Positions 1 through 46,689 of a DNA stretch of 46,689 nt are shown in pieces; position 1 is the stretch's first letter, and each line of letters opens with the position of its first letter. The translations under genes and the position numbers were made by a program. The notes under the pieces are model-generated. The model saw only the letters and a program-made list of their open reading frames with translations. It made no database searches and had not been told where the DNA came from. The DNA comes from a virus, in IMG/VR virus record IMGVR_UViG_3300031692_000005, positions 1-46,689 of that record. One strand, given 5' to 3'.

Positions 1-127
1 GATTCTGCTTGGCCTGGAGTTGAGCAGCATCAAGCATGGCCGGCGCGTATTGACCGAACTGACTCTGATTCATGCCCTGAGCCCAAGGGAGCTGCTGGGA
101 CACGGATTCCGGGACCGGACCATACTG
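1..127. repeat. Terminal direct repeat marking contig circularity (left copy)
   Basis: Bases 1-127 are identical to 46563-46689. A gene runs in frame through the join (minus strand, 466 down to 1, then 46562 to 45862), so the two ends are the same locus read twice. The exact length of 127 matches a common maximum assembler k-mer. It therefore looks like an assembly overlap and not a biological terminal repeat. The genome is circular or circularly permuted, with about 46,562 unique bases. Confidence 0.95.
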
Positions 128-466
128 CTGATTGTACGCGCCCTGCTGTTGCTCGAAGGCCCCTTGGCGCTGCTGCATGCCCTGGTAGTCTTGGAACTGA
201 GGCATGAGATCCAACGGGACATTTTCCGCGCCGCTGGTGAAAAGATCAGCAGGAGTCTTGCGCAGACGAGACGCCGTTTCTACATCCTGTTGATGCTTCC
301 AACGACTCTGCTCCAGATCATTGTTGTACTGCGTCATGGCCGCTTCAAAACGAGCCCGCTCCATGGCGTCTTGACTGTCCTGACGCTTCTTCTCACGCCG
401 GTACTGAATGCCAGAAGTAAGACCGCTCAAGCCACCGGAGAGACCCGCGAGGAATCCGTTGTCCAT
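1..466 (-). CDS. Glutamine-rich internal virion protein, N-terminal part (continues at the other contig end)
   Basis: This is the 5' part of a gene split by the linear cut of a circular genome. The ATG at 466-464 follows GAGGAGATGAGTC, a good ribosome site. Joined to 45862-46562 it gives an uninterrupted 388-residue protein (1,167 nt including the stop). The visible N-terminus begins MDNGFLAGLSGGLSG, then becomes a charged, Gln-rich helical region. It lies between the 228-residue Gly/Met-rich protein and the 682-residue internal protein in the late block. That position fits a small internal (ejection) virion protein. No enzymatic motif is visible, and the role is inferred from composition and position. 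Confidence 0.85.
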   Translation of the reverse strand, partial: MDNGFLAGLSGGLSGLTSGIQYRREKKRQDSQDAMERARFEAAMTQYNNDLEQSRWKHQQDVETASRLRKTPADLFTSGAENVPLDLMPQFQDYQGMQQRQGAFEQQQGAYNQQYGPVPESVSQQLPWAQGMNQSQFGQYAPAMLDAAQLQAKQN

Positions 467-477
467 GACTCATCTCC

Positions 478-1164
478 TCACAGCATGAAGGGAACCTGCG
501 CCGCCTGACCAAAGATGTTACCCACAAGCTGCTGATTAGCCTGCCGGTCCTGCGTCCGACGTTGATCTCGGTTCTGCATGGCCCCGGTAAGAAGGGAGCC
601 CAAGGTCGAGGCACCGAACATGCCCGTGTTGTAGAGATTACCCATGGAGTTCCCGAACAGGTTCATGCGGTCCTGCTGATTCGCCAAACCCGCTTGCAAG
701 CCCGCCTGCTGATTGTTCGCGTTCGCCTGCTGCATCCAGTTACCACCCTGCATCATCCCCTGCACACCGGCCTGACCCATGCCGGCGGAACCCTGTCCGC
801 TCACCTGAGCCAACGCTGCTGCTCGCGCGGCTGGAGACATGCCCCCCATCGACTGCCCGGCGAAACCCGTGTTGAGAGCAGCCCCGCGACCCGCCAGACC
901 CATGGCCGCCATACCATAGCCTTGCGCACCTCCAACACTGGGAGCCGACATCATCTGCGGCTGGAAGAATCCCCCACCGGCTTGCTGGTAAGCGTTCATA
1001 ACGTTCTCGGGTGCAAACTGGCCCCCGGGCATGAACTGGGTCAAGCCATACTTCTCCAACATGAACCGATTGGTGATATCCATCAAACGCGCTTGGTAGT
1101 CGTCCTTGCCGGAGCTGACCACCGATGGATTCATCCAGTAGTCCGACTGCTCTCCATAGTTCAT
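478..1164 (-). CDS. Gly/Gln/Met-rich virion protein, unknown function
   Basis: A 228-residue protein starting at an ATG behind a GGGGG ribosome site. The first ~75 residues are ordinary (start MNYGEQSDYWMNPS). The middle (about 75-150) is low complexity, dominated by Gly, Ala, Met and Gln. The C-terminus is again Gln/Arg-rich and helical. The 11-base gap to the next late gene, which starts at 466, suggests co-translation. It sits between tail genes and internal virion proteins, so a minor internal or tail-tip component is likely. I recognise no family. Confidence 0.75.
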   Translation of the reverse strand: MNYGEQSDYWMNPSVVSSGKDDYQARLMDITNRFMLEKYGLTQFMPGGQFAPENVMNAYQQAGGGFFQPQMMSAPSVGGAQGYGMAAMGLAGRGAALNTGFAGQSMGGMSPAARAAALAQVSGQGSAGMGQAGVQGMMQGGNWMQQANANNQQAGLQAGLANQQDRMNLFGNSMGNLYNTGMFGASTLGSLLTGAMQNRDQRRTQDRQANQQLVGNIFGQAAQVPFML

Positions 1165-1173
1165 GGCGACCCC

Positions 1174-1827
1174 CTAGAGCAAGACATACCCTACCGTGAC
1201 AAACAAGTCTTCCGTGGCGCTGCCATCCGTCGTTGCATAGAGCCCGATACCCTCAGCTCCTTCAGGTTGTGCGCCTACAAAGTTCTGCACGACCGTGCCC
1301 CCAGGTGAAGGAAGCAACTTCCGGAACAGCTTAGTCCCGGATCCGTCGGAAGAGAAGTGGAAATATATCTCCGTATGCTCGGCTGGATCAGGGTTGTTGG
1401 TCTCCAAGTATACCAGGGATATCTTCTTGCCGGCGGAAGCCGCAATGACGGCCTGGTTGGCCGTGGCTGGATCCAGACTGATACCCGCGTACAGGATGGG
1501 TTCTGCGGAGAACGGAAAGTTCGACGCCACGTCTCCCCCCTCGATAGTTTGCTCTATTGTAGAAGTTGAAGAGTCTACCGGGTAGATTTTGTGGTACGTA
1601 CCGGAGATCGCCAAGTAGAGGGAAGAGAGTGTAGGACCGGTAAAGAGAAGTTCTCCATCTTCCGGATCTTTGGAGGGCGTAGCTGAAGGAAGTACGACCG
1701 TGGTGTCCTGGAGAACATCCAAGATGTGACCCAGGTACGTATCCAACAGGTCCGTCAAGCCGTTGCCTTGCAACCCATGCAGGTTCGGTCTCGGCAAGGA
1801 GACCCTTTGCTTACGACGCAGGCTCAT
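1174..1827 (-). CDS. Tail/virion protein, unknown family
   Basis: A 217-residue protein. The start chosen is the ATG at 1827 (MSLRRKQRVSLPRP), which overlaps the stop of the preceding gene in a CTATGAGC junction. A longer open frame upstream is only read-through antisense to that gene. The N-terminal 50 residues are basic and helical. The rest is beta-rich with many Ser/Thr/Gly, in the style of phage tail-fibre or baseplate-like surface proteins. Its position inside the string of receptor-binding-type genes at 1.2-7.5 kb supports a virion role. No specific family is recognised. Confidence 0.75.
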   Translation of the reverse strand: MSLRRKQRVSLPRPNLHGLQGNGLTDLLDTYLGHILDVLQDTTVVLPSATPSKDPEDGELLFTGPTLSSLYLAISGTYHKIYPVDSSTSTIEQTIEGGDVASNFPFSAEPILYAGISLDPATANQAVIAASAGKKISLVYLETNNPDPAEHTEIYFHFSSDGSGTKLFRKLLPSPGGTVVQNFVGAQPEGAEGIGLYATTDGSATEDLFVTVGYVLL

Positions 1828-2495
1828 AGCATTTTGATGATCGCCAAGTAATCGAACGGAACGCTCGATCCTGTGGTCGCCCAGTTGTAGACATACCCCA
1901 CAAAGTAGGGTGCCATGACATCGGATACAAAGTCGATCCGGTGGCACCAGTTGCCCGGAACCGTTGTGGCACTCAAGTGGCTAGGAACAGCCACCGCACC
2001 AACCAGCATCCAAGAGCCCGATAGATTACCTCCAACGGATCCATAGAGAGTCAGGGATCGCAGATCCAGCACACAGGCGGCCCCACCGGGAGCCGTGGTG
2101 GCAGAAGGATCGTAATCGATCAAGACGCTTCCTTGACCGATAACGATGTCCCCGGTAATAGTGGTGCCCACCGTGAAGTAGCCGTGACCACCCACCAGAG
2201 CGTATACGTCCTCCCCGTTGATCTGCTCCGCCCAGTAGTGTCCCCAAGCAACACGACAATCATTGAGATTGAAGTTGCGCTTCTTGACAGAGCTGGTAGA
2301 GAGGCCCAACCCATCCGCTCCATCATGGTCGTGTCCCGTGGCGACGAAAAGGATCTGGCTCTCGCGCAAGCGGGCGTCACTCGCTGCAAAGTCGTCTTCT
2401 GTGATACCACCCGTGAAGTGGCCCCAGACTTCCACAAGCAAGGTCCAGAAGCTGGCCCGGGTGGGTGGGTTTGTAAGAGTCAATGCCCGCAACAT
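1824..2495 (-). CDS. Putative tail fibre/tail-associated protein with HDHDG motif
   Basis: A 223-residue protein. Near residues 54-60 is GHDHDGADG, a metal-binding-like motif that I know as recurrent in phage tail-fibre proteins (forms such as HDHDGS). A beta-rich C-terminal half with Gly/Ser/Thr follows. Its stop overlaps the start of the 217-residue gene, so the two are probably translationally coupled. A related motif (SHDGYDSA) occurs in the gene at 3101-3853, so the two may be diverged members of one fibre/adaptor set. The exact role, fibre or capping protein, cannot be decided from sequence. Confidence 0.7.
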   Translation of the reverse strand: MLRALTLTNPPTRASFWTLLVEVWGHFTGGITEDDFAASDARLRESQILFVATGHDHDGADGLGLSTSSVKKRNFNLNDCRVAWGHYWAEQINGEDVYALVGGHGYFTVGTTITGDIVIGQGSVLIDYDPSATTAPGGAACVLDLRSLTLYGSVGGNLSGSWMLVGAVAVPSHLSATTVPGNWCHRIDFVSDVMAPYFVGYVYNWATTGSSVPFDYLAIIKML

Positions 2496-2498
2496 GCT

Positions 2499-3092
2499 TC
2501 ATACCTCCGGTCTGACAAGTAAGCCCGGAGCCTTACCAATGGCGATGTAGAATACCTGGACATCCTCGTCATAGTCATCCCACGAGAATCCAGGAACGTA
2601 GGTAAGAGCGAGATCGAATCCCTCTGATGTAACCGAGGTAAGTACACCCTTGTAGGTATACAAGGGGTAGCTGGTACTCTTGGTGAAGCTCCACATCACC
2701 ACGGGAACAGTGCCGGGAGCGAAGGCTTGCCCCGACAAGCTGGTATCCATGAAACGAATGGAATGGCTGCTGCTCTCATTCAGGTTTGCACCGAGGGAAG
2801 CCAAGGAACGAGACAGACCGAAGAGTACAAGTGTCTTAGCGGACTGAGTGAAGATAACGGAGTTGGATCCGATATGCGAGAAGGAGAGAGAATCATCCGC
2901 CAGACTGCCATCAGCGTGTTGGTGGCGATTCCATGCAATGAAGCTCTCGTGAATAGCCGCGTCCGGGTGGAAGTTCAAGTGTGTCAAACCAGCATTGGAA
3001 AGGCTTCGGAAAGAGTCATAGACAGCCTGAATCTGCGTAGCTGGTGCACTCACGCTTCCTCTGCCGAACGCTGACAATATGACAACAGCCAT
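2499..3092 (-). CDS. Tail/virion protein, unknown family
   Basis: A 197-residue protein. The start is set at the ATG at 3092 (MAVVILSAFGRGS), behind AGGTGG and just after the stop of the upstream gene at 3101. The open frame extends to 3137 but would then overlap that gene. The sequence is Ser/Leu-rich and predicted mixed alpha/beta, and contains HESFIAWNRHQHADGS. It lies in the run of tail-surface genes. No catalytic motif is seen and no family is recognised. Confidence 0.7.
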   Translation of the reverse strand: MAVVILSAFGRGSVSAPATQIQAVYDSFRSLSNAGLTHLNFHPDAAIHESFIAWNRHQHADGSLADDSLSFSHIGSNSVIFTQSAKTLVLFGLSRSLASLGANLNESSSHSIRFMDTSLSGQAFAPGTVPVVMWSFTKSTSYPLYTYKGVLTSVTSEGFDLALTYVPGFSWDDYDEDVQVFYIAIGKAPGLLVRPEV

Positions 3093-3100
3093 GACACCAC

Positions 3101-3853
3101 CTAGACCAGGGCCAAAGAAGCCCATGTGTAGTACCACCCGCCAGGGAAGACCGTGGCCGTGGCATCATCCAACGTGGAGACCTTGAGACGAGCCGCGTCC
3201 AGTGCGTCTCCATCCGTCACACGATTGAAGCCGTTGGCGAAGAGCGCCGAACGCTGCTCCGCCGTCCACGAGAGGAAATCCGGAATGACTGGAGAGGCCA
3301 CCACACGGGTGACGGCCGCGTAGAGGCGGCCGTCACCACCCGAATCCCAGAAGTACCAATCGTAAGGGAAAGGGATGTCGAGAGACGCCGTACCCGCATT
3401 GAGATCCTCCGAGCTGACCGGGCAACGACCGTGCATCAAAAGGGGCTTCATACCCCCGTTGAGCACGGATAGGATCGGAATGCGAAGCATCCCAAAAGCG
3501 GTCTCACCCAGGATATCCTCAGTGACAACACCACTGGCAAGCAGAGCTGAGTCATAGCCATCATGGCTATGGCGTTGGTGCGTTGTGGGCCAAGATTCAT
3601 CCGATTCCTCTTCATTCAACACGTAGTCATCCTCAGCCAAGGGTGTTGCGGTGGTAGCAATGTCGCTTCCATTCAAACCACCATTGACGTGGCTCGCCAG
3701 GATCAACCAGTTGTAGACAATGTGCTGAGCGTCCACGATGTCGGCCAAGGACCAGTCATCCCAATCCGCGAAGTCAACGGCATCAGGATAGGCCCAATCC
3801 GTGGACGGGACCTTTCCTTCCGGGCAGACTGGATGGATCAATACGATGCTCAC
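3101..3853 (-). CDS. Tail protein with SHDGYDS motif
   Basis: About 250 residues from the GTG at 3853, which overlaps the preceding stop as GTGA. An in-frame ATG at 3877 is an alternative start with a 28-base overlap. The N-terminal third is acidic and aromatic-rich (YPDAVDFADWDDWSL). Near residue 100 is RHSHDGYDSA, comparable to the HDHDG motif of the gene at 1824-2495. The C-terminal part is Ala/Trp/Tyr-rich. The motif and neighbours suggest a tail-fibre or appendage structural protein. Confidence 0.7.
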   Translation of the reverse strand: MSIVLIHPVCPEGKVPSTDWAYPDAVDFADWDDWSLADIVDAQHIVYNWLILASHVNGGLNGSDIATTATPLAEDDYVLNEEESDESWPTTHQRHSHDGYDSALLASGVVTEDILGETAFGMLRIPILSVLNGGMKPLLMHGRCPVSSEDLNAGTASLDIPFPYDWYFWDSGGDGRLYAAVTRVVASPVIPDFLSWTAEQRSALFANGFNRVTDGDALDAARLKVSTLDDATATVFPGGWYYTWASLALV

Positions 3854-4371
3854 TTGACTACCCCCGATCCCAACCACTCCTTCACCTGTAGGTTGAAACC
3901 GAACTCCACGCTGATGAGCCTGACAGGTGTGATATCCGAGCCTTCATCTTCTATGCCGGATTCCACACCTACGAAGAGTGTCTGACCCGCCATCTTTGTA
4001 AAGTAACCCTTCGCGCGGAAGAGGCGATCAGCAGCGTATGGAGCCGTAGACCACGCCGGAGACGCCTCCGACCAGAAAACCCCGGGCTCATTGGCCGCCA
4101 ACGCCTCCGTCTTGAGTTCCACGCTTTCAGATTCATCGCCACTCCCCGTCAGAGGCTGCTCACGCCATACCGTAATCGTCCAAGGAACCTCCCGCAAGGA
4201 CTGATAGGTCAAGGTCACGCTTTCGAGTGTCTTGACCTGATCCGGGTAGCCGAAGTCCAAGAACCCCAAGGGCAAACGCATGCGGTCATCGTAGCCGGCG
4301 GGAGACCCCAGGTCGGCACCCGGATACCGTGAAAGTGCATAGAGGATTGGGTTCACCGTGGGAGATGCCAT
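3850..4371 (-). CDS. Tail/virion protein, unknown family
   Basis: A 173-residue protein whose ATG overlaps the stop of the upstream gene (TAATG), behind GGTGGAAG. It is beta-rich with alternating aromatic and hydrophobic residues (VTLTYQSLREVPWTITVW). The phrase REVPWTI resembles DEVPWSTDARESS in the lectin-like gene at 6331-7455. Both genes may therefore carry a shared strand motif of one tail subassembly. Function is unknown. Confidence 0.7.
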   Translation of the reverse strand: MASPTVNPILYALSRYPGADLGSPAGYDDRMRLPLGFLDFGYPDQVKTLESVTLTYQSLREVPWTITVWREQPLTGSGDESESVELKTEALAANEPGVFWSEASPAWSTAPYAADRLFRAKGYFTKMAGQTLFVGVESGIEDEGSDITPVRLISVEFGFNLQVKEWLGSGVVK

Positions 4372-5957
4372 TACTCTTCCACCTCCAACGGGTTGTGCCC
4401 TAGCACGAGGGATTCAACCCCCTCAAAGACCGTCGAGAGACTGAAGGCCCAATCATCGATCACACCAATGCGACCGTTGGTCATGTTGACAACGAGCGTG
4501 CGATTGGGCTCGATACCCGCCACGGGAGAGGCGGATGGATCCCAATGGCGTTCGCTGTCATCACGGTAGGAGAGGTAGTAGTACTCATGGGAGATCGCCC
4601 CACACGCCCAGGAAAGACCGCGAGAACCAAGGGTGGAGGAATCGAGGAGAGAAGTAAGTTGAGCCGATAGATTCTGCAAGGTAGATCCGTTGAACAAGTA
4701 GAGGCCATCCCGTGAAAGGAAGACCACTCCATCCTGCCAGGGAACCAGAGTGCGAGGGGCCACGCAGCCCACAAAGTTGTTGATGATGCGAGGATTGTAG
4801 TTCTCTGGACTGTTGCCGACCAAGCTCAAGATACCGTAGTCCAAGAAGATGTAGAAGGACCCGTTGACCACCTTGATATGTGCGATTCTTCGTTGCCCCA
4901 AGCTGCTGCTCAAAGGGATCTCGAATATGGCCGGCCACTGATCGGGAAAGCCGGCCTTGGAACAAGACAAGCGATTCTCATTCGAGAATCCGCCCACGGC
5001 GAAGAGACGTTCATCGTGAGCAGCCAACAGGCGAAAGCGAGATGGATCCCCCAAGTCGTAGGGCAGACCGACGCCCAGCTCGGAATCCGGAACGTCATCC
5101 AGGAAGGAGGTCGAGTTGACAGGAATCTCCACCACGAGCTGAGGAGTGATACCCGCCACGGGAACCCGGTAGAGGCGCACCGCCGTGGCATAGGGCAATC
5201 CGTTCAAGTCAGGCAACCACGAGATCGTGAAAAGCGGGTACGTTCCCAAGCCGGTCGAGAAGGGTACCGGAATGTACTTGGCCCGGCTCTCCCCGAACTT
5301 GGAGACGATCGTGGCATAGTAGCTGGCCTGCGTTCCGTAGGTGCTTTCGTAGTCGTCAACGTGACGACCTTCATACAAGCTACGGCGTACCGTAATGTAG
5401 GAAGAGATGTCCGGAACCGGAGCGCCCATGGCCTGACAAGTGGGGGTTCCGTCATTCTCGTGCAAACTCCCCAAGCCATCGATGCGGATAGGCCAATCAA
5501 GACCGTTGCAGTAGTAGAGACGATCCCGGTACTCGCAGAAGCAACCCAACAAGTGGCCGGGACCCTCATTGGTTCCTGGGTCGGCTGACGGCTGAGAGAT
5601 CCAAGTATCAGGTTCTTCAATCTCTCGGAACAGCATCTGATAGGGCGTACCCGATTGGTAGCTGTGCAGCAATCCAAACGTGCCGGCCAGGATCAGGTTT
5701 GAGCCTGATCCGCCGGCACGCCAATAGTGCATGCCATGCACCTGAGAGAGGTCCGTATGACCGAAGAGCTGCGTGACTACGGAGTAGCCGCCTGACTTGA
5801 CCACCTTACCGGAGGAGTCTATCTGAAAGCCACGGGCGCGAACGGGCGTATGCCATTCACCCAAGTCCACAATGGAACCAGGAGGCGACCACGACTCGGC
5901 TGTGAAGCCTTTGAAGTCGTCGATCACGAAGGTGTTGTGAACTTTCCCGAAGTCCAT
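4371..5957 (-). CDS. Large beta-rich tail/neck protein, probable beta-propeller
   Basis: A 528-residue protein. The start is the ATG at 5957 (MDFGKVHNTFVIDDF), one base after the upstream TAA; the longer frame is shadow sequence. It shows repeated blade-like segments: LFAVGGFSNENRLSCSK, VVNGSFYIFLDYGILSLVG, GCVAPRTLVPWQDGVVFL followed by SRDGLYLFNG. In my experience this pattern marks beta-propeller proteins of short-tailed phage neck/tail machines, similar in style to the P22 gp10 DNA-stabilisation protein. A head-tail closure or tail-hub role is inferred. Homology to gp10 itself is not established. Confidence 0.75.
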   Translation of the reverse strand: MDFGKVHNTFVIDDFKGFTAESWSPPGSIVDLGEWHTPVRARGFQIDSSGKVVKSGGYSVVTQLFGHTDLSQVHGMHYWRAGGSGSNLILAGTFGLLHSYQSGTPYQMLFREIEEPDTWISQPSADPGTNEGPGHLLGCFCEYRDRLYYCNGLDWPIRIDGLGSLHENDGTPTCQAMGAPVPDISSYITVRRSLYEGRHVDDYESTYGTQASYYATIVSKFGESRAKYIPVPFSTGLGTYPLFTISWLPDLNGLPYATAVRLYRVPVAGITPQLVVEIPVNSTSFLDDVPDSELGVGLPYDLGDPSRFRLLAAHDERLFAVGGFSNENRLSCSKAGFPDQWPAIFEIPLSSSLGQRRIAHIKVVNGSFYIFLDYGILSLVGNSPENYNPRIINNFVGCVAPRTLVPWQDGVVFLSRDGLYLFNGSTLQNLSAQLTSLLDSSTLGSRGLSWACGAISHEYYYLSYRDDSERHWDPSASPVAGIEPNRTLVVNMTNGRIGVIDDWAFSLSTVFEGVESLVLGHNPLEVEE

Positions 5958-5958
5958 C

Positions 5959-6327
5959 TTATGCCCCGAAGGTTGCAGGCAAGACAAGGTAGGACGCCGT
6001 AACCAAGACGTCACCCACACCGCTGAGAAGCACGTTGAGGGCGGTAGCCTCGGGTCCGAGCTTTTCTGTGCCTAGGAGATTGAGCGCCACGATGCTTCCC
6101 TGGAGCATGTACGTAGGATAGAACACGGCTCCAGCTTCCCCCCACCGAAACGACACGTCGATAGGAGAAGCATCCCGATTGGAGTACACCAACTGCGTCA
6201 GGAGGATGCTGGCACCCGTCTCGGCCGCGATCAACTCGTTGTTGTCCGCCAACGTGGCGATGATCGACTTCGACTCGCAGACGCGGGGACGAGGAATGAG
6301 ACCCATGCGTGCCAAAGATGTAGACAT
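5959..6327 (-). CDS. Small virion protein, unknown family
   Basis: A 122-residue protein, ATG behind GGGGGATGAGTC. It has a short basic N-terminus (LIPRPRVCESKSIIA), then hydrophobic beta/alpha segments ending ASYLVLPATFGA. It is tightly packed between the lectin-like protein (3 bases upstream) and the propeller-like protein (1 base downstream). It is therefore probably a stoichiometric partner in the same tail complex. No recognisable motif. Confidence 0.65.
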   Translation of the reverse strand: MSTSLARMGLIPRPRVCESKSIIATLADNNELIAAETGASILLTQLVYSNRDASPIDVSFRWGEAGAVFYPTYMLQGSIVALNLLGTEKLGPEATALNVLLSGVGDVLVTASYLVLPATFGA

Positions 6328-6330
6328 GAC

Positions 6331-7455
6331 TCATCCCCCGAAGTTGTAAGCGATCATGGGCCGACTGCTGGATGGAATCGACAAGGTACCGAAGAGAACG
6401 TGGATCTGTGCGTTGTGCCAATAGGCGCGACGAGCAGCACCGTTGGTGACACCCACCTCCAAGGCGTTTACAGATGCGAGATTCCAAGCACCCAAGGTGT
6501 TGGGATCCGTGGCGGAAATCTTCGAGTAGCACTGTATTGAAGCCGTCAAAGCCGCTGATAACGTAGAGAGTTCCGCCGCACCGGAAAGCATGAAGGTCTT
6601 CAAGTAAGCGCCACTCAAACCGCGCTGAGCACCGTTGTTGACCTTGACGGCGAGAATGGACGCTGTGTTGGTGAAACCCCCACAGACAACGGAAGCCTTA
6701 GCGTCCAATGTGCTGCTTTCTCGTGCATCCGTGCTCCAAGGAACCTCATCCAAACGGGTGTAGTCGAATGTCCAAGCCGTATAGCTTCCATCAGCGGTAG
6801 GAACCTTGCATTCGATCTGGAAAGGATGGGCCAGAAACGTACCCGACGTAACCACCAAGTCATCTATGTATATCTCATAGCCCTGGCTGTTCTTGTTCTC
6901 ACACTTGCCCACACCCAGGTTGCCGGTTTCGATTCCCGTGAACTCCGTTGTATTCCCTAGAACTTCGACGTAGCCATCTCCCGATGAAGCCTCGTAGACC
7001 GCCAACTCGTAATCCCACGAATCACCGATGTACGTCTTGCGCACGTTGACCAAGTACCAGGTATCCGTGGAGAGGACGGTGTAATCACCCGTGGCACCCT
7101 CCAAGGCTGTATAGGGTGCCTTGAATAGCTCCAAGCGGCCGTCGTCTCGAAGACCCAGGAACATATCGAAGACCGAACCCGTGGAGAATCCCAGAATGGG
7201 TTCGCTGTCCGACGCTGGAAAAGCAGAGACGTACAAGTAAAACTGCACGCGGCAGTCCTGCCCGAAACCACCCAGGATGGTGCCGTCCGATGATGGGCTG
7301 TTGACTTGTCGATACGATAGACCCGAAGTGACGGGGTTGACCTTCAGGGCGTAGTCTCCTGTACGCTTGATCGTGTTCTGGATCGTAGCCCCGGTGCCGG
7401 CCGGACCTATCTCCTCGACATTGACGCCCTCAAAGCCTGTAAGCATCAGGATCAT
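6331..7455 (-). CDS. Tail protein with concanavalin A/LamG-like lectin region
   Basis: About 374 residues. The ATG at 7455 overlaps the upstream stop (TGATG); a TTG one codon earlier is the alternative. Residues ~15-205 form a jelly-roll-like series: an early GFEG, then CRVQFYLYVSAFP, DMFLGLRDDGRLELF, DTWYLVNVRKTYIG and YEIYIDDLVV. That is the usual signature order of LamG/ConA-like lectin domains, ending in the IDDL motif. The remaining ~170 residues are a second beta domain. A carbohydrate-binding role at the tail tip or capsid surface is inferred. Confidence 0.75.
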   Translation of the reverse strand: MILMLTGFEGVNVEEIGPAGTGATIQNTIKRTGDYALKVNPVTSGLSYRQVNSPSSDGTILGGFGQDCRVQFYLYVSAFPASDSEPILGFSTGSVFDMFLGLRDDGRLELFKAPYTALEGATGDYTVLSTDTWYLVNVRKTYIGDSWDYELAVYEASSGDGYVEVLGNTTEFTGIETGNLGVGKCENKNSQGYEIYIDDLVVTSGTFLAHPFQIECKVPTADGSYTAWTFDYTRLDEVPWSTDARESSTLDAKASVVCGGFTNTASILAVKVNNGAQRGLSGAYLKTFMLSGAAELSTLSAALTASIQCYSKISATDPNTLGAWNLASVNALEVGVTNGAARRAYWHNAQIHVLFGTLSIPSSSRPMIAYNFGG

Positions 7456-8162
7456 CAAATCTGCTCCGGCATATTCGACATGGAGATCCGAGAAAGCCTC
7501 GGCGTGCCGGTGTAAGGACCTGTGATCGATCGCATGAGAGGAACGGAATCAGGGTGATAGCTCAACGTCTGCTGCAAGTCGGCCAAGGCTTCCTCGTACT
7601 CGGCCCGGTACGCTTGGTAGAGAGGCGGGCGAACAGCCAAAGCCCCCAGGGCAGCAGCACCCCACACCAAGGCGTGTTCGCAGTGATAGGGCAGCTCCAA
7701 GATTGTGCCGCCCGTGACAGTAAGCTCGTAGTCACCACTGTAGAGCAACGTGGCTACCGTATCTCCGGAAGCCTGAGGAGAGATGAAGATCCTGAAGTCC
7801 CCATCCTCGTCATTGGCAAGTGTCCAAACTTGCGGTGCCGTTGCTCCGTAGATGGTCGATCCAACCTTGGTGATCCGGTCGAAGTCGGTTGGAGGAACTT
7901 GACGCGCCAAGTAGAGCTTGCCGGCATTGACGAACGTGCAGGCCACCATGGTACCCGGCATGGAGGTCAGTTCCGCGCTGGACTCTCCATCAGCGATGGT
8001 GACTTCCTCATACTGATGGAACAACTCCAGGGGAACCCGCTGTGCCATGTCGGCATAGGTGAAACCCAGCCAGGCATAGATAAGAGAGCTGATGTTGTCC
8101 TGCCGGAGAAGAGCGGCCACCTCTACGGCCAGCTCGGAACAAGTAGAAAGCTCATTCGCCAT
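7455..8162 (-). CDS. Head-tail adaptor (gp4-like connector) protein
   Basis: A 235-residue protein, ATG overlapping the preceding stop (TAATG), with GGGGAGG upstream. The helical N-terminus (ELAVEVAALLRQDN), central beta part (YEEVTIADGESSAEL) and C-terminal helices (YRAEYEEALADLQQTLSY) follow the layout of phage adaptor proteins that sit under the portal. The neighbouring gene 8162-8872 has the same architecture. The assignment rests on architecture and position between capsid and tail genes. Confidence 0.7.
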   Translation of the reverse strand: MANELSTCSELAVEVAALLRQDNISSLIYAWLGFTYADMAQRVPLELFHQYEEVTIADGESSAELTSMPGTMVACTFVNAGKLYLARQVPPTDFDRITKVGSTIYGATAPQVWTLANDEDGDFRIFISPQASGDTVATLLYSGDYELTVTGGTILELPYHCEHALVWGAAALGALAVRPPLYQAYRAEYEEALADLQQTLSYHPDSVPLMRSITGPYTGTPRLSRISMSNMPEQI

Positions 8163-8872
8163 TACATACCTCCCCGCAGGATCTGCTCCGGATAGATCGC
8201 ACGCATAGCCGGAGTGGAAGCGAGAGTTGTTGTCTCGTTCCGAACCATGTCGGCCAAGCCGTTGATGTAGTTACCCTTCCACACACCGTACCGGCTACCG
8301 TCTCCGATGTAGAGGAAAGCGTAACGTAGAACACCGGCCAGGATCACCTGAGGGTACTTGGTCAAGATCCAGTTGTAGTCATCGGATGAATCGAACTTCT
8401 CCGGTGCCTCCAAGTACGACATCTGAATCGCATCCGTGGTCGTCGATGAGATGGGATGCACAGCCAACATCGGGTACATATAGTACTCGCTGGAAGCACT
8501 AGCACTGATCCACTTGGGGATACAGTACCGTTCAAACTCTCCAGTTGTGTAGTTGGCGTTGCCTCCCTGGAAGAAGCTGTAGAAGTCCTGAAGAGCACGG
8601 TGCTCCAAAGGACGAGTAGAACCATAGGCCATGCGATGCACGGCCATGATATTGAGCGAGGCGAACGCCGTGTTGTTGATCCACTGCTCCGATACAACCG
8701 AGGACTGCACGGGGGCACCCAGGTTCACCGTCTTGAGGTGGCGCGGCCAAAATGCCTTGTTGGCAATCTCCATCATAACCCGATTCGTCCATGTGACCAC
8801 AGAGCTTGCCAGGCCGTCATGCCCGGTCAAGAGCTGCACTTGGTCTTGAAGCGTCTGCACTGTCCACGCCAT
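8162..8872 (-). CDS. Head-tail adaptor-like protein, paralogue of its downstream neighbour
   Basis: A 236-residue protein with ATG behind TGGAGGATGCC. It opens with MAWTVQTLQDQVQLLTG and a VVTWTNRVMMEIANKAFWP helix, continues with a beta section, and ends in a helical bundle (YPQVILAGVLRYAFLYIGD...). This is the organisation of P22 gp4/T7 gp11-type adaptors as annotated in many podovirus genomes. Two successive adaptor-like genes suggest successive rings below the portal. The order and family are inferred without a search. Confidence 0.7.
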   Translation of the reverse strand: MAWTVQTLQDQVQLLTGHDGLASSVVTWTNRVMMEIANKAFWPRHLKTVNLGAPVQSSVVSEQWINNTAFASLNIMAVHRMAYGSTRPLEHRALQDFYSFFQGGNANYTTGEFERYCIPKWISASASSEYYMYPMLAVHPISSTTTDAIQMSYLEAPEKFDSSDDYNWILTKYPQVILAGVLRYAFLYIGDGSRYGVWKGNYINGLADMVRNETTTLASTPAMRAIYPEQILRGGM

Positions 8873-8890
8873 GGCATCCTCCAGAGAAAC

Positions 8891-9196
8891 TTACACCTCA
8901 CGATGTAGTTGAGCAGCTTTTGTCATATTCAATGATGAGCCTCTCCGGCGCATGGGGCGCTTGCCTCCCCGCCGCTTGGCCCACTTCAACTCGCTGGGAA
9001 ACATCTCCTCCGTTCGATCCCGCTTTTCCGGCGTCCCTGCGCCGGTTCCAGATTTGACTGATTGCTGGCCGCCACCAGCTACGTGAGTCAGGTGCGTGTC
9101 CAGTGTCCATTTGTCGTCCGGCGACGTCGGGCACCAGTTGGGATGCTTCCACTTGTCGCCCGGATTCAAGGACGAGTCTGTGGGCTTCGAGGACAT
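8891..9196 (-). CDS. Nested small basic protein inside the glycosyltransferase gene
   Basis: A 101-residue reading frame lying wholly within the 3' third of the glycosyltransferase gene, in another frame. Its ATG at 9196 is preceded by a near-perfect AGGAGGTG with an 8-base gap, the strongest evidence that it is translated. The protein (MSSKPTDSSLNPGDKWKH...) has Trp/Cys/Pro-rich middle parts and a basic C-terminus (KWAKRRGGKRPMRRRG). It looks more protein-like here than the overlapping glycosyltransferase frame does. A programmed frameshift joining the two is possible but not needed. Function unknown. Confidence 0.65.
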   Translation of the reverse strand: MSSKPTDSSLNPGDKWKHPNWCPTSPDDKWTLDTHLTHVAGGGQQSVKSGTGAGTPEKRDRTEEMFPSELKWAKRRGGKRPMRRRGSSLNMTKAAQLHREV

Positions 9197-9836
9197 TGGC
9201 TTTCACCTCCTGGTAGTGGGCCTCTGTGACCACTTCCGGTACGCCGATAATGTGACCGATCTTGACGCCCGTATCTACCTTGATCTTCATCCCTGCCTGA
9301 AGAATGCGCGTGCAGAGCGCGGCGTCTTCCCCAAACCCGAACCCGAGATTGAACCAAGGTCCGTTGATCTTGCGAAAGACCTCCATGTTGAACAGGATGA
9401 ACCCGAAGCCAACCACGGGAATGTCGAGTAGGGCGTTGTCTTCGTAGAAGAAGATCGGGGCCGTTCCTTCATGTGTCAACTTGAAGATACAGGGCACCGT
9501 GTTCTTCTGCCGCGTGTAGTAGAGTGCGGAGAGAAGGTGTGCTTCACTCGATTGCGTGATCATGATCTTCCACAACTTGGAGAAGTCTTCTCCGTTGAAG
9601 ACCATATCATCATCCAGCATCAAGCAGTGTGTGGCGCCCACCTTCAAGGCGGCCATGATGATCTGGTTGCGTGCCTCTTGGCGATACGTGCGCAGATCCC
9701 GTTCCACCCAGATATTCTTGATCTCCGGGTGGTGCCTGCCGATCGTGTACGCCAGATCCCAACCGGAATCAATGGCGAAGCGGTCGTCCGACTTGCCGTA
9801 ACTTGGAATGCCGATGAACAGCTTGTACTCAATCAT
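8898..9836 (-). CDS. Glycosyltransferase, GT-A fold (family 2-like)
   Basis: A 312-residue frame from the ATG at 9836 (MIEYKLFIGIPSYGK), behind GGGGGA. An N-terminal IGIPSYG, a central HCLMLDDDMVF (Asp75-77, the metal-binding DXD), then GFGFGEDAALCTRIL match the order of GT-A transferases acting on nucleotide sugars. Beyond about residue 214 the frame is shared with the nested gene and loses protein-like character. The catalytic domain probably ends near VLEAH, and the tail may be a by-product of the overlap. Possible roles are decorating virion proteins, DNA or host surface sugars. Confidence 0.8.
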   Translation of the reverse strand: MIEYKLFIGIPSYGKSDDRFAIDSGWDLAYTIGRHHPEIKNIWVERDLRTYRQEARNQIIMAALKVGATHCLMLDDDMVFNGEDFSKLWKIMITQSSEAHLLSALYYTRQKNTVPCIFKLTHEGTAPIFFYEDNALLDIPVVGFGFILFNMEVFRKINGPWFNLGFGFGEDAALCTRILQAGMKIKVDTGVKIGHIIGVPEVVTEAHYQEVKANVLEAHRLVLESGRQVEASQLVPDVAGRQMDTGHAPDSRSWWRPAISQIWNRRRDAGKAGSNGGDVSQRVEVGQAAGRQAPHAPERLIIEYDKSCSTTS

Positions 9837-10170
9837 GGTTCCCCCAGCCTCTTCCATACGTGGGACCGAACACCCTCCAACTATTTGCCAGTTGGAGAAT
9901 GAACAACCGAAGCAGCGTGAAAAGAGAAGGCTTGTCCACCCCACGGAAGTATCGATTACCACAATGGGGGCAACCGTGCGCCCGCTTGACTTCCCACGAG
10001 GTATAGACACGGCCACAACCTTGACTGCGAGCCGTTGTGGCACATCTGCGCAGGCTCACCTCGATTGAGGTGAACTTCTTCCCCAAAATCACGCGCTCCT
10101 GAGCCGACCGAAGGGGCGTCTCGATAGGAGACGGCAACCTATGCCGGCGGTCAAAGTCCACGTTCCGCAT
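9829..10170 (-). CDS. Zinc-ribbon protein
   Basis: About 113 residues from the ATG at 10170 (MRNVDFDRRHRLPSP). A GTG at 10188 with a closer GGGGGAAAG ribosome site is an alternative start. Four cysteines (RRCATTARSQGCG and later GCPHCGNRYF) form a treble-clef or ribbon-type zinc site. Its stop overlaps the start of the glycosyltransferase by 8 bases, so the two are probably co-translated. The protein may be an accessory to that enzyme or an unrelated regulator. Confidence 0.65.
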   Translation of the reverse strand: MRNVDFDRRHRLPSPIETPLRSAQERVILGKKFTSIEVSLRRCATTARSQGCGRVYTSWEVKRAHGCPHCGNRYFRGVDKPSLFTLLRLFILQLANSWRVFGPTYGRGWGNHD

Positions 10171-10201
10171 GACATTCGGATTCAGCACCTTTCCCCCTGA
10201 T

Positions 10202-10238
10202 GTGCAGGGGGCCGGCGATGGGCCGGCCCCCACTGCAC
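10202..10238 (-). terminator. Strong GC hairpin after the capsid genes, possible attenuating terminator
   Basis: A perfect 10-bp stem, GGGGGCCGGC (10207-10216) with GCCGGCCCCC (10222-10231), loop GATGG. It is extended by GTGCA/TGCAC with a 2-base bulge. It begins two bases after the stop of the capsid-adjacent gene. There is no T-run on either strand, so it is not a classical intrinsic terminator. It may act as an mRNA-stabilising or attenuating element that keeps capsid messages abundant. Confidence 0.6.
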
Positions 10239-10239
10239 C

Positions 10240-10818
10240 CTACAGCGCCTTGATGAACACGGGGGCCGTCCCCGTTGAATCTGCCGCCAGCGTTCCGGCA
10301 CGGTTCGCCAAAGGAATGGCATAGCCGCCGGCCCAATAGGGCCGTACATCAAGAGCACCTTCCGTTGTGACGGAGGTCGCCTGGTTCATCGGAGCCAGGT
10401 AACCACCATTGGTGATACCCTCCACGGCACCAAAGCCGTTGAGCGGGCGAAGGATCCACGAATACCAATCGGCGTAGGTGTTCGTGGTGACAACGTAGCC
10501 GGCGCTAGAGAAGGGAGCCGTGTTGCAGTTGGAAATCTTCGCGCGTCCGTGAGGACCCCAGACCTGCACTTCGCCCCACCCACCCGTGGGCACCGGTTCA
10601 TCACAGATGCAGCCAGCCCACAAGGCCGGACTCGGCTGCTGCGTTGTGGCCGTGTTTCCGAACGTGACCTGGTATCCGTTGCCGGCACCCGCTTCTCCAT
10701 CAGTGAAGGAGTAGTACCAGAAGACCGAATCCCCAACGGCCATGTCGTACGCAGCCGCATTGTAGATTGCACACGTAACCTTCTCCGGATCGTCCCGGCG
10801 GATCGACATGATATTCAC
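10240..10818 (-). CDS. Capsid-adjacent protein, possible decoration/head protein
   Basis: About 192 residues from the GTG at 10818, which has GGGGG 6 bases upstream. The ATG at 10809 (MSIRRDDPEKVTC) is the alternative. The sequence is beta-rich with many Gly/Thr/Ala and aromatic residues (GDSVFWYYSFTDGEAG). It follows the major capsid gene by 17 bases and is followed by a strong hairpin. That is the usual place for abundant decoration or head-fibre proteins. This is inference from position and composition. Confidence 0.7.
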   Translation of the reverse strand: MNIMSIRRDDPEKVTCAIYNAAAYDMAVGDSVFWYYSFTDGEAGAGNGYQVTFGNTATTQQPSPALWAGCICDEPVPTGGWGEVQVWGPHGRAKISNCNTAPFSSAGYVVTTNTYADWYSWILRPLNGFGAVEGITNGGYLAPMNQATSVTTEGALDVRPYWAGGYAIPLANRAGTLAADSTGTAPVFIKAL

Positions 10819-10835
10819 TGCAATCCCCCTTCCGA

Positions 10836-12122
10836 TTACGGAGTGTAGTTGGCCGCCAAGCACAGACTGATGACGCCATGCCGAGAACGATTGCTCGTGC
10901 AGAGCTGTGCCGTCAAGAAAATCTGTGCCGTGCGGGCGGCCTGGTTGTGAGGACGATAGAACGGGCTGGTCTCGAAGTCGGACTCCGAATCGACCACCCA
11001 TTCCAGGTAATCTGTATCCAGCATGTAGAGCGGGATTGCAGGAGCGGAAGCCGAAGGGTCTCCCGCAGGGAACGGGGTCGAGAGACCGTGATCGAAGATG
11101 AGCGTCAACCCCTTGAACTTGAGGTTCTGGAAGCCGGCGTCACCCACACGAGTATCCGTGAACCGCTCCAACGGAACCAGGGCCGCCTCGTACAGCTCGT
11201 AAGGACGCTGGCCGGTAAGGCCGAGCGAGGGCTTGTCGGAGCCGTCCACGAGACGGTTGTACATGGACCGCATAGCGGTGATGATGTTCTGGTTCGTGTT
11301 CCCGTCCGCATCGGCGGCGGCATCCATCTCGGCGAAATCCAAGAGGCTGCCCATGACACCACCGTCCGCCCCGCGCTGAATACGATTGAAGCCGGGGTTC
11401 GAGTAGTTCATCCACCAAGCATTGGTGTAGGCCGTGACAGCGAGCGTTCCACCCCAATCCGCGTAACTGCCACCCACACCATTGCTCGTAACGGAAACAG
11501 GGATGTTGCCGACACGGTGCGTTCGCGCCGTGGCACTTTCCACGTCCGTCATACCCCATCCAGTACGGACCAGATGGTCTAGGGAGTTGAATCCCTTGCC
11601 CGAACCATCTTCCGAATCGATGTAGTCGCCGGACACGTCGCCCACGGAGTTGACCGTGTTGGCATCCGCACCGCAGAAGGTCTTTGCATGCGAAGAGTAA
11701 ACCCCATGGAAGAGGTCGTTGAGGTACCAACGCATGGCCTTCTCGGCCTGCATGGTCTTCGTCTCCAACAAGTCAATCAGCTTGTACTGACCGGAGTTCT
11801 TACGCTCCTCGTCCCGGCTGATCGTGATGGAGGCGGAGATGTTCTTCCAGTAGTAGATCGCCGCGGTGATTCCATCCTGAGGGGTAACGTCCAACGTGTC
11901 ATACCCCTCGAATGCCTTCACCGTGGAGTTGGTTCCGTACATCAGAGGGACAACGATCGAGTGACCGCCATCCTGTGTACGCTTACGACCCTTGTCCGTC
12001 AACCACCACAAGAGAGGTAGACCACGAGTGATGTTGTCTACCAGCTTGGGGCGGTAGGCTCGCAGGGTCGTGGTGAGTAACGCATTGTAGGTGTCCGTAA
12101 TGGACATCTGTTCAATCGCCAC
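10836..12122 (-). CDS. Major capsid protein (HK97-fold family)
   Basis: A 428-residue protein, GTG start at 12122 with GGAGG 8 bases upstream. The block TVKAFEGYDTLDVTPQDG, followed by WKNISASITISRDEERKNSG and a QAEKAMRWYLNDLF helix, is the characteristic N-terminal half of a phage capsid family I recognise from many tailed phages. The C-terminal part contains GLTLIFDHGLSTPFP and LYMLDTDYLEWVVD, typical of the P-domain and substrate loops. It follows the scaffold and precedes the capsid-adjacent gene, as expected for the shell subunit. Confidence 0.9.
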   Translation of the reverse strand: MAIEQMSITDTYNALLTTTLRAYRPKLVDNITRGLPLLWWLTDKGRKRTQDGGHSIVVPLMYGTNSTVKAFEGYDTLDVTPQDGITAAIYYWKNISASITISRDEERKNSGQYKLIDLLETKTMQAEKAMRWYLNDLFHGVYSSHAKTFCGADANTVNSVGDVSGDYIDSEDGSGKGFNSLDHLVRTGWGMTDVESATARTHRVGNIPVSVTSNGVGGSYADWGGTLAVTAYTNAWWMNYSNPGFNRIQRGADGGVMGSLLDFAEMDAAADADGNTNQNIITAMRSMYNRLVDGSDKPSLGLTGQRPYELYEAALVPLERFTDTRVGDAGFQNLKFKGLTLIFDHGLSTPFPAGDPSASAPAIPLYMLDTDYLEWVVDSESDFETSPFYRPHNQAARTAQIFLTAQLCTSNRSRHGVISLCLAANYTP

Positions 12123-12149
12123 GATCCTAGCCTCCTACACGAAAGCGTG

Positions 12150-12953
12150 TCACCTCATGGGAAGCTGATTCGCCTTCGCGGAGTTGAAAGCCTTCTTGTC
12201 AATGCCAAGCTGATCGAGCGCCCAAGCCAACGAGGATTTGAAGGCTTCACTGGAAGAGCCCTTCAAATCAGGTCCGGCGGGAATCACGGGACGGCCGACC
12301 CCGCGAGATTCCACACCGGCTTGAGGCTGCTGCGTCTGACGCTGAGCACGAACAGCTTTGACCTTTTGCACCACCGCCCAGTTGTAGGCATCCTCGTAGC
12401 TCCGGAAACCACGCCCGGCCAAGCGATCCTGCTCCCACGCCTTCTGCATGTCACCCTTGTACTTGTTCCAATCAGGGTGACTCTGTTGGAACTCAGCGAA
12501 AGCATCTCGCTGGCCCAACTGCCCTTGCATCTGCTCAAGGCGTTGACGAAGAGGAGCAGTGGCACGCTCAATAGCCTGCATCATAACCGGATCCGACTCC
12601 GTAGGATCCTCGGAACCCGAATCGGGATTGTCCAAGCGCTGGAGAAAGTCACGCACTCGCGTATCTTGCAGCAACTGATCGAAGGCGACGGCCTTCTGTT
12701 GATGCAGGGAGGAAGTACGCAACGCCTCCTCAGCCTTACGCCGAACCTCAGCCAAAGCCTGAGTCTTCTGCGTGAAAGCCTTCTTCATGTCCCGAAACGT
12801 GGGCTGAAGCTCCTCGGGCACCTTGGACGGATCGTAGAACGATTCACCGCCCTCCGGCTGGTCGCCCGCTTGACCAGGATCTTCCTGGGAAGGGTCTTCC
12901 CCGGATTCAGGGTCCAGACCCAAATCACCCAAGTCCATCTCCAGATCATCCAT
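12150..12953 (-). CDS. Capsid scaffolding protein
   Basis: 267 residues from the ATG at 12953, which has AGGAGG 6 bases upstream. The ATG at 12959 abuts the Shine-Dalgarno and is less likely. The N-terminus is highly acidic (MDDLEMDLGDLGLDPE), followed by a long coiled-coil-like region rich in Gln, Glu, Arg and Lys (~50-150). The C-terminus is basic and helical. Acidic plus helical plus basic order, length and position directly before the capsid gene are classical for scaffolds that leave before or during packaging. Confidence 0.85.
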   Translation of the reverse strand: MDDLEMDLGDLGLDPESGEDPSQEDPGQAGDQPEGGESFYDPSKVPEELQPTFRDMKKAFTQKTQALAEVRRKAEEALRTSSLHQQKAVAFDQLLQDTRVRDFLQRLDNPDSGSEDPTESDPVMMQAIERATAPLRQRLEQMQGQLGQRDAFAEFQQSHPDWNKYKGDMQKAWEQDRLAGRGFRSYEDAYNWAVVQKVKAVRAQRQTQQPQAGVESRGVGRPVIPAGPDLKGSSSEAFKSSLAWALDQLGIDKKAFNSAKANQLPMR

Positions 12954-12963
12954 GATCATCCTC

Positions 12964-13200
12964 CTAGCCTACGGACGGTTCAATCGTCGAACGGACATAG
13001 AGCACTCGTGCCCGGCGAGCCGCTTCCTTGAAGTCTCCCACCGGAGTGCCCTGTGTTTCACGTACGTCAATGACCACCGCCCCATCCTTACGCCGTTCTA
13101 CAAGAAGCCCTGTCACCTGGAACACGACCTCATCTCCGGCAGAAGCACCGGAACAGGCTTGTGCATCCTCGGGTGACAGAACAATCTTCCTACTCGACAT
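12964..13200 (-). CDS. Small head-module protein, unknown
   Basis: A 78-residue protein whose ATG overlaps the preceding TGA. It contains a compact beta-barrel-like sequence (GDEVVFQVTGLLVERRK, DGAVVIDVRETQG) and a basic helix, ending VRSTIEPSVG. It lies directly before the scaffold. It could be a minor head or assembly factor. No known family is recognised. Confidence 0.65.
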   Translation of the reverse strand: MSSRKIVLSPEDAQACSGASAGDEVVFQVTGLLVERRKDGAVVIDVRETQGTPVGDFKEAARRARVLYVRSTIEPSVG

Positions 13201-13424
13201 CAGAATGCCTCACACAGACCTTGCTGCTTGAGCAAGTCCTTCTTGTGCCGGCGAGAACGCACGAAGACCGGATCATGCCCGAGATTCTCCGACACGTACC
13301 CTGAAGTCGGACACGTCGCCCCATCGAAGGCCACGGCCGGAATGAATCCCGGTCGAGATATCTTCTCCAAGGTTCCGTCCTTGCCGATACGGTAACGTCC
13401 CGTCTTGTCTCCGATGTCATTCAT
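13200..13424 (-). CDS. Small conserved-type head-module protein
   Basis: A 74-residue protein. Its ATG at 13424 lies 8 bases inside the upstream gene end. The C-terminal part (YVSENLGHDPVFVRSRRH, then KKDLLKQQGL) resembles short proteins I associate with portal-proximal gene clusters in many phages, where an SRR..LLK.QGL-type tail is recurrent. Two cysteines (CPTSG and GLCEAF) do not form an obvious zinc site. Function unknown. Confidence 0.6.
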   Translation of the reverse strand: MNDIGDKTGRYRIGKDGTLEKISRPGFIPAVAFDGATCPTSGYVSENLGHDPVFVRSRRHKKDLLKQQGLCEAF

Positions 13425-13839
13425 CGCTCAACCCCGCCCATGTTACATAGAGATTCTCACCAGACTTGTTCTTGAACACCACGTAATGATGATTGGGTGG
13501 GAACGTGAAAGGGAAGGAGTTCCCACCTTCATCAGCAGGACCCAAAGCCAGAGAATCCACCAATGCCGTATCCCCCTTCACCACGGTATAGACCCACAGA
13601 GAGCAGCTAGGGCTGGTGTAGGAGGTGGACGCCAAAGACGCGATATTGATGTTCAAGGTGTAGAGGGCATGCGTGGAATCCGCCATTACGGTATCCGCTT
13701 CCGATGCCAGAACACCGGATCCCATGTAAAGGGATCGATGAGCATTCTCCGATGCCCAATCGATGGGAAGCATGAAGACGAATCCCGTCGTGTAGAGGAA
13801 GAGCACCAAACCCGCAAGAATACCTAGGGCGCGTTTCAT
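13417..13839 (-). CDS. Membrane-anchored or secreted small protein in the head module
   Basis: A 140-residue protein. The ATG overlaps the portal stop (TAATG) behind AGGGGATG. The N-terminus is a basic start followed by a ~20-residue hydrophobic stretch (ALGILAGLVLFLYTTGFVFM), either a signal peptide or a membrane anchor. The remainder is a Ser/Thr-rich beta domain (LNINIASLASTSYTS). A membrane-directed protein between portal and scaffold is unexpected. It may be a superinfection-exclusion or host-envelope factor, or a minor head protein with a hydrophobic tail. No family recognised. Confidence 0.65.
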   Translation of the reverse strand: MKRALGILAGLVLFLYTTGFVFMLPIDWASENAHRSLYMGSGVLASEADTVMADSTHALYTLNINIASLASTSYTSPSCSLWVYTVVKGDTALVDSLALGPADEGGNSFPFTFPPNHHYVVFKNKSGENLYVTWAGLSDE

Positions 13840-15713
13840 TAGTTCATCCCCTGAGTAGGATTGGGTGTTCTACGGACCCCCATGTTCTGAATGCCCGAAA
13901 GCATGGACCCCAAGTTGGAGCCCCCTGATCGCAAGTTCGGAGACTGTTGACCTGATCCTCCTTGAGCCCCACCGGAAAGCATCTGCTGCAATGCGAGTTG
14001 TTGAGGGTCTACAGGCTGTTGAGGGATCATCAGCGAGCGGTAATCGTCCACCTCCAAGCCTTCGGCTATGCGCTCGATCAAGGCTCGCATGTTGAGGATA
14101 GGCCGGCCCATCTCATCTACAGCCCCCTTGGCTACGTTGAGTAGATCGATGAGCTGCTTGGTGCGAACCTCCCGGGACATGAAGCCGGAGCTGCCTACCC
14201 GAACACGAACGTCCACCTGAGCCTTGAGAACATCAGGACCTACCTCTTGCCAGAAGGCGGACATCTCCGGACCCACCAAGAAATCCACCTGGTCGATCTG
14301 GAGAAACTGGCGGTCAAGAGACAAGAGCTTCTTTGCGACTCGCTCTACCAAGTCTCCTACCAGGTAGAGACGATCGCTGTCACGAATGCGAGCCTGCTGT
14401 TCAATGATAGAGGCTTCCGTCGCCGTGCGAGCCTTCTCTTGTCCGCCACGACGTTGTTCCGTTACACCACTGGCGGCGGTCATTTCATCCCGAAGCACGG
14501 TCCGCAGATTGTATAAGTCAGGAGAAATCTGTGCATCCATCAAGGCTTCGACCTTGGCGGCGGGAGGTCCGTTGACCTCAATCACAGCGCCATCGATGGG
14601 AGCCTCCAACTTGGACATCTCGTCCACGTCCAGCGCGCCCTTTTCCACCAGGTACTTTCGGTGGAACCGCTTGACGTGATTGTAGTGCATGCTGTTGAGC
14701 AGATTGAGTGTGATCATGGGGTTGTACCACGTCGCCGCGTCGCTCACCCCATAGGGAGTTTCAGTGTCTTGGTTGAAGACCAGCGCTTCAAATGGGAAGC
14801 CGTCCATGTCGTAAGGACTTTCATCCTCACGCAGGAACTTCTTGGTGCCCACCGTCATGTTGTGCGAATCGAGGACCATCAACTTGTTGGTTTCCCGATC
14901 CCACAACTCGTAGAGGACCACCAGATTGGAATAGGGTGTGGGCTTGGGCAAGGCACCGGAACCGTAGTAACGACCTGAAACTCCTCCGTGCACTTCGTTG
15001 AGGGCGGTGTCGCCAAGGACCGTCATGTTTCCCTCGATACCCTTGGTGAGGCCCCGAGGGTAGAGGGGAGACTTGCGAATCTGATTTACGTCCTTGATGA
15101 CCAAGTGGCAGACCCAACGAGCATCTTCCATGGAGGTGGCGAGAGGATCGATCAAGAAGAGCTTTGGGCTGATGCGAATGGCGAAGGGATTCCAACCCGT
15201 GAGACGACTGTCAGCCTCCCAAGAGAGGTCGTTGGGCTTGGGCTCTTCTTCCTCGTCAAAGGCGGATTCACCCTCGAAGAACCATTCCTCATCCGTACGG
15301 CTACGGGCCTTGCCTTGGAGGGCAGGCCCGTAGCCGAGCTTGATGAAACTCACCCCACAGATCAGAGCATCGAAAACCGCCCGGCGACCTTCCCGCTCGA
15401 AGCCCATCGTGCGGAACTGAGAGTTGAGGAGCTTCTCCAAAAGGGTGGCATAGGTCAGGGGCGTAGACCGCAAGGGCGTGACCAGAATGTCTGGGTTGCG
15501 GTAGTAGATCGAGGGGAGAATGATTCGAGAAAGCGTAAAGAACAGGTTGAGCCACACCGAGTCATTCGGAGGGGACTCCTGCTCTGTCAGATCCATGCGA
15601 TAGTGGCGAAGGTACTTGTTCCAATCGTTGACTCGATCCTTGAGCGCCACCTCGCGCTCATGGATGACCGAGACCCACTCGCCGTATCGCTGCTCTTCCC
15701 GTTTGCGAGACAC
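13839..15713 (-). CDS. Portal protein
   Basis: A 624-residue protein starting at a GTG (15713). Features of phage portals are seen in order: a helical N-terminus, IILPSIYYRNPDILVTPLRS, an acidic loop (GESAFDEEEEPK), NPFAIRISPKLFLIDPLATS, and the long central helix region with EMTAASGVTEQRRGGQEKART. The last is the typical portal segment before the C-terminal crown. The C-terminus is Gln/Gly-rich. It follows the large terminase by 24 bases. It forms the dodecameric DNA channel at the head vertex. Confidence 0.9.
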   Translation of the reverse strand: MSRKREEQRYGEWVSVIHEREVALKDRVNDWNKYLRHYRMDLTEQESPPNDSVWLNLFFTLSRIILPSIYYRNPDILVTPLRSTPLTYATLLEKLLNSQFRTMGFEREGRRAVFDALICGVSFIKLGYGPALQGKARSRTDEEWFFEGESAFDEEEEPKPNDLSWEADSRLTGWNPFAIRISPKLFLIDPLATSMEDARWVCHLVIKDVNQIRKSPLYPRGLTKGIEGNMTVLGDTALNEVHGGVSGRYYGSGALPKPTPYSNLVVLYELWDRETNKLMVLDSHNMTVGTKKFLREDESPYDMDGFPFEALVFNQDTETPYGVSDAATWYNPMITLNLLNSMHYNHVKRFHRKYLVEKGALDVDEMSKLEAPIDGAVIEVNGPPAAKVEALMDAQISPDLYNLRTVLRDEMTAASGVTEQRRGGQEKARTATEASIIEQQARIRDSDRLYLVGDLVERVAKKLLSLDRQFLQIDQVDFLVGPEMSAFWQEVGPDVLKAQVDVRVRVGSSGFMSREVRTKQLIDLLNVAKGAVDEMGRPILNMRALIERIAEGLEVDDYRSLMIPQQPVDPQQLALQQMLSGGAQGGSGQQSPNLRSGGSNLGSMLSGIQNMGVRRTPNPTQGMN

Positions 15714-15737
15714 CCATCAAGCCTTAGCTCACCAGCC

Positions 15738-17381
15738 TTACTTGATGCTCAGGATATTGCCGCGCCTACCACGTCTGCGTTGTTGAACGAGATGCTGAAA
15801 CACTGCCATCGAGTCAGGGGCGGGTTCGACTTTCGGCTCCGGACCCGCCGGAAAGATGAGCTGAGGCATGTACGCCTGTGCGTCCAGACAGTCATCCGTT
15901 CCCCCAATCGGGAAGCTAAGCATTTCGTATGCCAAGACATCCGATCCAGGTACCAACTGGTAATATAGCTCCTCGGGAGGGAGAGTCAAGTCCGTTCCTT
16001 CCTTGACTCGGAGAAATACCTGCCCGTTGGACACAAACGGTTGTAAGCCTCTCAAACGCAATGGCTTACTCATCCGAGTGTCCGGTGTAAGGGGTTCTAC
16101 GTGAAACCACTTGCCGGCGGAGCGAGCTGCACGCACAAAGCCATGGTAGAGTGACTTTTGGAACATTACACTTTCAATGCCTATGCGGATGGGCTTGTAC
16201 CGCTCTTGAACCTCGAAGAGACGCTGGATGATGGGCTCGTTGCCTACCAGGTGCTCACGGAGCACTTCCCAGACGTACATATTGTACTCGGAATCAACCC
16301 CGTTGGTGTCGAAGGCGGTCCAATCCGAATCCATAGACTCCCCACGGCTGGGATCGCAGGTTGTGAAGAAGTTCATCATGCGAGGCATAGGCTGCATGAC
16401 ACCATGCCAGACCCGATGAGTAGAGTGGAAGAAACCGAAGTCCTTCAAGCGGAATATCTGCTCCTCGTCCGGCTGTGGGTCGTTCAAGTACTGGCAACTA
16501 AATGTGTAGATGCTCATGTTGGATTCATGCCGAAGCGTATCCAGGTACTTCTTGGAGAAGCGAGTCGGGAAGTAGACTTTCCCATGATGATTGATTGCTT
16601 TGCGAACGAGGATCTTCCAAGCAGCCGGCTTGCCTTGACGACGGCGTTCCTTCTCCTTGGCGATAATGCGACCGTAGATGTCATCCAAGTGCCAACGAGT
16701 ACCTACCAGAATGCGGGGACCCCTGCCTAGAGGAGAGCCTGGAAGAGGATCCAGGATAGGAAGCATGCGTTCGATGTAGCCGAACACTTCATCGATCATC
16801 TCTCTGGAGGAGATGTTTCTATCGTTCTGTAAGTCGTCTCCAATGAATAGATCAACGTGCTGAGATACCTTGGAGACTCCTACAGAAGATGCGATGAAGG
16901 ACTGCTCGGCACGGTAACGGGTGCGACCCGCCAGGGAAGCGGCGGTCTTGTGCCAAACGGCTCCTGGACTGTTGTCACGGAGATCCCCATACAACTCTCG
17001 AAAGAGAGGGTTCTGTTCAATGTGAAGACGGATCAAGCCGTGAAAGTTCTTCGTGTTCTCCGTGTTCTCTGAAGAGATGAGAATACGAAGGTCTCTGCCG
17101 TTTACCTGTTGTCCACAGAGGTTGAACGTATGCGTGAAGAGCCAGAGAGGAAACGCCACAGAGATGATAGAGGATTTGAAGGTTCCTCTAGGAAGGAGGA
17201 TCAGTTGGTCATACCCGAAGTTCGAAACGAGGAACTGGCAGAGTTCCCAATGAGGCTGAATCTCCATGTCTCTGAAGCCGATGATGTACTTGCTGAAGTA
17301 GAAGAGACTCCTAGCCCCTAGGCGACGAACACGTTCCAGCAAGAGCGAGTAGTGGTACTCATTCTGTTGCCTGTGGTTCAT
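15738..17381 (-). CDS. terL: Terminase large subunit (packaging ATPase-nuclease)
   Basis: 547 residues from the ATG at 17381. An in-frame TTG at 17432 would overlap the small subunit by 74 bases and is less likely. Walker A LLPRGTFKSS (62-71), Walker B VDLFIGDD (176-183), a TRWHLDDIYG segment, and RNase H-type nuclease residues (TTCDPSRG near 341-348, IGIESV, GGTDDCLDA) are all present, so both motor and nuclease look intact. It pumps DNA through the portal and cuts it. Adjacent to TerS with a 23-base overlap. Confidence 0.93.
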   Translation of the reverse strand: MNHRQQNEYHYSLLLERVRRLGARSLFYFSKYIIGFRDMEIQPHWELCQFLVSNFGYDQLILLPRGTFKSSIISVAFPLWLFTHTFNLCGQQVNGRDLRILISSENTENTKNFHGLIRLHIEQNPLFRELYGDLRDNSPGAVWHKTAASLAGRTRYRAEQSFIASSVGVSKVSQHVDLFIGDDLQNDRNISSREMIDEVFGYIERMLPILDPLPGSPLGRGPRILVGTRWHLDDIYGRIIAKEKERRRQGKPAAWKILVRKAINHHGKVYFPTRFSKKYLDTLRHESNMSIYTFSCQYLNDPQPDEEQIFRLKDFGFFHSTHRVWHGVMQPMPRMMNFFTTCDPSRGESMDSDWTAFDTNGVDSEYNMYVWEVLREHLVGNEPIIQRLFEVQERYKPIRIGIESVMFQKSLYHGFVRAARSAGKWFHVEPLTPDTRMSKPLRLRGLQPFVSNGQVFLRVKEGTDLTLPPEELYYQLVPGSDVLAYEMLSFPIGGTDDCLDAQAYMPQLIFPAGPEPKVEPAPDSMAVFQHLVQQRRRGRRGNILSIK

Positions 17382-17979
17382 CAGCCCCACGTCCAAGGCT
17401 GGATAGATTCGGTCCAAGGTCCTCGTATTCAATGTCTAGCACCTCAGATGCTGGAATCACCTTGCCGTCCACCATGTTGACATCATGGGGATAACTCAAG
17501 GTCATCATTCGTTCAAGCTCCTTTTCGAGATCGCCATCCGTCATACACTTGATGCGATCGCTGGAGAGATTGGCTGCGTCTCCCATGAGAAGATTGAGAT
17601 TCACGTCCCCCTTACCCTTTACCAGACCGAACATCTCAGCCAGGGTTCTCATACCCTTTCCTGAGCCGCTGGAAAGAGCTTGTTGAGCGATCTTCCGCAT
17701 GACCTGAGCCCGGAGGACTGGGATATTCTGCTGGAAGAGATGGGATGCTGGAACGTTGAAGGTAGGGTCGTACTGCCAAGAGATTAGCTGGGAAGGATCC
17801 ACGCCTAGGTCCTTGGCGATCTGCTCATCCGTTCTGCTCTCGGTAGGATCCGCCCAGATACGAATGTACTTCTTCTTGATAGCTTCCAAGTCTAGGACGC
17901 TGGAAGAAGTACCATTCTTACCCTTGGCCTTTCCGATCCTTCTCGGTGGCTTCTTGAAAGAAGCCTTTGGGTTCGCCAC
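17359..17979 (-). CDS. terS: Terminase small subunit
   Basis: A 206-residue protein from the GTG at 17979, with AGAAGGAGAGG upstream. It has a basic N-terminus (KKPPRRIGKAKGKNG), a helix-turn-helix-like region around 50-70 (RTDEQIAKDLGVDPSQLIS), then a helical oligomerisation part and an acidic C-terminus (DIEYEDLGPNLS). Being first in the late block, before the large terminase, fits the subunit that recognises the packaging site. The hairpin-rich region just upstream could be its target. Confidence 0.8.
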   Translation of the reverse strand: MANPKASFKKPPRRIGKAKGKNGTSSSVLDLEAIKKKYIRIWADPTESRTDEQIAKDLGVDPSQLISWQYDPTFNVPASHLFQQNIPVLRAQVMRKIAQQALSSGSGKGMRTLAEMFGLVKGKGDVNLNLLMGDAANLSSDRIKCMTDGDLEKELERMMTLSYPHDVNMVDGKVIPASEVLDIEYEDLGPNLSSLGRGADEPQATE

Positions 17980-18034
17980 GCTTGCCTCTCCTTCTAAAGA
18001 GTATGAAGCTTCTAAAGCTTCCTTGCTTCCCCCG

Positions 18035-18097
18035 GAGACCGCTTCAGCCTCTCCCCTTCGGCTTGTGGAGCCTACGGGGAGAGCCCGAAGCGGTCTC
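18035..18097. other. 63-nt composite hairpin upstream of the late block
   Basis: GAGACCGCTTC (18035-18045) pairs with GAAGCGGTCTC (18087-18097). CTCTCCCC (18049-18056) pairs with GGGGAGAG (18076-18083). Inside, GGCT pairs with AGCC. Only a 3x3 internal loop interrupts the stem. Just beyond it CTAGGGGGGT occurs twice (18097-18118). No poly-T follows. It may be a terminator-like boundary between divergent units, a packaging-site element or an mRNA leader element. Confidence 0.65.
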
Positions 18098-18172
18098 TAG
18101 GGGGGTTACTAGGGGGGTGGAAGGAGATCCTGTCAATAGGAAACTGCTAAGTCCTATTCTTTCCATGGGGAT

Positions 18173-18209
18173 GGGTGGGGCCGGCTTCACCGAGAAGACG
18201 GCCCCACCC
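18173..18209. other. 11-bp inverted repeat in divergent control region
   Basis: GGGTGGGGCCG (18173-18183) is the exact reverse complement of CGGCCCCACCC (18199-18209), with a 15-base loop. It lies between the composite hairpin and the tandem repeats, outside any supported gene. Possible roles are transcription boundary or packaging/replication structure; none can be chosen from sequence. Confidence 0.6.
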
Positions 18210-18386
18210 GGTTGAGGTGAGGAGTGGAGGCTCCTCCGTGAGAGGATGAGAAAGCGCCTTGGCCGGTCGAGCCTGTGCCCAGTAAGACCCGCGACCCAGG
18301 CTCATTCAATCTGCACGAAGTCTATCTGATTGTCAAATGAAAAGTGTAGATTCCATGGAGGCGCAGGGCGTCTACGATGCGCTGAT

Positions 18387-18488
18387 CTACAAGAGTCTGA
18401 AGTGAGCATCTTGGGGTAAGCTACAAAAGTCTGATATGAGAATCCTAGGGTGAGTTACAAGAGTCTGATATGAGAATCCTAGGGTGAG
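18387..18488. repeat. Three tandem 34-bp repeats (iteron-like)
   Basis: Units at 18387-18420, 18421-18454 and 18455-18488. The second and third differ at only two positions, while the first is more diverged. All share the core AGTCTGA and end GGGT(A/G)AG. They lie head-to-tail without spacers in the divergent intergenic region, upstream of the early promoters. Such arrays often bind an initiator or a repressor, so this is a candidate replication origin or operator. Confidence 0.8.
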
Positions 18489-18644
18489 ATTTGTAGACAT
18501 GGTGCGTGGGGATGTATGTATGACGCGCCAAAGCCGGCGGGGGGTGTACGCCGCTCGGGAGCGGGATCCTTCCAGCCTGCCCACCAAGCCCCGTGCACAC
18601 GTGGATGCCTGCCCACAGCGCCCATTGGTGGCCTATTACAGCCA

Positions 18645-18741
18645 CTTGTACATAAGCCTGCTGTTGTATGGCACTTGCACGCATGTAGGGGCGAGGTTGT
18701 ACTTGTACGGTGCTTGCACACTGCATACCGGTAGCTTGCAC
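18645..18741. promoter_or_regulatory. Five CTTGYAC boxes
   Basis: CTTGTAC or CTTGCAC occurs at 18645, 18674, 18702, 18713 and 18735 on the plus strand, all within 97 bases and immediately upstream of the predicted early promoter. The last two intervals are 11 and 22 bases, about one and two helical turns. The density suggests binding sites for a phage or host regulator. One box (18675-18680) could also serve as a -35 for TGTACT at 18698-18703. Confidence 0.5.
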
Positions 18742-18770
18742 TTAGCACTTATACAAGACTTTCGTAAAAT
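18742..18770 (+). promoter_or_regulatory. Putative sigma70-like early promoter
   Basis: TTAGCA (18742-18747), 17-base spacer, TAAAAT (18765-18770). The -10 matches the consensus at five of six positions and the -35 at four. It faces the rightward early genes and would give a leader of about 135 bases before the first gene at 18915. Confidence 0.55.
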
Positions 18771-18777
18771 GGATACG

Positions 18778-18806
18778 TTGCTTTACCCTCTACCACATGC
18801 TACACT
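18778..18806 (+). promoter_or_regulatory. Second putative early promoter
   Basis: TTGCTT (18778-18783), 17-base spacer, TACACT (18801-18806), followed closely by a further AT-rich TTATAC. The same -10 form TACACT recurs in the promoter at 25213-25242. Weaker than the promoter just upstream; the two may act in tandem. Confidence 0.4.
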
Positions 18807-18914
18807 TATACCATGCTCTCGGTGTGGCATACACCATGCAACGGCACCTACCTCGCCTGTCTCCTTCAAGCGGGCGTCGTCCAGTCGGCTTAGGTTTGCA
18901 ACCCGGAGGTGTGA

Positions 18915-19466
18915 ATGGATGACAAGCGTTACCCCTACATCAAGTATGCGTGGGGTGGAGTGAGTTGCGAGCGGGTCAACGGAAGCCTTACAGGTTGCCG
19001 AAGTCTCCTCGAAGCCGTCCGGGACTACGGCACGAATGATTGCGTAGTCGTTATCGCTCCTGATGAGCGGGGACCTATGGCACGGGCGTGGATCGCATCG
19101 GCTCTGCACGGTCCTATGCTTGACCTCGCGTTGCCTGTCACCGATGTTCGCACCCTAGATCGCAGTGGCTTCGTGCTCCGAGCCCTATCGACTGCCGATC
19201 ATAGCTATGGGGTGCTCGCACGCAAAGCCCTAGCCGATCCGGAGTGGCAAGGGTTGAATACGGTGGGGCTATCTCATCACCTCGACAATCTGCGGCGCGC
19301 TGGGGCACGCATCGGTCACCGGGAAGGGTCGCACATTGTTTGGGAAGACGCCACGCCCCCTACGCCGGTGCCAGTGGAAGGCGAGGAAGCATGGGAGTCT
19401 TGGAGGCACACGGAATGGGAGCTTATCCCCCACCAACCGATCAACCACCCCAACTCGGAGGTGTGA
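18915..19466 (+). CDS. First early protein, unknown function
   Basis: A 183-residue protein, ATG behind GGAGGTGTGA. The N-terminal ~95 residues look like a small alpha/beta domain (NDCVVVIAPDERGP). The region LSHHLDNLRRAGARIG, then HREGSHIVWE, looks like a winged-helix hairpin, so the protein could bind DNA. It is the first gene after the early promoters, a usual place for host-takeover or regulatory proteins. No family is recognised. Confidence 0.7.
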   Translation: MDDKRYPYIKYAWGGVSCERVNGSLTGCRSLLEAVRDYGTNDCVVVIAPDERGPMARAWIASALHGPMLDLALPVTDVRTLDRSGFVLRALSTADHSYGVLARKALADPEWQGLNTVGLSHHLDNLRRAGARIGHREGSHIVWEDATPPTPVPVEGEEAWESWRHTEWELIPHQPINHPNSEV

Positions 19467-19898
19467 ATGGATGAGTTAGGATCCCTCCGAGCACATGCAG
19501 TTGCTTGCGAGGAAGTGTGGAATGAAGCACGCAAGCGCGCTCATACGGCTTACCGCATGTACCATGATGCCTTGCACATGGGGGACACACCCGGGGAAGA
19601 ACTAGACCGGCTAGAGCGCGAGGAGGATGCTGCGAACGAGTACTTCCACGTAGTGTCTTCTTCAATGTTCGACGTTGCACGAGCTTGGCTACAAGCTGCG
19701 CAAGATGCACCTCAGTGTTCGGAAGATCCAGCGCACACCTTGGACCACATGATCCAAGCGAGTGAACTGCTTGTGCGCTTGCACGGTCCTTACTGTACTG
19801 CAACAGCAGAACTGGAGCGAACCATCAACGCCTACAAGCGTAGGCGAGAGATCCTACTGTACGGGTTCACGTTGCCGAAGTCTAACCATAGGATCTAA
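19467..19898 (+). CDS. Helical early protein, unknown function
   Basis: A 143-residue, almost wholly alpha-helical protein rich in Ala, Glu and Arg (EEVWNEARKRAHTAYRMYHD, LDRLEREEDAANEYF). Its start context is a 19-base exact copy (19456-19474) of the start context of the preceding gene (18904-18922), covering the ribosome site and first codons. It may be a small helical-bundle binder of a host factor. No known motif. Confidence 0.7.
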   Translation: MDELGSLRAHAVACEEVWNEARKRAHTAYRMYHDALHMGDTPGEELDRLEREEDAANEYFHVVSSSMFDVARAWLQAAQDAPQCSEDPAHTLDHMIQASELLVRLHGPYCTATAELERTINAYKRRREILLYGFTLPKSNHRI

Positions 19899-19909
19899 GG
19901 AGGATTACC

Positions 19910-20113
19910 GTGGCATACGAACCGGTTGCCTTTGTGTACGACGCTGACGTCCATTGCCCGGATTGCGCGAGGGACGCGGGCATGGATAAAGAAGGTGCTG
20001 TTGACTCGGAGGGGAATCCCGTTGGGGTGGTTGCCCCTTGGGATGATAACTACCCGGATGGCTTGTACTGTGGTACTTGCGGAGATGAGATTGTCGCTCC
20101 CACGGAGGGTTGA
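19910..20113 (+). CDS. Small zinc-ribbon protein
   Basis: 67 residues from a GTG behind AAGGAGG. Two CXXC pairs (CPDCARDAG near 16-19 and CGTCGDE near 54-57) form a zinc-ribbon knuckle pair, with an acidic linker between. It lies among other small zinc-binding proteins of the early block. Possibly a nucleic-acid or protein-binding adaptor; function unknown. Confidence 0.7.
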   Translation: MAYEPVAFVYDADVHCPDCARDAGMDKEGAVDSEGNPVGVVAPWDDNYPDGLYCGTCGDEIVAPTEG

Positions 20114-20116
20114 ACC

Positions 20117-20350
20117 ATGTCCCATGAATGTATTCTGAAGCATTACCCGAACCTACGGCCGCACGTCCAACGTGTAAGACTAGTTTCCAAGCATGCGGAC
20201 TTCGAACGAATCATGGGCCACGATGCTAGGTGGATCGATGGCACACTCAAATACTTGCGCTCGGAGCTAGCCGGCAAGATTCGGCATGAGCGCGCCTACC
20301 AGCGTGGCTTGCCAGAATGGCAACCGTGGCACACCTATCAGCCCTACTAA
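20117..20350 (+). CDS. Small early protein, unknown
   Basis: A 77-residue basic, aromatic-rich protein (RWIDGTLKYLRSELAGKIRH) starting three bases after the previous stop. Overlap-type spacing and the same strand place it in the early operon. The C-terminus is Trp/Tyr/Pro-rich (PEWQPWHTYQPY). No motif is recognised. Confidence 0.6.
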   Translation: MSHECILKHYPNLRPHVQRVRLVSKHADFERIMGHDARWIDGTLKYLRSELAGKIRHERAYQRGLPEWQPWHTYQPY

Positions 20351-20362
20351 AGGAGAACGGTA

Positions 20363-20716
20363 ATGGACCCAAAGCGTGCATCCGATGCAGCACTGGAGTA
20401 CACGGCGGCCGATTGTGCGGCCGCCGTATCGGCCATGCCTGAAGGACACAAGGCAGAGTACTACTTGGCTCTGTGCCGAGCTTGCCGGGCAGAGCAAGCG
20501 CAACGGGAGCGGATCCGGAGTAGCCGGCGGGTGCTGGCCCATGACGGTCCGAACGATCCGCTGGCGCACCCGGACTTCCGAAACCGGCTGTATATGCTAA
20601 GGCGTGCCCGAGAGATTGCCGAGTATGCTCGGGAGAATCCACGGTCGAGGTACGACTACCCGTACTATTCAGGTGCTCTATTCGATTGCGGGTGGAGGCG
20701 GCACAACCGGGGGTAG
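20363..20716 (+). CDS. Small early protein with Cys residues, unknown
   Basis: A 117-residue protein, ATG behind AAAGGAGAACGGTA. Helical N-terminus with CAAAVSAMPEGHKAEYYLAL, then CRACRAEQAQRERIR, and a Tyr/Arg-rich C-terminus (SRYDYPYYSGALFDCGWRR). The cysteines are not arranged in a clear zinc site. It ends two bases before the next start. Function unknown. Confidence 0.6.
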   Translation: MDPKRASDAALEYTAADCAAAVSAMPEGHKAEYYLALCRACRAEQAQRERIRSSRRVLAHDGPNDPLAHPDFRNRLYMLRRAREIAEYARENPRSRYDYPYYSGALFDCGWRRHNRG

Positions 20717-20718
20717 AA

Positions 20719-20964
20719 ATGAAACGATACATCTTGTCCTTTGCTGATTCGGTCACCCATACCCCGGAGCACCCGGAGCGAACGGCGCGCCGTGCATCCG
20801 GGTGGGATATGGCGTATCAAGTCTGGCCCAACCGGGCGAGCATGCTCACAACGATTCGCATGCAAGGTGGGCGGTCGGGCGCTTGGAAACCATGCGTCCC
20901 GCTCGGTGCCACTACAGACGGCAACCAAGACCTTAGCCCCGGCTGCTCCCCGCAAGCCGATTGA
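20719..20964 (+). CDS. Small early protein, unknown
   Basis: 81 residues from the ATG at 20719 (MKRYILSFADSVTH), behind GGGGGTAGAA. The open frame extends 11 codons upstream, but only into the previous gene. The content is mixed, with a basic centre. Its stop is followed directly by the repeated leader motif at 20966. No family recognised. Confidence 0.55.
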   Translation: MKRYILSFADSVTHTPEHPERTARRASGWDMAYQVWPNRASMLTTIRMQGGRSGAWKPCVPLGATTDGNQDLSPGCSPQAD

Positions 20965-20965
20965 C

Positions 20966-20990
20966 ACCTTGCTCCTCGGGGCGATCCATT
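20966..20990 (+). repeat. 25-nt leader repeat, copy 1
   Basis: This 25-base stretch ends in CTCGGGGCGATCCATT. It recurs with one mismatch at 22076-22100, and its last 10 bases (GCGATCCATT) recur at 21741-21750. A small hairpin, GGTCC-TACA-GGACC (20997-21010), and then the ribosome site of the clamp-like gene follow. A shared post-transcriptional or translational control element is suggested. Confidence 0.7.
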
Positions 20991-21032
20991 CAAACCGGTC
21001 CTACAGGACCACAATCCAAAGGGGTACCTATC

Positions 21033-21737
21033 ATGCACACCAATCCCGAAGTTGTCACACCGAACAAAGCCGAAGCAGCGCCCGTAGTCTCAGTCTCTGC
21101 GGGGATCTCCCGCGACGATCTGAAGGCGCTCTCCACCTTTGTCTCCACCGATCCCGAACGCTCGGAACTATCTCGGGTTTGGGTCCAACGGTTCGGCGAC
21201 TCCCTTTACTGGCAAGCGACCAATGGGCACGTCGCCTTGGTGGTTCGCAGCAAGATGGATGAGGACGCCGACATGGCCATGCCACCGAAGGTCGCCTACC
21301 AGATCCCCGCACCAGCCATGAAGACGCTCACAGCGGGCCGCAAAGGCTTCGAGGTACATATGCGCTGGACGGATGAGAGCTTCATTAGTTGGGTCAACGG
21401 AACCGAGACGATTTACCGGCTGGCCACGGACGAGCAACCGCCCTCGCTTATGTACATCGTCCAACGCGCCTTGCAGGGGGTCGAGCATGAGCCGGCGGAG
21501 CATAGCAGCTTCGGCGCGTCCTACATGGAGCGGTTCGGGAAAGTGGCCAAGCTCCTATGCTTCTCCTCAACGCACGAAGCCCCGTCCATGGAGATATCCT
21601 GGAATACGCGGGGCAACGAGGACGCCACCCTCGTCCACTTCCACGGGCGAGACGACGTGCTCGGGCTTTGGATGCCAATCCGGGGCGCGGCGGAGAGCAA
21701 CCACGATTGGTCAGACTGGAAGGACTGCGAAGCGTAG
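21033..21737 (+). CDS. Putative two-domain DNA sliding-clamp-like protein
   Basis: 234 residues from the ATG at 21033 (MHTNPEVVTPNK), behind AAAGGGGTACCTATC. Two marks recall the bacterial beta clamp: WQATNGHVALVV (60-71), where DnaN has an ATDGHRL motif, and LGLWMPIRG (210-218), where DnaN ends with MPMRL. The length is near that of two-domain phage clamps, not the three-domain bacterial protein. Residues after MPIR form an unusual extra WSDWKDCEA tail. A processivity role for the phage polymerase is inferred. Similarity is short, so confidence is moderate. Confidence 0.45.
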   Translation: MHTNPEVVTPNKAEAAPVVSVSAGISRDDLKALSTFVSTDPERSELSRVWVQRFGDSLYWQATNGHVALVVRSKMDEDADMAMPPKVAYQIPAPAMKTLTAGRKGFEVHMRWTDESFISWVNGTETIYRLATDEQPPSLMYIVQRALQGVEHEPAEHSSFGASYMERFGKVAKLLCFSSTHEAPSMEISWNTRGNEDATLVHFHGRDDVLGLWMPIRGAAESNHDWSDWKDCEA

Positions 21738-21740
21738 AAG

Positions 21741-21774
21741 CGATCCATTCAACCCACCCCCGCTCCAGGGGGTC
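21741..21774 (+). promoter_or_regulatory. Leader motif GCGATCCATT plus hairpin, copy 2
   Basis: GCGATCCATTCAA (21741-21753) is identical to 20981-20993. It is followed by a hairpin ACCCCC-GCTCCA-GGGGGT (21757-21774) and then the ribosome site. The distance from motif to start codon is 51 bases here and 52 in copy 1. Confidence 0.55.
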
Positions 21775-21791
21775 AGAAAGGGGAACGAATC

Positions 21792-22073
21792 ATGGAACGG
21801 CAAGACGATCGGACGCCCGAAGAGATGCACACCCACACGGTGCTGGTAGTTGGCACGGACTCGTTTTTGAGCGGGTGGGGGAAAGCCGCTGGAGGTCTTA
21901 GCTATGCTGCGTGGGCGTGCAAGCCCGAGGACATGCACACAGTAGAGCGGTGGGTCCGAAGCCGGGGCGATATGCGGCGCGTCCGGGTTACTTGTGACCC
22001 GTACCGTCCCAGTCGTGGTTGTGCACACTTGCACATATACGTCGTCCGGCCGGGTCACCTGGCGATGAGCTAG
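21792..22073 (+). CDS. Small early protein, unknown
   Basis: 93 residues, ATG behind AAAGGGGAACGAATC. Short beta/alpha protein with HTHTVLVVGTDSFLSGWG at the N-terminus and VRVTCDPYRPSRGCAHLHIY near the end. It lies between two genes that share the GCGATCCATT leader and has the leader itself. No family recognised. Confidence 0.6.
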   Translation: MERQDDRTPEEMHTHTVLVVGTDSFLSGWGKAAGGLSYAAWACKPEDMHTVERWVRSRGDMRRVRVTCDPYRPSRGCAHLHIYVVRPGHLAMS

Positions 22074-22075
22074 CC

Positions 22076-22100
22076 ACCTTGCCCCTCGGGGCGATCCATT
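22076..22100 (+). repeat. 25-nt leader repeat, copy 3
   Basis: Differs from 20966-20990 at a single base. It ends 17 bases before the ATG of the RadC-like gene, so here the motif is much closer to the start codon and no separate hairpin follows. The internal CCCCTCGGGG can itself fold. Confidence 0.7.
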
Positions 22101-22117
22101 TCAGGAAGGAACGTACC

Positions 22118-22582
22118 ATGGAATGCACTTGCCCTACGTGTGGACGACGCTTCCGCCGGGCGGAACGGGTTTCCGAGGAACAACCACAGATTCTTTCATC
22201 TAAAGGAATCAGCAGACTTCCCGAGGTTCAAGCAATCTCATGCACCCTTCAAGAGCACGTCCTGATTGTTCACCTTTCGACCAAGCATTACCCGTTGCGC
22301 GTGCGCTGCATCCATATCGGTGGATTGTCGGGCAGCTTGGTTGATCCCCGCTCGATTTGGAGAGATGCAGTGAGCGCGGGCGACTGCGCGGCAATCGTCC
22401 TGGTACACAATCACCCGTCCGGAGATACCAGCCCAAGCTCTGAAGACCTGTCCATCACCCAACGGCTCATCTCTGGAGGTCGATTGCTTGGTATTGAACT
22501 GCTTGATCACGTAATCGTCGGAGGTCCACAGCATACCAGCCTACGGGCTAAGCACCCCGACCTTTGGCAGGATATCTCATAG
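22118..22582 (+). CDS. RadC-like JAMM/MPN-domain protein with N-terminal Cys knuckle
   Basis: 154 residues from the ATG at 22118, behind AGGAAGGA. The C-terminal ~100 residues follow RadC: a LVDPRSIWRDAV helix, then LVHNHPSGDTSPSSEDLSIT with the full JAMM ligands (His97, His99, Ser107, Asp110), then LLGIELLDHVIVGG. The N-terminus MECTCPTCGRRF adds a short Cys-rich knuckle not present in bacterial RadC. JAMM proteins cleave isopeptide bonds or bind metals, and RadC's own activity is unsettled. Such genes often occur on phages, plasmids and defence-related islands. Confidence 0.85.
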   Translation: MECTCPTCGRRFRRAERVSEEQPQILSSKGISRLPEVQAISCTLQEHVLIVHLSTKHYPLRVRCIHIGGLSGSLVDPRSIWRDAVSAGDCAAIVLVHNHPSGDTSPSSEDLSITQRLISGGRLLGIELLDHVIVGGPQHTSLRAKHPDLWQDIS

Positions 22583-22618
22583 TGTACCGGCTGCTAGAAA
22601 AGGTGTAGCAAACGGTGC

Positions 22619-22647
22619 TTGACTAGGCTACACTCTGAAGGTAATGC
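22619..22647 (+). promoter_or_regulatory. Possible promoter upstream of the 22.7-24.8 kb gene group
   Basis: TTGACT (22619-22624), 17-base spacer, TAATGC (22642-22647). The -35 is strong but the -10 is poor. It sits in the only sizeable gap (22583-22688) of this part of the early block, and the near-palindrome CTAGGTCCTAGG follows. Confidence 0.35.
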
Positions 22648-22688
22648 TAGGTCCTAGGTATGGACAGGCTTAGGAAGGAGGTTACACG

Positions 22689-22922
22689 GTGACCCTCTGG
22701 ACGATTCACTGGGATACCAGTGACCCGAAGAACACCGGTTGGGCGCTCCGGGTTGTGGGACCGGATACGAATGAAAGCTACGCGCTGGAAGCTCGCCGGG
22801 ACGCCACGCTGGCAGAGCTGCTCAACACCTCTCAGGAACAAGGTCTACCCCTCCCGGAGTATGGGGAGTGGACGTACCACCCCGAGGATGGCGGACGTTG
22901 GGAAGCTGTACAGTACTGGTAA
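22689..22922 (+). CDS. Small early protein, unknown
   Basis: 77 residues from a GTG behind AGGAAGGAGG. Trp/Asp-rich beta-type sequence (MTLWTIHWDTSDPKNTG) with a helix TLAELLNTSQEQG, and a C-terminus YHPEDGGRWEAVQYW. It precedes the triplicated Cys/His family by 22 bases. Function unknown. Confidence 0.65.
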   Translation: MTLWTIHWDTSDPKNTGWALRVVGPDTNESYALEARRDATLAELLNTSQEQGLPLPEYGEWTYHPEDGGRWEAVQYW

Positions 22923-22944
22923 ACTGGTAAAGAGGAGATGCAGC

Positions 22945-23274
22945 ATGTTGAACAAGGATCAGAAAAGACTCCTTCAAGACTTACTGTGTATATGCGCCGA
23001 AGTCTTGAAGGAGTACGCGGACCACATCGAAGCGAAGGCACCTCAGGGCAATATCCTCCATGGTGAGAACTGCGAGAAGGTGGACCATCGAAGCATAGAA
23101 TGGGGATCTAACTGCCGATGGGCGCACGCGCCTGAGTACGATGGTCCTTATTCGGTGGGTCCAACCTGGCTCTGCGGGCGCTGCCACAACAGTCTTACTT
23201 TAGAACAAGTATGCGAGATGATCCGAAGACAGCACCATCTTGACGCAAGATTGTATGGAGGGGAGAATGCTTAG
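22945..23274 (+). CDS. Triplicated Cys/His family, member 1
   Basis: 109 residues from the ATG at 22945, behind AGAGGAGATG. It has an N-terminal helix (KDQKRLLQDLLCICAEVLKE) and a conserved core: HGENCEKVDH, a W.....WAH step, YDGPYSVG and WLCGRCHNSLTLEQVCEM. The invariant Cys and His (ENCEK, H, CGRCH) suggest one metal site. Members 2 and 3 follow, each overlapping the previous gene by 8 bases at ATGCTTAG. This is recent tandem duplication, visible also at DNA level. Biochemical function unknown. Confidence 0.75.
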   Translation: MLNKDQKRLLQDLLCICAEVLKEYADHIEAKAPQGNILHGENCEKVDHRSIEWGSNCRWAHAPEYDGPYSVGPTWLCGRCHNSLTLEQVCEMIRRQHHLDARLYGGENA

Positions 23275-23584
23275 TTGCAACGATCGCAAGAGACTCACAG
23301 AGCTATTGCGTGAACTCACTGCAGTGTTGAACAAGTACGTGGACTGCACTGAAGAGAAGACACCTCAGGGCAAGATCATCCATGGTGAGAACTGCGAGAA
23401 GGTTCGCCACGGTACTGCCATGTGGGGCGTGGACCACGGATGGATTCACGCGCCCGGGCACGATGGTCCCTATTCGGCGGGTCGAAACTGGTTCTGTGGT
23501 CGCTGTCACTCCGGCCTCACGCCAGAGCAGGCGTGTGAGTTGCTCCTAAGACAAGCACGATCGAAAGGAGGGAAGCATGCTTAG
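23267..23584 (+). CDS. Triplicated Cys/His family, member 2
   Basis: 105 residues from the ATG at 23267, whose first 8 bases ATGCTTAG contain the stop of member 1. The same plan as member 1: helix RKRLTELLRELTAVLNKY, then PQGKIIHGENCEKVRH, WIHAPGHDGPYSAG and WFCGRCHSGLTPEQACEL. Residues surrounding the conserved metal-ligand candidates are kept while the rest has drifted. The core is therefore probably under selection. Overlap implies translational coupling. Confidence 0.75.
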   Translation: MLSCNDRKRLTELLRELTAVLNKYVDCTEEKTPQGKIIHGENCEKVRHGTAMWGVDHGWIHAPGHDGPYSAGRNWFCGRCHSGLTPEQACELLLRQARSKGGKHA

Positions 23585-24023
23585 TGGCATCATTCATGGT
23601 GAAAACTGTGAGAAGAAGGACCATGACAACGATGAATGGGTTCCTTCTTGCGGGTGGAAGCACGATCCCAACTATGACGGACCCTATTCGCTTGGTCATT
23701 TCTGGGCGTGTGGCCGCTGCCACGCTATGCTAACTCCAGAACAAGTGTGTGAGATGCTCAAGAGGAGTACGACACCGAAAGAGAAGACTCAAACGGCGAC
23801 CGAGCCAGAGAGGTGGGAGTACAAGTGCACTACCTTGAGCGGTTGGGATGTGCTCGACGCGGACAAGGGTGAACTCCCAACCTTGCTAAAAGCTGGCATG
23901 GATGGATGGGAGATGGTTACCATCCTGGAGAAAGGTACGACTAGCATTTATGGGGTAAGCCACGACTTCCAGCGTACCTACTACTTCAAGCGCCGGATGG
24001 CGGTAGAGGACCCACGGACATAG
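23577..24023 (+). CDS. Triplicated Cys/His family, member 3, fused to a DUF4177-like domain
   Basis: 148 residues from the ATG at 23577 (again an ATGCTTAG overlap). It lacks the N-terminal helix and starts straight at the core (GIIHGENCEKKDH ... YDGPYSLG, WACGRCHAMLTPEQVCEM). After a linker, residues ~80-140 read WEYKCTTLSGW, LPTLLKAGMDGWEMVTI, TYYFKRRM. This pattern matches the short DUF4177 domain as I remember it (start WEY, middle GWE, end YYFKR). So duplication was followed by domain loss and fusion. Confidence 0.75.
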   Translation: MLSGIIHGENCEKKDHDNDEWVPSCGWKHDPNYDGPYSLGHFWACGRCHAMLTPEQVCEMLKRSTTPKEKTQTATEPERWEYKCTTLSGWDVLDADKGELPTLLKAGMDGWEMVTILEKGTTSIYGVSHDFQRTYYFKRRMAVEDPRT

Positions 24024-24038
24024 CCACTGGAGGGAACG

Positions 24039-24350
24039 ATGGAACAGAATATGCGTCAATGGCTCGCCGAGCGCGTCACTGCACTTGAGGAGCGTGTCGC
24101 ACTGTTGGAGCGGAAGAAGCCCGAGCCTGAAGTCACAGCGCCCGAGATTGAACGGTGCGCGTTGTGCGGGAGTGCACCCATCCACAAAGTACGAGTGACC
24201 TCCTTATCAGCAGGCTATGTGCAATGCAGCAACATGGCTTGCTACATCTTTGGCCCGAGCCGTGATCCCAAGGGACTGAAGTGGAACGCAATGCAGAGAG
24301 CCATCAAGCGAGGTGGGTATAACGAACTGGAGTGTAAGCCATGCCCTTGA
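24039..24350 (+). CDS. Lar-like (restriction alleviation type) zinc-ribbon protein with coiled coil
   Basis: 103 residues, ATG behind GGAGGGAACG. The N-terminal coiled coil (WLAERVTALEERVALLERKK) precedes a C-terminal zinc ribbon, CALCGSAP ... VQCSNMACYIFGP ... KGLKWNAMQRA. The layout of two Cys pairs followed by a WN motif is that of the Lar family, named for a prophage protein that lessens type I restriction. Whether this copy acts against restriction is inference; many Lar-like phage proteins have no known function. Confidence 0.7.
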   Translation: MEQNMRQWLAERVTALEERVALLERKKPEPEVTAPEIERCALCGSAPIHKVRVTSLSAGYVQCSNMACYIFGPSRDPKGLKWNAMQRAIKRGGYNELECKPCP

Positions 24351-24667
24351 GTAAGCAACGACTCTGGCAACAACGGATGAAAGCTAGAGGACGATGCACG
24401 CGCTGCGGGGAAGCGAAGACCCCCAGTCGTATGCCTTACAACCTCTGCTGGAAGTGTGCCGACAAGTACTACACGTACAAGAAGCGTACTTACCACGCGC
24501 GGAAAGCGGCGAGTCTGTGCGTCCAGTGCGGCAGGCCACGGGGCATACCCGGTACCCTGTGCGGTCGATGCTTGGAGATGAAGCGAAGGAGGGAAGAAGT
24601 CCATGAGCAAGAGAAGTGTAAAGTTCCAGAGACGGGTCCAGGGAATGACCCTTCGGTTTCGGTATGA
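24341..24667 (+). CDS. Multi-CXXC zinc-finger protein
   Basis: 108 basic residues. The ATG lies 10 bases inside the preceding gene. Four CXXC-type pairs occur: CTRCGEAK, CWKCADKY, CVQCGRPR and CGRCLEMK, enough for two zinc sites, joined by Lys/Arg-rich linkers. The composition suggests nucleic-acid binding. It also overlaps the next gene by 65 bases. Confidence 0.7.
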   Translation: MPLSKQRLWQQRMKARGRCTRCGEAKTPSRMPYNLCWKCADKYYTYKKRTYHARKAASLCVQCGRPRGIPGTLCGRCLEMKRRREEVHEQEKCKVPETGPGNDPSVSV

Positions 24668-24839
24668 CGGGTTTACTTTGTCGAGCTGGGATCCCTGCAA
24701 TCGAGGGTGGTACCGCTATTGGTGCCCGCACGAGGATTACGATAAGGTGCTCTACCAAGCGCGGAAGCTCTGGCTGGAGAGATTCCCGAAAGAGCCCGAT
24801 TCCTTCACTGAGGGCATTTCTGGGGGTCCCCAGGGGTAA
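24603..24839 (+). CDS. Small basic protein, unknown
   Basis: 78 residues, ATG behind GGAGGGAAGAAGTCC and out of frame with the end of the zinc-finger gene. N-terminal beta part (KFQRRVQGMTLRFRYDGFTL), then WYRYWCPHEDYDKVLYQARKLW. It is the last gene before the 24.84-25.54 kb control region. Function unknown. Confidence 0.6.
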   Translation: MSKRSVKFQRRVQGMTLRFRYDGFTLSSWDPCNRGWYRYWCPHEDYDKVLYQARKLWLERFPKEPDSFTEGISGGPQG

Positions 24840-24926
24840 GGGTCGGACCCCTCCCCCTTCGTGCAGCCTCGTGCACGCATCTGCACCAGCATGGATGCCT
24901 GAAACGACACCTGGGAGGATCTCTGG

Positions 24927-25040
24927 ATGGATAGGCAACTTTGTGGATTGTTGGAGCTGTTGCTGCTCCTGGGCGTAGATGGCCTGGCAGTCCAAGTGCT
25001 AGTCTTCCTCGTTCGAGCCATGACACGGGGGAGCCGGTGA
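24927..25040 (+). CDS. 37-residue single-pass membrane peptide
   Basis: A small reading frame with GGGAGG seven bases before its ATG. The peptide MDRQLCGLLELLLLLGVDG continues with a hydrophobic LAVQVLVFLVRAM and ends basic (TRGSR). It is essentially one long hydrophobic helix with positive flanks, as in phage small membrane inhibitors or holin-like peptides. It stands alone between the small basic protein and a strong terminator. Confidence 0.55.
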   Translation: MDRQLCGLLELLLLLGVDGLAVQVLVFLVRAMTRGSR

Positions 25041-25149
25041 TTCTGGTCCTGAAGCGCTGTCCTACAGGATTGTTGGTTCCCCCTACTTTCTACTTGCTTC
25101 CTACTCCTAAAGAGTCTAAAGATACTGAAGCCATTCCTTACTCTCATCC

Positions 25150-25205
25150 CTACCTAAAGGGGTCCCCCGAGCCTAGAAGCTCGGGGGACCCCTTCTCTTA
25201 GGTAG
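25150..25205 (+). terminator. Rho-independent terminator
   Basis: A 14-bp perfect stem, GGGGTCCCCCGAGC (25159-25172) with GCTCGGGGGACCCC (25179-25192), loop CTAGAA, followed by TTCTCTT. An outer stem CTACCTAA/TTAGGTAG (25150-25157, 25198-25205) can also form. It ends the first early transcription unit. Its sequence is closely related to the second terminator at 25416-25458. Confidence 0.85.
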
Positions 25206-25212
25206 AAAGGTG

Positions 25213-25242
25213 TTGACAGTAGCCCTTCTACTTGAATACACT
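25213..25242 (+). promoter_or_regulatory. Strong sigma70-like promoter
   Basis: A consensus TTGACA (25213-25218), 18-base spacer and TACACT (25237-25242), beginning just 8 bases after a terminator. Transcription would start near 25249, run through the micro-ORF and reach the second terminator about 200 bases later. Confidence 0.75.
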
Positions 25243-25292
25243 TCTCATGTGCTGAGTTTCGGCCGTAAACCTCTCACGAAAGGAGACCATTC

Positions 25293-25340
25293 ATGTGCGT
25301 CTTCAACCTCTTCGACATCTTTTGGTGGATTCGTCGGTAG
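25293..25340 (+). CDS. 15-residue leader-like peptide with Trp-Trp
   Basis: ATG behind AAAGGAG with a 7-base spacing. The peptide is MCVFNLFDIFWWIRR, hydrophobic with a basic end and two adjacent Trp codons just before the stop. It precedes three hairpins including a terminator. It could be an attenuation leader peptide like trpL, or a small membrane-active peptide. Too short for homology; the ribosome site and cassette context are the only support. Confidence 0.5.
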   Translation: MCVFNLFDIFWWIRR

Positions 25341-25415
25341 CATGACGGCGGCAGCGAAGTGCCTTCCTCTTCGCTGAGGCCACCCTGGTGATGGAGATAG
25401 CTGGGGTGGCTCGCC

Positions 25416-25458
25416 GGGACCCCCCGAGGGTGAAAAGCTCGGGGGGTCCCTCTCTTTC
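25416..25458 (+). terminator. Rho-independent terminator upstream of 25541
   Basis: A 13-bp stem, GGGACCCCCCGAG (25416-25428) with CTCGGGGGGTCCC (25438-25450), 9-base loop, followed by TCTCTTTC. It resembles the terminator at 25159-25192 in arm sequence and tail, as if copied. Its location before a long co-oriented gene block implies conditional read-through, or a separate promoter downstream. Confidence 0.8.
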
Positions 25459-25540
25459 ATGTATCTTTTCTATTGCCACGGAAGCGCGAGTGCGTCTAGG
25501 ATCCCCACGTCGGAGGTGCCATTCTACCAGGGAGGTCCAC

Positions 25541-26224
25541 ATGCTGGTTTGCGGGGACGTCATTGTCTCATCAGTGCCCCCTCACTGGTATATGAAGCCG
25601 ATCACTACTCAAATCGTAAAGGAGCAGAAGCGTAGAGGGTACCTGCGCACCGATGGAACTCATGTTGTGAGGTACCTGGGGAAGCTACCTGTCGCCTGGC
25701 TCACACGAGCTGCGCAGAGAAGTAAAATCTCTCCAGACTCTTTCTACAAGTTACGGGAGGGAACCGATTGGTGCCTCTCCACAACTTGGCCCAAGACGGT
25801 GCTGGTCTCCTTTTCAAAGGACGTGCATCCCAAGGGGCACTACCGCTGCTATTACCGCACACAAGGTACGATCGGATCCCGCGACACCATGTTCTACTCC
25901 AGCGTTACCTACTTCTACTTGCGTGAAGCCGCACTGGAGATACTCGGCACGGCGTACGACCCCGGGCAACTGGTAGACTTCATACTCAACCGGTGGGGGC
26001 ACACCCCGAGGTCTCGTTGGCGTAGGTTGCTCGACCTGGGAAGAACGCGCCTGGTCTGCTCGGTCGCAGCGTACTTGATGGAAGAGTACGCGCGGAAGTC
26101 TTGGCATTCAAATCTCTGGCAACCCTTCATCGATTTCTGGGGAGACCCTGTTGCACCCGATTCCGTATTGCCGGCTGACTTCGAGAACAGTCGCTGGTAT
26201 CACTTGATGAATGAGGTTCAGTAG
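25541..26224 (+). CDS. Putative permuted NlpC/P60 (papain-like) peptidase
   Basis: 227 residues from the ATG at 25541, behind GGGAGGTCCAC; the longer frame reads back through the terminator. Motif order fits the circularly permuted NlpC/P60 (YiiX-type) fold: CGDVIV near the N-terminus, a GTHVVRYLG histidine strand near residue 55, then the catalytic-type cysteine in LVCSVAAYLMEEYA, and DPVAPDSVLPADF near the end. These enzymes cleave amide bonds in peptidoglycan or acyl/peptidyl links. A role in lysis or host modification is possible. Confidence 0.5.
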   Translation: MLVCGDVIVSSVPPHWYMKPITTQIVKEQKRRGYLRTDGTHVVRYLGKLPVAWLTRAAQRSKISPDSFYKLREGTDWCLSTTWPKTVLVSFSKDVHPKGHYRCYYRTQGTIGSRDTMFYSSVTYFYLREAALEILGTAYDPGQLVDFILNRWGHTPRSRWRRLLDLGRTRLVCSVAAYLMEEYARKSWHSNLWQPFIDFWGDPVAPDSVLPADFENSRWYHLMNEVQ

Positions 26225-26793
26225 TGGAACGTACACGTTCCTTTCACCCACTCTATACCCGCATCATTGTGCAACTCTGCTCGCGCCGTAAGGGATCGGG
26301 CAAGGGCGTGAACATCTACATGTCCCGAACACTTCAGGTGAGGTCTGAAGTGATGGGTTACATCGATGCGACAAAGCACATCTGTGCGGCCTTCGACTCG
26401 CCGGTGCCAAGGTTGGTCGAGTTGGAAACGGATTTCCAGGTGGCGTTGAAGAAGGCCGCCGCTGATTTGCCCCAAGGTCCGGGGATTGACATAGATGGAT
26501 TGCGTACTCGTGCCAAGGTGTATCGGGACCTGCGCAGAGACGCCTTGGAGACACGGTACATCGGAAAGGTGATGGTAAGAGTGGCGCTGGAGGATTTCCG
26601 GCAGTATCCCAGACTCGTGCAACGGGACCTGCTACTCTACCTCGGTCGAAAGGATCAAGCTGCTCGAAGGCGGCTGTGTGGACGGGGGCTGCGATGGAAA
26701 GGGTACGAAAGGGGAAACGCTCCGAGCCTGTTTCGGAAGCCGATTCAACTGGTGACCATGGGCCAGACACCGATGGAATCGGAGACACCGTAA
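26224..26793 (+). CDS. Basic protein, unknown function
   Basis: A 189-residue protein whose GTG overlaps the previous stop by one base (TAGTG). Arg/Lys-rich and largely helical: DLRTRAK-like segments and VYRDLRRDALETRYIGKVMV. The C-terminus (after ~160) is Pro/Gly-rich and overlaps the following gene by 100 bases. No known domain recognised; basic charge suggests nucleic-acid contact. Confidence 0.65.
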   Translation: MERTRSFHPLYTRIIVQLCSRRKGSGKGVNIYMSRTLQVRSEVMGYIDATKHICAAFDSPVPRLVELETDFQVALKKAAADLPQGPGIDIDGLRTRAKVYRDLRRDALETRYIGKVMVRVALEDFRQYPRLVQRDLLLYLGRKDQAARRRLCGRGLRWKGYERGNAPSLFRKPIQLVTMGQTPMESETP

Positions 26794-27071
26794 TCTCCGA
26801 ACACGTCGTTGATGGCAGATGTGTCGTTTCTATGCCCTACCGGGGTTTGGAGACCTATCATGTACTGCCACGCCAAGGACGTTGCGTCGTCATGGTCAGT
26901 GCTCCCGACGATGTTCACGATCTGGAATACTCGCGTGAAGTGGAACTCAAGCTGTGGCCGTCCAAGATACGCAGCATCCCACGCGAGTACACGGTGATCG
27001 GCTACTTCACGGAAGCGTACGCGGTGCACATCGTGACCAAGCGGATTCTGACTCAACAACAGGAGGGATGA
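26694..27071 (+). CDS. Small protein, unknown function
   Basis: 125 residues from the ATG at 26694 (MERVRKGKRSEPVSE), behind GGGGGCTGCG; a GTG at 26676 is an alternative. The first ~33 residues are disordered and lie in the overlap with the previous gene. From ISEHVVDGRCVVSMPYRG on it is a beta-rich domain with VELKLWPSKIRSIPREYTVIG. No family recognised. Confidence 0.6.
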   Translation: MERVRKGKRSEPVSEADSTGDHGPDTDGIGDTVISEHVVDGRCVVSMPYRGLETYHVLPRQGRCVVMVSAPDDVHDLEYSREVELKLWPSKIRSIPREYTVIGYFTEAYAVHIVTKRILTQQQEG

Positions 27072-27072
27072 C

Positions 27073-27240
27073 ATGCTACTGAAGAATGACAAGGCTCGGA
27101 TCGACGTTTCGGAGGCTGCCCTGCGGGACCTGGCGGAGATCATCGCCCGCGAGGTCTGCAAGCCTGAAACGAAGCTCACGAACTTCAACAGGGTTGTGGA
27201 GCTGACCTATCAAGCCCTCGATCGGGAGCTGAAGAAGTGA
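27073..27240 (+). CDS. 55-residue helical protein
   Basis: A short gene with GGAGGGATGAC before its ATG, beginning one base after the previous stop. The peptide MLLKNDKARIDVSEAALRD continues with two amphipathic helices (DLAEIIAREVCK, FNRVVELTYQALDRELKK). Its stop overlaps the next start as GTGA. Possibly a small regulator or helical partner; function unknown. Confidence 0.65.
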   Translation: MLLKNDKARIDVSEAALRDLAEIIAREVCKPETKLTNFNRVVELTYQALDRELKK

Positions 27241-27380
27241 CAGCGGCTACCGACAACGACTTGATGGTGCTGGCCGGAAAGATCGTTCAAGCGATAGGCG
27301 CTCGAATCCCTCTCACGGCCACGGGGTTTGACAGCTTGGTATCCGTTGTCTTCACACTCCTAAAGGAGGAGTTGTCGTGA
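27237..27380 (+). CDS. 47-residue small protein
   Basis: GTG start inside the previous stop (GTGA), and its own stop overlaps the next GTG in the same way. Sequence MTAATDNDLMVLAGKIVQAIG then a hydrophobic helix DSLVSVVFTLLKEELS. The chain of GTGA junctions indicates coupled translation of three small genes. Function unknown. Confidence 0.55.
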   Translation: MTAATDNDLMVLAGKIVQAIGARIPLTATGFDSLVSVVFTLLKEELS

Positions 27381-27718
27381 AAAGCCATGAGCATTTTCTG
27401 TCCATACTGTTGGGCCAGTTGTGCATAGGAGGAACGCTAGGCATCATCATCTATGCGGCTTGCTCTCCCTTGGGGAAACTGAACCCCAACCCTCCTATGG
27501 CGGTCTCCGAGCGGGTGGTCCTGGTGGATCGAGGGACGCAAGAGACGACCTGGGTGGACCCGGGGCAGATCATCGTCCAGAGCAGTGGAACGATTTGGGT
27601 CTACGGGTTTCTGTGGACCGAGATCACCACGGCGGAAGGGGAACCGATGACCGCCGGGGACATCTTGCGAAGCATCTCCAGCTTGCCAGATACGCTCTAC
27701 TATAACGGCCACAAATGA
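27377..27718 (+). CDS. Membrane-anchored small protein
   Basis: 113 residues, GTG start with AAAGGAGGAG upstream. The N-terminal hydrophobic segment FLSILLGQLCIGGTLGIIIY, followed by AACS, is a membrane anchor or perhaps a lipoprotein-like signal, although the residue at -3 is Tyr and atypical for a lipobox. A beta-rich outer domain follows (VVLVDRGTQETTWVDPGQII). Possibly an envelope or exclusion protein. No family recognised. Confidence 0.6.
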   Translation: MKSHEHFLSILLGQLCIGGTLGIIIYAACSPLGKLNPNPPMAVSERVVLVDRGTQETTWVDPGQIIVQSSGTIWVYGFLWTEITTAEGEPMTAGDILRSISSLPDTLYYNGHK

Positions 27719-27742
27719 CTGTGAGTCACGGAGGGTGAGGAC

Positions 27743-28597
27743 ATGGCTCGGTACAAGCTGGAAGACGTAATGGGTGAGTACCTGCGCACGGAACGGTCTG
27801 GGCGGGAAGCCATTCATGTGTGCAAGCTGTGCGGATCCCCTAACTTGAGCGTGAACCTGGTAACGGGTCTGTGGCAGTGCTGGGCGGGCTGTGCCTCGGG
27901 CAAGGAGGGTCACCTATCTCCATTGGTAGTGAAGACAATGCACAATGACGAGCTGGTAAGCAAGGCTCGTGATGCGTGGTGTACTACGTGTCAACGCGGT
28001 GCGGAAGGCTTCATATTGGACAAGATGCAAGAAAGGCACCCTACTACCGCTCCTCGTCCTGCCTACGAGTACATTGGGAATGCGGCGAAGGAGCCTTTCA
28101 TCTTCCAAGGGTATCTTTCCTTGCCCTTGTTGGGCCGAGATGGATTCGTTGGCTACCAGAGCTACATCAGCAAAGGTCAGTACCGTATCCAAGGAAGGCG
28201 CGGTATCTGCTGGTACGATCCCGTGCGTCTCGGGTTCAAGTACGGAGACTCAAGCGTGGTGTTGGTGTGCGAGGGATTCTGGGACTTTCTATCCATGATC
28301 CTCCATCAACCCAAGTACATTGTGTGCTGCACAGCCGGAGCGAACCTGACGAGCTACCAGCTTTCCTTGCTGGTCTCTTGGCTGGATAGGTACACCCGGG
28401 TCCTCATCGCCTTTGACAACGATCGTCTCAGTCTCGCTGGCAAAGCCCATAACATGCTCCATCCGCACTTCCCGAATACGCACCTGTTCCTTCCCCCTAC
28501 TGAAGTGCAAGGACGGAAGGTCAAGGACTGGGATGACTTCCTTCACTTCCTTACGCCCGAACAAGCAGAGCACTACTTTGCTAAGAGGGAGATATAG
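27743..28597 (+). CDS. DnaG-type primase (zinc + TOPRIM)
   Basis: 284 residues, ATG behind CGGAGGGTGAGGAC. The N-terminal zinc site is Cys27, 30, 46, 50 (CKLCGSPN and QCWAGCASG). The TOPRIM domain follows, with VLVCEGFWDFLSMI (Glu177), AFDNDRLS (Asp225, Asp227) and KDWDDFL. It lacks a helicase, which is encoded separately at 33386. It makes RNA primers at the fork. First gene of the replication module. Confidence 0.87.
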   Translation: MARYKLEDVMGEYLRTERSGREAIHVCKLCGSPNLSVNLVTGLWQCWAGCASGKEGHLSPLVVKTMHNDELVSKARDAWCTTCQRGAEGFILDKMQERHPTTAPRPAYEYIGNAAKEPFIFQGYLSLPLLGRDGFVGYQSYISKGQYRIQGRRGICWYDPVRLGFKYGDSSVVLVCEGFWDFLSMILHQPKYIVCCTAGANLTSYQLSLLVSWLDRYTRVLIAFDNDRLSLAGKAHNMLHPHFPNTHLFLPPTEVQGRKVKDWDDFLHFLTPEQAEHYFAKREI

Positions 28598-29065
28598 GTG
28601 GGAACACTGGCTGATCATTTCAATGTAGAAGACGTGATGTGCAAGTGTGGCTGTCAACTGTCACCGATCATCGTGCCTCAGTTTGTAGAGATCGTGGAGA
28701 ACATCCGCGATATCTCCGGTTGGCCGATGATCATTCATCGTTGGTGGAGCTGCCCCAAGCATGATGCGGACCTGCGCAAGGAGCGTGGACAGAAGGGCAA
28801 TGGACGTCATGTTCTGGGGTTGGCGATCGATTTCCACTTCGTACAAAGCACCATGTCTCTCTCCCAAGAAGAGGAGCGTCTTCGTGAACTGCTCGAACGT
28901 GATCAGTTTTCGCTCACAGACGACTTTTCCATTCGGTACGCTCTGGGAGTTGGTGACGGTTGGTACCACATCGCTGTCGAGAATCTTCCAGGGGACGAGA
29001 AGAATCCTCCGCTTATCTCCTGGCGCTATGCTTCACGCACTGACGCCACTAGGCGCACACCGTAA
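28598..29065 (+). CDS. Peptidase M15-type (D-Ala-D-Ala peptidase-like) endolysin candidate
   Basis: 155 residues, GTG directly after the primase stop, behind AGAGGGAGATATAG. The M15 zinc ligands are in order: His71 and Asp78 in RHVLGLAIDFHF and His124 in GWYHIAV, with an upstream IHRWWSCPKHD. The N-terminal CKCGC is typical of the M15_3 group. Such enzymes cut peptidoglycan cross-links. It lies oddly inside the replication module, yet no other clear cell-wall hydrolase is in the late block. Confidence 0.8.
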   Translation: MGTLADHFNVEDVMCKCGCQLSPIIVPQFVEIVENIRDISGWPMIIHRWWSCPKHDADLRKERGQKGNGRHVLGLAIDFHFVQSTMSLSQEEERLRELLERDQFSLTDDFSIRYALGVGDGWYHIAVENLPGDEKNPPLISWRYASRTDATRRTP

Positions 29066-29083
29066 CCTGGGAAGGGGGAAAAG

Positions 29084-31432
29084 GTGGCCTCTAAGTCGTG
29101 TACCGCCTGTAGGCTTCACCTGACGTGTAAGCACGTCTGCATGCCAGGAGATGGTAAACAGAGAAAACCGTACGCCATGTTCGTAGGTGAAGCGCCTGGC
29201 GCAACGGAAGACGACGCCGGACGCCCCTTTGTGGGTGCGTCCGGCGATCGTCTACGGGGCTTGATCCGCCGCCTGGGGATCGAGAAGGACTGCATCATTA
29301 CGAATGCGGTGCGTTGCAGACCCCCCGAGAACCGCAAGCCTCGGTATGACGAGATCCAGACTTGTCGTGAGCATCTGATCGCTGAGGTGAGAAGGGTCAA
29401 GCCTGAGGTGATCGTGTTGCTGGGAGCCACGGCGATCCAATCCGTCATGGAGCTGAAGAGCGTGCGCGTGGGAGATTACCGGGGCCGGAAGAACTGGAGC
29501 TGGGAGGGGGCTCGCGTGATTGCAACCTACCATCCAGCCGCTACGCTCCGCCCGGGTGGGGAGCAGTACCTCCAGTGGCTGATCGAGGATCTCAATCGCC
29601 TGGCGAAGGAGGAGTGGACCCCGAGGGAATCCGTGACTTGGAGAGAGGTCAAGGGAGCGCAAGTGTGCCAGTACTTGCGGACGGGCAAGGATCCGGTGGC
29701 GATCGATATCGAGACCACCTGCCTAAGCCCCTTCGCTGATGACGCGCGTATCCTCTCCGTTGCGTGGAGTACTCGCAACGACCATGCCTACGTAACACGC
29801 GACGTGGAGGCATTCTTGGATGCCTTTTACAGTATCATGTACGAAAGGGTCTGGTTGGGGCACAACCTCAAGTTCGATCTGATGTGGTTGACGAGAGGAT
29901 TCACGAAGGGCGAGCGTGAAGAGTGGATGTTGGAAGACACGTACGTCTTGGCGCATCTGCTGGATGAGAACGCCCCCTCCAAGGGTCTCAAGACCCTGGC
30001 CGGCATGTATACAGGGTATGGACCCTACGCGGAAGGTGTCATGGAGGCCCGCGAGCATGAACAGATGGCCGCTTTGGAGCCCGACATGCTCATGCGCTAC
30101 AACGCCTATGACGCGGCTGCCACACGCAAGGTCTGGAAGGTACTCCGACCTCGGTTGCAGAAGGAGGGTCTGGAACGTCTGTACCGTGAGCAGATGGATC
30201 TACTGCCTGTCGTCATGGAAATGGAACAGGCAGGTGTCACGGTGGATCAGTGCCGTAGGATTGAGATGCTGACACAATACCAGGACAAGACGTCTGAAGT
30301 ATCCTCTCGGTTGTCAGAGCTGGGCCTTTCCAATCCAGGGAGTCACACCCAGTTGGCTCAGATACTACACATGGAAGGTAGACTTCCGGTGATCGCCAAG
30401 ACCAAGGCAGGTAAACCCAAGGTCGATATCGCCACGTTGCATGAGCTGCAACGGATCATGGACGATCCGATCTTCAGGTTGATCAACAAGGAGCGCCTGG
30501 CTGCCGTGATCGAGTTGGTCTTGGAGTATCGTTCTCTTACCAAGACGACTTCAACCTATCTGATCCCATTCTCCGATCCTGTGATTCATGCCAGCTTCAA
30601 CCAATGCGGAACCGTGACGGGAAGGTTCTCGTCCAGCAACCCCAACATGCAGAACATCCCCCGTGAGGGCAAGCACCCGGTCAAGGACATCTTCAAGGCT
30701 TCCGCCGGCCGTCTCTTCGTGGGTGCCGATTACTCTCAGATCGAGCTGAGGATAGGGGCTCAGATAACGCGAGACTCCGCCATGCTGGACGTGTTCCGCA
30801 AAGGTCTCGATCTCCACACGGAGACGGCACGCCAGATTCTGGGCCACGAACCCAGCAAGGAAGAGAGGGCGCACGCCAAGACGGTGAACTTTGGGATCTT
30901 CTATGGCATGGGAGCCAGAAGGCTGGCGGAGCAAACGGGACGCGATAAGGGTTGGGCGGCAAGCTACATTCGCAGTTGGTACGCCACCTACCCCGGTGTA
31001 AAGGCGTGGCAACAAGAGCAGGAACAACGCCTGCTGAAGGATGGCTTCCTGGTAAGCATCTTCGATCGCCGGAGACGCTTCGGCCTGCGTGTGAGAAGTA
31101 ACCGTAAGGAGGAGTATTTGGCGGCCCTGCGGGAAGCCTGCAACTTCCCTATCCAGTCCGCCGCTGGAGATTTGACTTCCATGGCTATGATCGTTCTACG
31201 GGCATCTCTCCCCAGGGAAGCGCAGATCGTGCTCAACATTCACGATCAGATCATTGTGGAGTGCCGAGAGAAGGACTGGGAGAAGGTGGCTGTGCGCATG
31301 TGGAACGTGATGGTGGATGCAGATGCACTGGTATCCAGATTCGGGTTTGATGTAGAGTTTCTCATCCCTACCCCGGTAGAAGTCAAAGTAGGCCCTACGT
31401 GGGGAGGGATGGAAGAGGTAGAGCTGTCTTGA
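29084..31432 (+). CDS. Fusion: family 4 uracil-DNA glycosylase + 3'-5' exonuclease + family A DNA polymerase
   Basis: 782 residues from a GTG behind GGGGGAAAAG. Residues 1-180 are a family 4-type UDG: GEAPGATEDDAGRPFVG (35-51), HPAATLRPG (150-158), and [4Fe-4S] ligand candidates Cys6/9, 78 and 94. Residues 200-370 are a DEDD exonuclease (Asp208/Glu210, Asp265, Asp343). Residues 375-782 are Pol A with motif A GADYSQIELR (547-556), motif B RAHAKTVNFGIFYG (595-608) and motif C IHDQ (719-722). All catalytic residues look intact. Phe603 holds the site of E. coli Phe762. The fusion could check for template uracil while copying. Confidence 0.93.
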   Translation: MASKSCTACRLHLTCKHVCMPGDGKQRKPYAMFVGEAPGATEDDAGRPFVGASGDRLRGLIRRLGIEKDCIITNAVRCRPPENRKPRYDEIQTCREHLIAEVRRVKPEVIVLLGATAIQSVMELKSVRVGDYRGRKNWSWEGARVIATYHPAATLRPGGEQYLQWLIEDLNRLAKEEWTPRESVTWREVKGAQVCQYLRTGKDPVAIDIETTCLSPFADDARILSVAWSTRNDHAYVTRDVEAFLDAFYSIMYERVWLGHNLKFDLMWLTRGFTKGEREEWMLEDTYVLAHLLDENAPSKGLKTLAGMYTGYGPYAEGVMEAREHEQMAALEPDMLMRYNAYDAAATRKVWKVLRPRLQKEGLERLYREQMDLLPVVMEMEQAGVTVDQCRRIEMLTQYQDKTSEVSSRLSELGLSNPGSHTQLAQILHMEGRLPVIAKTKAGKPKVDIATLHELQRIMDDPIFRLINKERLAAVIELVLEYRSLTKTTSTYLIPFSDPVIHASFNQCGTVTGRFSSSNPNMQNIPREGKHPVKDIFKASAGRLFVGADYSQIELRIGAQITRDSAMLDVFRKGLDLHTETARQILGHEPSKEERAHAKTVNFGIFYGMGARRLAEQTGRDKGWAASYIRSWYATYPGVKAWQQEQEQRLLKDGFLVSIFDRRRRFGLRVRSNRKEEYLAALREACNFPIQSAAGDLTSMAMIVLRASLPREAQIVLNIHDQIIVECREKDWEKVAVRMWNVMVDADALVSRFGFDVEFLIPTPVEVKVGPTWGGMEEVELS

Positions 31433-31445
31433 CAAGGAGGATTGT

Positions 31446-32234
31446 ATGGCTCGCAAGAAGGACAGGGTAGTCAACGAGATTGACATGGACGAGGCAGTCG
31501 TCTCTGTTGGGGGATCGAAGTCCGAGTTTCTCAACGTCAAGGATGACATCGACTATGACATCCGCTTCCTGCCACCTGTAGGCAACAAGCCTGACGGCAC
31601 TCCGCTCAAGACCCCGTGGTTGGAGCATGCCACGCACGGGAAGTTCGTGGCCGGCAAGTGGAGTGGTTTCACCGTCGAGGGAAGCGACCGCAAGCGACAA
31701 CTCCACTGCCTGGAGGTTCACGGCACCGGCTACTGCCCCGCGTGTGCCTTGAAGGAATACAGCGAAGAGGAAGGCGAGGACGTCTCTTGGCTGGAGCCCC
31801 GCACGAAGTTCTTGATGAACTGTGTCGTGGATGACGAGCTGCGCGTGTTCGATGCTCCTCCGAGTGTGGTGGCCGCATTGCAGGACTACATCAAGAACAA
31901 GAAGTATGGCGTCAAGCTGTTCGACCCTGCGGTGGGCCGGAACTTCACAATGACGCGAATCAAGAAGCCCAACGGATTCCGTGAGTACAAGCTGGTACCG
32001 GATCCTGAAAGCAGTAGGGTGATCTTCGATGACTGGAAGGATCGGGTTCCGGAGTTGAGCGGTTTCGTCCAGCTCTTCTCCGAGCAGGAGATGGTAGACA
32101 TCCTCGTGCAGAACCTGACAGGCATCTTGCCTGTTGAGGAAGCCTTCAACAAGAAGGCGTCGAAGCCGGCTCCCGCCAAGGGGAAGAAGACGACCTCCGC
32201 CAAGGGGAAGAAGACGTCCCCCCGAAAGCGGTAG
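31446..32234 (+). CDS. gp32-like single-stranded DNA-binding protein
   Basis: 262 residues, ATG behind AAGGAGGATTGT. A gp32-type OB core is suggested by DIDYDIRFLPPVG, the Cys-containing segment LHCLEVHGTGYCPACALKEY (zinc-site-like) and FLMNCVVDDELRVFDAP. The C-terminal tail is strongly basic (KPAPAKGKKTTSAKGKKTS), the reverse of the acidic tail usual for SSBs. It lies straight after the polymerase. It should coat single-stranded DNA at the fork and in recombination. Confidence 0.8.
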   Translation: MARKKDRVVNEIDMDEAVVSVGGSKSEFLNVKDDIDYDIRFLPPVGNKPDGTPLKTPWLEHATHGKFVAGKWSGFTVEGSDRKRQLHCLEVHGTGYCPACALKEYSEEEGEDVSWLEPRTKFLMNCVVDDELRVFDAPPSVVAALQDYIKNKKYGVKLFDPAVGRNFTMTRIKKPNGFREYKLVPDPESSRVIFDDWKDRVPELSGFVQLFSEQEMVDILVQNLTGILPVEEAFNKKASKPAPAKGKKTTSAKGKKTSPRKR

Positions 32235-32236
32235 CG

Positions 32237-32422
32237 ATGAACGCCTGCGAGTGGCGCGTACTATTCGGCACACTCGTGTGTCTCCTCGCCCCCGGGCTGG
32301 GGGTGTTCTGTGCACTGGAGGCGTTTCGGCGAGGGAGGAGACTCGTGTCGATATACATCTTGATCTTGGGGTGGATCCTCTGCTGGTTGGCTTTGAGCTG
32401 GGTGATCCACACCGCATGGTAG
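32237..32422 (+). CDS. Small two-helix membrane protein, holin candidate
   Basis: 61 residues with two hydrophobic segments (VLFGTLVCLLAPGLGVFCAL and IYILILGWILCWLALSWVI) separated by a basic turn RRGRRLV. Size, charge and topology are holin-like, but it lies between the SSB and another small gene, not next to the M15 peptidase. It begins two bases after the SSB stop. Confidence 0.5.
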   Translation: MNACEWRVLFGTLVCLLAPGLGVFCALEAFRRGRRLVSIYILILGWILCWLALSWVIHTAW

Positions 32423-32431
32423 GGAGGAGCA

Positions 32432-32632
32432 ATGACGGAAGATACCGTGGAAGGTCTGCGTAGGGTACACAAGATATCATTGGACATGGTTGCGGAGTTG
32501 AGCCCTGAAGCTCAAAGCGTGATTACGATGGCAACAGAGATGCTGGAACGACTCGACTCACGGCCGCTCACCAAGCTCGCCCTTGCGCTTTGGTGCCAGA
32601 AGTGGGTGCTCGAAGTACTGGAGAAGCCATGA
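32432..32632 (+). CDS. Small helical protein, unknown
   Basis: 66 residues, ATG behind GGGAGGAGCA. Wholly helical (LRRVHKISLDMVAELSP, VITMATEMLERLD), ending WVLEVLEKP. Its stop overlaps the nuclease start as ATGA. Possibly a partner of the nuclease; no motif recognised. Confidence 0.6.
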   Translation: MTEDTVEGLRRVHKISLDMVAELSPEAQSVITMATEMLERLDSRPLTKLALALWCQKWVLEVLEKP

Positions 32633-33711
32633 AACGTGCGGTGGTGTCTCAATCTCATGGGCAACTAGCTAGAGAGATCCGGGATGAGCTGCATAGTGCC
32701 GGCAATCACCGGTGCCTTCATCCTCACGTCAGACCCGACTTCTTTCGTGTGTCCAATACGAAAGAGTGCATGCGAGCCGTGTACTATGGCAGGATAGGCC
32801 TGCCGTGGAGCAATCCATTCCTGCCCGACCTGGAAGAGAAGCTCTCCAAGGGAACTCTGCTTCACGACCATATCCGTCAGGAGTTGATCACACGCTTCAG
32901 CCACTACGGTATCGCCTACTCGAACCCTGAGATCCTGCTTACTGGAGAGTACACCGTCAAGGTAGATGGTGACGCCGTGACGGTGAAGCTCCAAGGCCAT
33001 TGCGATGGCATCCTGGCGAAGCCGCCTGTACATGAATCGCTGAATCCATGGATCTGGGAGGTAGAGCCGCCGATGTTCATTCCGGAGGCCCTACTGGAGA
33101 TCAAAACCACGTCACGAGAAGGGTACCATGCCGTAGCGAATCGCGTCATGGAGCCGGGGCATTACTCGTACAACTACGTGAAGCAAGGGTTTCGCTACAT
33201 TACCCTGTGGAACGACAAGTACCCGGATCGCAAGATCGATCGCTTGTGCGTGCTCATGTATAACTGCAATGGGGATGTAGACTCGACCACGGGCATGCCC
33301 ATGAAGGATTACTGGTTCCGGTATGATCGGGGGGTGTTTGTAGAGGACATGGAACAACTGGCTGGGGTGGAAAGGGATGTCCAAAATGGCAAAGTCCCCA
33401 CGAGGGGCTACGAAACGCGCAGTGCGTGGCAGTGCAAAGGCTGCACCTGGAAGAACCTCTGTTGGTCAGACGAGCAACCCAAGCCTGCTGCTACTCGCCG
33501 CCCTGCGAAGGCAAGACCTACACGGGCTGATCGGAGCAAAGGTTCCGCTAGAACTCTGGAACGGGGATCTTCGGCTGCTACGACAAGCGTTGGATCTGTA
33601 TTGGAAAAGGGCCAAGCGAAGTCAAGCCGAAGCGGATCCACGCGGGGTAAGGCTGCTCGTAAAGCGCCTGGCCGGAAAGTCGTGGGAAAGGGTCGAAGGG
33701 CTGGTCGCTGA
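32629..33711 (+). CDS. PD-(D/E)XK nuclease, Cas4/RecB-like with Cys cluster
   Basis: 360 residues from the ATG at 32629. Cys47, His79, GHCDGI (Asp126) and LLEIKTTS (Glu157, Lys159) give the nuclease core. A CKGCTWKNLCW block (Cys269, 272, 278) with Cys47 completes the four-cysteine iron-sulphur pattern of Cas4/RecB-type enzymes. It degrades or trims DNA ends in recombination. After residue ~280 comes an 80-residue Lys/Arg/Ala/Ser tail that overlaps the helicase gene in another frame. Confidence 0.82.
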   Translation: MKRAVVSQSHGQLAREIRDELHSAGNHRCLHPHVRPDFFRVSNTKECMRAVYYGRIGLPWSNPFLPDLEEKLSKGTLLHDHIRQELITRFSHYGIAYSNPEILLTGEYTVKVDGDAVTVKLQGHCDGILAKPPVHESLNPWIWEVEPPMFIPEALLEIKTTSREGYHAVANRVMEPGHYSYNYVKQGFRYITLWNDKYPDRKIDRLCVLMYNCNGDVDSTTGMPMKDYWFRYDRGVFVEDMEQLAGVERDVQNGKVPTRGYETRSAWQCKGCTWKNLCWSDEQPKPAATRRPAKARPTRADRSKGSARTLERGSSAATTSVGSVLEKGQAKSSRSGSTRGKAARKAPGRKVVGKGRRAGR

Positions 33712-34717
33712 GCTGGAGAAGATCGCCATTCCCAAGGACCGGGTGATCTATGACGTACTGGAAGACTGGATCCAGCGCCAGAGCCTCTACATGATGGCTC
33801 AAGAGATCCTGAGCGAGTACGACAAGCCGGGGGCCGGCGGCAAGTTGGAGACGACCACGTATCGAGATCGACTGGATGCCTTGTCGGGACTGACCTTCGA
33901 GGCTGAAGAGGAGCACCAGATCGATTACGTCACGGCCCCCACGGACTACTACGCTGAGATCATGCGTGGACGGGTGCCCACCGGGATCGAAGCGATCGAC
34001 CGCTCGATTCGAGGGGGTATCGGACCGGGCGAGTTCGGCTTGGTGATCGCTCCGCCCAAGCGGGGAAAGACCACCATTTTGGTGAACTTTGGGGCGAATG
34101 CGGCCCTGGCAGGAAAGAGAGTTCTTCACATCAGCTTGGAGATTCATAGTCTTGTTGCGCTGGAACGATACGATATGAGATTATCAGGGTACACCAGCGA
34201 TAGGCTTCAACAGGACACACGGCTCATGTCCAAGGGTAGAAACGCCGTGAAGAAGGCCAAGGGTGGGATCATCATTCAGGATCTGTCGCATGAAGTGGTT
34301 ACGGTAAGCCGGGTGGAAAGCCTGATCCGTAGGTACTCCCCCCTCGACCTGGTGATCTTGGATTACCCAGGGCTGATGTTTGGGAATGCCACTGAGCGCA
34401 GATTCGAGATCGGGAACGTCACCCGGGATCTGCGCCGGTTGGCTCATAGGATGTACGTTCCGATGTGGGGAGCGGCCCAGGGGAACCGCTCCACGATTGA
34501 CGCTGAGGAATACGGGATGAGTGGCATCGCTGAGGACATCTCGCAGATGTTTACGTGTGATCTTGCGGTCTGTGCGATGCAGACCGACGAGGAGAAGTCC
34601 AAAGGTCTCATGCGGCTTCATGTGGAAGCTACGCGAGGAGCGGCGTTCAATCCAACCGCTTTCGTTCGCATGGGATTCGACACCATGACCATGTCACCTG
34701 TACGGGAGGAAGTATGA
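33386..34717 (+). CDS. DnaB-like replicative helicase
   Basis: 443 residues from the ATG at 33386, behind GGAAAGGG with a 9-base gap; an ATG at 33377 is alternative. The RecA-like core has Walker A APPKRGKTT (222-230) and Walker B DLVILDYPGL (321-330), with a VLHISLE step. The helical N-terminal part (SLLLLAALRRQDLHGLI...) resembles DnaB-family collars. It unwinds DNA 5'-3' at the fork. The first ~110 codons overlap the nuclease tail out of frame. The very N-terminus (MAKSPRGATKRAVRG) is basic and probably disordered. Confidence 0.85.
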   Translation: MAKSPRGATKRAVRGSAKAAPGRTSVGQTSNPSLLLLAALRRQDLHGLIGAKVPLELWNGDLRLLRQALDLYWKRAKRSQAEADPRGVRLLVKRLAGKSWERVEGLVAELEKIAIPKDRVIYDVLEDWIQRQSLYMMAQEILSEYDKPGAGGKLETTTYRDRLDALSGLTFEAEEEHQIDYVTAPTDYYAEIMRGRVPTGIEAIDRSIRGGIGPGEFGLVIAPPKRGKTTILVNFGANAALAGKRVLHISLEIHSLVALERYDMRLSGYTSDRLQQDTRLMSKGRNAVKKAKGGIIIQDLSHEVVTVSRVESLIRRYSPLDLVILDYPGLMFGNATERRFEIGNVTRDLRRLAHRMYVPMWGAAQGNRSTIDAEEYGMSGIAEDISQMFTCDLAVCAMQTDEEKSKGLMRLHVEATRGAAFNPTAFVRMGFDTMTMSPVREEV

Positions 34718-35094
34718 TTCCGAGACTCACGGAAGAGCAGGCAATCGAGCTGGGGAAGAAGCTCAAGGAGTACCGAGAGGGCAACGATGTCAGCTTGGAG
34801 GAGTTCGCTCAGCAAGTCCAGAAAGCGGCGGGTACGCTGGGTCTGCATGGCGAGATCAACCACCAAGACATCTACCAAATGGAAAGCCGTGGCAGTGGTC
34901 TGCGGTACATCGCCTATGGGTTGGCCCTGGAGGTGACCGGATTCCCCGTCAAGGAGGCGTTGCATGTTGTACTCAACGGGAATCGATCCAAGCGTGGGGC
35001 CGAGCGGGGTGTTGGGAATCGTAAGGCTAAGAATGCCGCCCCCGCCGGCAAGACCCGGAATCGTAGGGCGGGCAACGCTCGTACGAAGAAATGA
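34714..35094 (+). CDS. Xre-like helix-turn-helix protein
   Basis: 126 residues, ATG overlapping the helicase stop. Residues ~10-75 form an HTH of the Xre type (LGKKLKEYREGNDVSLEEFA through INHQDIYQMESRGSGLR). From residue 84 the remaining 43 residues are a basic tail (KRGAERGVGNRKAKNAAPAG) that overlaps the resolvase gene out of frame. A DNA-binding regulator or replication accessory is likely. Confidence 0.65.
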   Translation: MIPRLTEEQAIELGKKLKEYREGNDVSLEEFAQQVQKAAGTLGLHGEINHQDIYQMESRGSGLRYIAYGLALEVTGFPVKEALHVVLNGNRSKRGAERGVGNRKAKNAAPAGKTRNRRAGNARTKK

Positions 35095-35500
35095 TGAGGA
35101 TCTGCTCTCCTGGATCGATCGGGTGGCGAGCAATGTGAAGACCCTGTTCGAGCCACCCTATGTGATCGAGGTGGCCGTGTTCCACAAGGGCGCTCCCATG
35201 GAGCTGTTCGACCAGGGAGGGTTCATCTTCGGGTTGGCCTCTCAGCTACGGAGAGACTCGAAGGATCGAGTCAATATGGTCAACCCCGCACAAGTCAAAG
35301 CGGCCGTGGGCCGTCGTCGGCCTCGTGGTCCGACGACGGCATCCACGAAGAAGAACTGGATTGTTCAAGCAGCCATGGAGGACATAGAAGGTGCGCAGGA
35401 TCTTCAAGCCGAGACAAAGAAGCGTAGAGAAGCCCTCGCCGATGCTATCTACATCGCCAAGGCTGGAATCATCCTCTTTGGAGAAGACTCCGCCGGATGA
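34964..35500 (+). CDS. RuvC-like Holliday-junction resolvase (RNase H fold)
   Basis: 178 residues from the ATG at 34964, with AAGGAGG before it. The acidic triad is seen in STGIDPS (Asp8), YVIEVAVFHKG (Glu69) and EALADAIYIAKAG (Asp160), the arrangement of RuvC-type enzymes. A middle VNMVNPAQVKAAVG fits the family's substrate-loop region. Resolves branched DNA before packaging. It overlaps the HTH gene by 131 bases and the methyltransferase by 110. Confidence 0.8.
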   Translation: MLYSTGIDPSVGPSGVLGIVRLRMPPPPARPGIVGRATLVRRNDEDLLSWIDRVASNVKTLFEPPYVIEVAVFHKGAPMELFDQGGFIFGLASQLRRDSKDRVNMVNPAQVKAAVGRRRPRGPTTASTKKNWIVQAAMEDIEGAQDLQAETKKRREALADAIYIAKAGIILFGEDSAG

Positions 35501-36242
35501 ACCCATACCCGATCTCACGTGGAGACTGCGCTGGATGCGAGCGGCCGAGACCATGGCGACCATGCAGGACCCCCATGTGGGTGGCTGGTTCTCGCCGGCG
35601 GAATCTCACATGCTGAGGGACATCTGTTTGACGATGTTGCCGGATACGTTGGCCGTGGAGATCGGCAGCTTCATGGGGAAGAGCACTCGTTGGGCTTACA
35701 TGGGTACGCTCTTCTCCGGCGCTCAACTCGCGTGCGTGGATCCCTTCACCTCCAGCGGGGCGGGAGAACCGGAGCACATCGTCCGGTTCTACCGCAAGCT
35801 GGCCCCTCATGGGAGCTTCTCTGTCTGGGTTGGGAATCTCAGTCCCTTCACGCAGCGGTTGCCCCAGGAGGAGATCGAGGTCCACCTGGAGGAGAGTAGG
35901 AAAGCTGCGGCTTCTTGGGGAGACCGCAAGATTTCCGTACTCTTCATCGATGGACTTCATACAGAATGCCTGTTAGACTTGCAGGCATGGCTCCCCCATC
36001 TGGAAGACCACGCCATGGTGCTCATGCACGACGTCAACGGAAGTGGGGCCTACGGTGAGTCGGGGCCTGACAACACCTACTACCACATGATCCAAGGAGG
36101 TTGGACACCCTATGGAAGAGCAGACTCCCTCGCAGCCCTCACCCGAGACCCCGGTTGGTGGCACACCCGATACGAGTCCATCAACGCCCTCATCTCCTCC
36201 ATCACCGCCGGAGAAGCGGATAATCCTGAAGGTGCTTCCTGA
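35391..36242 (+). CDS. Class I SAM-dependent methyltransferase (Methyltransf_24 type)
   Basis: 283 residues from the GTG at 35391, which has GGAGG 9 bases upstream; the ATG at 35442 is alternative. Motif I VEIGSFMGKST (89-99), the acidic loop ACVDPF (114-119), LFIDGLHT (184-191) and MHDV (212-215) match class I methyltransferases, notably those acting on small molecules or sugars. There is no DNA target-recognition domain. The first 35 residues are basic and lie in the overlap with the resolvase gene. Confidence 0.8.
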   Translation: MRRIFKPRQRSVEKPSPMLSTSPRLESSSLEKTPPDEPIPDLTWRLRWMRAAETMATMQDPHVGGWFSPAESHMLRDICLTMLPDTLAVEIGSFMGKSTRWAYMGTLFSGAQLACVDPFTSSGAGEPEHIVRFYRKLAPHGSFSVWVGNLSPFTQRLPQEEIEVHLEESRKAAASWGDRKISVLFIDGLHTECLLDLQAWLPHLEDHAMVLMHDVNGSGAYGESGPDNTYYHMIQGGWTPYGRADSLAALTRDPGWWHTRYESINALISSITAGEADNPEGAS

Positions 36243-36432
36243 TGGAAGCATGCAGATGGATGATGGGGACCTTCCTCTAAGTTTGCAGTTGGCACTGCTT
36301 CAATCAGGGTTGACGCAGGTGTTCGCGGACACAATCGAGAAGCGCGTTCTTCACTCCATGATGACCATGGCACGTATGGAGCAAGTCATGCAGGAGAAAC
36401 GCATCCTCACAACCAAGGGCATGAAACCATGA
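36112..36432 (+). CDS. Small protein with Pro-rich N-terminus
   Basis: 106 residues, ATG behind AAGGAGG with an 11-base gap. Residues 1-34 are Pro/Ser/Thr-rich (EEQTPSQPSPETPVGGTPD...) and lie in the 131-base overlap with the methyltransferase. Residues 35-106 are a normal domain (RIILKVLPDGSMQMDDGDLP, then helices). Its stop overlaps the start of the 796-residue protein (ATGA). Function unknown. Confidence 0.65.
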   Translation: MEEQTPSQPSPETPVGGTPDTSPSTPSSPPSPPEKRIILKVLPDGSMQMDDGDLPLSLQLALLQSGLTQVFADTIEKRVLHSMMTMARMEQVMQEKRILTTKGMKP

Positions 36433-38819
36433 CGGACAGGATCACCGAGCTGACCGAGGAGCAAAAGCGAGAGTTGTCGGCATGGTACGATGCTTGGTTT
36501 GCCATTGGATCCAGCACGCAGCCGGCGGATCGAAAGACGGCTGAAGATGCGATGCGCAGAGCGTACGAGGAGATCGGGGAAGATCCACCCACATTCTTTT
36601 GGGTGGACTCCCCTTTGTCAGCGGCGCTCCTCATCAAGGTGCTGTCGATCTTGGGCAAGAAGCTGAAAGAGGTGCGCAGTGACCCCTGGGGCAGCTCGTT
36701 GGAGAATAAGCTGTCTATTAGACACCCGAACATGGCCTATCCAACGAACATGGCAATGTCTCTAGCCTTACGGAAGTACCTGTCGGACAGGCTATTTAGT
36801 TCTCTCTTTCGAGTGCTCAATCTTGGCCTGAATATGCCGATATCAGACGAGCTAGAGAATCACTTGAACAGCCCGTTGGAAAATAGGCTAGTGACTCTGC
36901 GCTTGGCGTATATGTCGTGTCTAACGAGTGGAACAATCTCTTCAGACCTGCTCCAGTCCTTGATGGGCTACATCGTTACCGCTCTGCATCAACCGATTCA
37001 TTGGAGCCTGGGGACGTCGATAGCAAACGAGGTGAATGAGTTTCTCGTGAATCCCTTGCACAGCCCGTTGGATAGTAGGCTGCATCAAGCGCTACCAACT
37101 TCATACCCTTGCATGAGCCATGAAGGCATGACTGGGAGGTTCTGGAAAGCGCCAGATGAGATGTCCGAGGGTTTGTACGAGGCACTCTGCCACAGCCTCG
37201 GGCATAAGGTAGATGACCAGCTAAACAATCTTCTGGAGTTGGATCCACTGCCATCCTTTCACCACCGGCTCGACTCAACCGTCAACTATGGAGGTATGTT
37301 TGAATCCTATCTCGTAGCTCCAAGCATCGTTCAATCAACACTTGCACTTTCATTGTTTGATATACTGTCAAACAGACTGCGCCTCACGGTTCGTTCTGCA
37401 CTGCTGGATTCGCTAGAGACGTTGGAATCCTTGCGGAGTACACTGCAAGCAATGAACAGACCTTCCACGATCCATTACAGGTTTGGTCCTCACCCATTCT
37501 TGAGCCTCGAAGCAAGAGCGCACATCAGCAGAGAACTATCCAATCAACTAGCCAACACTACGCTACACCTACAGTTTGTTGTGCATGACGCTCTGGTTAT
37601 GTCGTTGGTGCCATTGGAATCCTTGAGAGAACAACTGATGACCCACGAGTCATTGACTAACGTACGGCGTCTATTGTTCTCCCCTTCCTCTTCTGCTCTT
37701 ACTGTTCGACCTGCTGATGTCATACTAGAGGCATTGACTCACCCTCTGTATAACGCCACTGCGCGTGGACTACGTGAAAGAATCCATCTCAACCTAGCAC
37801 ACGAGATGGACCCAATGGCATCTTTGCGATATGAACTGACGAGGGAACTTGGCATCAGCTTGCGCAGATCCATGCGAAAAGCCGCTGAGATGACTCCGCT
37901 ATGGTCCCCAAGAGTGTTGTTTCGACCGCTGCGTGACACTTACAAACATCTGACCCAAGCTGTGCTGGACACCTTACACGAGATGGACCCATCAGCCTCT
38001 TTGCGATCTGAACTGACGAGAGCACTTGGCGTTAGCTTACAGAGGTCCATGCGAAACGAATCTGGATTGAACTCACTGTGGTACTCAAACGTATATCTTC
38101 GACCCCTGAGTGGCATTCACGACCGATTGCTCGGAGCTGTGATGAGTGCCTTGGATGAGCTGATGGAAAGCAAGGAAGCCTTGGAGTACCCTCCCTTCTG
38201 GCATTGGGGGTCCATGGATTCACATTGGATCGCCTTCTACTCCTTCTGCAACGAGGTGCTGGGGATCAAGTACGCGGAAGAAGACATGCGACGCATGCGA
38301 ATCCATCAGGACCTAGCCAAGTCGTGTGGGTGGGTCGTGGCCTACAAGGGCATCTGTATCTTGTGCGAGCGCCCCGAGGAGATCCATTGGTCCAAGGAAG
38401 GCCCCAAGGTGCTGCACCGAGATATGGGTCCGGCGGTACGTTACCGAGACGGCTTCAGCGTATGGTCTCTCCATGACGTGCGCGTGTCTCGGGAGCTGGC
38501 AGAAACCCCGGCGGACCAACTGCCCGTGGAGATGTTCACGAAGGAGCCCAACGCCGAGATTCGGCGGGAGTTCCTGCGCAAGGTAGGCGTGGAGCAGTTT
38601 TGCCGGAAGCTGGGAAGCACCATCTTGGACCAAGAGGGATTCTACGAACTGCACGAGATCGATCTGGGTGGGGAAACGGGTGCGTGGCCGTGCCTCAAGA
38701 TGAAGAACCCGTCCTTGGGGTGTTATCACATGGAATGGGTATCTCGGGATTGCAAAACGGTGAAGGAAGCTCTACGATTCCGTAACCAGTCGAGTCTGAA
38801 GCCGGAACAACTCACATGA
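36429..38819 (+). CDS. Large repeat protein with DUF6745-like C-terminal domain
   Basis: 796 residues. The N-terminal ~580 consist of about eight ~60-residue helical repeats, each with an (S/A)xL(E/D/R)xxL core: SSLENKL 89, SPLENRL 148, SPLDSRL 212, LESLRSTL 332, LESLREQL 396, MASLRYEL 463, SASLRSEL 522. The last two are near-copies (HEMDP start, 59-residue period). Residues ~595-790 (SFCNEVLGIKY, KSCGWVVAY, CERPEEIH, GPAVRYRDGFSVW, EPNAEIRREFL) match my memory of DUF6745. The repeat part is A/T-richer than its surroundings, suggesting transfer. Function unknown. Confidence 0.75.
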   Translation: MTDRITELTEEQKRELSAWYDAWFAIGSSTQPADRKTAEDAMRRAYEEIGEDPPTFFWVDSPLSAALLIKVLSILGKKLKEVRSDPWGSSLENKLSIRHPNMAYPTNMAMSLALRKYLSDRLFSSLFRVLNLGLNMPISDELENHLNSPLENRLVTLRLAYMSCLTSGTISSDLLQSLMGYIVTALHQPIHWSLGTSIANEVNEFLVNPLHSPLDSRLHQALPTSYPCMSHEGMTGRFWKAPDEMSEGLYEALCHSLGHKVDDQLNNLLELDPLPSFHHRLDSTVNYGGMFESYLVAPSIVQSTLALSLFDILSNRLRLTVRSALLDSLETLESLRSTLQAMNRPSTIHYRFGPHPFLSLEARAHISRELSNQLANTTLHLQFVVHDALVMSLVPLESLREQLMTHESLTNVRRLLFSPSSSALTVRPADVILEALTHPLYNATARGLRERIHLNLAHEMDPMASLRYELTRELGISLRRSMRKAAEMTPLWSPRVLFRPLRDTYKHLTQAVLDTLHEMDPSASLRSELTRALGVSLQRSMRNESGLNSLWYSNVYLRPLSGIHDRLLGAVMSALDELMESKEALEYPPFWHWGSMDSHWIAFYSFCNEVLGIKYAEEDMRRMRIHQDLAKSCGWVVAYKGICILCERPEEIHWSKEGPKVLHRDMGPAVRYRDGFSVWSLHDVRVSRELAETPADQLPVEMFTKEPNAEIRREFLRKVGVEQFCRKLGSTILDQEGFYELHEIDLGGETGAWPCLKMKNPSLGCYHMEWVSRDCKTVKEALRFRNQSSLKPEQLT

Positions 38820-38830
38820 AGGAGGATGCA

Positions 38831-39157
38831 ATGCGGAAGAAGCTGATCCAGCAGGGTGACGTTCTCATGTTCACGGAAGAGGCGTTGCCGGAAGGAGCCA
38901 AGACAATAGCCCCCAAGGCTCGGGGGTACGTCCTGGCGGAAGGGGAAGCCACGGGACACGCCCACGTCATCGTTCCCACGCCCGAGATCGAGATGTACGA
39001 GGACAGCAAGGGGGTCTTGTGGCTGAAGACCGGGACCCCCACGGAGGTGCGCCACGAAGAGCACAACACCGTCACCTTGGAGCCTGGGATCTACCGGGTG
39101 GGCATCGTCCAGGAGGTTGACCCCTTCGAGAACGAGATCCACGACGTCATGGACTGA
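38831..39157 (+). CDS. Small TGHAH-motif protein, partner of the repeat protein
   Basis: 108 residues from the ATG at 38831 (MRKKLIQQGDVLMF), behind AAGGAGG. All-beta sequence with EGEATGHAHVIV, then VRHEEHNTVTLEPGIYRVG and VQEVDPFENEIHDV. From memory, this His-rich small protein type recurs next to DUF6745 genes in phages, plasmids and bacteria, which would make the two a conserved module. Histidines could hold a metal. Overlap-free, 11 bases after its neighbour. Confidence 0.7.
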   Translation: MRKKLIQQGDVLMFTEEALPEGAKTIAPKARGYVLAEGEATGHAHVIVPTPEIEMYEDSKGVLWLKTGTPTEVRHEEHNTVTLEPGIYRVGIVQEVDPFENEIHDVMD

Positions 39158-39182
39158 GAGTTGAAAGGAGGTCTGCACGATC

Positions 39183-39365
39183 ATGTATCCCGTCCAGGAG
39201 CAAGTCGAGAAAGCCGACCGGGAACAGTTGGCGAGATGGCACCGGTTTCTACCGTGCCCCGCGACCACGGAGGAAGCGGACATCATGGAGGAGATCGAAG
39301 AACGCTTTGAAGCCATGGGGGGCTTCACTCCGGAGCTGTCCAAGAAGATCGGGTGGAAAGGGTAG
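39183..39365 (+). CDS. Small conserved-type protein
   Basis: 60 residues, ATG behind AAAGGAGG. Contains ADREQLARWHRFLPCPATTE and an acidic helix, ending MGGFTPELSKKIGW. From memory, short proteins with an REQLARW..FLP...GGFTPE..K.IGW plan are common in phage genomes, without assigned function. Follows the TGHAH gene by 25 bases and may belong to the same unit. Confidence 0.65.
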   Translation: MYPVQEQVEKADREQLARWHRFLPCPATTEEADIMEEIEERFEAMGGFTPELSKKIGWKG

Positions 39366-39373
39366 TACTGAGC

Positions 39374-39967
39374 ATGCTTGCCACACTCCTGGTCGTCTTC
39401 GTGGTCCTAGCGCCTACACTGCTCATTCTGTTGATGGGAGGATACCATGCCGGTCAAGGTCGTGAAGAGAAGCGGAGCCAAGCCTTGGAAGATCGTGGAA
39501 GTGGCAACAGGCAAGGTCGTGGGATCCAGCACGAGCAAGGAGGACGCCGAAGCCTCCGCTCGTGCGCGGAATGCGGCCCACGCCAAGAAGGTAGGCAGAA
39601 AGGGGTAGCCATGACCCAACACATCTCGGCATTGAATGTAACCCCTCCACTACCGGCGGTACTGGTTTGTCCTGTTTGCAAGAAGGCGTGGTTTCGAGAG
39701 GATGAGGATACTCCAGAAGGTACTAGAAGGATGTCTCCAGAACACATCATCGAAGCTGATGGTACAATGGGAGGAACCTGTCCTGGATCCCTGTTGCCGT
39801 TCTACAGCTTTGATGAAGTCATGGCGACCCTTGCGAAATCGCTGGGCATCGGAGCTTGCGTGATGCACTCGGACGGCAAGCCACCTACGATCCTAGCCTC
39901 CCCAGACGGACCTCCAGAACCTCCAAGGCTGAGGGGACCTGTCTCAAGAGGGCCAAGTCTTTCTTGA
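39374..39967 (+). CDS. Possible membrane-leader form of the 39611 gene (uncertain)
   Basis: An open frame from the ATG at 39374 begins with a clear membrane helix (MLATLLVVFVVLAPTLLILL), then 60 poorly protein-like residues over the 53-residue gene, and then runs in frame into the Cys protein at 39611. There is no stop between, so the helix is either part of a long form or a separate, read-through product. Weak ribosome site (AAAGGG, 11 bases). Confidence 0.3.
   Translation: MLATLLVVFVVLAPTLLILLMGGYHAGQGREEKRSQALEDRGSGNRQGRGIQHEQGGRRSLRSCAECGPRQEGRQKGVAMTQHISALNVTPPLPAVLVCPVCKKAWFREDEDTPEGTRRMSPEHIIEADGTMGGTCPGSLLPFYSFDEVMATLAKSLGIGACVMHSDGKPPTILASPDGPPEPPRLRGPVSRGPSLS
39447..39608 (+). CDS. 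53-residue basic phage protein (MPVKVVK type)
   Basis: ATG behind GGGAGG with a 5-base gap. Sequence MPVKVVKRSGAKPWKIVEVA, then GKVVGSSTSKEDAEASARAR and NAAHAKK. Short proteins of this build (an antiparallel strand pair, then an Ala/Arg/Lys helix ending ARNAAHAKK) are, from memory, frequent in phages and mobile elements. Possibly DNA- or RNA-binding. The frame differs from the surrounding membrane-leader frame. Confidence 0.7.
   Translation: MPVKVVKRSGAKPWKIVEVATGKVVGSSTSKEDAEASARARNAAHAKKVGRKG
39611..39967 (+). CDS. Small Cys-containing protein at the end of the early block
   Basis: 118 residues, ATG behind GAAAGGGGTAGCC. A CXXC pair (LVCPVCKKAWFRED) and a later GTCPGSLLPFYSF suggest a zinc-knuckle-like fold. 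The C-terminal 28 residues (PPTILASPDGPPEPP...) are Pro/Arg-rich and lie in the 83-base antisense overlap with the leftward gene at 39885-40445. Function unknown. Confidence 0.6.
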   Translation: MTQHISALNVTPPLPAVLVCPVCKKAWFREDEDTPEGTRRMSPEHIIEADGTMGGTCPGSLLPFYSFDEVMATLAKSLGIGACVMHSDGKPPTILASPDGPPEPPRLRGPVSRGPSLS

Positions 39968-40445
39968 TGGCGAGGATGGCACAGACGTCTTCCATGTCGA
40001 ACCACTGACAGTAAACGCCGATGCAGGGTGCCCCTGCCAAAGGGCAGATGGGTGTGCCGGCAGAGGCAACCTGAGCCTCTGGAGATGTACCTGGAGGCTC
40101 AGGCTCATCAAAGGCACTGCCCACCACAGGCAGTGTACGATCGAGGGAGGGTCCTGGTCCCGGATCCCTGCCCACAGGCACCCCCAGCCGCGTTGGCGCG
40201 CTGGGGGTGCCTGACGGGGCCTCTTCCGGAAGCGTAGGTAGCGTCCGCTCCGGGGGCTCGGGAACAGGCCCCAATACCGGGTACTTCGGAATCACCCGGC
40301 GACGTAAAGGGGGTGGGGTCTCAAGTGCTCCCAGGGGGCCTGGCGCGACGGCTGGTGAGTATCGCTCCAGGGGTGCCAAGGGCTTGAGACCCCGCGCAGA
40401 TTTCTGGATGAGCCGATCTCCAGGCCTCTGCGGCTTACCGGACAC
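39885..40445 (-). CDS. Pro-rich protein with C-terminal Cys domain, last late gene
   Basis: 186 residues from a GTG that overlaps the preceding gene end. Residues 1-120 are Pro/Gly/Arg-rich and probably disordered. Residues ~130-175 form an ordered part with PICPLAGAPCIGVYCQWFD, MEDVCAILAIKKDLALLRQV. Four cysteines suggest a metal site. Several long inverted repeats lie within its coding sequence. It converges with the rightward block. Function unknown; a virion or lysis accessory is possible. Confidence 0.65.
   Translation of the reverse strand: MSGKPQRPGDRLIQKSARGLKPLAPLERYSPAVAPGPLGALETPPPLRRRVIPKYPVLGPVPEPPERTLPTLPEEAPSGTPSAPTRLGVPVGRDPGPGPSLDRTLPVVGSAFDEPEPPGTSPEAQVASAGTPICPLAGAPCIGVYCQWFDMEDVCAILAIKKDLALLRQVPSALEVLEVRLGRLGS
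40115..40135. repeat. Inverted repeat (hairpin) at the convergence
   Basis: CACTGCC (40115-40121) with GGCAGTG (40129-40135), 7-base loop. One of three perfect hairpins in the coding sequence at the point where the two transcription units meet. Confidence 0.7.
40175..40213. terminator. 14-bp hairpin, candidate bidirectional transcription stop
   Basis: CAGGCACCCCCAGC (40175-40188) is an exact inverted repeat of GCTGGGGGTGCCTG (40200-40213), with an 11-base loop. It lies inside the Pro-rich gene, about 210 bases past the end of the rightward block. No T-run follows on either strand, so classical termination is not shown. It would stall transcription from either side. Confidence 0.5.
40315..40393. 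repeat. Long-range inverted repeat
   Basis: GGGGTCTCAAG (40315-40325) is the exact reverse complement of CTTGAGACCCC (40383-40393), separated by 57 bases. It is within the Pro-rich gene and encloses a GC-rich region, so the message of this end of the late unit is strongly structured. Confidence 0.65.
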
Positions 40446-40698
40446 GATCCGTCATCCTGCGTAGAATGTCCTTCTGGTCTGCTTCGATCCGAGTCATAGA
40501 CTCTTTGATGTGCGTGATGTCCTTTGCCATACCCTCCCGTAAAGCAGCGCACGTCTCCGCATTGACCTTGTTGACATCCTTTCCGTTGTGCGACCGATCG
40601 ATCATCTCCCGCAAGAAAAGGACCACCCCAGCTACCAAGACGCCACCTACGCTTTGAGAAGCGATGGTAGTCAACTCGTTGATGACTGGATCAGGCAT
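40435..40698 (-). CDS. Small membrane + coiled-coil protein, holin-like
   Basis: 87 residues, ATG behind GGGAGACTGA. One N-terminal hydrophobic helix (SVGGVLVAGVVLFLREMI) is followed by a charged helical region (MAKDITHIKESMTRIEADQ...). One-helix, small, late-expressed and basic-tailed is a holin-like profile. A structural function in the virion is the alternative. It follows the 1041-residue internal protein without a gap. Confidence 0.55.
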   Translation of the reverse strand: MPDPVINELTTIASQSVGGVLVAGVVLFLREMIDRSHNGKDVNKVNAETCAALREGMAKDITHIKESMTRIEADQKDILRRMTDRVR

Positions 40699-43600
40699 TC
40701 AGTCTCCCATTCCCCGACTTTTGTAGACCTTCTCTCTTTGCTTGAGGTAGGTCTGCACAATCCGGTTTACGTCTTCATCGTGTCCGGAGTAGATGGCGCT
40801 GCGGGCGGATTGGCGAGCAGCCTGTTCCAAGTCTTCCAGTTGGCGACGAAGCTGATAACTGGACCTGCCCATATCGAGTGGGTAGGTCCGACCTGCGGTA
40901 ACTCGCATGAGCTGGGATGTAAAGTCCAACTCTTGCGGGTTATCGATGAGCTGGTGCAGGGTGCTCGTCAAACGGATGGACTTGATGATATGTGCCAACT
41001 TGTTGGGTACGGAAACTCCGTGCATCCTGTTCCCAAAGGTACCGAAGCGGGTGCGCTCTCCATGAAGCACGCTGTTCAAGTGATCGATGCGTCGATCCGT
41101 GAACCAGTTGTAGTTCATCATCAACTCGATAGGAACCCTGGCCCAAGGTGTCAGATTCTGTGTAAGCCATTCCCATGAGTTGAATATCTCCGAGATGTCG
41201 ATCAGTGGAAGCCAGTTTTTGAGAGCGAAGTACTCATAGCGTCCCGCCTTGTTCTTACGAACGCGAACCGAGAAGTTCTTCTTCATCCATTCATTTAGAT
41301 ACTTCTCCTCCGGTGGGGTCTGCTCCGAACCCTCCCAGGTTTGCAACGCATCGTTGAAGCGAGCGATGCGATCCGGACGTCGTACAAGCATCTCCAGTTG
41401 GTAGGGGATGTTCTTGCGACTCCAGGCATAGAACGGCAGCGCCTGACGCAGGCCACGCTCCATGGGCGTGAGCTGGTGATAATCGAAGAAGTGCTTCTTC
41501 ATGCTGCGCACGGCATCGTCGATTGTGGCTCCAGTGCGGAGCTTCTGGATTACATGCGCCATGCGGAAGCGATCATCGACGTAGCTTCCGATACGGAAAC
41601 CACGCTCCACCCAGGGATGTTCACCTACGAAACCGAGACGAATCTTCTCGGCAATCGTGGGTGTGGGCGGACCCACGAAAGGCTTCCCCTTGCGCCCATT
41701 CGCCACCCAATCCTTGCGCGCCCCGCGCAGCAGCTCCAACTCAGGATCATCTACCCCGTACTTCTTGATGTACTCGATATGCCGGCGCATCGTATGAGGC
41801 TCATCGGATACGAAGCCGACACCCCATCCATTGCGCTTCTGCACCTCTCGCCAAATCTCAGCCGCCGTCCAGTCTCTCCCCGTCTCGGCGTTGCGGGCTC
41901 CCTTGAGAACCCAAGAACGGGACGAGGCTCCACCCCTGCGCACCGCCTTCCAGGCACTGGCACTGCGCTGGATGTTCGCCATGGCTGATGCGGGTTCCTC
42001 GGAACCCAGGTAGTAGTTCCAAGCAGCACCCACGGCGTTCCTTGAATGGTAAGCAGGAAATATCGACAACGCCCAGCTCTTGAAGGACTGATTGGCGGCG
42101 GAGACCACCCGCATGAACTGCTTCAAGTGTGGCCCGATGTTGAGATCCGCTTCGTAGTACCGACGCAGAAAGGTGGCCGCATCCGGATCCATAGCGTAGC
42201 CGGCCAACTCCGGAATGCCCTTGACCTCGATCCAGTCCGCCGGCACATCCGGGGTGCCTACCGGGGCGACCAGGCGGGATTGACCTGGATCCATCCCATG
42301 GCGCTTCACCGCGTCGAACCATTCCTTTGACAGCATGGCTCGATCGGACGACATCCCGCGAGCGGCATCGATAACAGTAGGATCCGTCTCGAAGAACTGC
42401 TTGATCTGCCCGGGCTTGATAAAGTCGCCCCAACCCTTCTCGTAGATCCAAGCGTTCTTGTCAGCCGTGCTCATGGCCGGTACGAGCTTGCCCACGTAGT
42501 TGGGGGCATTGCGCTCGTAGCTAAGCATCCCACTGTCCGCCAAGCGTTCGATGAAGCGCAGACTGGAACGGGTCATCGGCTGGCCGGAGAATCGTTGCAG
42601 ATACTTGACCGGATTGACGGTACGCACCGTGCGCTTGCCGTTCTTCACAACGGGCACGGTAATGAGCTTGAGCAAACCATTGGATGCGTAGTCCTGAAAA
42701 GCCTGCGGATCAAGGATACGCATGGTGCGGGCGATCTCGTGACCCATGTGCTCCGTTGGAGGTGTTGTGTAAGCCCGACCCCTACGAGCCCTACCCCCAA
42801 TCAAGGTATCCTTCATTAGCCGCTTCTGTTCCATGTCCATCCAAGCGCGGGCTTCATGCGATAGAATACCTGCCGAATAACCCGCGTCGGGATGCGTGTG
42901 CAAAGCCAGATCATGCCCCAAGCGAGCCTCATCGGCGACGAGCACCTCCTTCGCCATGCGGTTACGCTTTATGACGGCATCTCGTACGGAACGAATCAGA
43001 TCCGTATCGCTGGCTTCAGCCGGACCCCCGAAGGTGGGGGGCAATCCGAAGTTGTCGATCACAGCCGAACGAGCACGATCATAGGGCGTCTTGACTTTAC
43101 CAACGCCAAAGCCTTCCAACTCGCCCTTGGCGTTGCGGGCTTGCACAATGTAGGGATGTGCGTCCGTGGCCTCCGTTACAGCGGACTTCAAGCGTACATA
43201 GGCATCCTCAGGAGGGATGTCAAGACGAGCAGCGAAGCGTTGCGCGGCCTTCTGCAACACGGGCTCCAACTCGTCTGCCACCTTCTCTACGCGCAGACGC
43301 TGAGCCCCGGTTATGGAGCTGAAGAGTTCCTGGTGCGTTCGCATGAGCCACGGATCGGCTCCAATGTTGAATCCGAACTTCTGCGAGACTAGCGCAGTGT
43401 AGTGATCCAGGAAACGGCCCACCTGAGGAAGATGCACTTTGCCCAAGACCGCTTCCGCCGCCTTACCGGCTTGGAGTGTGCGGCCGGCCGCGCTCGTGGC
43501 GCGGCCCAGCCGCGTGGGGGCCAGCCACTTGGCGACGTATCCCAAGCGCGTGGCCGGATCGACCATGGACCCCAACACCATGCCCGCTCCCGCCCGTCCC

Positions 43601-43824
43601 ACCTTCTCCAAAGGACTGGGATAGGGTCCCGGAGGCATGACAGAGTTGATCACATCCCCCATATAGGCGGGACCGCCCTGGGGCATGCGGGCGTAGGCTT
43701 GAGGATCAATGCCCTTGAGCACGGGCATGACCGCACCGCGCACCACGGCCTCTTCACCCAGACCTGCCGCGCGCAGAATGGTCCCCAGCGGAGTGTGTTC
43801 CCATTGGCCGCGTTCATCTGGCAC
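40699..43824 (-). CDS. Large internal virion (ejection) protein
   Basis: 1041 residues from a GTG with AAGGAGGG upstream. Long helical protein with a hydrophobic N-terminal part and a conserved-looking block near 770-860: DDAVRSMKKHFFDYHQLTPM, ERGLRQALPFYAWSRKNIPY, QLEMLVRRPDRIARFNDAL. I know this block from large internal or polyvalent proteins of podoviruses that are ejected into the host with the DNA. No lytic domain is clear. It follows the HEXXH protein with an 11-base overlap. Confidence 0.75.
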   Translation of the reverse strand: MPDERGQWEHTPLGTILRAAGLGEEAVVRGAVMPVLKGIDPQAYARMPQGGPAYMGDVINSVMPPGPYPSPLEKVGRAGAGMVLGSMVDPATRLGYVAKWLAPTRLGRATSAAGRTLQAGKAAEAVLGKVHLPQVGRFLDHYTALVSQKFGFNIGADPWLMRTHQELFSSITGAQRLRVEKVADELEPVLQKAAQRFAARLDIPPEDAYVRLKSAVTEATDAHPYIVQARNAKGELEGFGVGKVKTPYDRARSAVIDNFGLPPTFGGPAEASDTDLIRSVRDAVIKRNRMAKEVLVADEARLGHDLALHTHPDAGYSAGILSHEARAWMDMEQKRLMKDTLIGGRARRGRAYTTPPTEHMGHEIARTMRILDPQAFQDYASNGLLKLITVPVVKNGKRTVRTVNPVKYLQRFSGQPMTRSSLRFIERLADSGMLSYERNAPNYVGKLVPAMSTADKNAWIYEKGWGDFIKPGQIKQFFETDPTVIDAARGMSSDRAMLSKEWFDAVKRHGMDPGQSRLVAPVGTPDVPADWIEVKGIPELAGYAMDPDAATFLRRYYEADLNIGPHLKQFMRVVSAANQSFKSWALSIFPAYHSRNAVGAAWNYYLGSEEPASAMANIQRSASAWKAVRRGGASSRSWVLKGARNAETGRDWTAAEIWREVQKRNGWGVGFVSDEPHTMRRHIEYIKKYGVDDPELELLRGARKDWVANGRKGKPFVGPPTPTIAEKIRLGFVGEHPWVERGFRIGSYVDDRFRMAHVIQKLRTGATIDDAVRSMKKHFFDYHQLTPMERGLRQALPFYAWSRKNIPYQLEMLVRRPDRIARFNDALQTWEGSEQTPPEEKYLNEWMKKNFSVRVRKNKAGRYEYFALKNWLPLIDISEIFNSWEWLTQNLTPWARVPIELMMNYNWFTDRRIDHLNSVLHGERTRFGTFGNRMHGVSVPNKLAHIIKSIRLTSTLHQLIDNPQELDFTSQLMRVTAGRTYPLDMGRSSYQLRRQLEDLEQAARQSARSAIYSGHDEDVNRIVQTYLKQREKVYKSRGMGD

Positions 43825-45862
43825 GAGGAACCCTCCTTACAGGGATATTGGTTCTGCTGGGAGATAGCCTCGTCGGTAACTGTGTAAGTTGACCTTTCAT
43901 AGAATCAGGCGTGAACAACCTGTTGAACACCTGCTTCACCTCGGGCGTTGCCTTGAGCTTCTTGTGCTTGGTGATCAACTCCGTAATCCACGTACCAAAA
44001 CGCTGAAATACCTTCTTGAGCTTCGGTGTAGGAGCCTCTCCACCTTTCAGGTACTCCAACATCCAGCGCACAATCTGATGCTCGGTAGGTTCATCCCAAC
44101 GGATGGAACCACCACCAGGACTAGCCGCCTTTGCCAGAGTAAGAAGATCCTCTCTCGGCATCCAACGCAGGAAGACGTGAATGGGCTCGTGCAAGGCCAC
44201 TTCCAAGCGTGTACCGTTGCTGAATCCTTCTTCTGCGATCTTGTCCGAGAAACTGATCAGGGCGCGCTGGTCTTCCATGAAGTGCGTGAGACCCAAGGTC
44301 ATGGATCCCTTGTCAAAGAAAGGATGCCCAGGGATGAGTTGATCGTGTTGAGTGCCGGAGGTCACGCCTCGGAACATCCGGCCGATCATCGTATCCATGT
44401 CTTCACCGTAGGCTTTCGCCAACCCCTGGTGAACACGCAGAACCGACACCCATTCCTTGCGATTCATGCCCGTGTACGTGCGCATGCCATGAGCGTATTG
44501 CTTCCAGGTGAGGGGCTCGCCCGCACGAGCCACCGTCGCGTAGAGGTTCTCGGCAGCAGTTTTGATCTTGGGCGTCAGGCTGGTGGGTTCAAAGCCTTCC
44601 GGAGACGCATCCGGCATGGCCCGTGTTCCCACGGGCTGCTCCTCGGGTGCTCCGGCGGGGTAGCCGTACCGCTTCCGTCCGAACTGACGGGCACCCGTGG
44701 GGGGCATTTGGGTCTCGCCTACGTTGTGGACCGGGGGCACCGGCTCAGGCCCGAACTTGGCCGGATTGGGCTCGACCCCCGGGAGATGCCCCTTCATGGC
44801 ACCACCGGCCGCCTCTTCGTACCGCTTCCAGACATCGCTGATCGTCGGGTTGTGCTCAGGGATGGGCGGCAGCTCGTCAAGAATGGGCTTGAGCGTCTTG
44901 ACCCGCTGGCGAGCTATCATCCCCGGGAGACCCTCTTGAATGACCTCCTTCGGCAGGGGTAGCTCCTGGGGCACAGAACCAGGCCCCATGACGGTTTCAG
45001 GCAGGTGGCCTACCGGTAGCCCCAAATCCTGTTGGCGGGCTCTGCCCACCAGCCCCAGCCGACCCTGCGTGGGGATTCCAAGCTCCCCCTGGATACCCGG
45101 CGCGGCACCCCGAGCCATGCCAGAGGTCAAGCGGCGCTGGATTGCCCCCGAGGTGCCCTGGATGTCCTCCACCCCTTTGGGGCCTAGTCGTTGCAACCGC
45201 TGGTTGAGCCAGCGAGGCAGGCCGTAGTTGCTGGCCTTGGGTCCTATGGCCGGATCCATGGCCGCCTCCGCCCAATCGAGCGTCTTGCGCAGCGTTGCAT
45301 TGGCCGCGAGAGCCCCGCTCTTGGCCAACTTGGGCTGGAGGAGACTGCGGTAGGCCATGGAGGTGCCCGTGCCCAGCGCCTTGGCCCCAACCACGGAGCC
45401 TACATCCCACCACAGGTTTCTCCCAGCAGTCTCAGGGTCCGCGAACTCGGAAAGCGCCCGGCCGATCATCCATCCCATCCCGCGCCCTACCAATGAGCCC
45501 ACCGGTCCGCGCACGGCCATCCCGGCCGCGCCCAAGCCATAGCCGATCGGACCCTCCATCGCCGCGCCCAGCAAGCTCAAAACCTTGTCATCGGACGTAG
45601 GACCTGACCAACCCGGCTGCACCGCCCGGCGGGCCTCACCCATCAACTTAGCCGCTTTGGGCCTGCGACCCGACTTCTCCATGTCCTCGTACATGCGATA
45701 CGTCCCAGGACTGGAAAGGGCGAGCACCTGCTTGGCCGTCTGGCGACTGAGTGCCTCACCGGCTTGAGAACCCAGATCCAATGCCTTCTTGACCCAATCG
45801 TCTCCCACCGGAGGGGGTTCTGCTACCCGCGTCTTGGGCGCAATGTATTTCGGACGTGGCAT
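43814..45862 (-). CDS. Internal virion protein with HEXXH metalloprotease-like domain
   Basis: 682 residues, ATG overlapping the preceding stop (TAATG). The first ~330 residues are Gly/Ala-rich and membrane-tending (GPIGYGLGAAGMAVRGPVG). A Pro-rich linker follows, then a C-terminal domain with EVALHEPIHVFLRWM. That is a zincin HEXXH near residue 557, followed by DEPTEHQIVRWMLEYL, which could give a third ligand. It may be a virion-borne zinc protease acting during assembly or entry. The motif is short and activity is inferred. Confidence 0.7.
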   Translation of the reverse strand: MPRPKYIAPKTRVAEPPPVGDDWVKKALDLGSQAGEALSRQTAKQVLALSSPGTYRMYEDMEKSGRRPKAAKLMGEARRAVQPGWSGPTSDDKVLSLLGAAMEGPIGYGLGAAGMAVRGPVGSLVGRGMGWMIGRALSEFADPETAGRNLWWDVGSVVGAKALGTGTSMAYRSLLQPKLAKSGALAANATLRKTLDWAEAAMDPAIGPKASNYGLPRWLNQRLQRLGPKGVEDIQGTSGAIQRRLTSGMARGAAPGIQGELGIPTQGRLGLVGRARQQDLGLPVGHLPETVMGPGSVPQELPLPKEVIQEGLPGMIARQRVKTLKPILDELPPIPEHNPTISDVWKRYEEAAGGAMKGHLPGVEPNPAKFGPEPVPPVHNVGETQMPPTGARQFGRKRYGYPAGAPEEQPVGTRAMPDASPEGFEPTSLTPKIKTAAENLYATVARAGEPLTWKQYAHGMRTYTGMNRKEWVSVLRVHQGLAKAYGEDMDTMIGRMFRGVTSGTQHDQLIPGHPFFDKGSMTLGLTHFMEDQRALISFSDKIAEEGFSNGTRLEVALHEPIHVFLRWMPREDLLTLAKAASPGGGSIRWDEPTEHQIVRWMLEYLKGGEAPTPKLKKVFQRFGTWITELITKHKKLKATPEVKQVFNRLFTPDSMKGQLTQLPTRLSPSRTNIPVRRVPRAR

Positions 45863-46689
45863 TATTTCTTCCCCTTGGAAGGAGTCTTCTTCTTGCCACG
45901 GTAGTAGTTGATCGCGGAACCATTGTACTGATCCCAGAAGCGCTTCAGAGCCTGACCCACGGGCTCCATTTGCCCTGTCTGCGTAAGCTGCGACTCCATC
46001 ACGTTCTCAGGCCGCATGCCCGGGCGAAAGTCCCGAGCGAAGCCTTGGGATGCGGGAATCGTTCCACCACCCCAGGAAGGAACCTGCTGCTGACCCAGAG
46101 CAGTATGCCCGTAGGCTTCCAACAGATGGGCGGGAATCATCTGCTGGCCTTCCTGCACAAGGGCTTGTTCCTGACCCATCGGAGTCTGAGGTGTTGCAGA
46201 GGCCCCGCTCGGGGCGGGGCCTCCGCTCTGCGGCAACCCCTGACCGCCACCACTGGTTACAGGTTGCTGCATAGAACCGTAGGGATTGTTGGCTTGCTGC
46301 CAATAGAACTGAGCCGCCTGATCAGCGTAGTCCTGGATCGACTGCTGCGTATCGGGCGGAATCATGCGGAAGATTTGGTCATAGGTGAGAGGCGTACCGA
46401 AGTTGCTCTGCTCTACTGCGGCGATGCGAGCGGACAACTCAGGATCCTGCTGAATCGCCAAGGAGAGACCTTCCTTCATAAGGTCCCCTCGCACGCGAGC
46501 CTGTCCCTCGTACAAACGCAAGGCGTTCTCGTTACTCCACGGATCTCCCTGCATCTGGGGTTGATTCTGCTTGGCCTGGAGTTGAGCAGCATCAAGCATG
46601 GCCGGCGCGTATTGACCGAACTGACTCTGATTCATGCCCTGAGCCCAAGGGAGCTGCTGGGACACGGATTCCGGGACCGGACCATACTG
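45862..46689 (-). CDS. Glutamine-rich internal virion protein, C-terminal part
   Basis: The continuation of the gene that starts at 466; the last 127 bases here duplicate bases 1-127. The joined protein has 388 residues: Gln/Ala/Pro/Gly-rich throughout, no clear catalytic motif, and a basic tail (YYRGKKKTPSKGKK). A GTG at 46665 could look like a start but lies mid-gene. The tail overlaps the next start in a TAATG junction, so expression with the 682-residue protein is coupled. Confidence 0.85.
   Translation of the reverse strand, partial: QYGPVPESVSQQLPWAQGMNQSQFGQYAPAMLDAAQLQAKQNQPQMQGDPWSNENALRLYEGQARVRGDLMKEGLSLAIQQDPELSARIAAVEQSNFGTPLTYDQIFRMIPPDTQQSIQDYADQAAQFYWQQANNPYGSMQQPVTSGGGQGLPQSGGPAPSGASATPQTPMGQEQALVQEGQQMIPAHLLEAYGHTALGQQQVPSWGGGTIPASQGFARDFRPGMRPENVMESQLTQTGQMEPVGQALKRFWDQYNGSAINYYRGKKKTPSKGKK
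46563..46689. repeat. Terminal direct repeat marking contig circularity (right copy)
   Basis: Identical to bases 1-127; see the left copy. Removing one copy gives an intact reading frame across the junction. Confidence 0.95.

Follow-up and report, generated by a model that had tools for sequence, protein, structure and literature searches.

The window analyzed here, meaning the whole stretch of DNA under study, is one viral record of 46,689 bases (IMG/VR IMGVR_UViG_3300031692_000005, positions 1 to 46,689). Its minus strand carries the structural genes (internal virion protein, major head protein, portal and terminase), and its plus strand carries primase-like, DNA polymerase, ssDNA-binding, Cas4-like, DnaB-like and RuvC-like genes. 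At the downstream end of this plus-strand replication region lies a pair of genes, the first encoding a 796-residue protein with a C-terminal DUF6745 domain and the second a 108-residue protein of the TGHAH family (Table 1). Helicase, Cas4-like exonuclease and resolvase genes are found upstream of the pair, and the DNA polymerase gene shares its strand. A gene with a Methyltransf_24 domain (35391-36242, E-value 1.1e-15) is located two genes upstream.

Table 1. Features of the DUF6745 and TGHAH genes, in coordinates of the window
Feature	Coordinates	Strand	Basis
DUF6745 protein, 796 aa, with diverged repeat array	36429..38819	+	ORF and Pfam/profile match
Conserved N-terminal domain, aa 1-85, with WVDSPLSA motif, common to relatives	36429..36683	+	pLDDT mostly 80-98; N-terminal profile matches relatives
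Decayed tetrapeptide array, aa 86-589, low G+C	36684..38196	+	Autocorrelation at lag 4 and multiples; relatives with intact 12-bp arrays
Tandem duplication, 177 bp (59 aa), 1.8 copies	37799..38120	+	TRF and autocorrelation
DUF6745 domain, aa 590-796; second half is part of the constant core	38197..38819	+	Pfam, profile, AlphaFold2, block exchange in relatives
TGHAH protein, 108 aa, predicted all-beta; alternative upstream start at 38816	38831..39157	+	ORF, phrog_27831 match, alignment, fused model
QQGDV strand motif; in 12 other pairs on the tail of the DUF6745 protein	38849..38863	+	Motif scan, profile
TGHAH motif, aa 41-45; T, G, H, H invariant in 21 relatives	38951..38965	+	Alignment
HEEH motif, aa 75-78	39053..39064	+	Alignment

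The two proteins and their neighbor

The preliminary description of this DNA had proposed a 796-residue reading frame ending in a DUF6745-like domain, and both stand: the frame is present, and Pfam PF20530 (DUF6745) matches residues 620-747 with an E-value of 1.8e-16 and a score of 60.5 bits against a cut-off of 27. Our own DUF6745 profile, in which the window sequence itself is included, covers positions 3-216 of 216 with an E-value of 8.9e-82. AlphaFold2 models the protein confidently at residues 1-85 and 590-787, with pLDDT mostly below 50 in the middle. No close relative of the whole protein was found by sequence search of viral contigs, and a profile search of PDB sequences returned weak matches alone, confined largely to the array region. 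The Microcystis phage Ma-LMM01 encodes a protein, gp174 (PF20530/phrog_31813), whose C-terminal domain is homologous to that of the window protein; gp174 has 378 residues and no array, whereas the window protein has a decayed array of 500 residues. The adjoining gp175 is a TGHAH protein, as in the pair of the window. One locus (L161) has two tandem DUF6745 genes, and one 82-kb viral contig (behind L027/L155, G023) has four DUF6745 copies.

The 108-residue protein matches phrog_27831, the TGHAH family, with an E-value of 4.8e-11, and its alignment includes all of the family motifs (QGD, TGHxH and HxxH). Its reading frame had been recognized earlier together with a strong ribosome site, which we locate as AGGAGG at 38820-38825. 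The HEEH motif likely provides metal-binding or active-site residues. The TGHAH protein had no match among PDB sequences in a profile search. Elsewhere in the family, the TGHAH gene is frameshifted in L028 (5001-5300) and also in L158, with the remaining protein running on in another frame.

Further downstream, a 60-residue reading frame (39183-39365) with a strong ribosome site (AAAGGAGG upstream) is present as previously described. Its proposed status as a conserved part of the same module did not survive: we found no match to it in the loci with the gene pair and therefore exclude it as a module member. One partial match, of 23 residues, occurs elsewhere (L182:5001-5069).

Pairing, strand transfer and cellular copies

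Searching viral contigs for TGHAH genes yielded 28 loci by pattern plus tblastn, and 77 loci with the addition of alignment. Among these 77, a DUF6745 gene is on the same strand within 500 bp of the TGHAH gene in 61, and 10 more have the DUF6745 N-terminus with the domain cut by the contig end. The six others comprise L010, L121 and L174, all very near a contig end, together with L128, with L108, which has a weak match immediately downstream (E-value 7e-4), and with L175, which has none. As a measure independent of neighborhood, both families were searched separately in 296 genomes of one phylum. DUF6745 was found in nine and TGHAH in nine, with eight genomes having both, adjacent to each other, in comparison with 0.27 expected (hypergeometric P 6e-14). 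Both surveys bear out the suggestion that the two families are recurring neighbors. The two genes often overlap or sit a few bases apart, and the pair occurs in phages, many bacterial phyla and Asgard archaea, including copies on plasmids and in a prophage. Named pairs are gp174-gp175 of Ma-LMM01 and gp37-gp38 of the Mycobacterium prophage prophiGD102-1. As we read the surrounding genes, DnaB, integrase, methyltransferase and recombination genes recur around the pairs of the relatives. The window has the features that define the module, with adjacent genes on the same strand and one QGD strand in the pair. PF00391 (PEP-utilising mobile domain) was seen below cut-off, at 13 bits against 23.1, in one of 21 members.

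The TGHAH protein usually starts with a (R/Q)QGDV strand. At 12 loci, the TGHAH reading frame is without this strand, and the DUF6745 protein instead ends with ...WYQQGDVIL...LT. A profile of the TGHAH N-terminus hits exactly those 12 DUF6745 tails (E-values 4.5e-7 to 0.002, with the next tail at 2.0), and the remaining pairs have the QGD motif in the TGHAH protein. Five pairs were scored as having no motif in either protein, which we attribute to wrongly placed start codons, truncation by a contig end or a variant of the motif. The strand is carried by the DUF6745 protein in both gene orders, and also in two cellular genomes (Planctomycetales and Nitrospirales). The tree requires three changes of state, two of which are forced by well-supported branches, and all are within the clade that includes the window. 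Because the strand is carried by one protein or the other in different pairs, the simplest reading of the sequences is that the DUF6745 and TGHAH proteins probably make up one composite domain or complex, in which either chain can contribute the strand.

A fused model of the L103 pair, built from 75 aligned sequences with the stop between the genes read as glycine, gives pLDDT of around 90 or above over most of the length of both DUF6745 and TGHAH, with TGHAH almost entirely beta. Foldseek found no match in the PDB at an E-value of 0.001 for either model. Against a viral library, the fused model matched phage proteins (DUF6745 and related ones) and one protein from Acidianus rod-shaped virus 2 (BFVD A0A0N9P6K3, probability 1.00, 94 columns). 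This last, model-based match suggests that part of the pair has a relative in an archaeal virus. In such a complex, the two proteins would jointly complete a beta domain with many invariant His, Glu and Asp residues, and this shared domain would be a probable metal-binding or catalytic site.

Ten cellular loci have the pair directly beside STM4011-4015 genes (L070, L073, L075, L176, L177, L178, L184, L202, L203 and L204), spanning Deinococcota, Alphaproteobacteria, Actinomycetota and Verrucomicrobiota. The STM4011-4015 set includes two radical SAM proteins and a hydrolase, together with STM4014, which we take to be ATP-grasp-like, and STM4015, presumably an LRR protein. This adjacency suggests a broader biochemical role, with a function not restricted to phages. 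It is also the basis of the main rival to the conflict-related module that we prefer, in which the pair would be an accessory enzyme of peptide or protein modification tied to STM4011-4015, the array or LRR its substrate or scaffold, and the phage copy a metabolic gene. However, STM genes are absent near the pairs of the viral loci examined, within the available flanking DNA, none were named among the window genes scanned, and many other cellular pairs are also without them. The pair therefore seems to work without STM genes, and we regard this explanation as improbable. A toxin-antitoxin or abortive infection system, with TGHAH as a metal-dependent toxin and DUF6745 as a sensor-antidote completing its fold, would suit the close spacing of the two genes, the invariant His/Glu residues and the copies on plasmids and in a prophage, but appears quite unlikely to us given that no toxin family matched, that PADLOC profiles gave no match for the window proteins, and that some cellular DUF6745 genes (L179, L181, L183, L213 and L214) have no TGHAH neighbor.

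Exchangeable fronts and tetrapeptide arrays

The conserved and variable parts of the module are sharply divided. L127 and L134 have 88% of TGHAH and 89% of the C-terminal half of DUF6745 in common, as compared to 19-36% for the N-terminus, the array and the N-terminal half of DUF6745. At the DNA level, similarity between relatives of this type ends near the start of the DUF6745 reading frame and resumes in the middle of the domain. Block exchange was found in five of the six close pairs tested, with L148/L173 as the exception. In Deinococcus and Methylobacterium plasmids, leucine-rich repeats precede the same DUF6745 C-terminal half. From these comparisons of sequence, we infer that the C-terminal half of DUF6745 and TGHAH form a constant and probably catalytic core, and that the exchangeable front (N-terminus, array and first half of DUF6745) may be a recognition module. 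The preliminary description had envisaged a repeat-bearing recognition part, a conserved effector-like end and a small partner. The exchange of the front as a block, the constancy of the core and the strand transfer agree with this layout, but the partner is the TGHAH protein and not the 60-residue one, and the repeats turn out to be decayed tetrapeptides.

About eight helical repeats spaced at 58-67 residues had been proposed for the array of the window. Residue autocorrelation over residues 81-590 has its top peak at lag 4 (z 5.5), with others at 8, 12, 16, 20, 28 and 64, and the only genuine long repeat detected is a tandem duplication of 59 residues (z 10.3 within residues 441-590). The proposed spacing is therefore a mixture of this one real duplication with echoes of the 4-residue period; the remainder of the array is decayed 4-residue periodicity. 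For the middle of the protein, AlphaFold2 gives helices at low confidence alone. The local base compositions quoted earlier are exact by count (38.3% G+C at 37321-37380 and 65.0% at 38401-38460). G+C content of the array region as a whole is 50% compared to 57% for the window, a value equally low in just 0.2% of stretches of the same size.

In relatives, the N-terminal domain is separated from DUF6745 by an array whose units are 4 residues long (12 bp) or, in some cases, 3 residues long (9 bp), and these arrays are near-perfect and hypervariable. Examples of the units include (x-[AD]-S-V)n, (x-S-A-V)n, (x-D-Q-L)n, (x-D-N-L)n and (A-[RL]-[DA])n. The 9-bp form is present in L127, L168, L170 and L116, with stretches that include ARDALDALA and NATWATSAT. 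Nicking-endonuclease profiles of PADLOC matched relatives within the low-complexity array, and these matches were rejected as composition-driven. In the window, a decayed array takes the place of a regular 3- or 4-residue array between conserved ends. Several other module members are also without a regular array, which makes the array a common but not a defining feature. Tuning through repeat slippage has probably been lost in the copy of the window, its array having decayed.

Among 34 arrays with 9- or 12-bp units (for example, those of L134, L118 and L140), the summed nucleotide diversity of codon positions 1 and 2 (23.1 and 24.5) exceeds that of position 3 (7.0), and many of the arrays have zero third-position variation over 15-40 units. 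This pattern is the reverse of neutral drift and fits recent turnover of the arrays combined with selection on the residues. Of 716 units that follow the [VLI]-x-y-[SNQ] register, most have R, G or W at x, and most have D, A or S at y, a position that the pattern limits to six residues. Wide variation of unit type among phages, a Ma-LMM01 gp174 without an array, and a reading frame that has stayed open in the window while its array decayed could all be explained if the array were a product of slippage or a passive spacer that plays no part in recognition, and the module an ordinary phage enzyme. Yet the almost invariant third positions, alongside variation at the positions that change residues, and the narrow alphabet shared among arrays point to selection on array residues, and we doubt that the array is passive.

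Tweety gp54 and the proposed role of the module

In gp54 of the mycobacteriophage Tweety, a 12-bp tetrapeptide array varies at codon positions 1 and 2 while third positions are fixed (PMC2884959), and a gain or loss of repeats allows mutants to escape the defences of the Phrann and MichelleMyBell prophages (PMC9262239, PMC8549241). Fixed N- and C-terminal parts flank this array, the length of which differs among relatives, in a layout like that of the DUF6745 relatives (PMC2884959, PMC9262239, PMC8549241). Tweety gp54 (phrog_3416) acts as a counter-defence against Phrann gp29/gp30. The same 12-bp array with variable codon positions 1 and 2 is seen in the DUF6745 relatives but not in the window itself, where the array is no longer regular, and in contrast to the DUF6745 genes, Tweety gp54 has no TGHAH neighbor. 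Homology was rejected at the level of sequence, as neither profile nor BLAST searches matched the ends of gp54 to DUF6745 or TGHAH proteins. We thus treat gp54 as a lead by analogy to how the module may work, and not as a member of the family.

With a probability of roughly 0.42, we favor the explanation that the window carries the phage copy of a widespread two-protein module, having a variable front and a constant core and related to conflict. The exchangeable front would set recognition, with the length and sequence of the array acting as a tuner. In phages, the module would most likely work within the host during the early stage of infection, either against the defences of the host or of prophages or in company with them. 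The case for a defence or counter-defence role is one of analogy only, drawn from Tweety gp54 together with the position of the pair in the early gene region. A part in phage-host conflict is our best guess on this analogy, and a tunable two-protein complex is the form that we rank as most likely, with moderate confidence.

A more specific version is that the arrays are a residue-coded, evolvable recognition element, in which every unit of 3 or 4 residues combines a hypervariable site (R, G, W and others) with a nearly binary one (D or A/S). They would read a polymer or another repetitive partner and be coupled to a conserved DUF6745-TGHAH effector. We consider this a long shot; if true, phages, bacteria and Asgard archaea would share a compact, modular system of recognition.

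DUF6745, phrog_31813 and phrog_27831 are already catalogued, without function. In the literature searched, no paper names DUF6745, STM4011-4015 or SEN3800, and the partnership of phrog_27831 with DUF6745 is likewise absent, so that the module, the strand transfer, the exchangeable fronts and the arrays appear to be undescribed there. For the tunable two-protein complex, the transfer of the strand between partners opens a direct and cheap test of complex formation. The window adds a module member whose array has decayed. The resemblance to Tweety gp54 would make tunable tetrapeptide arrays approachable in a second, apparently unrelated family. A widespread two-gene module whose front is exchanged as a block, and whose array varies chiefly at residue-altering sites, bears the marks of an arms race.
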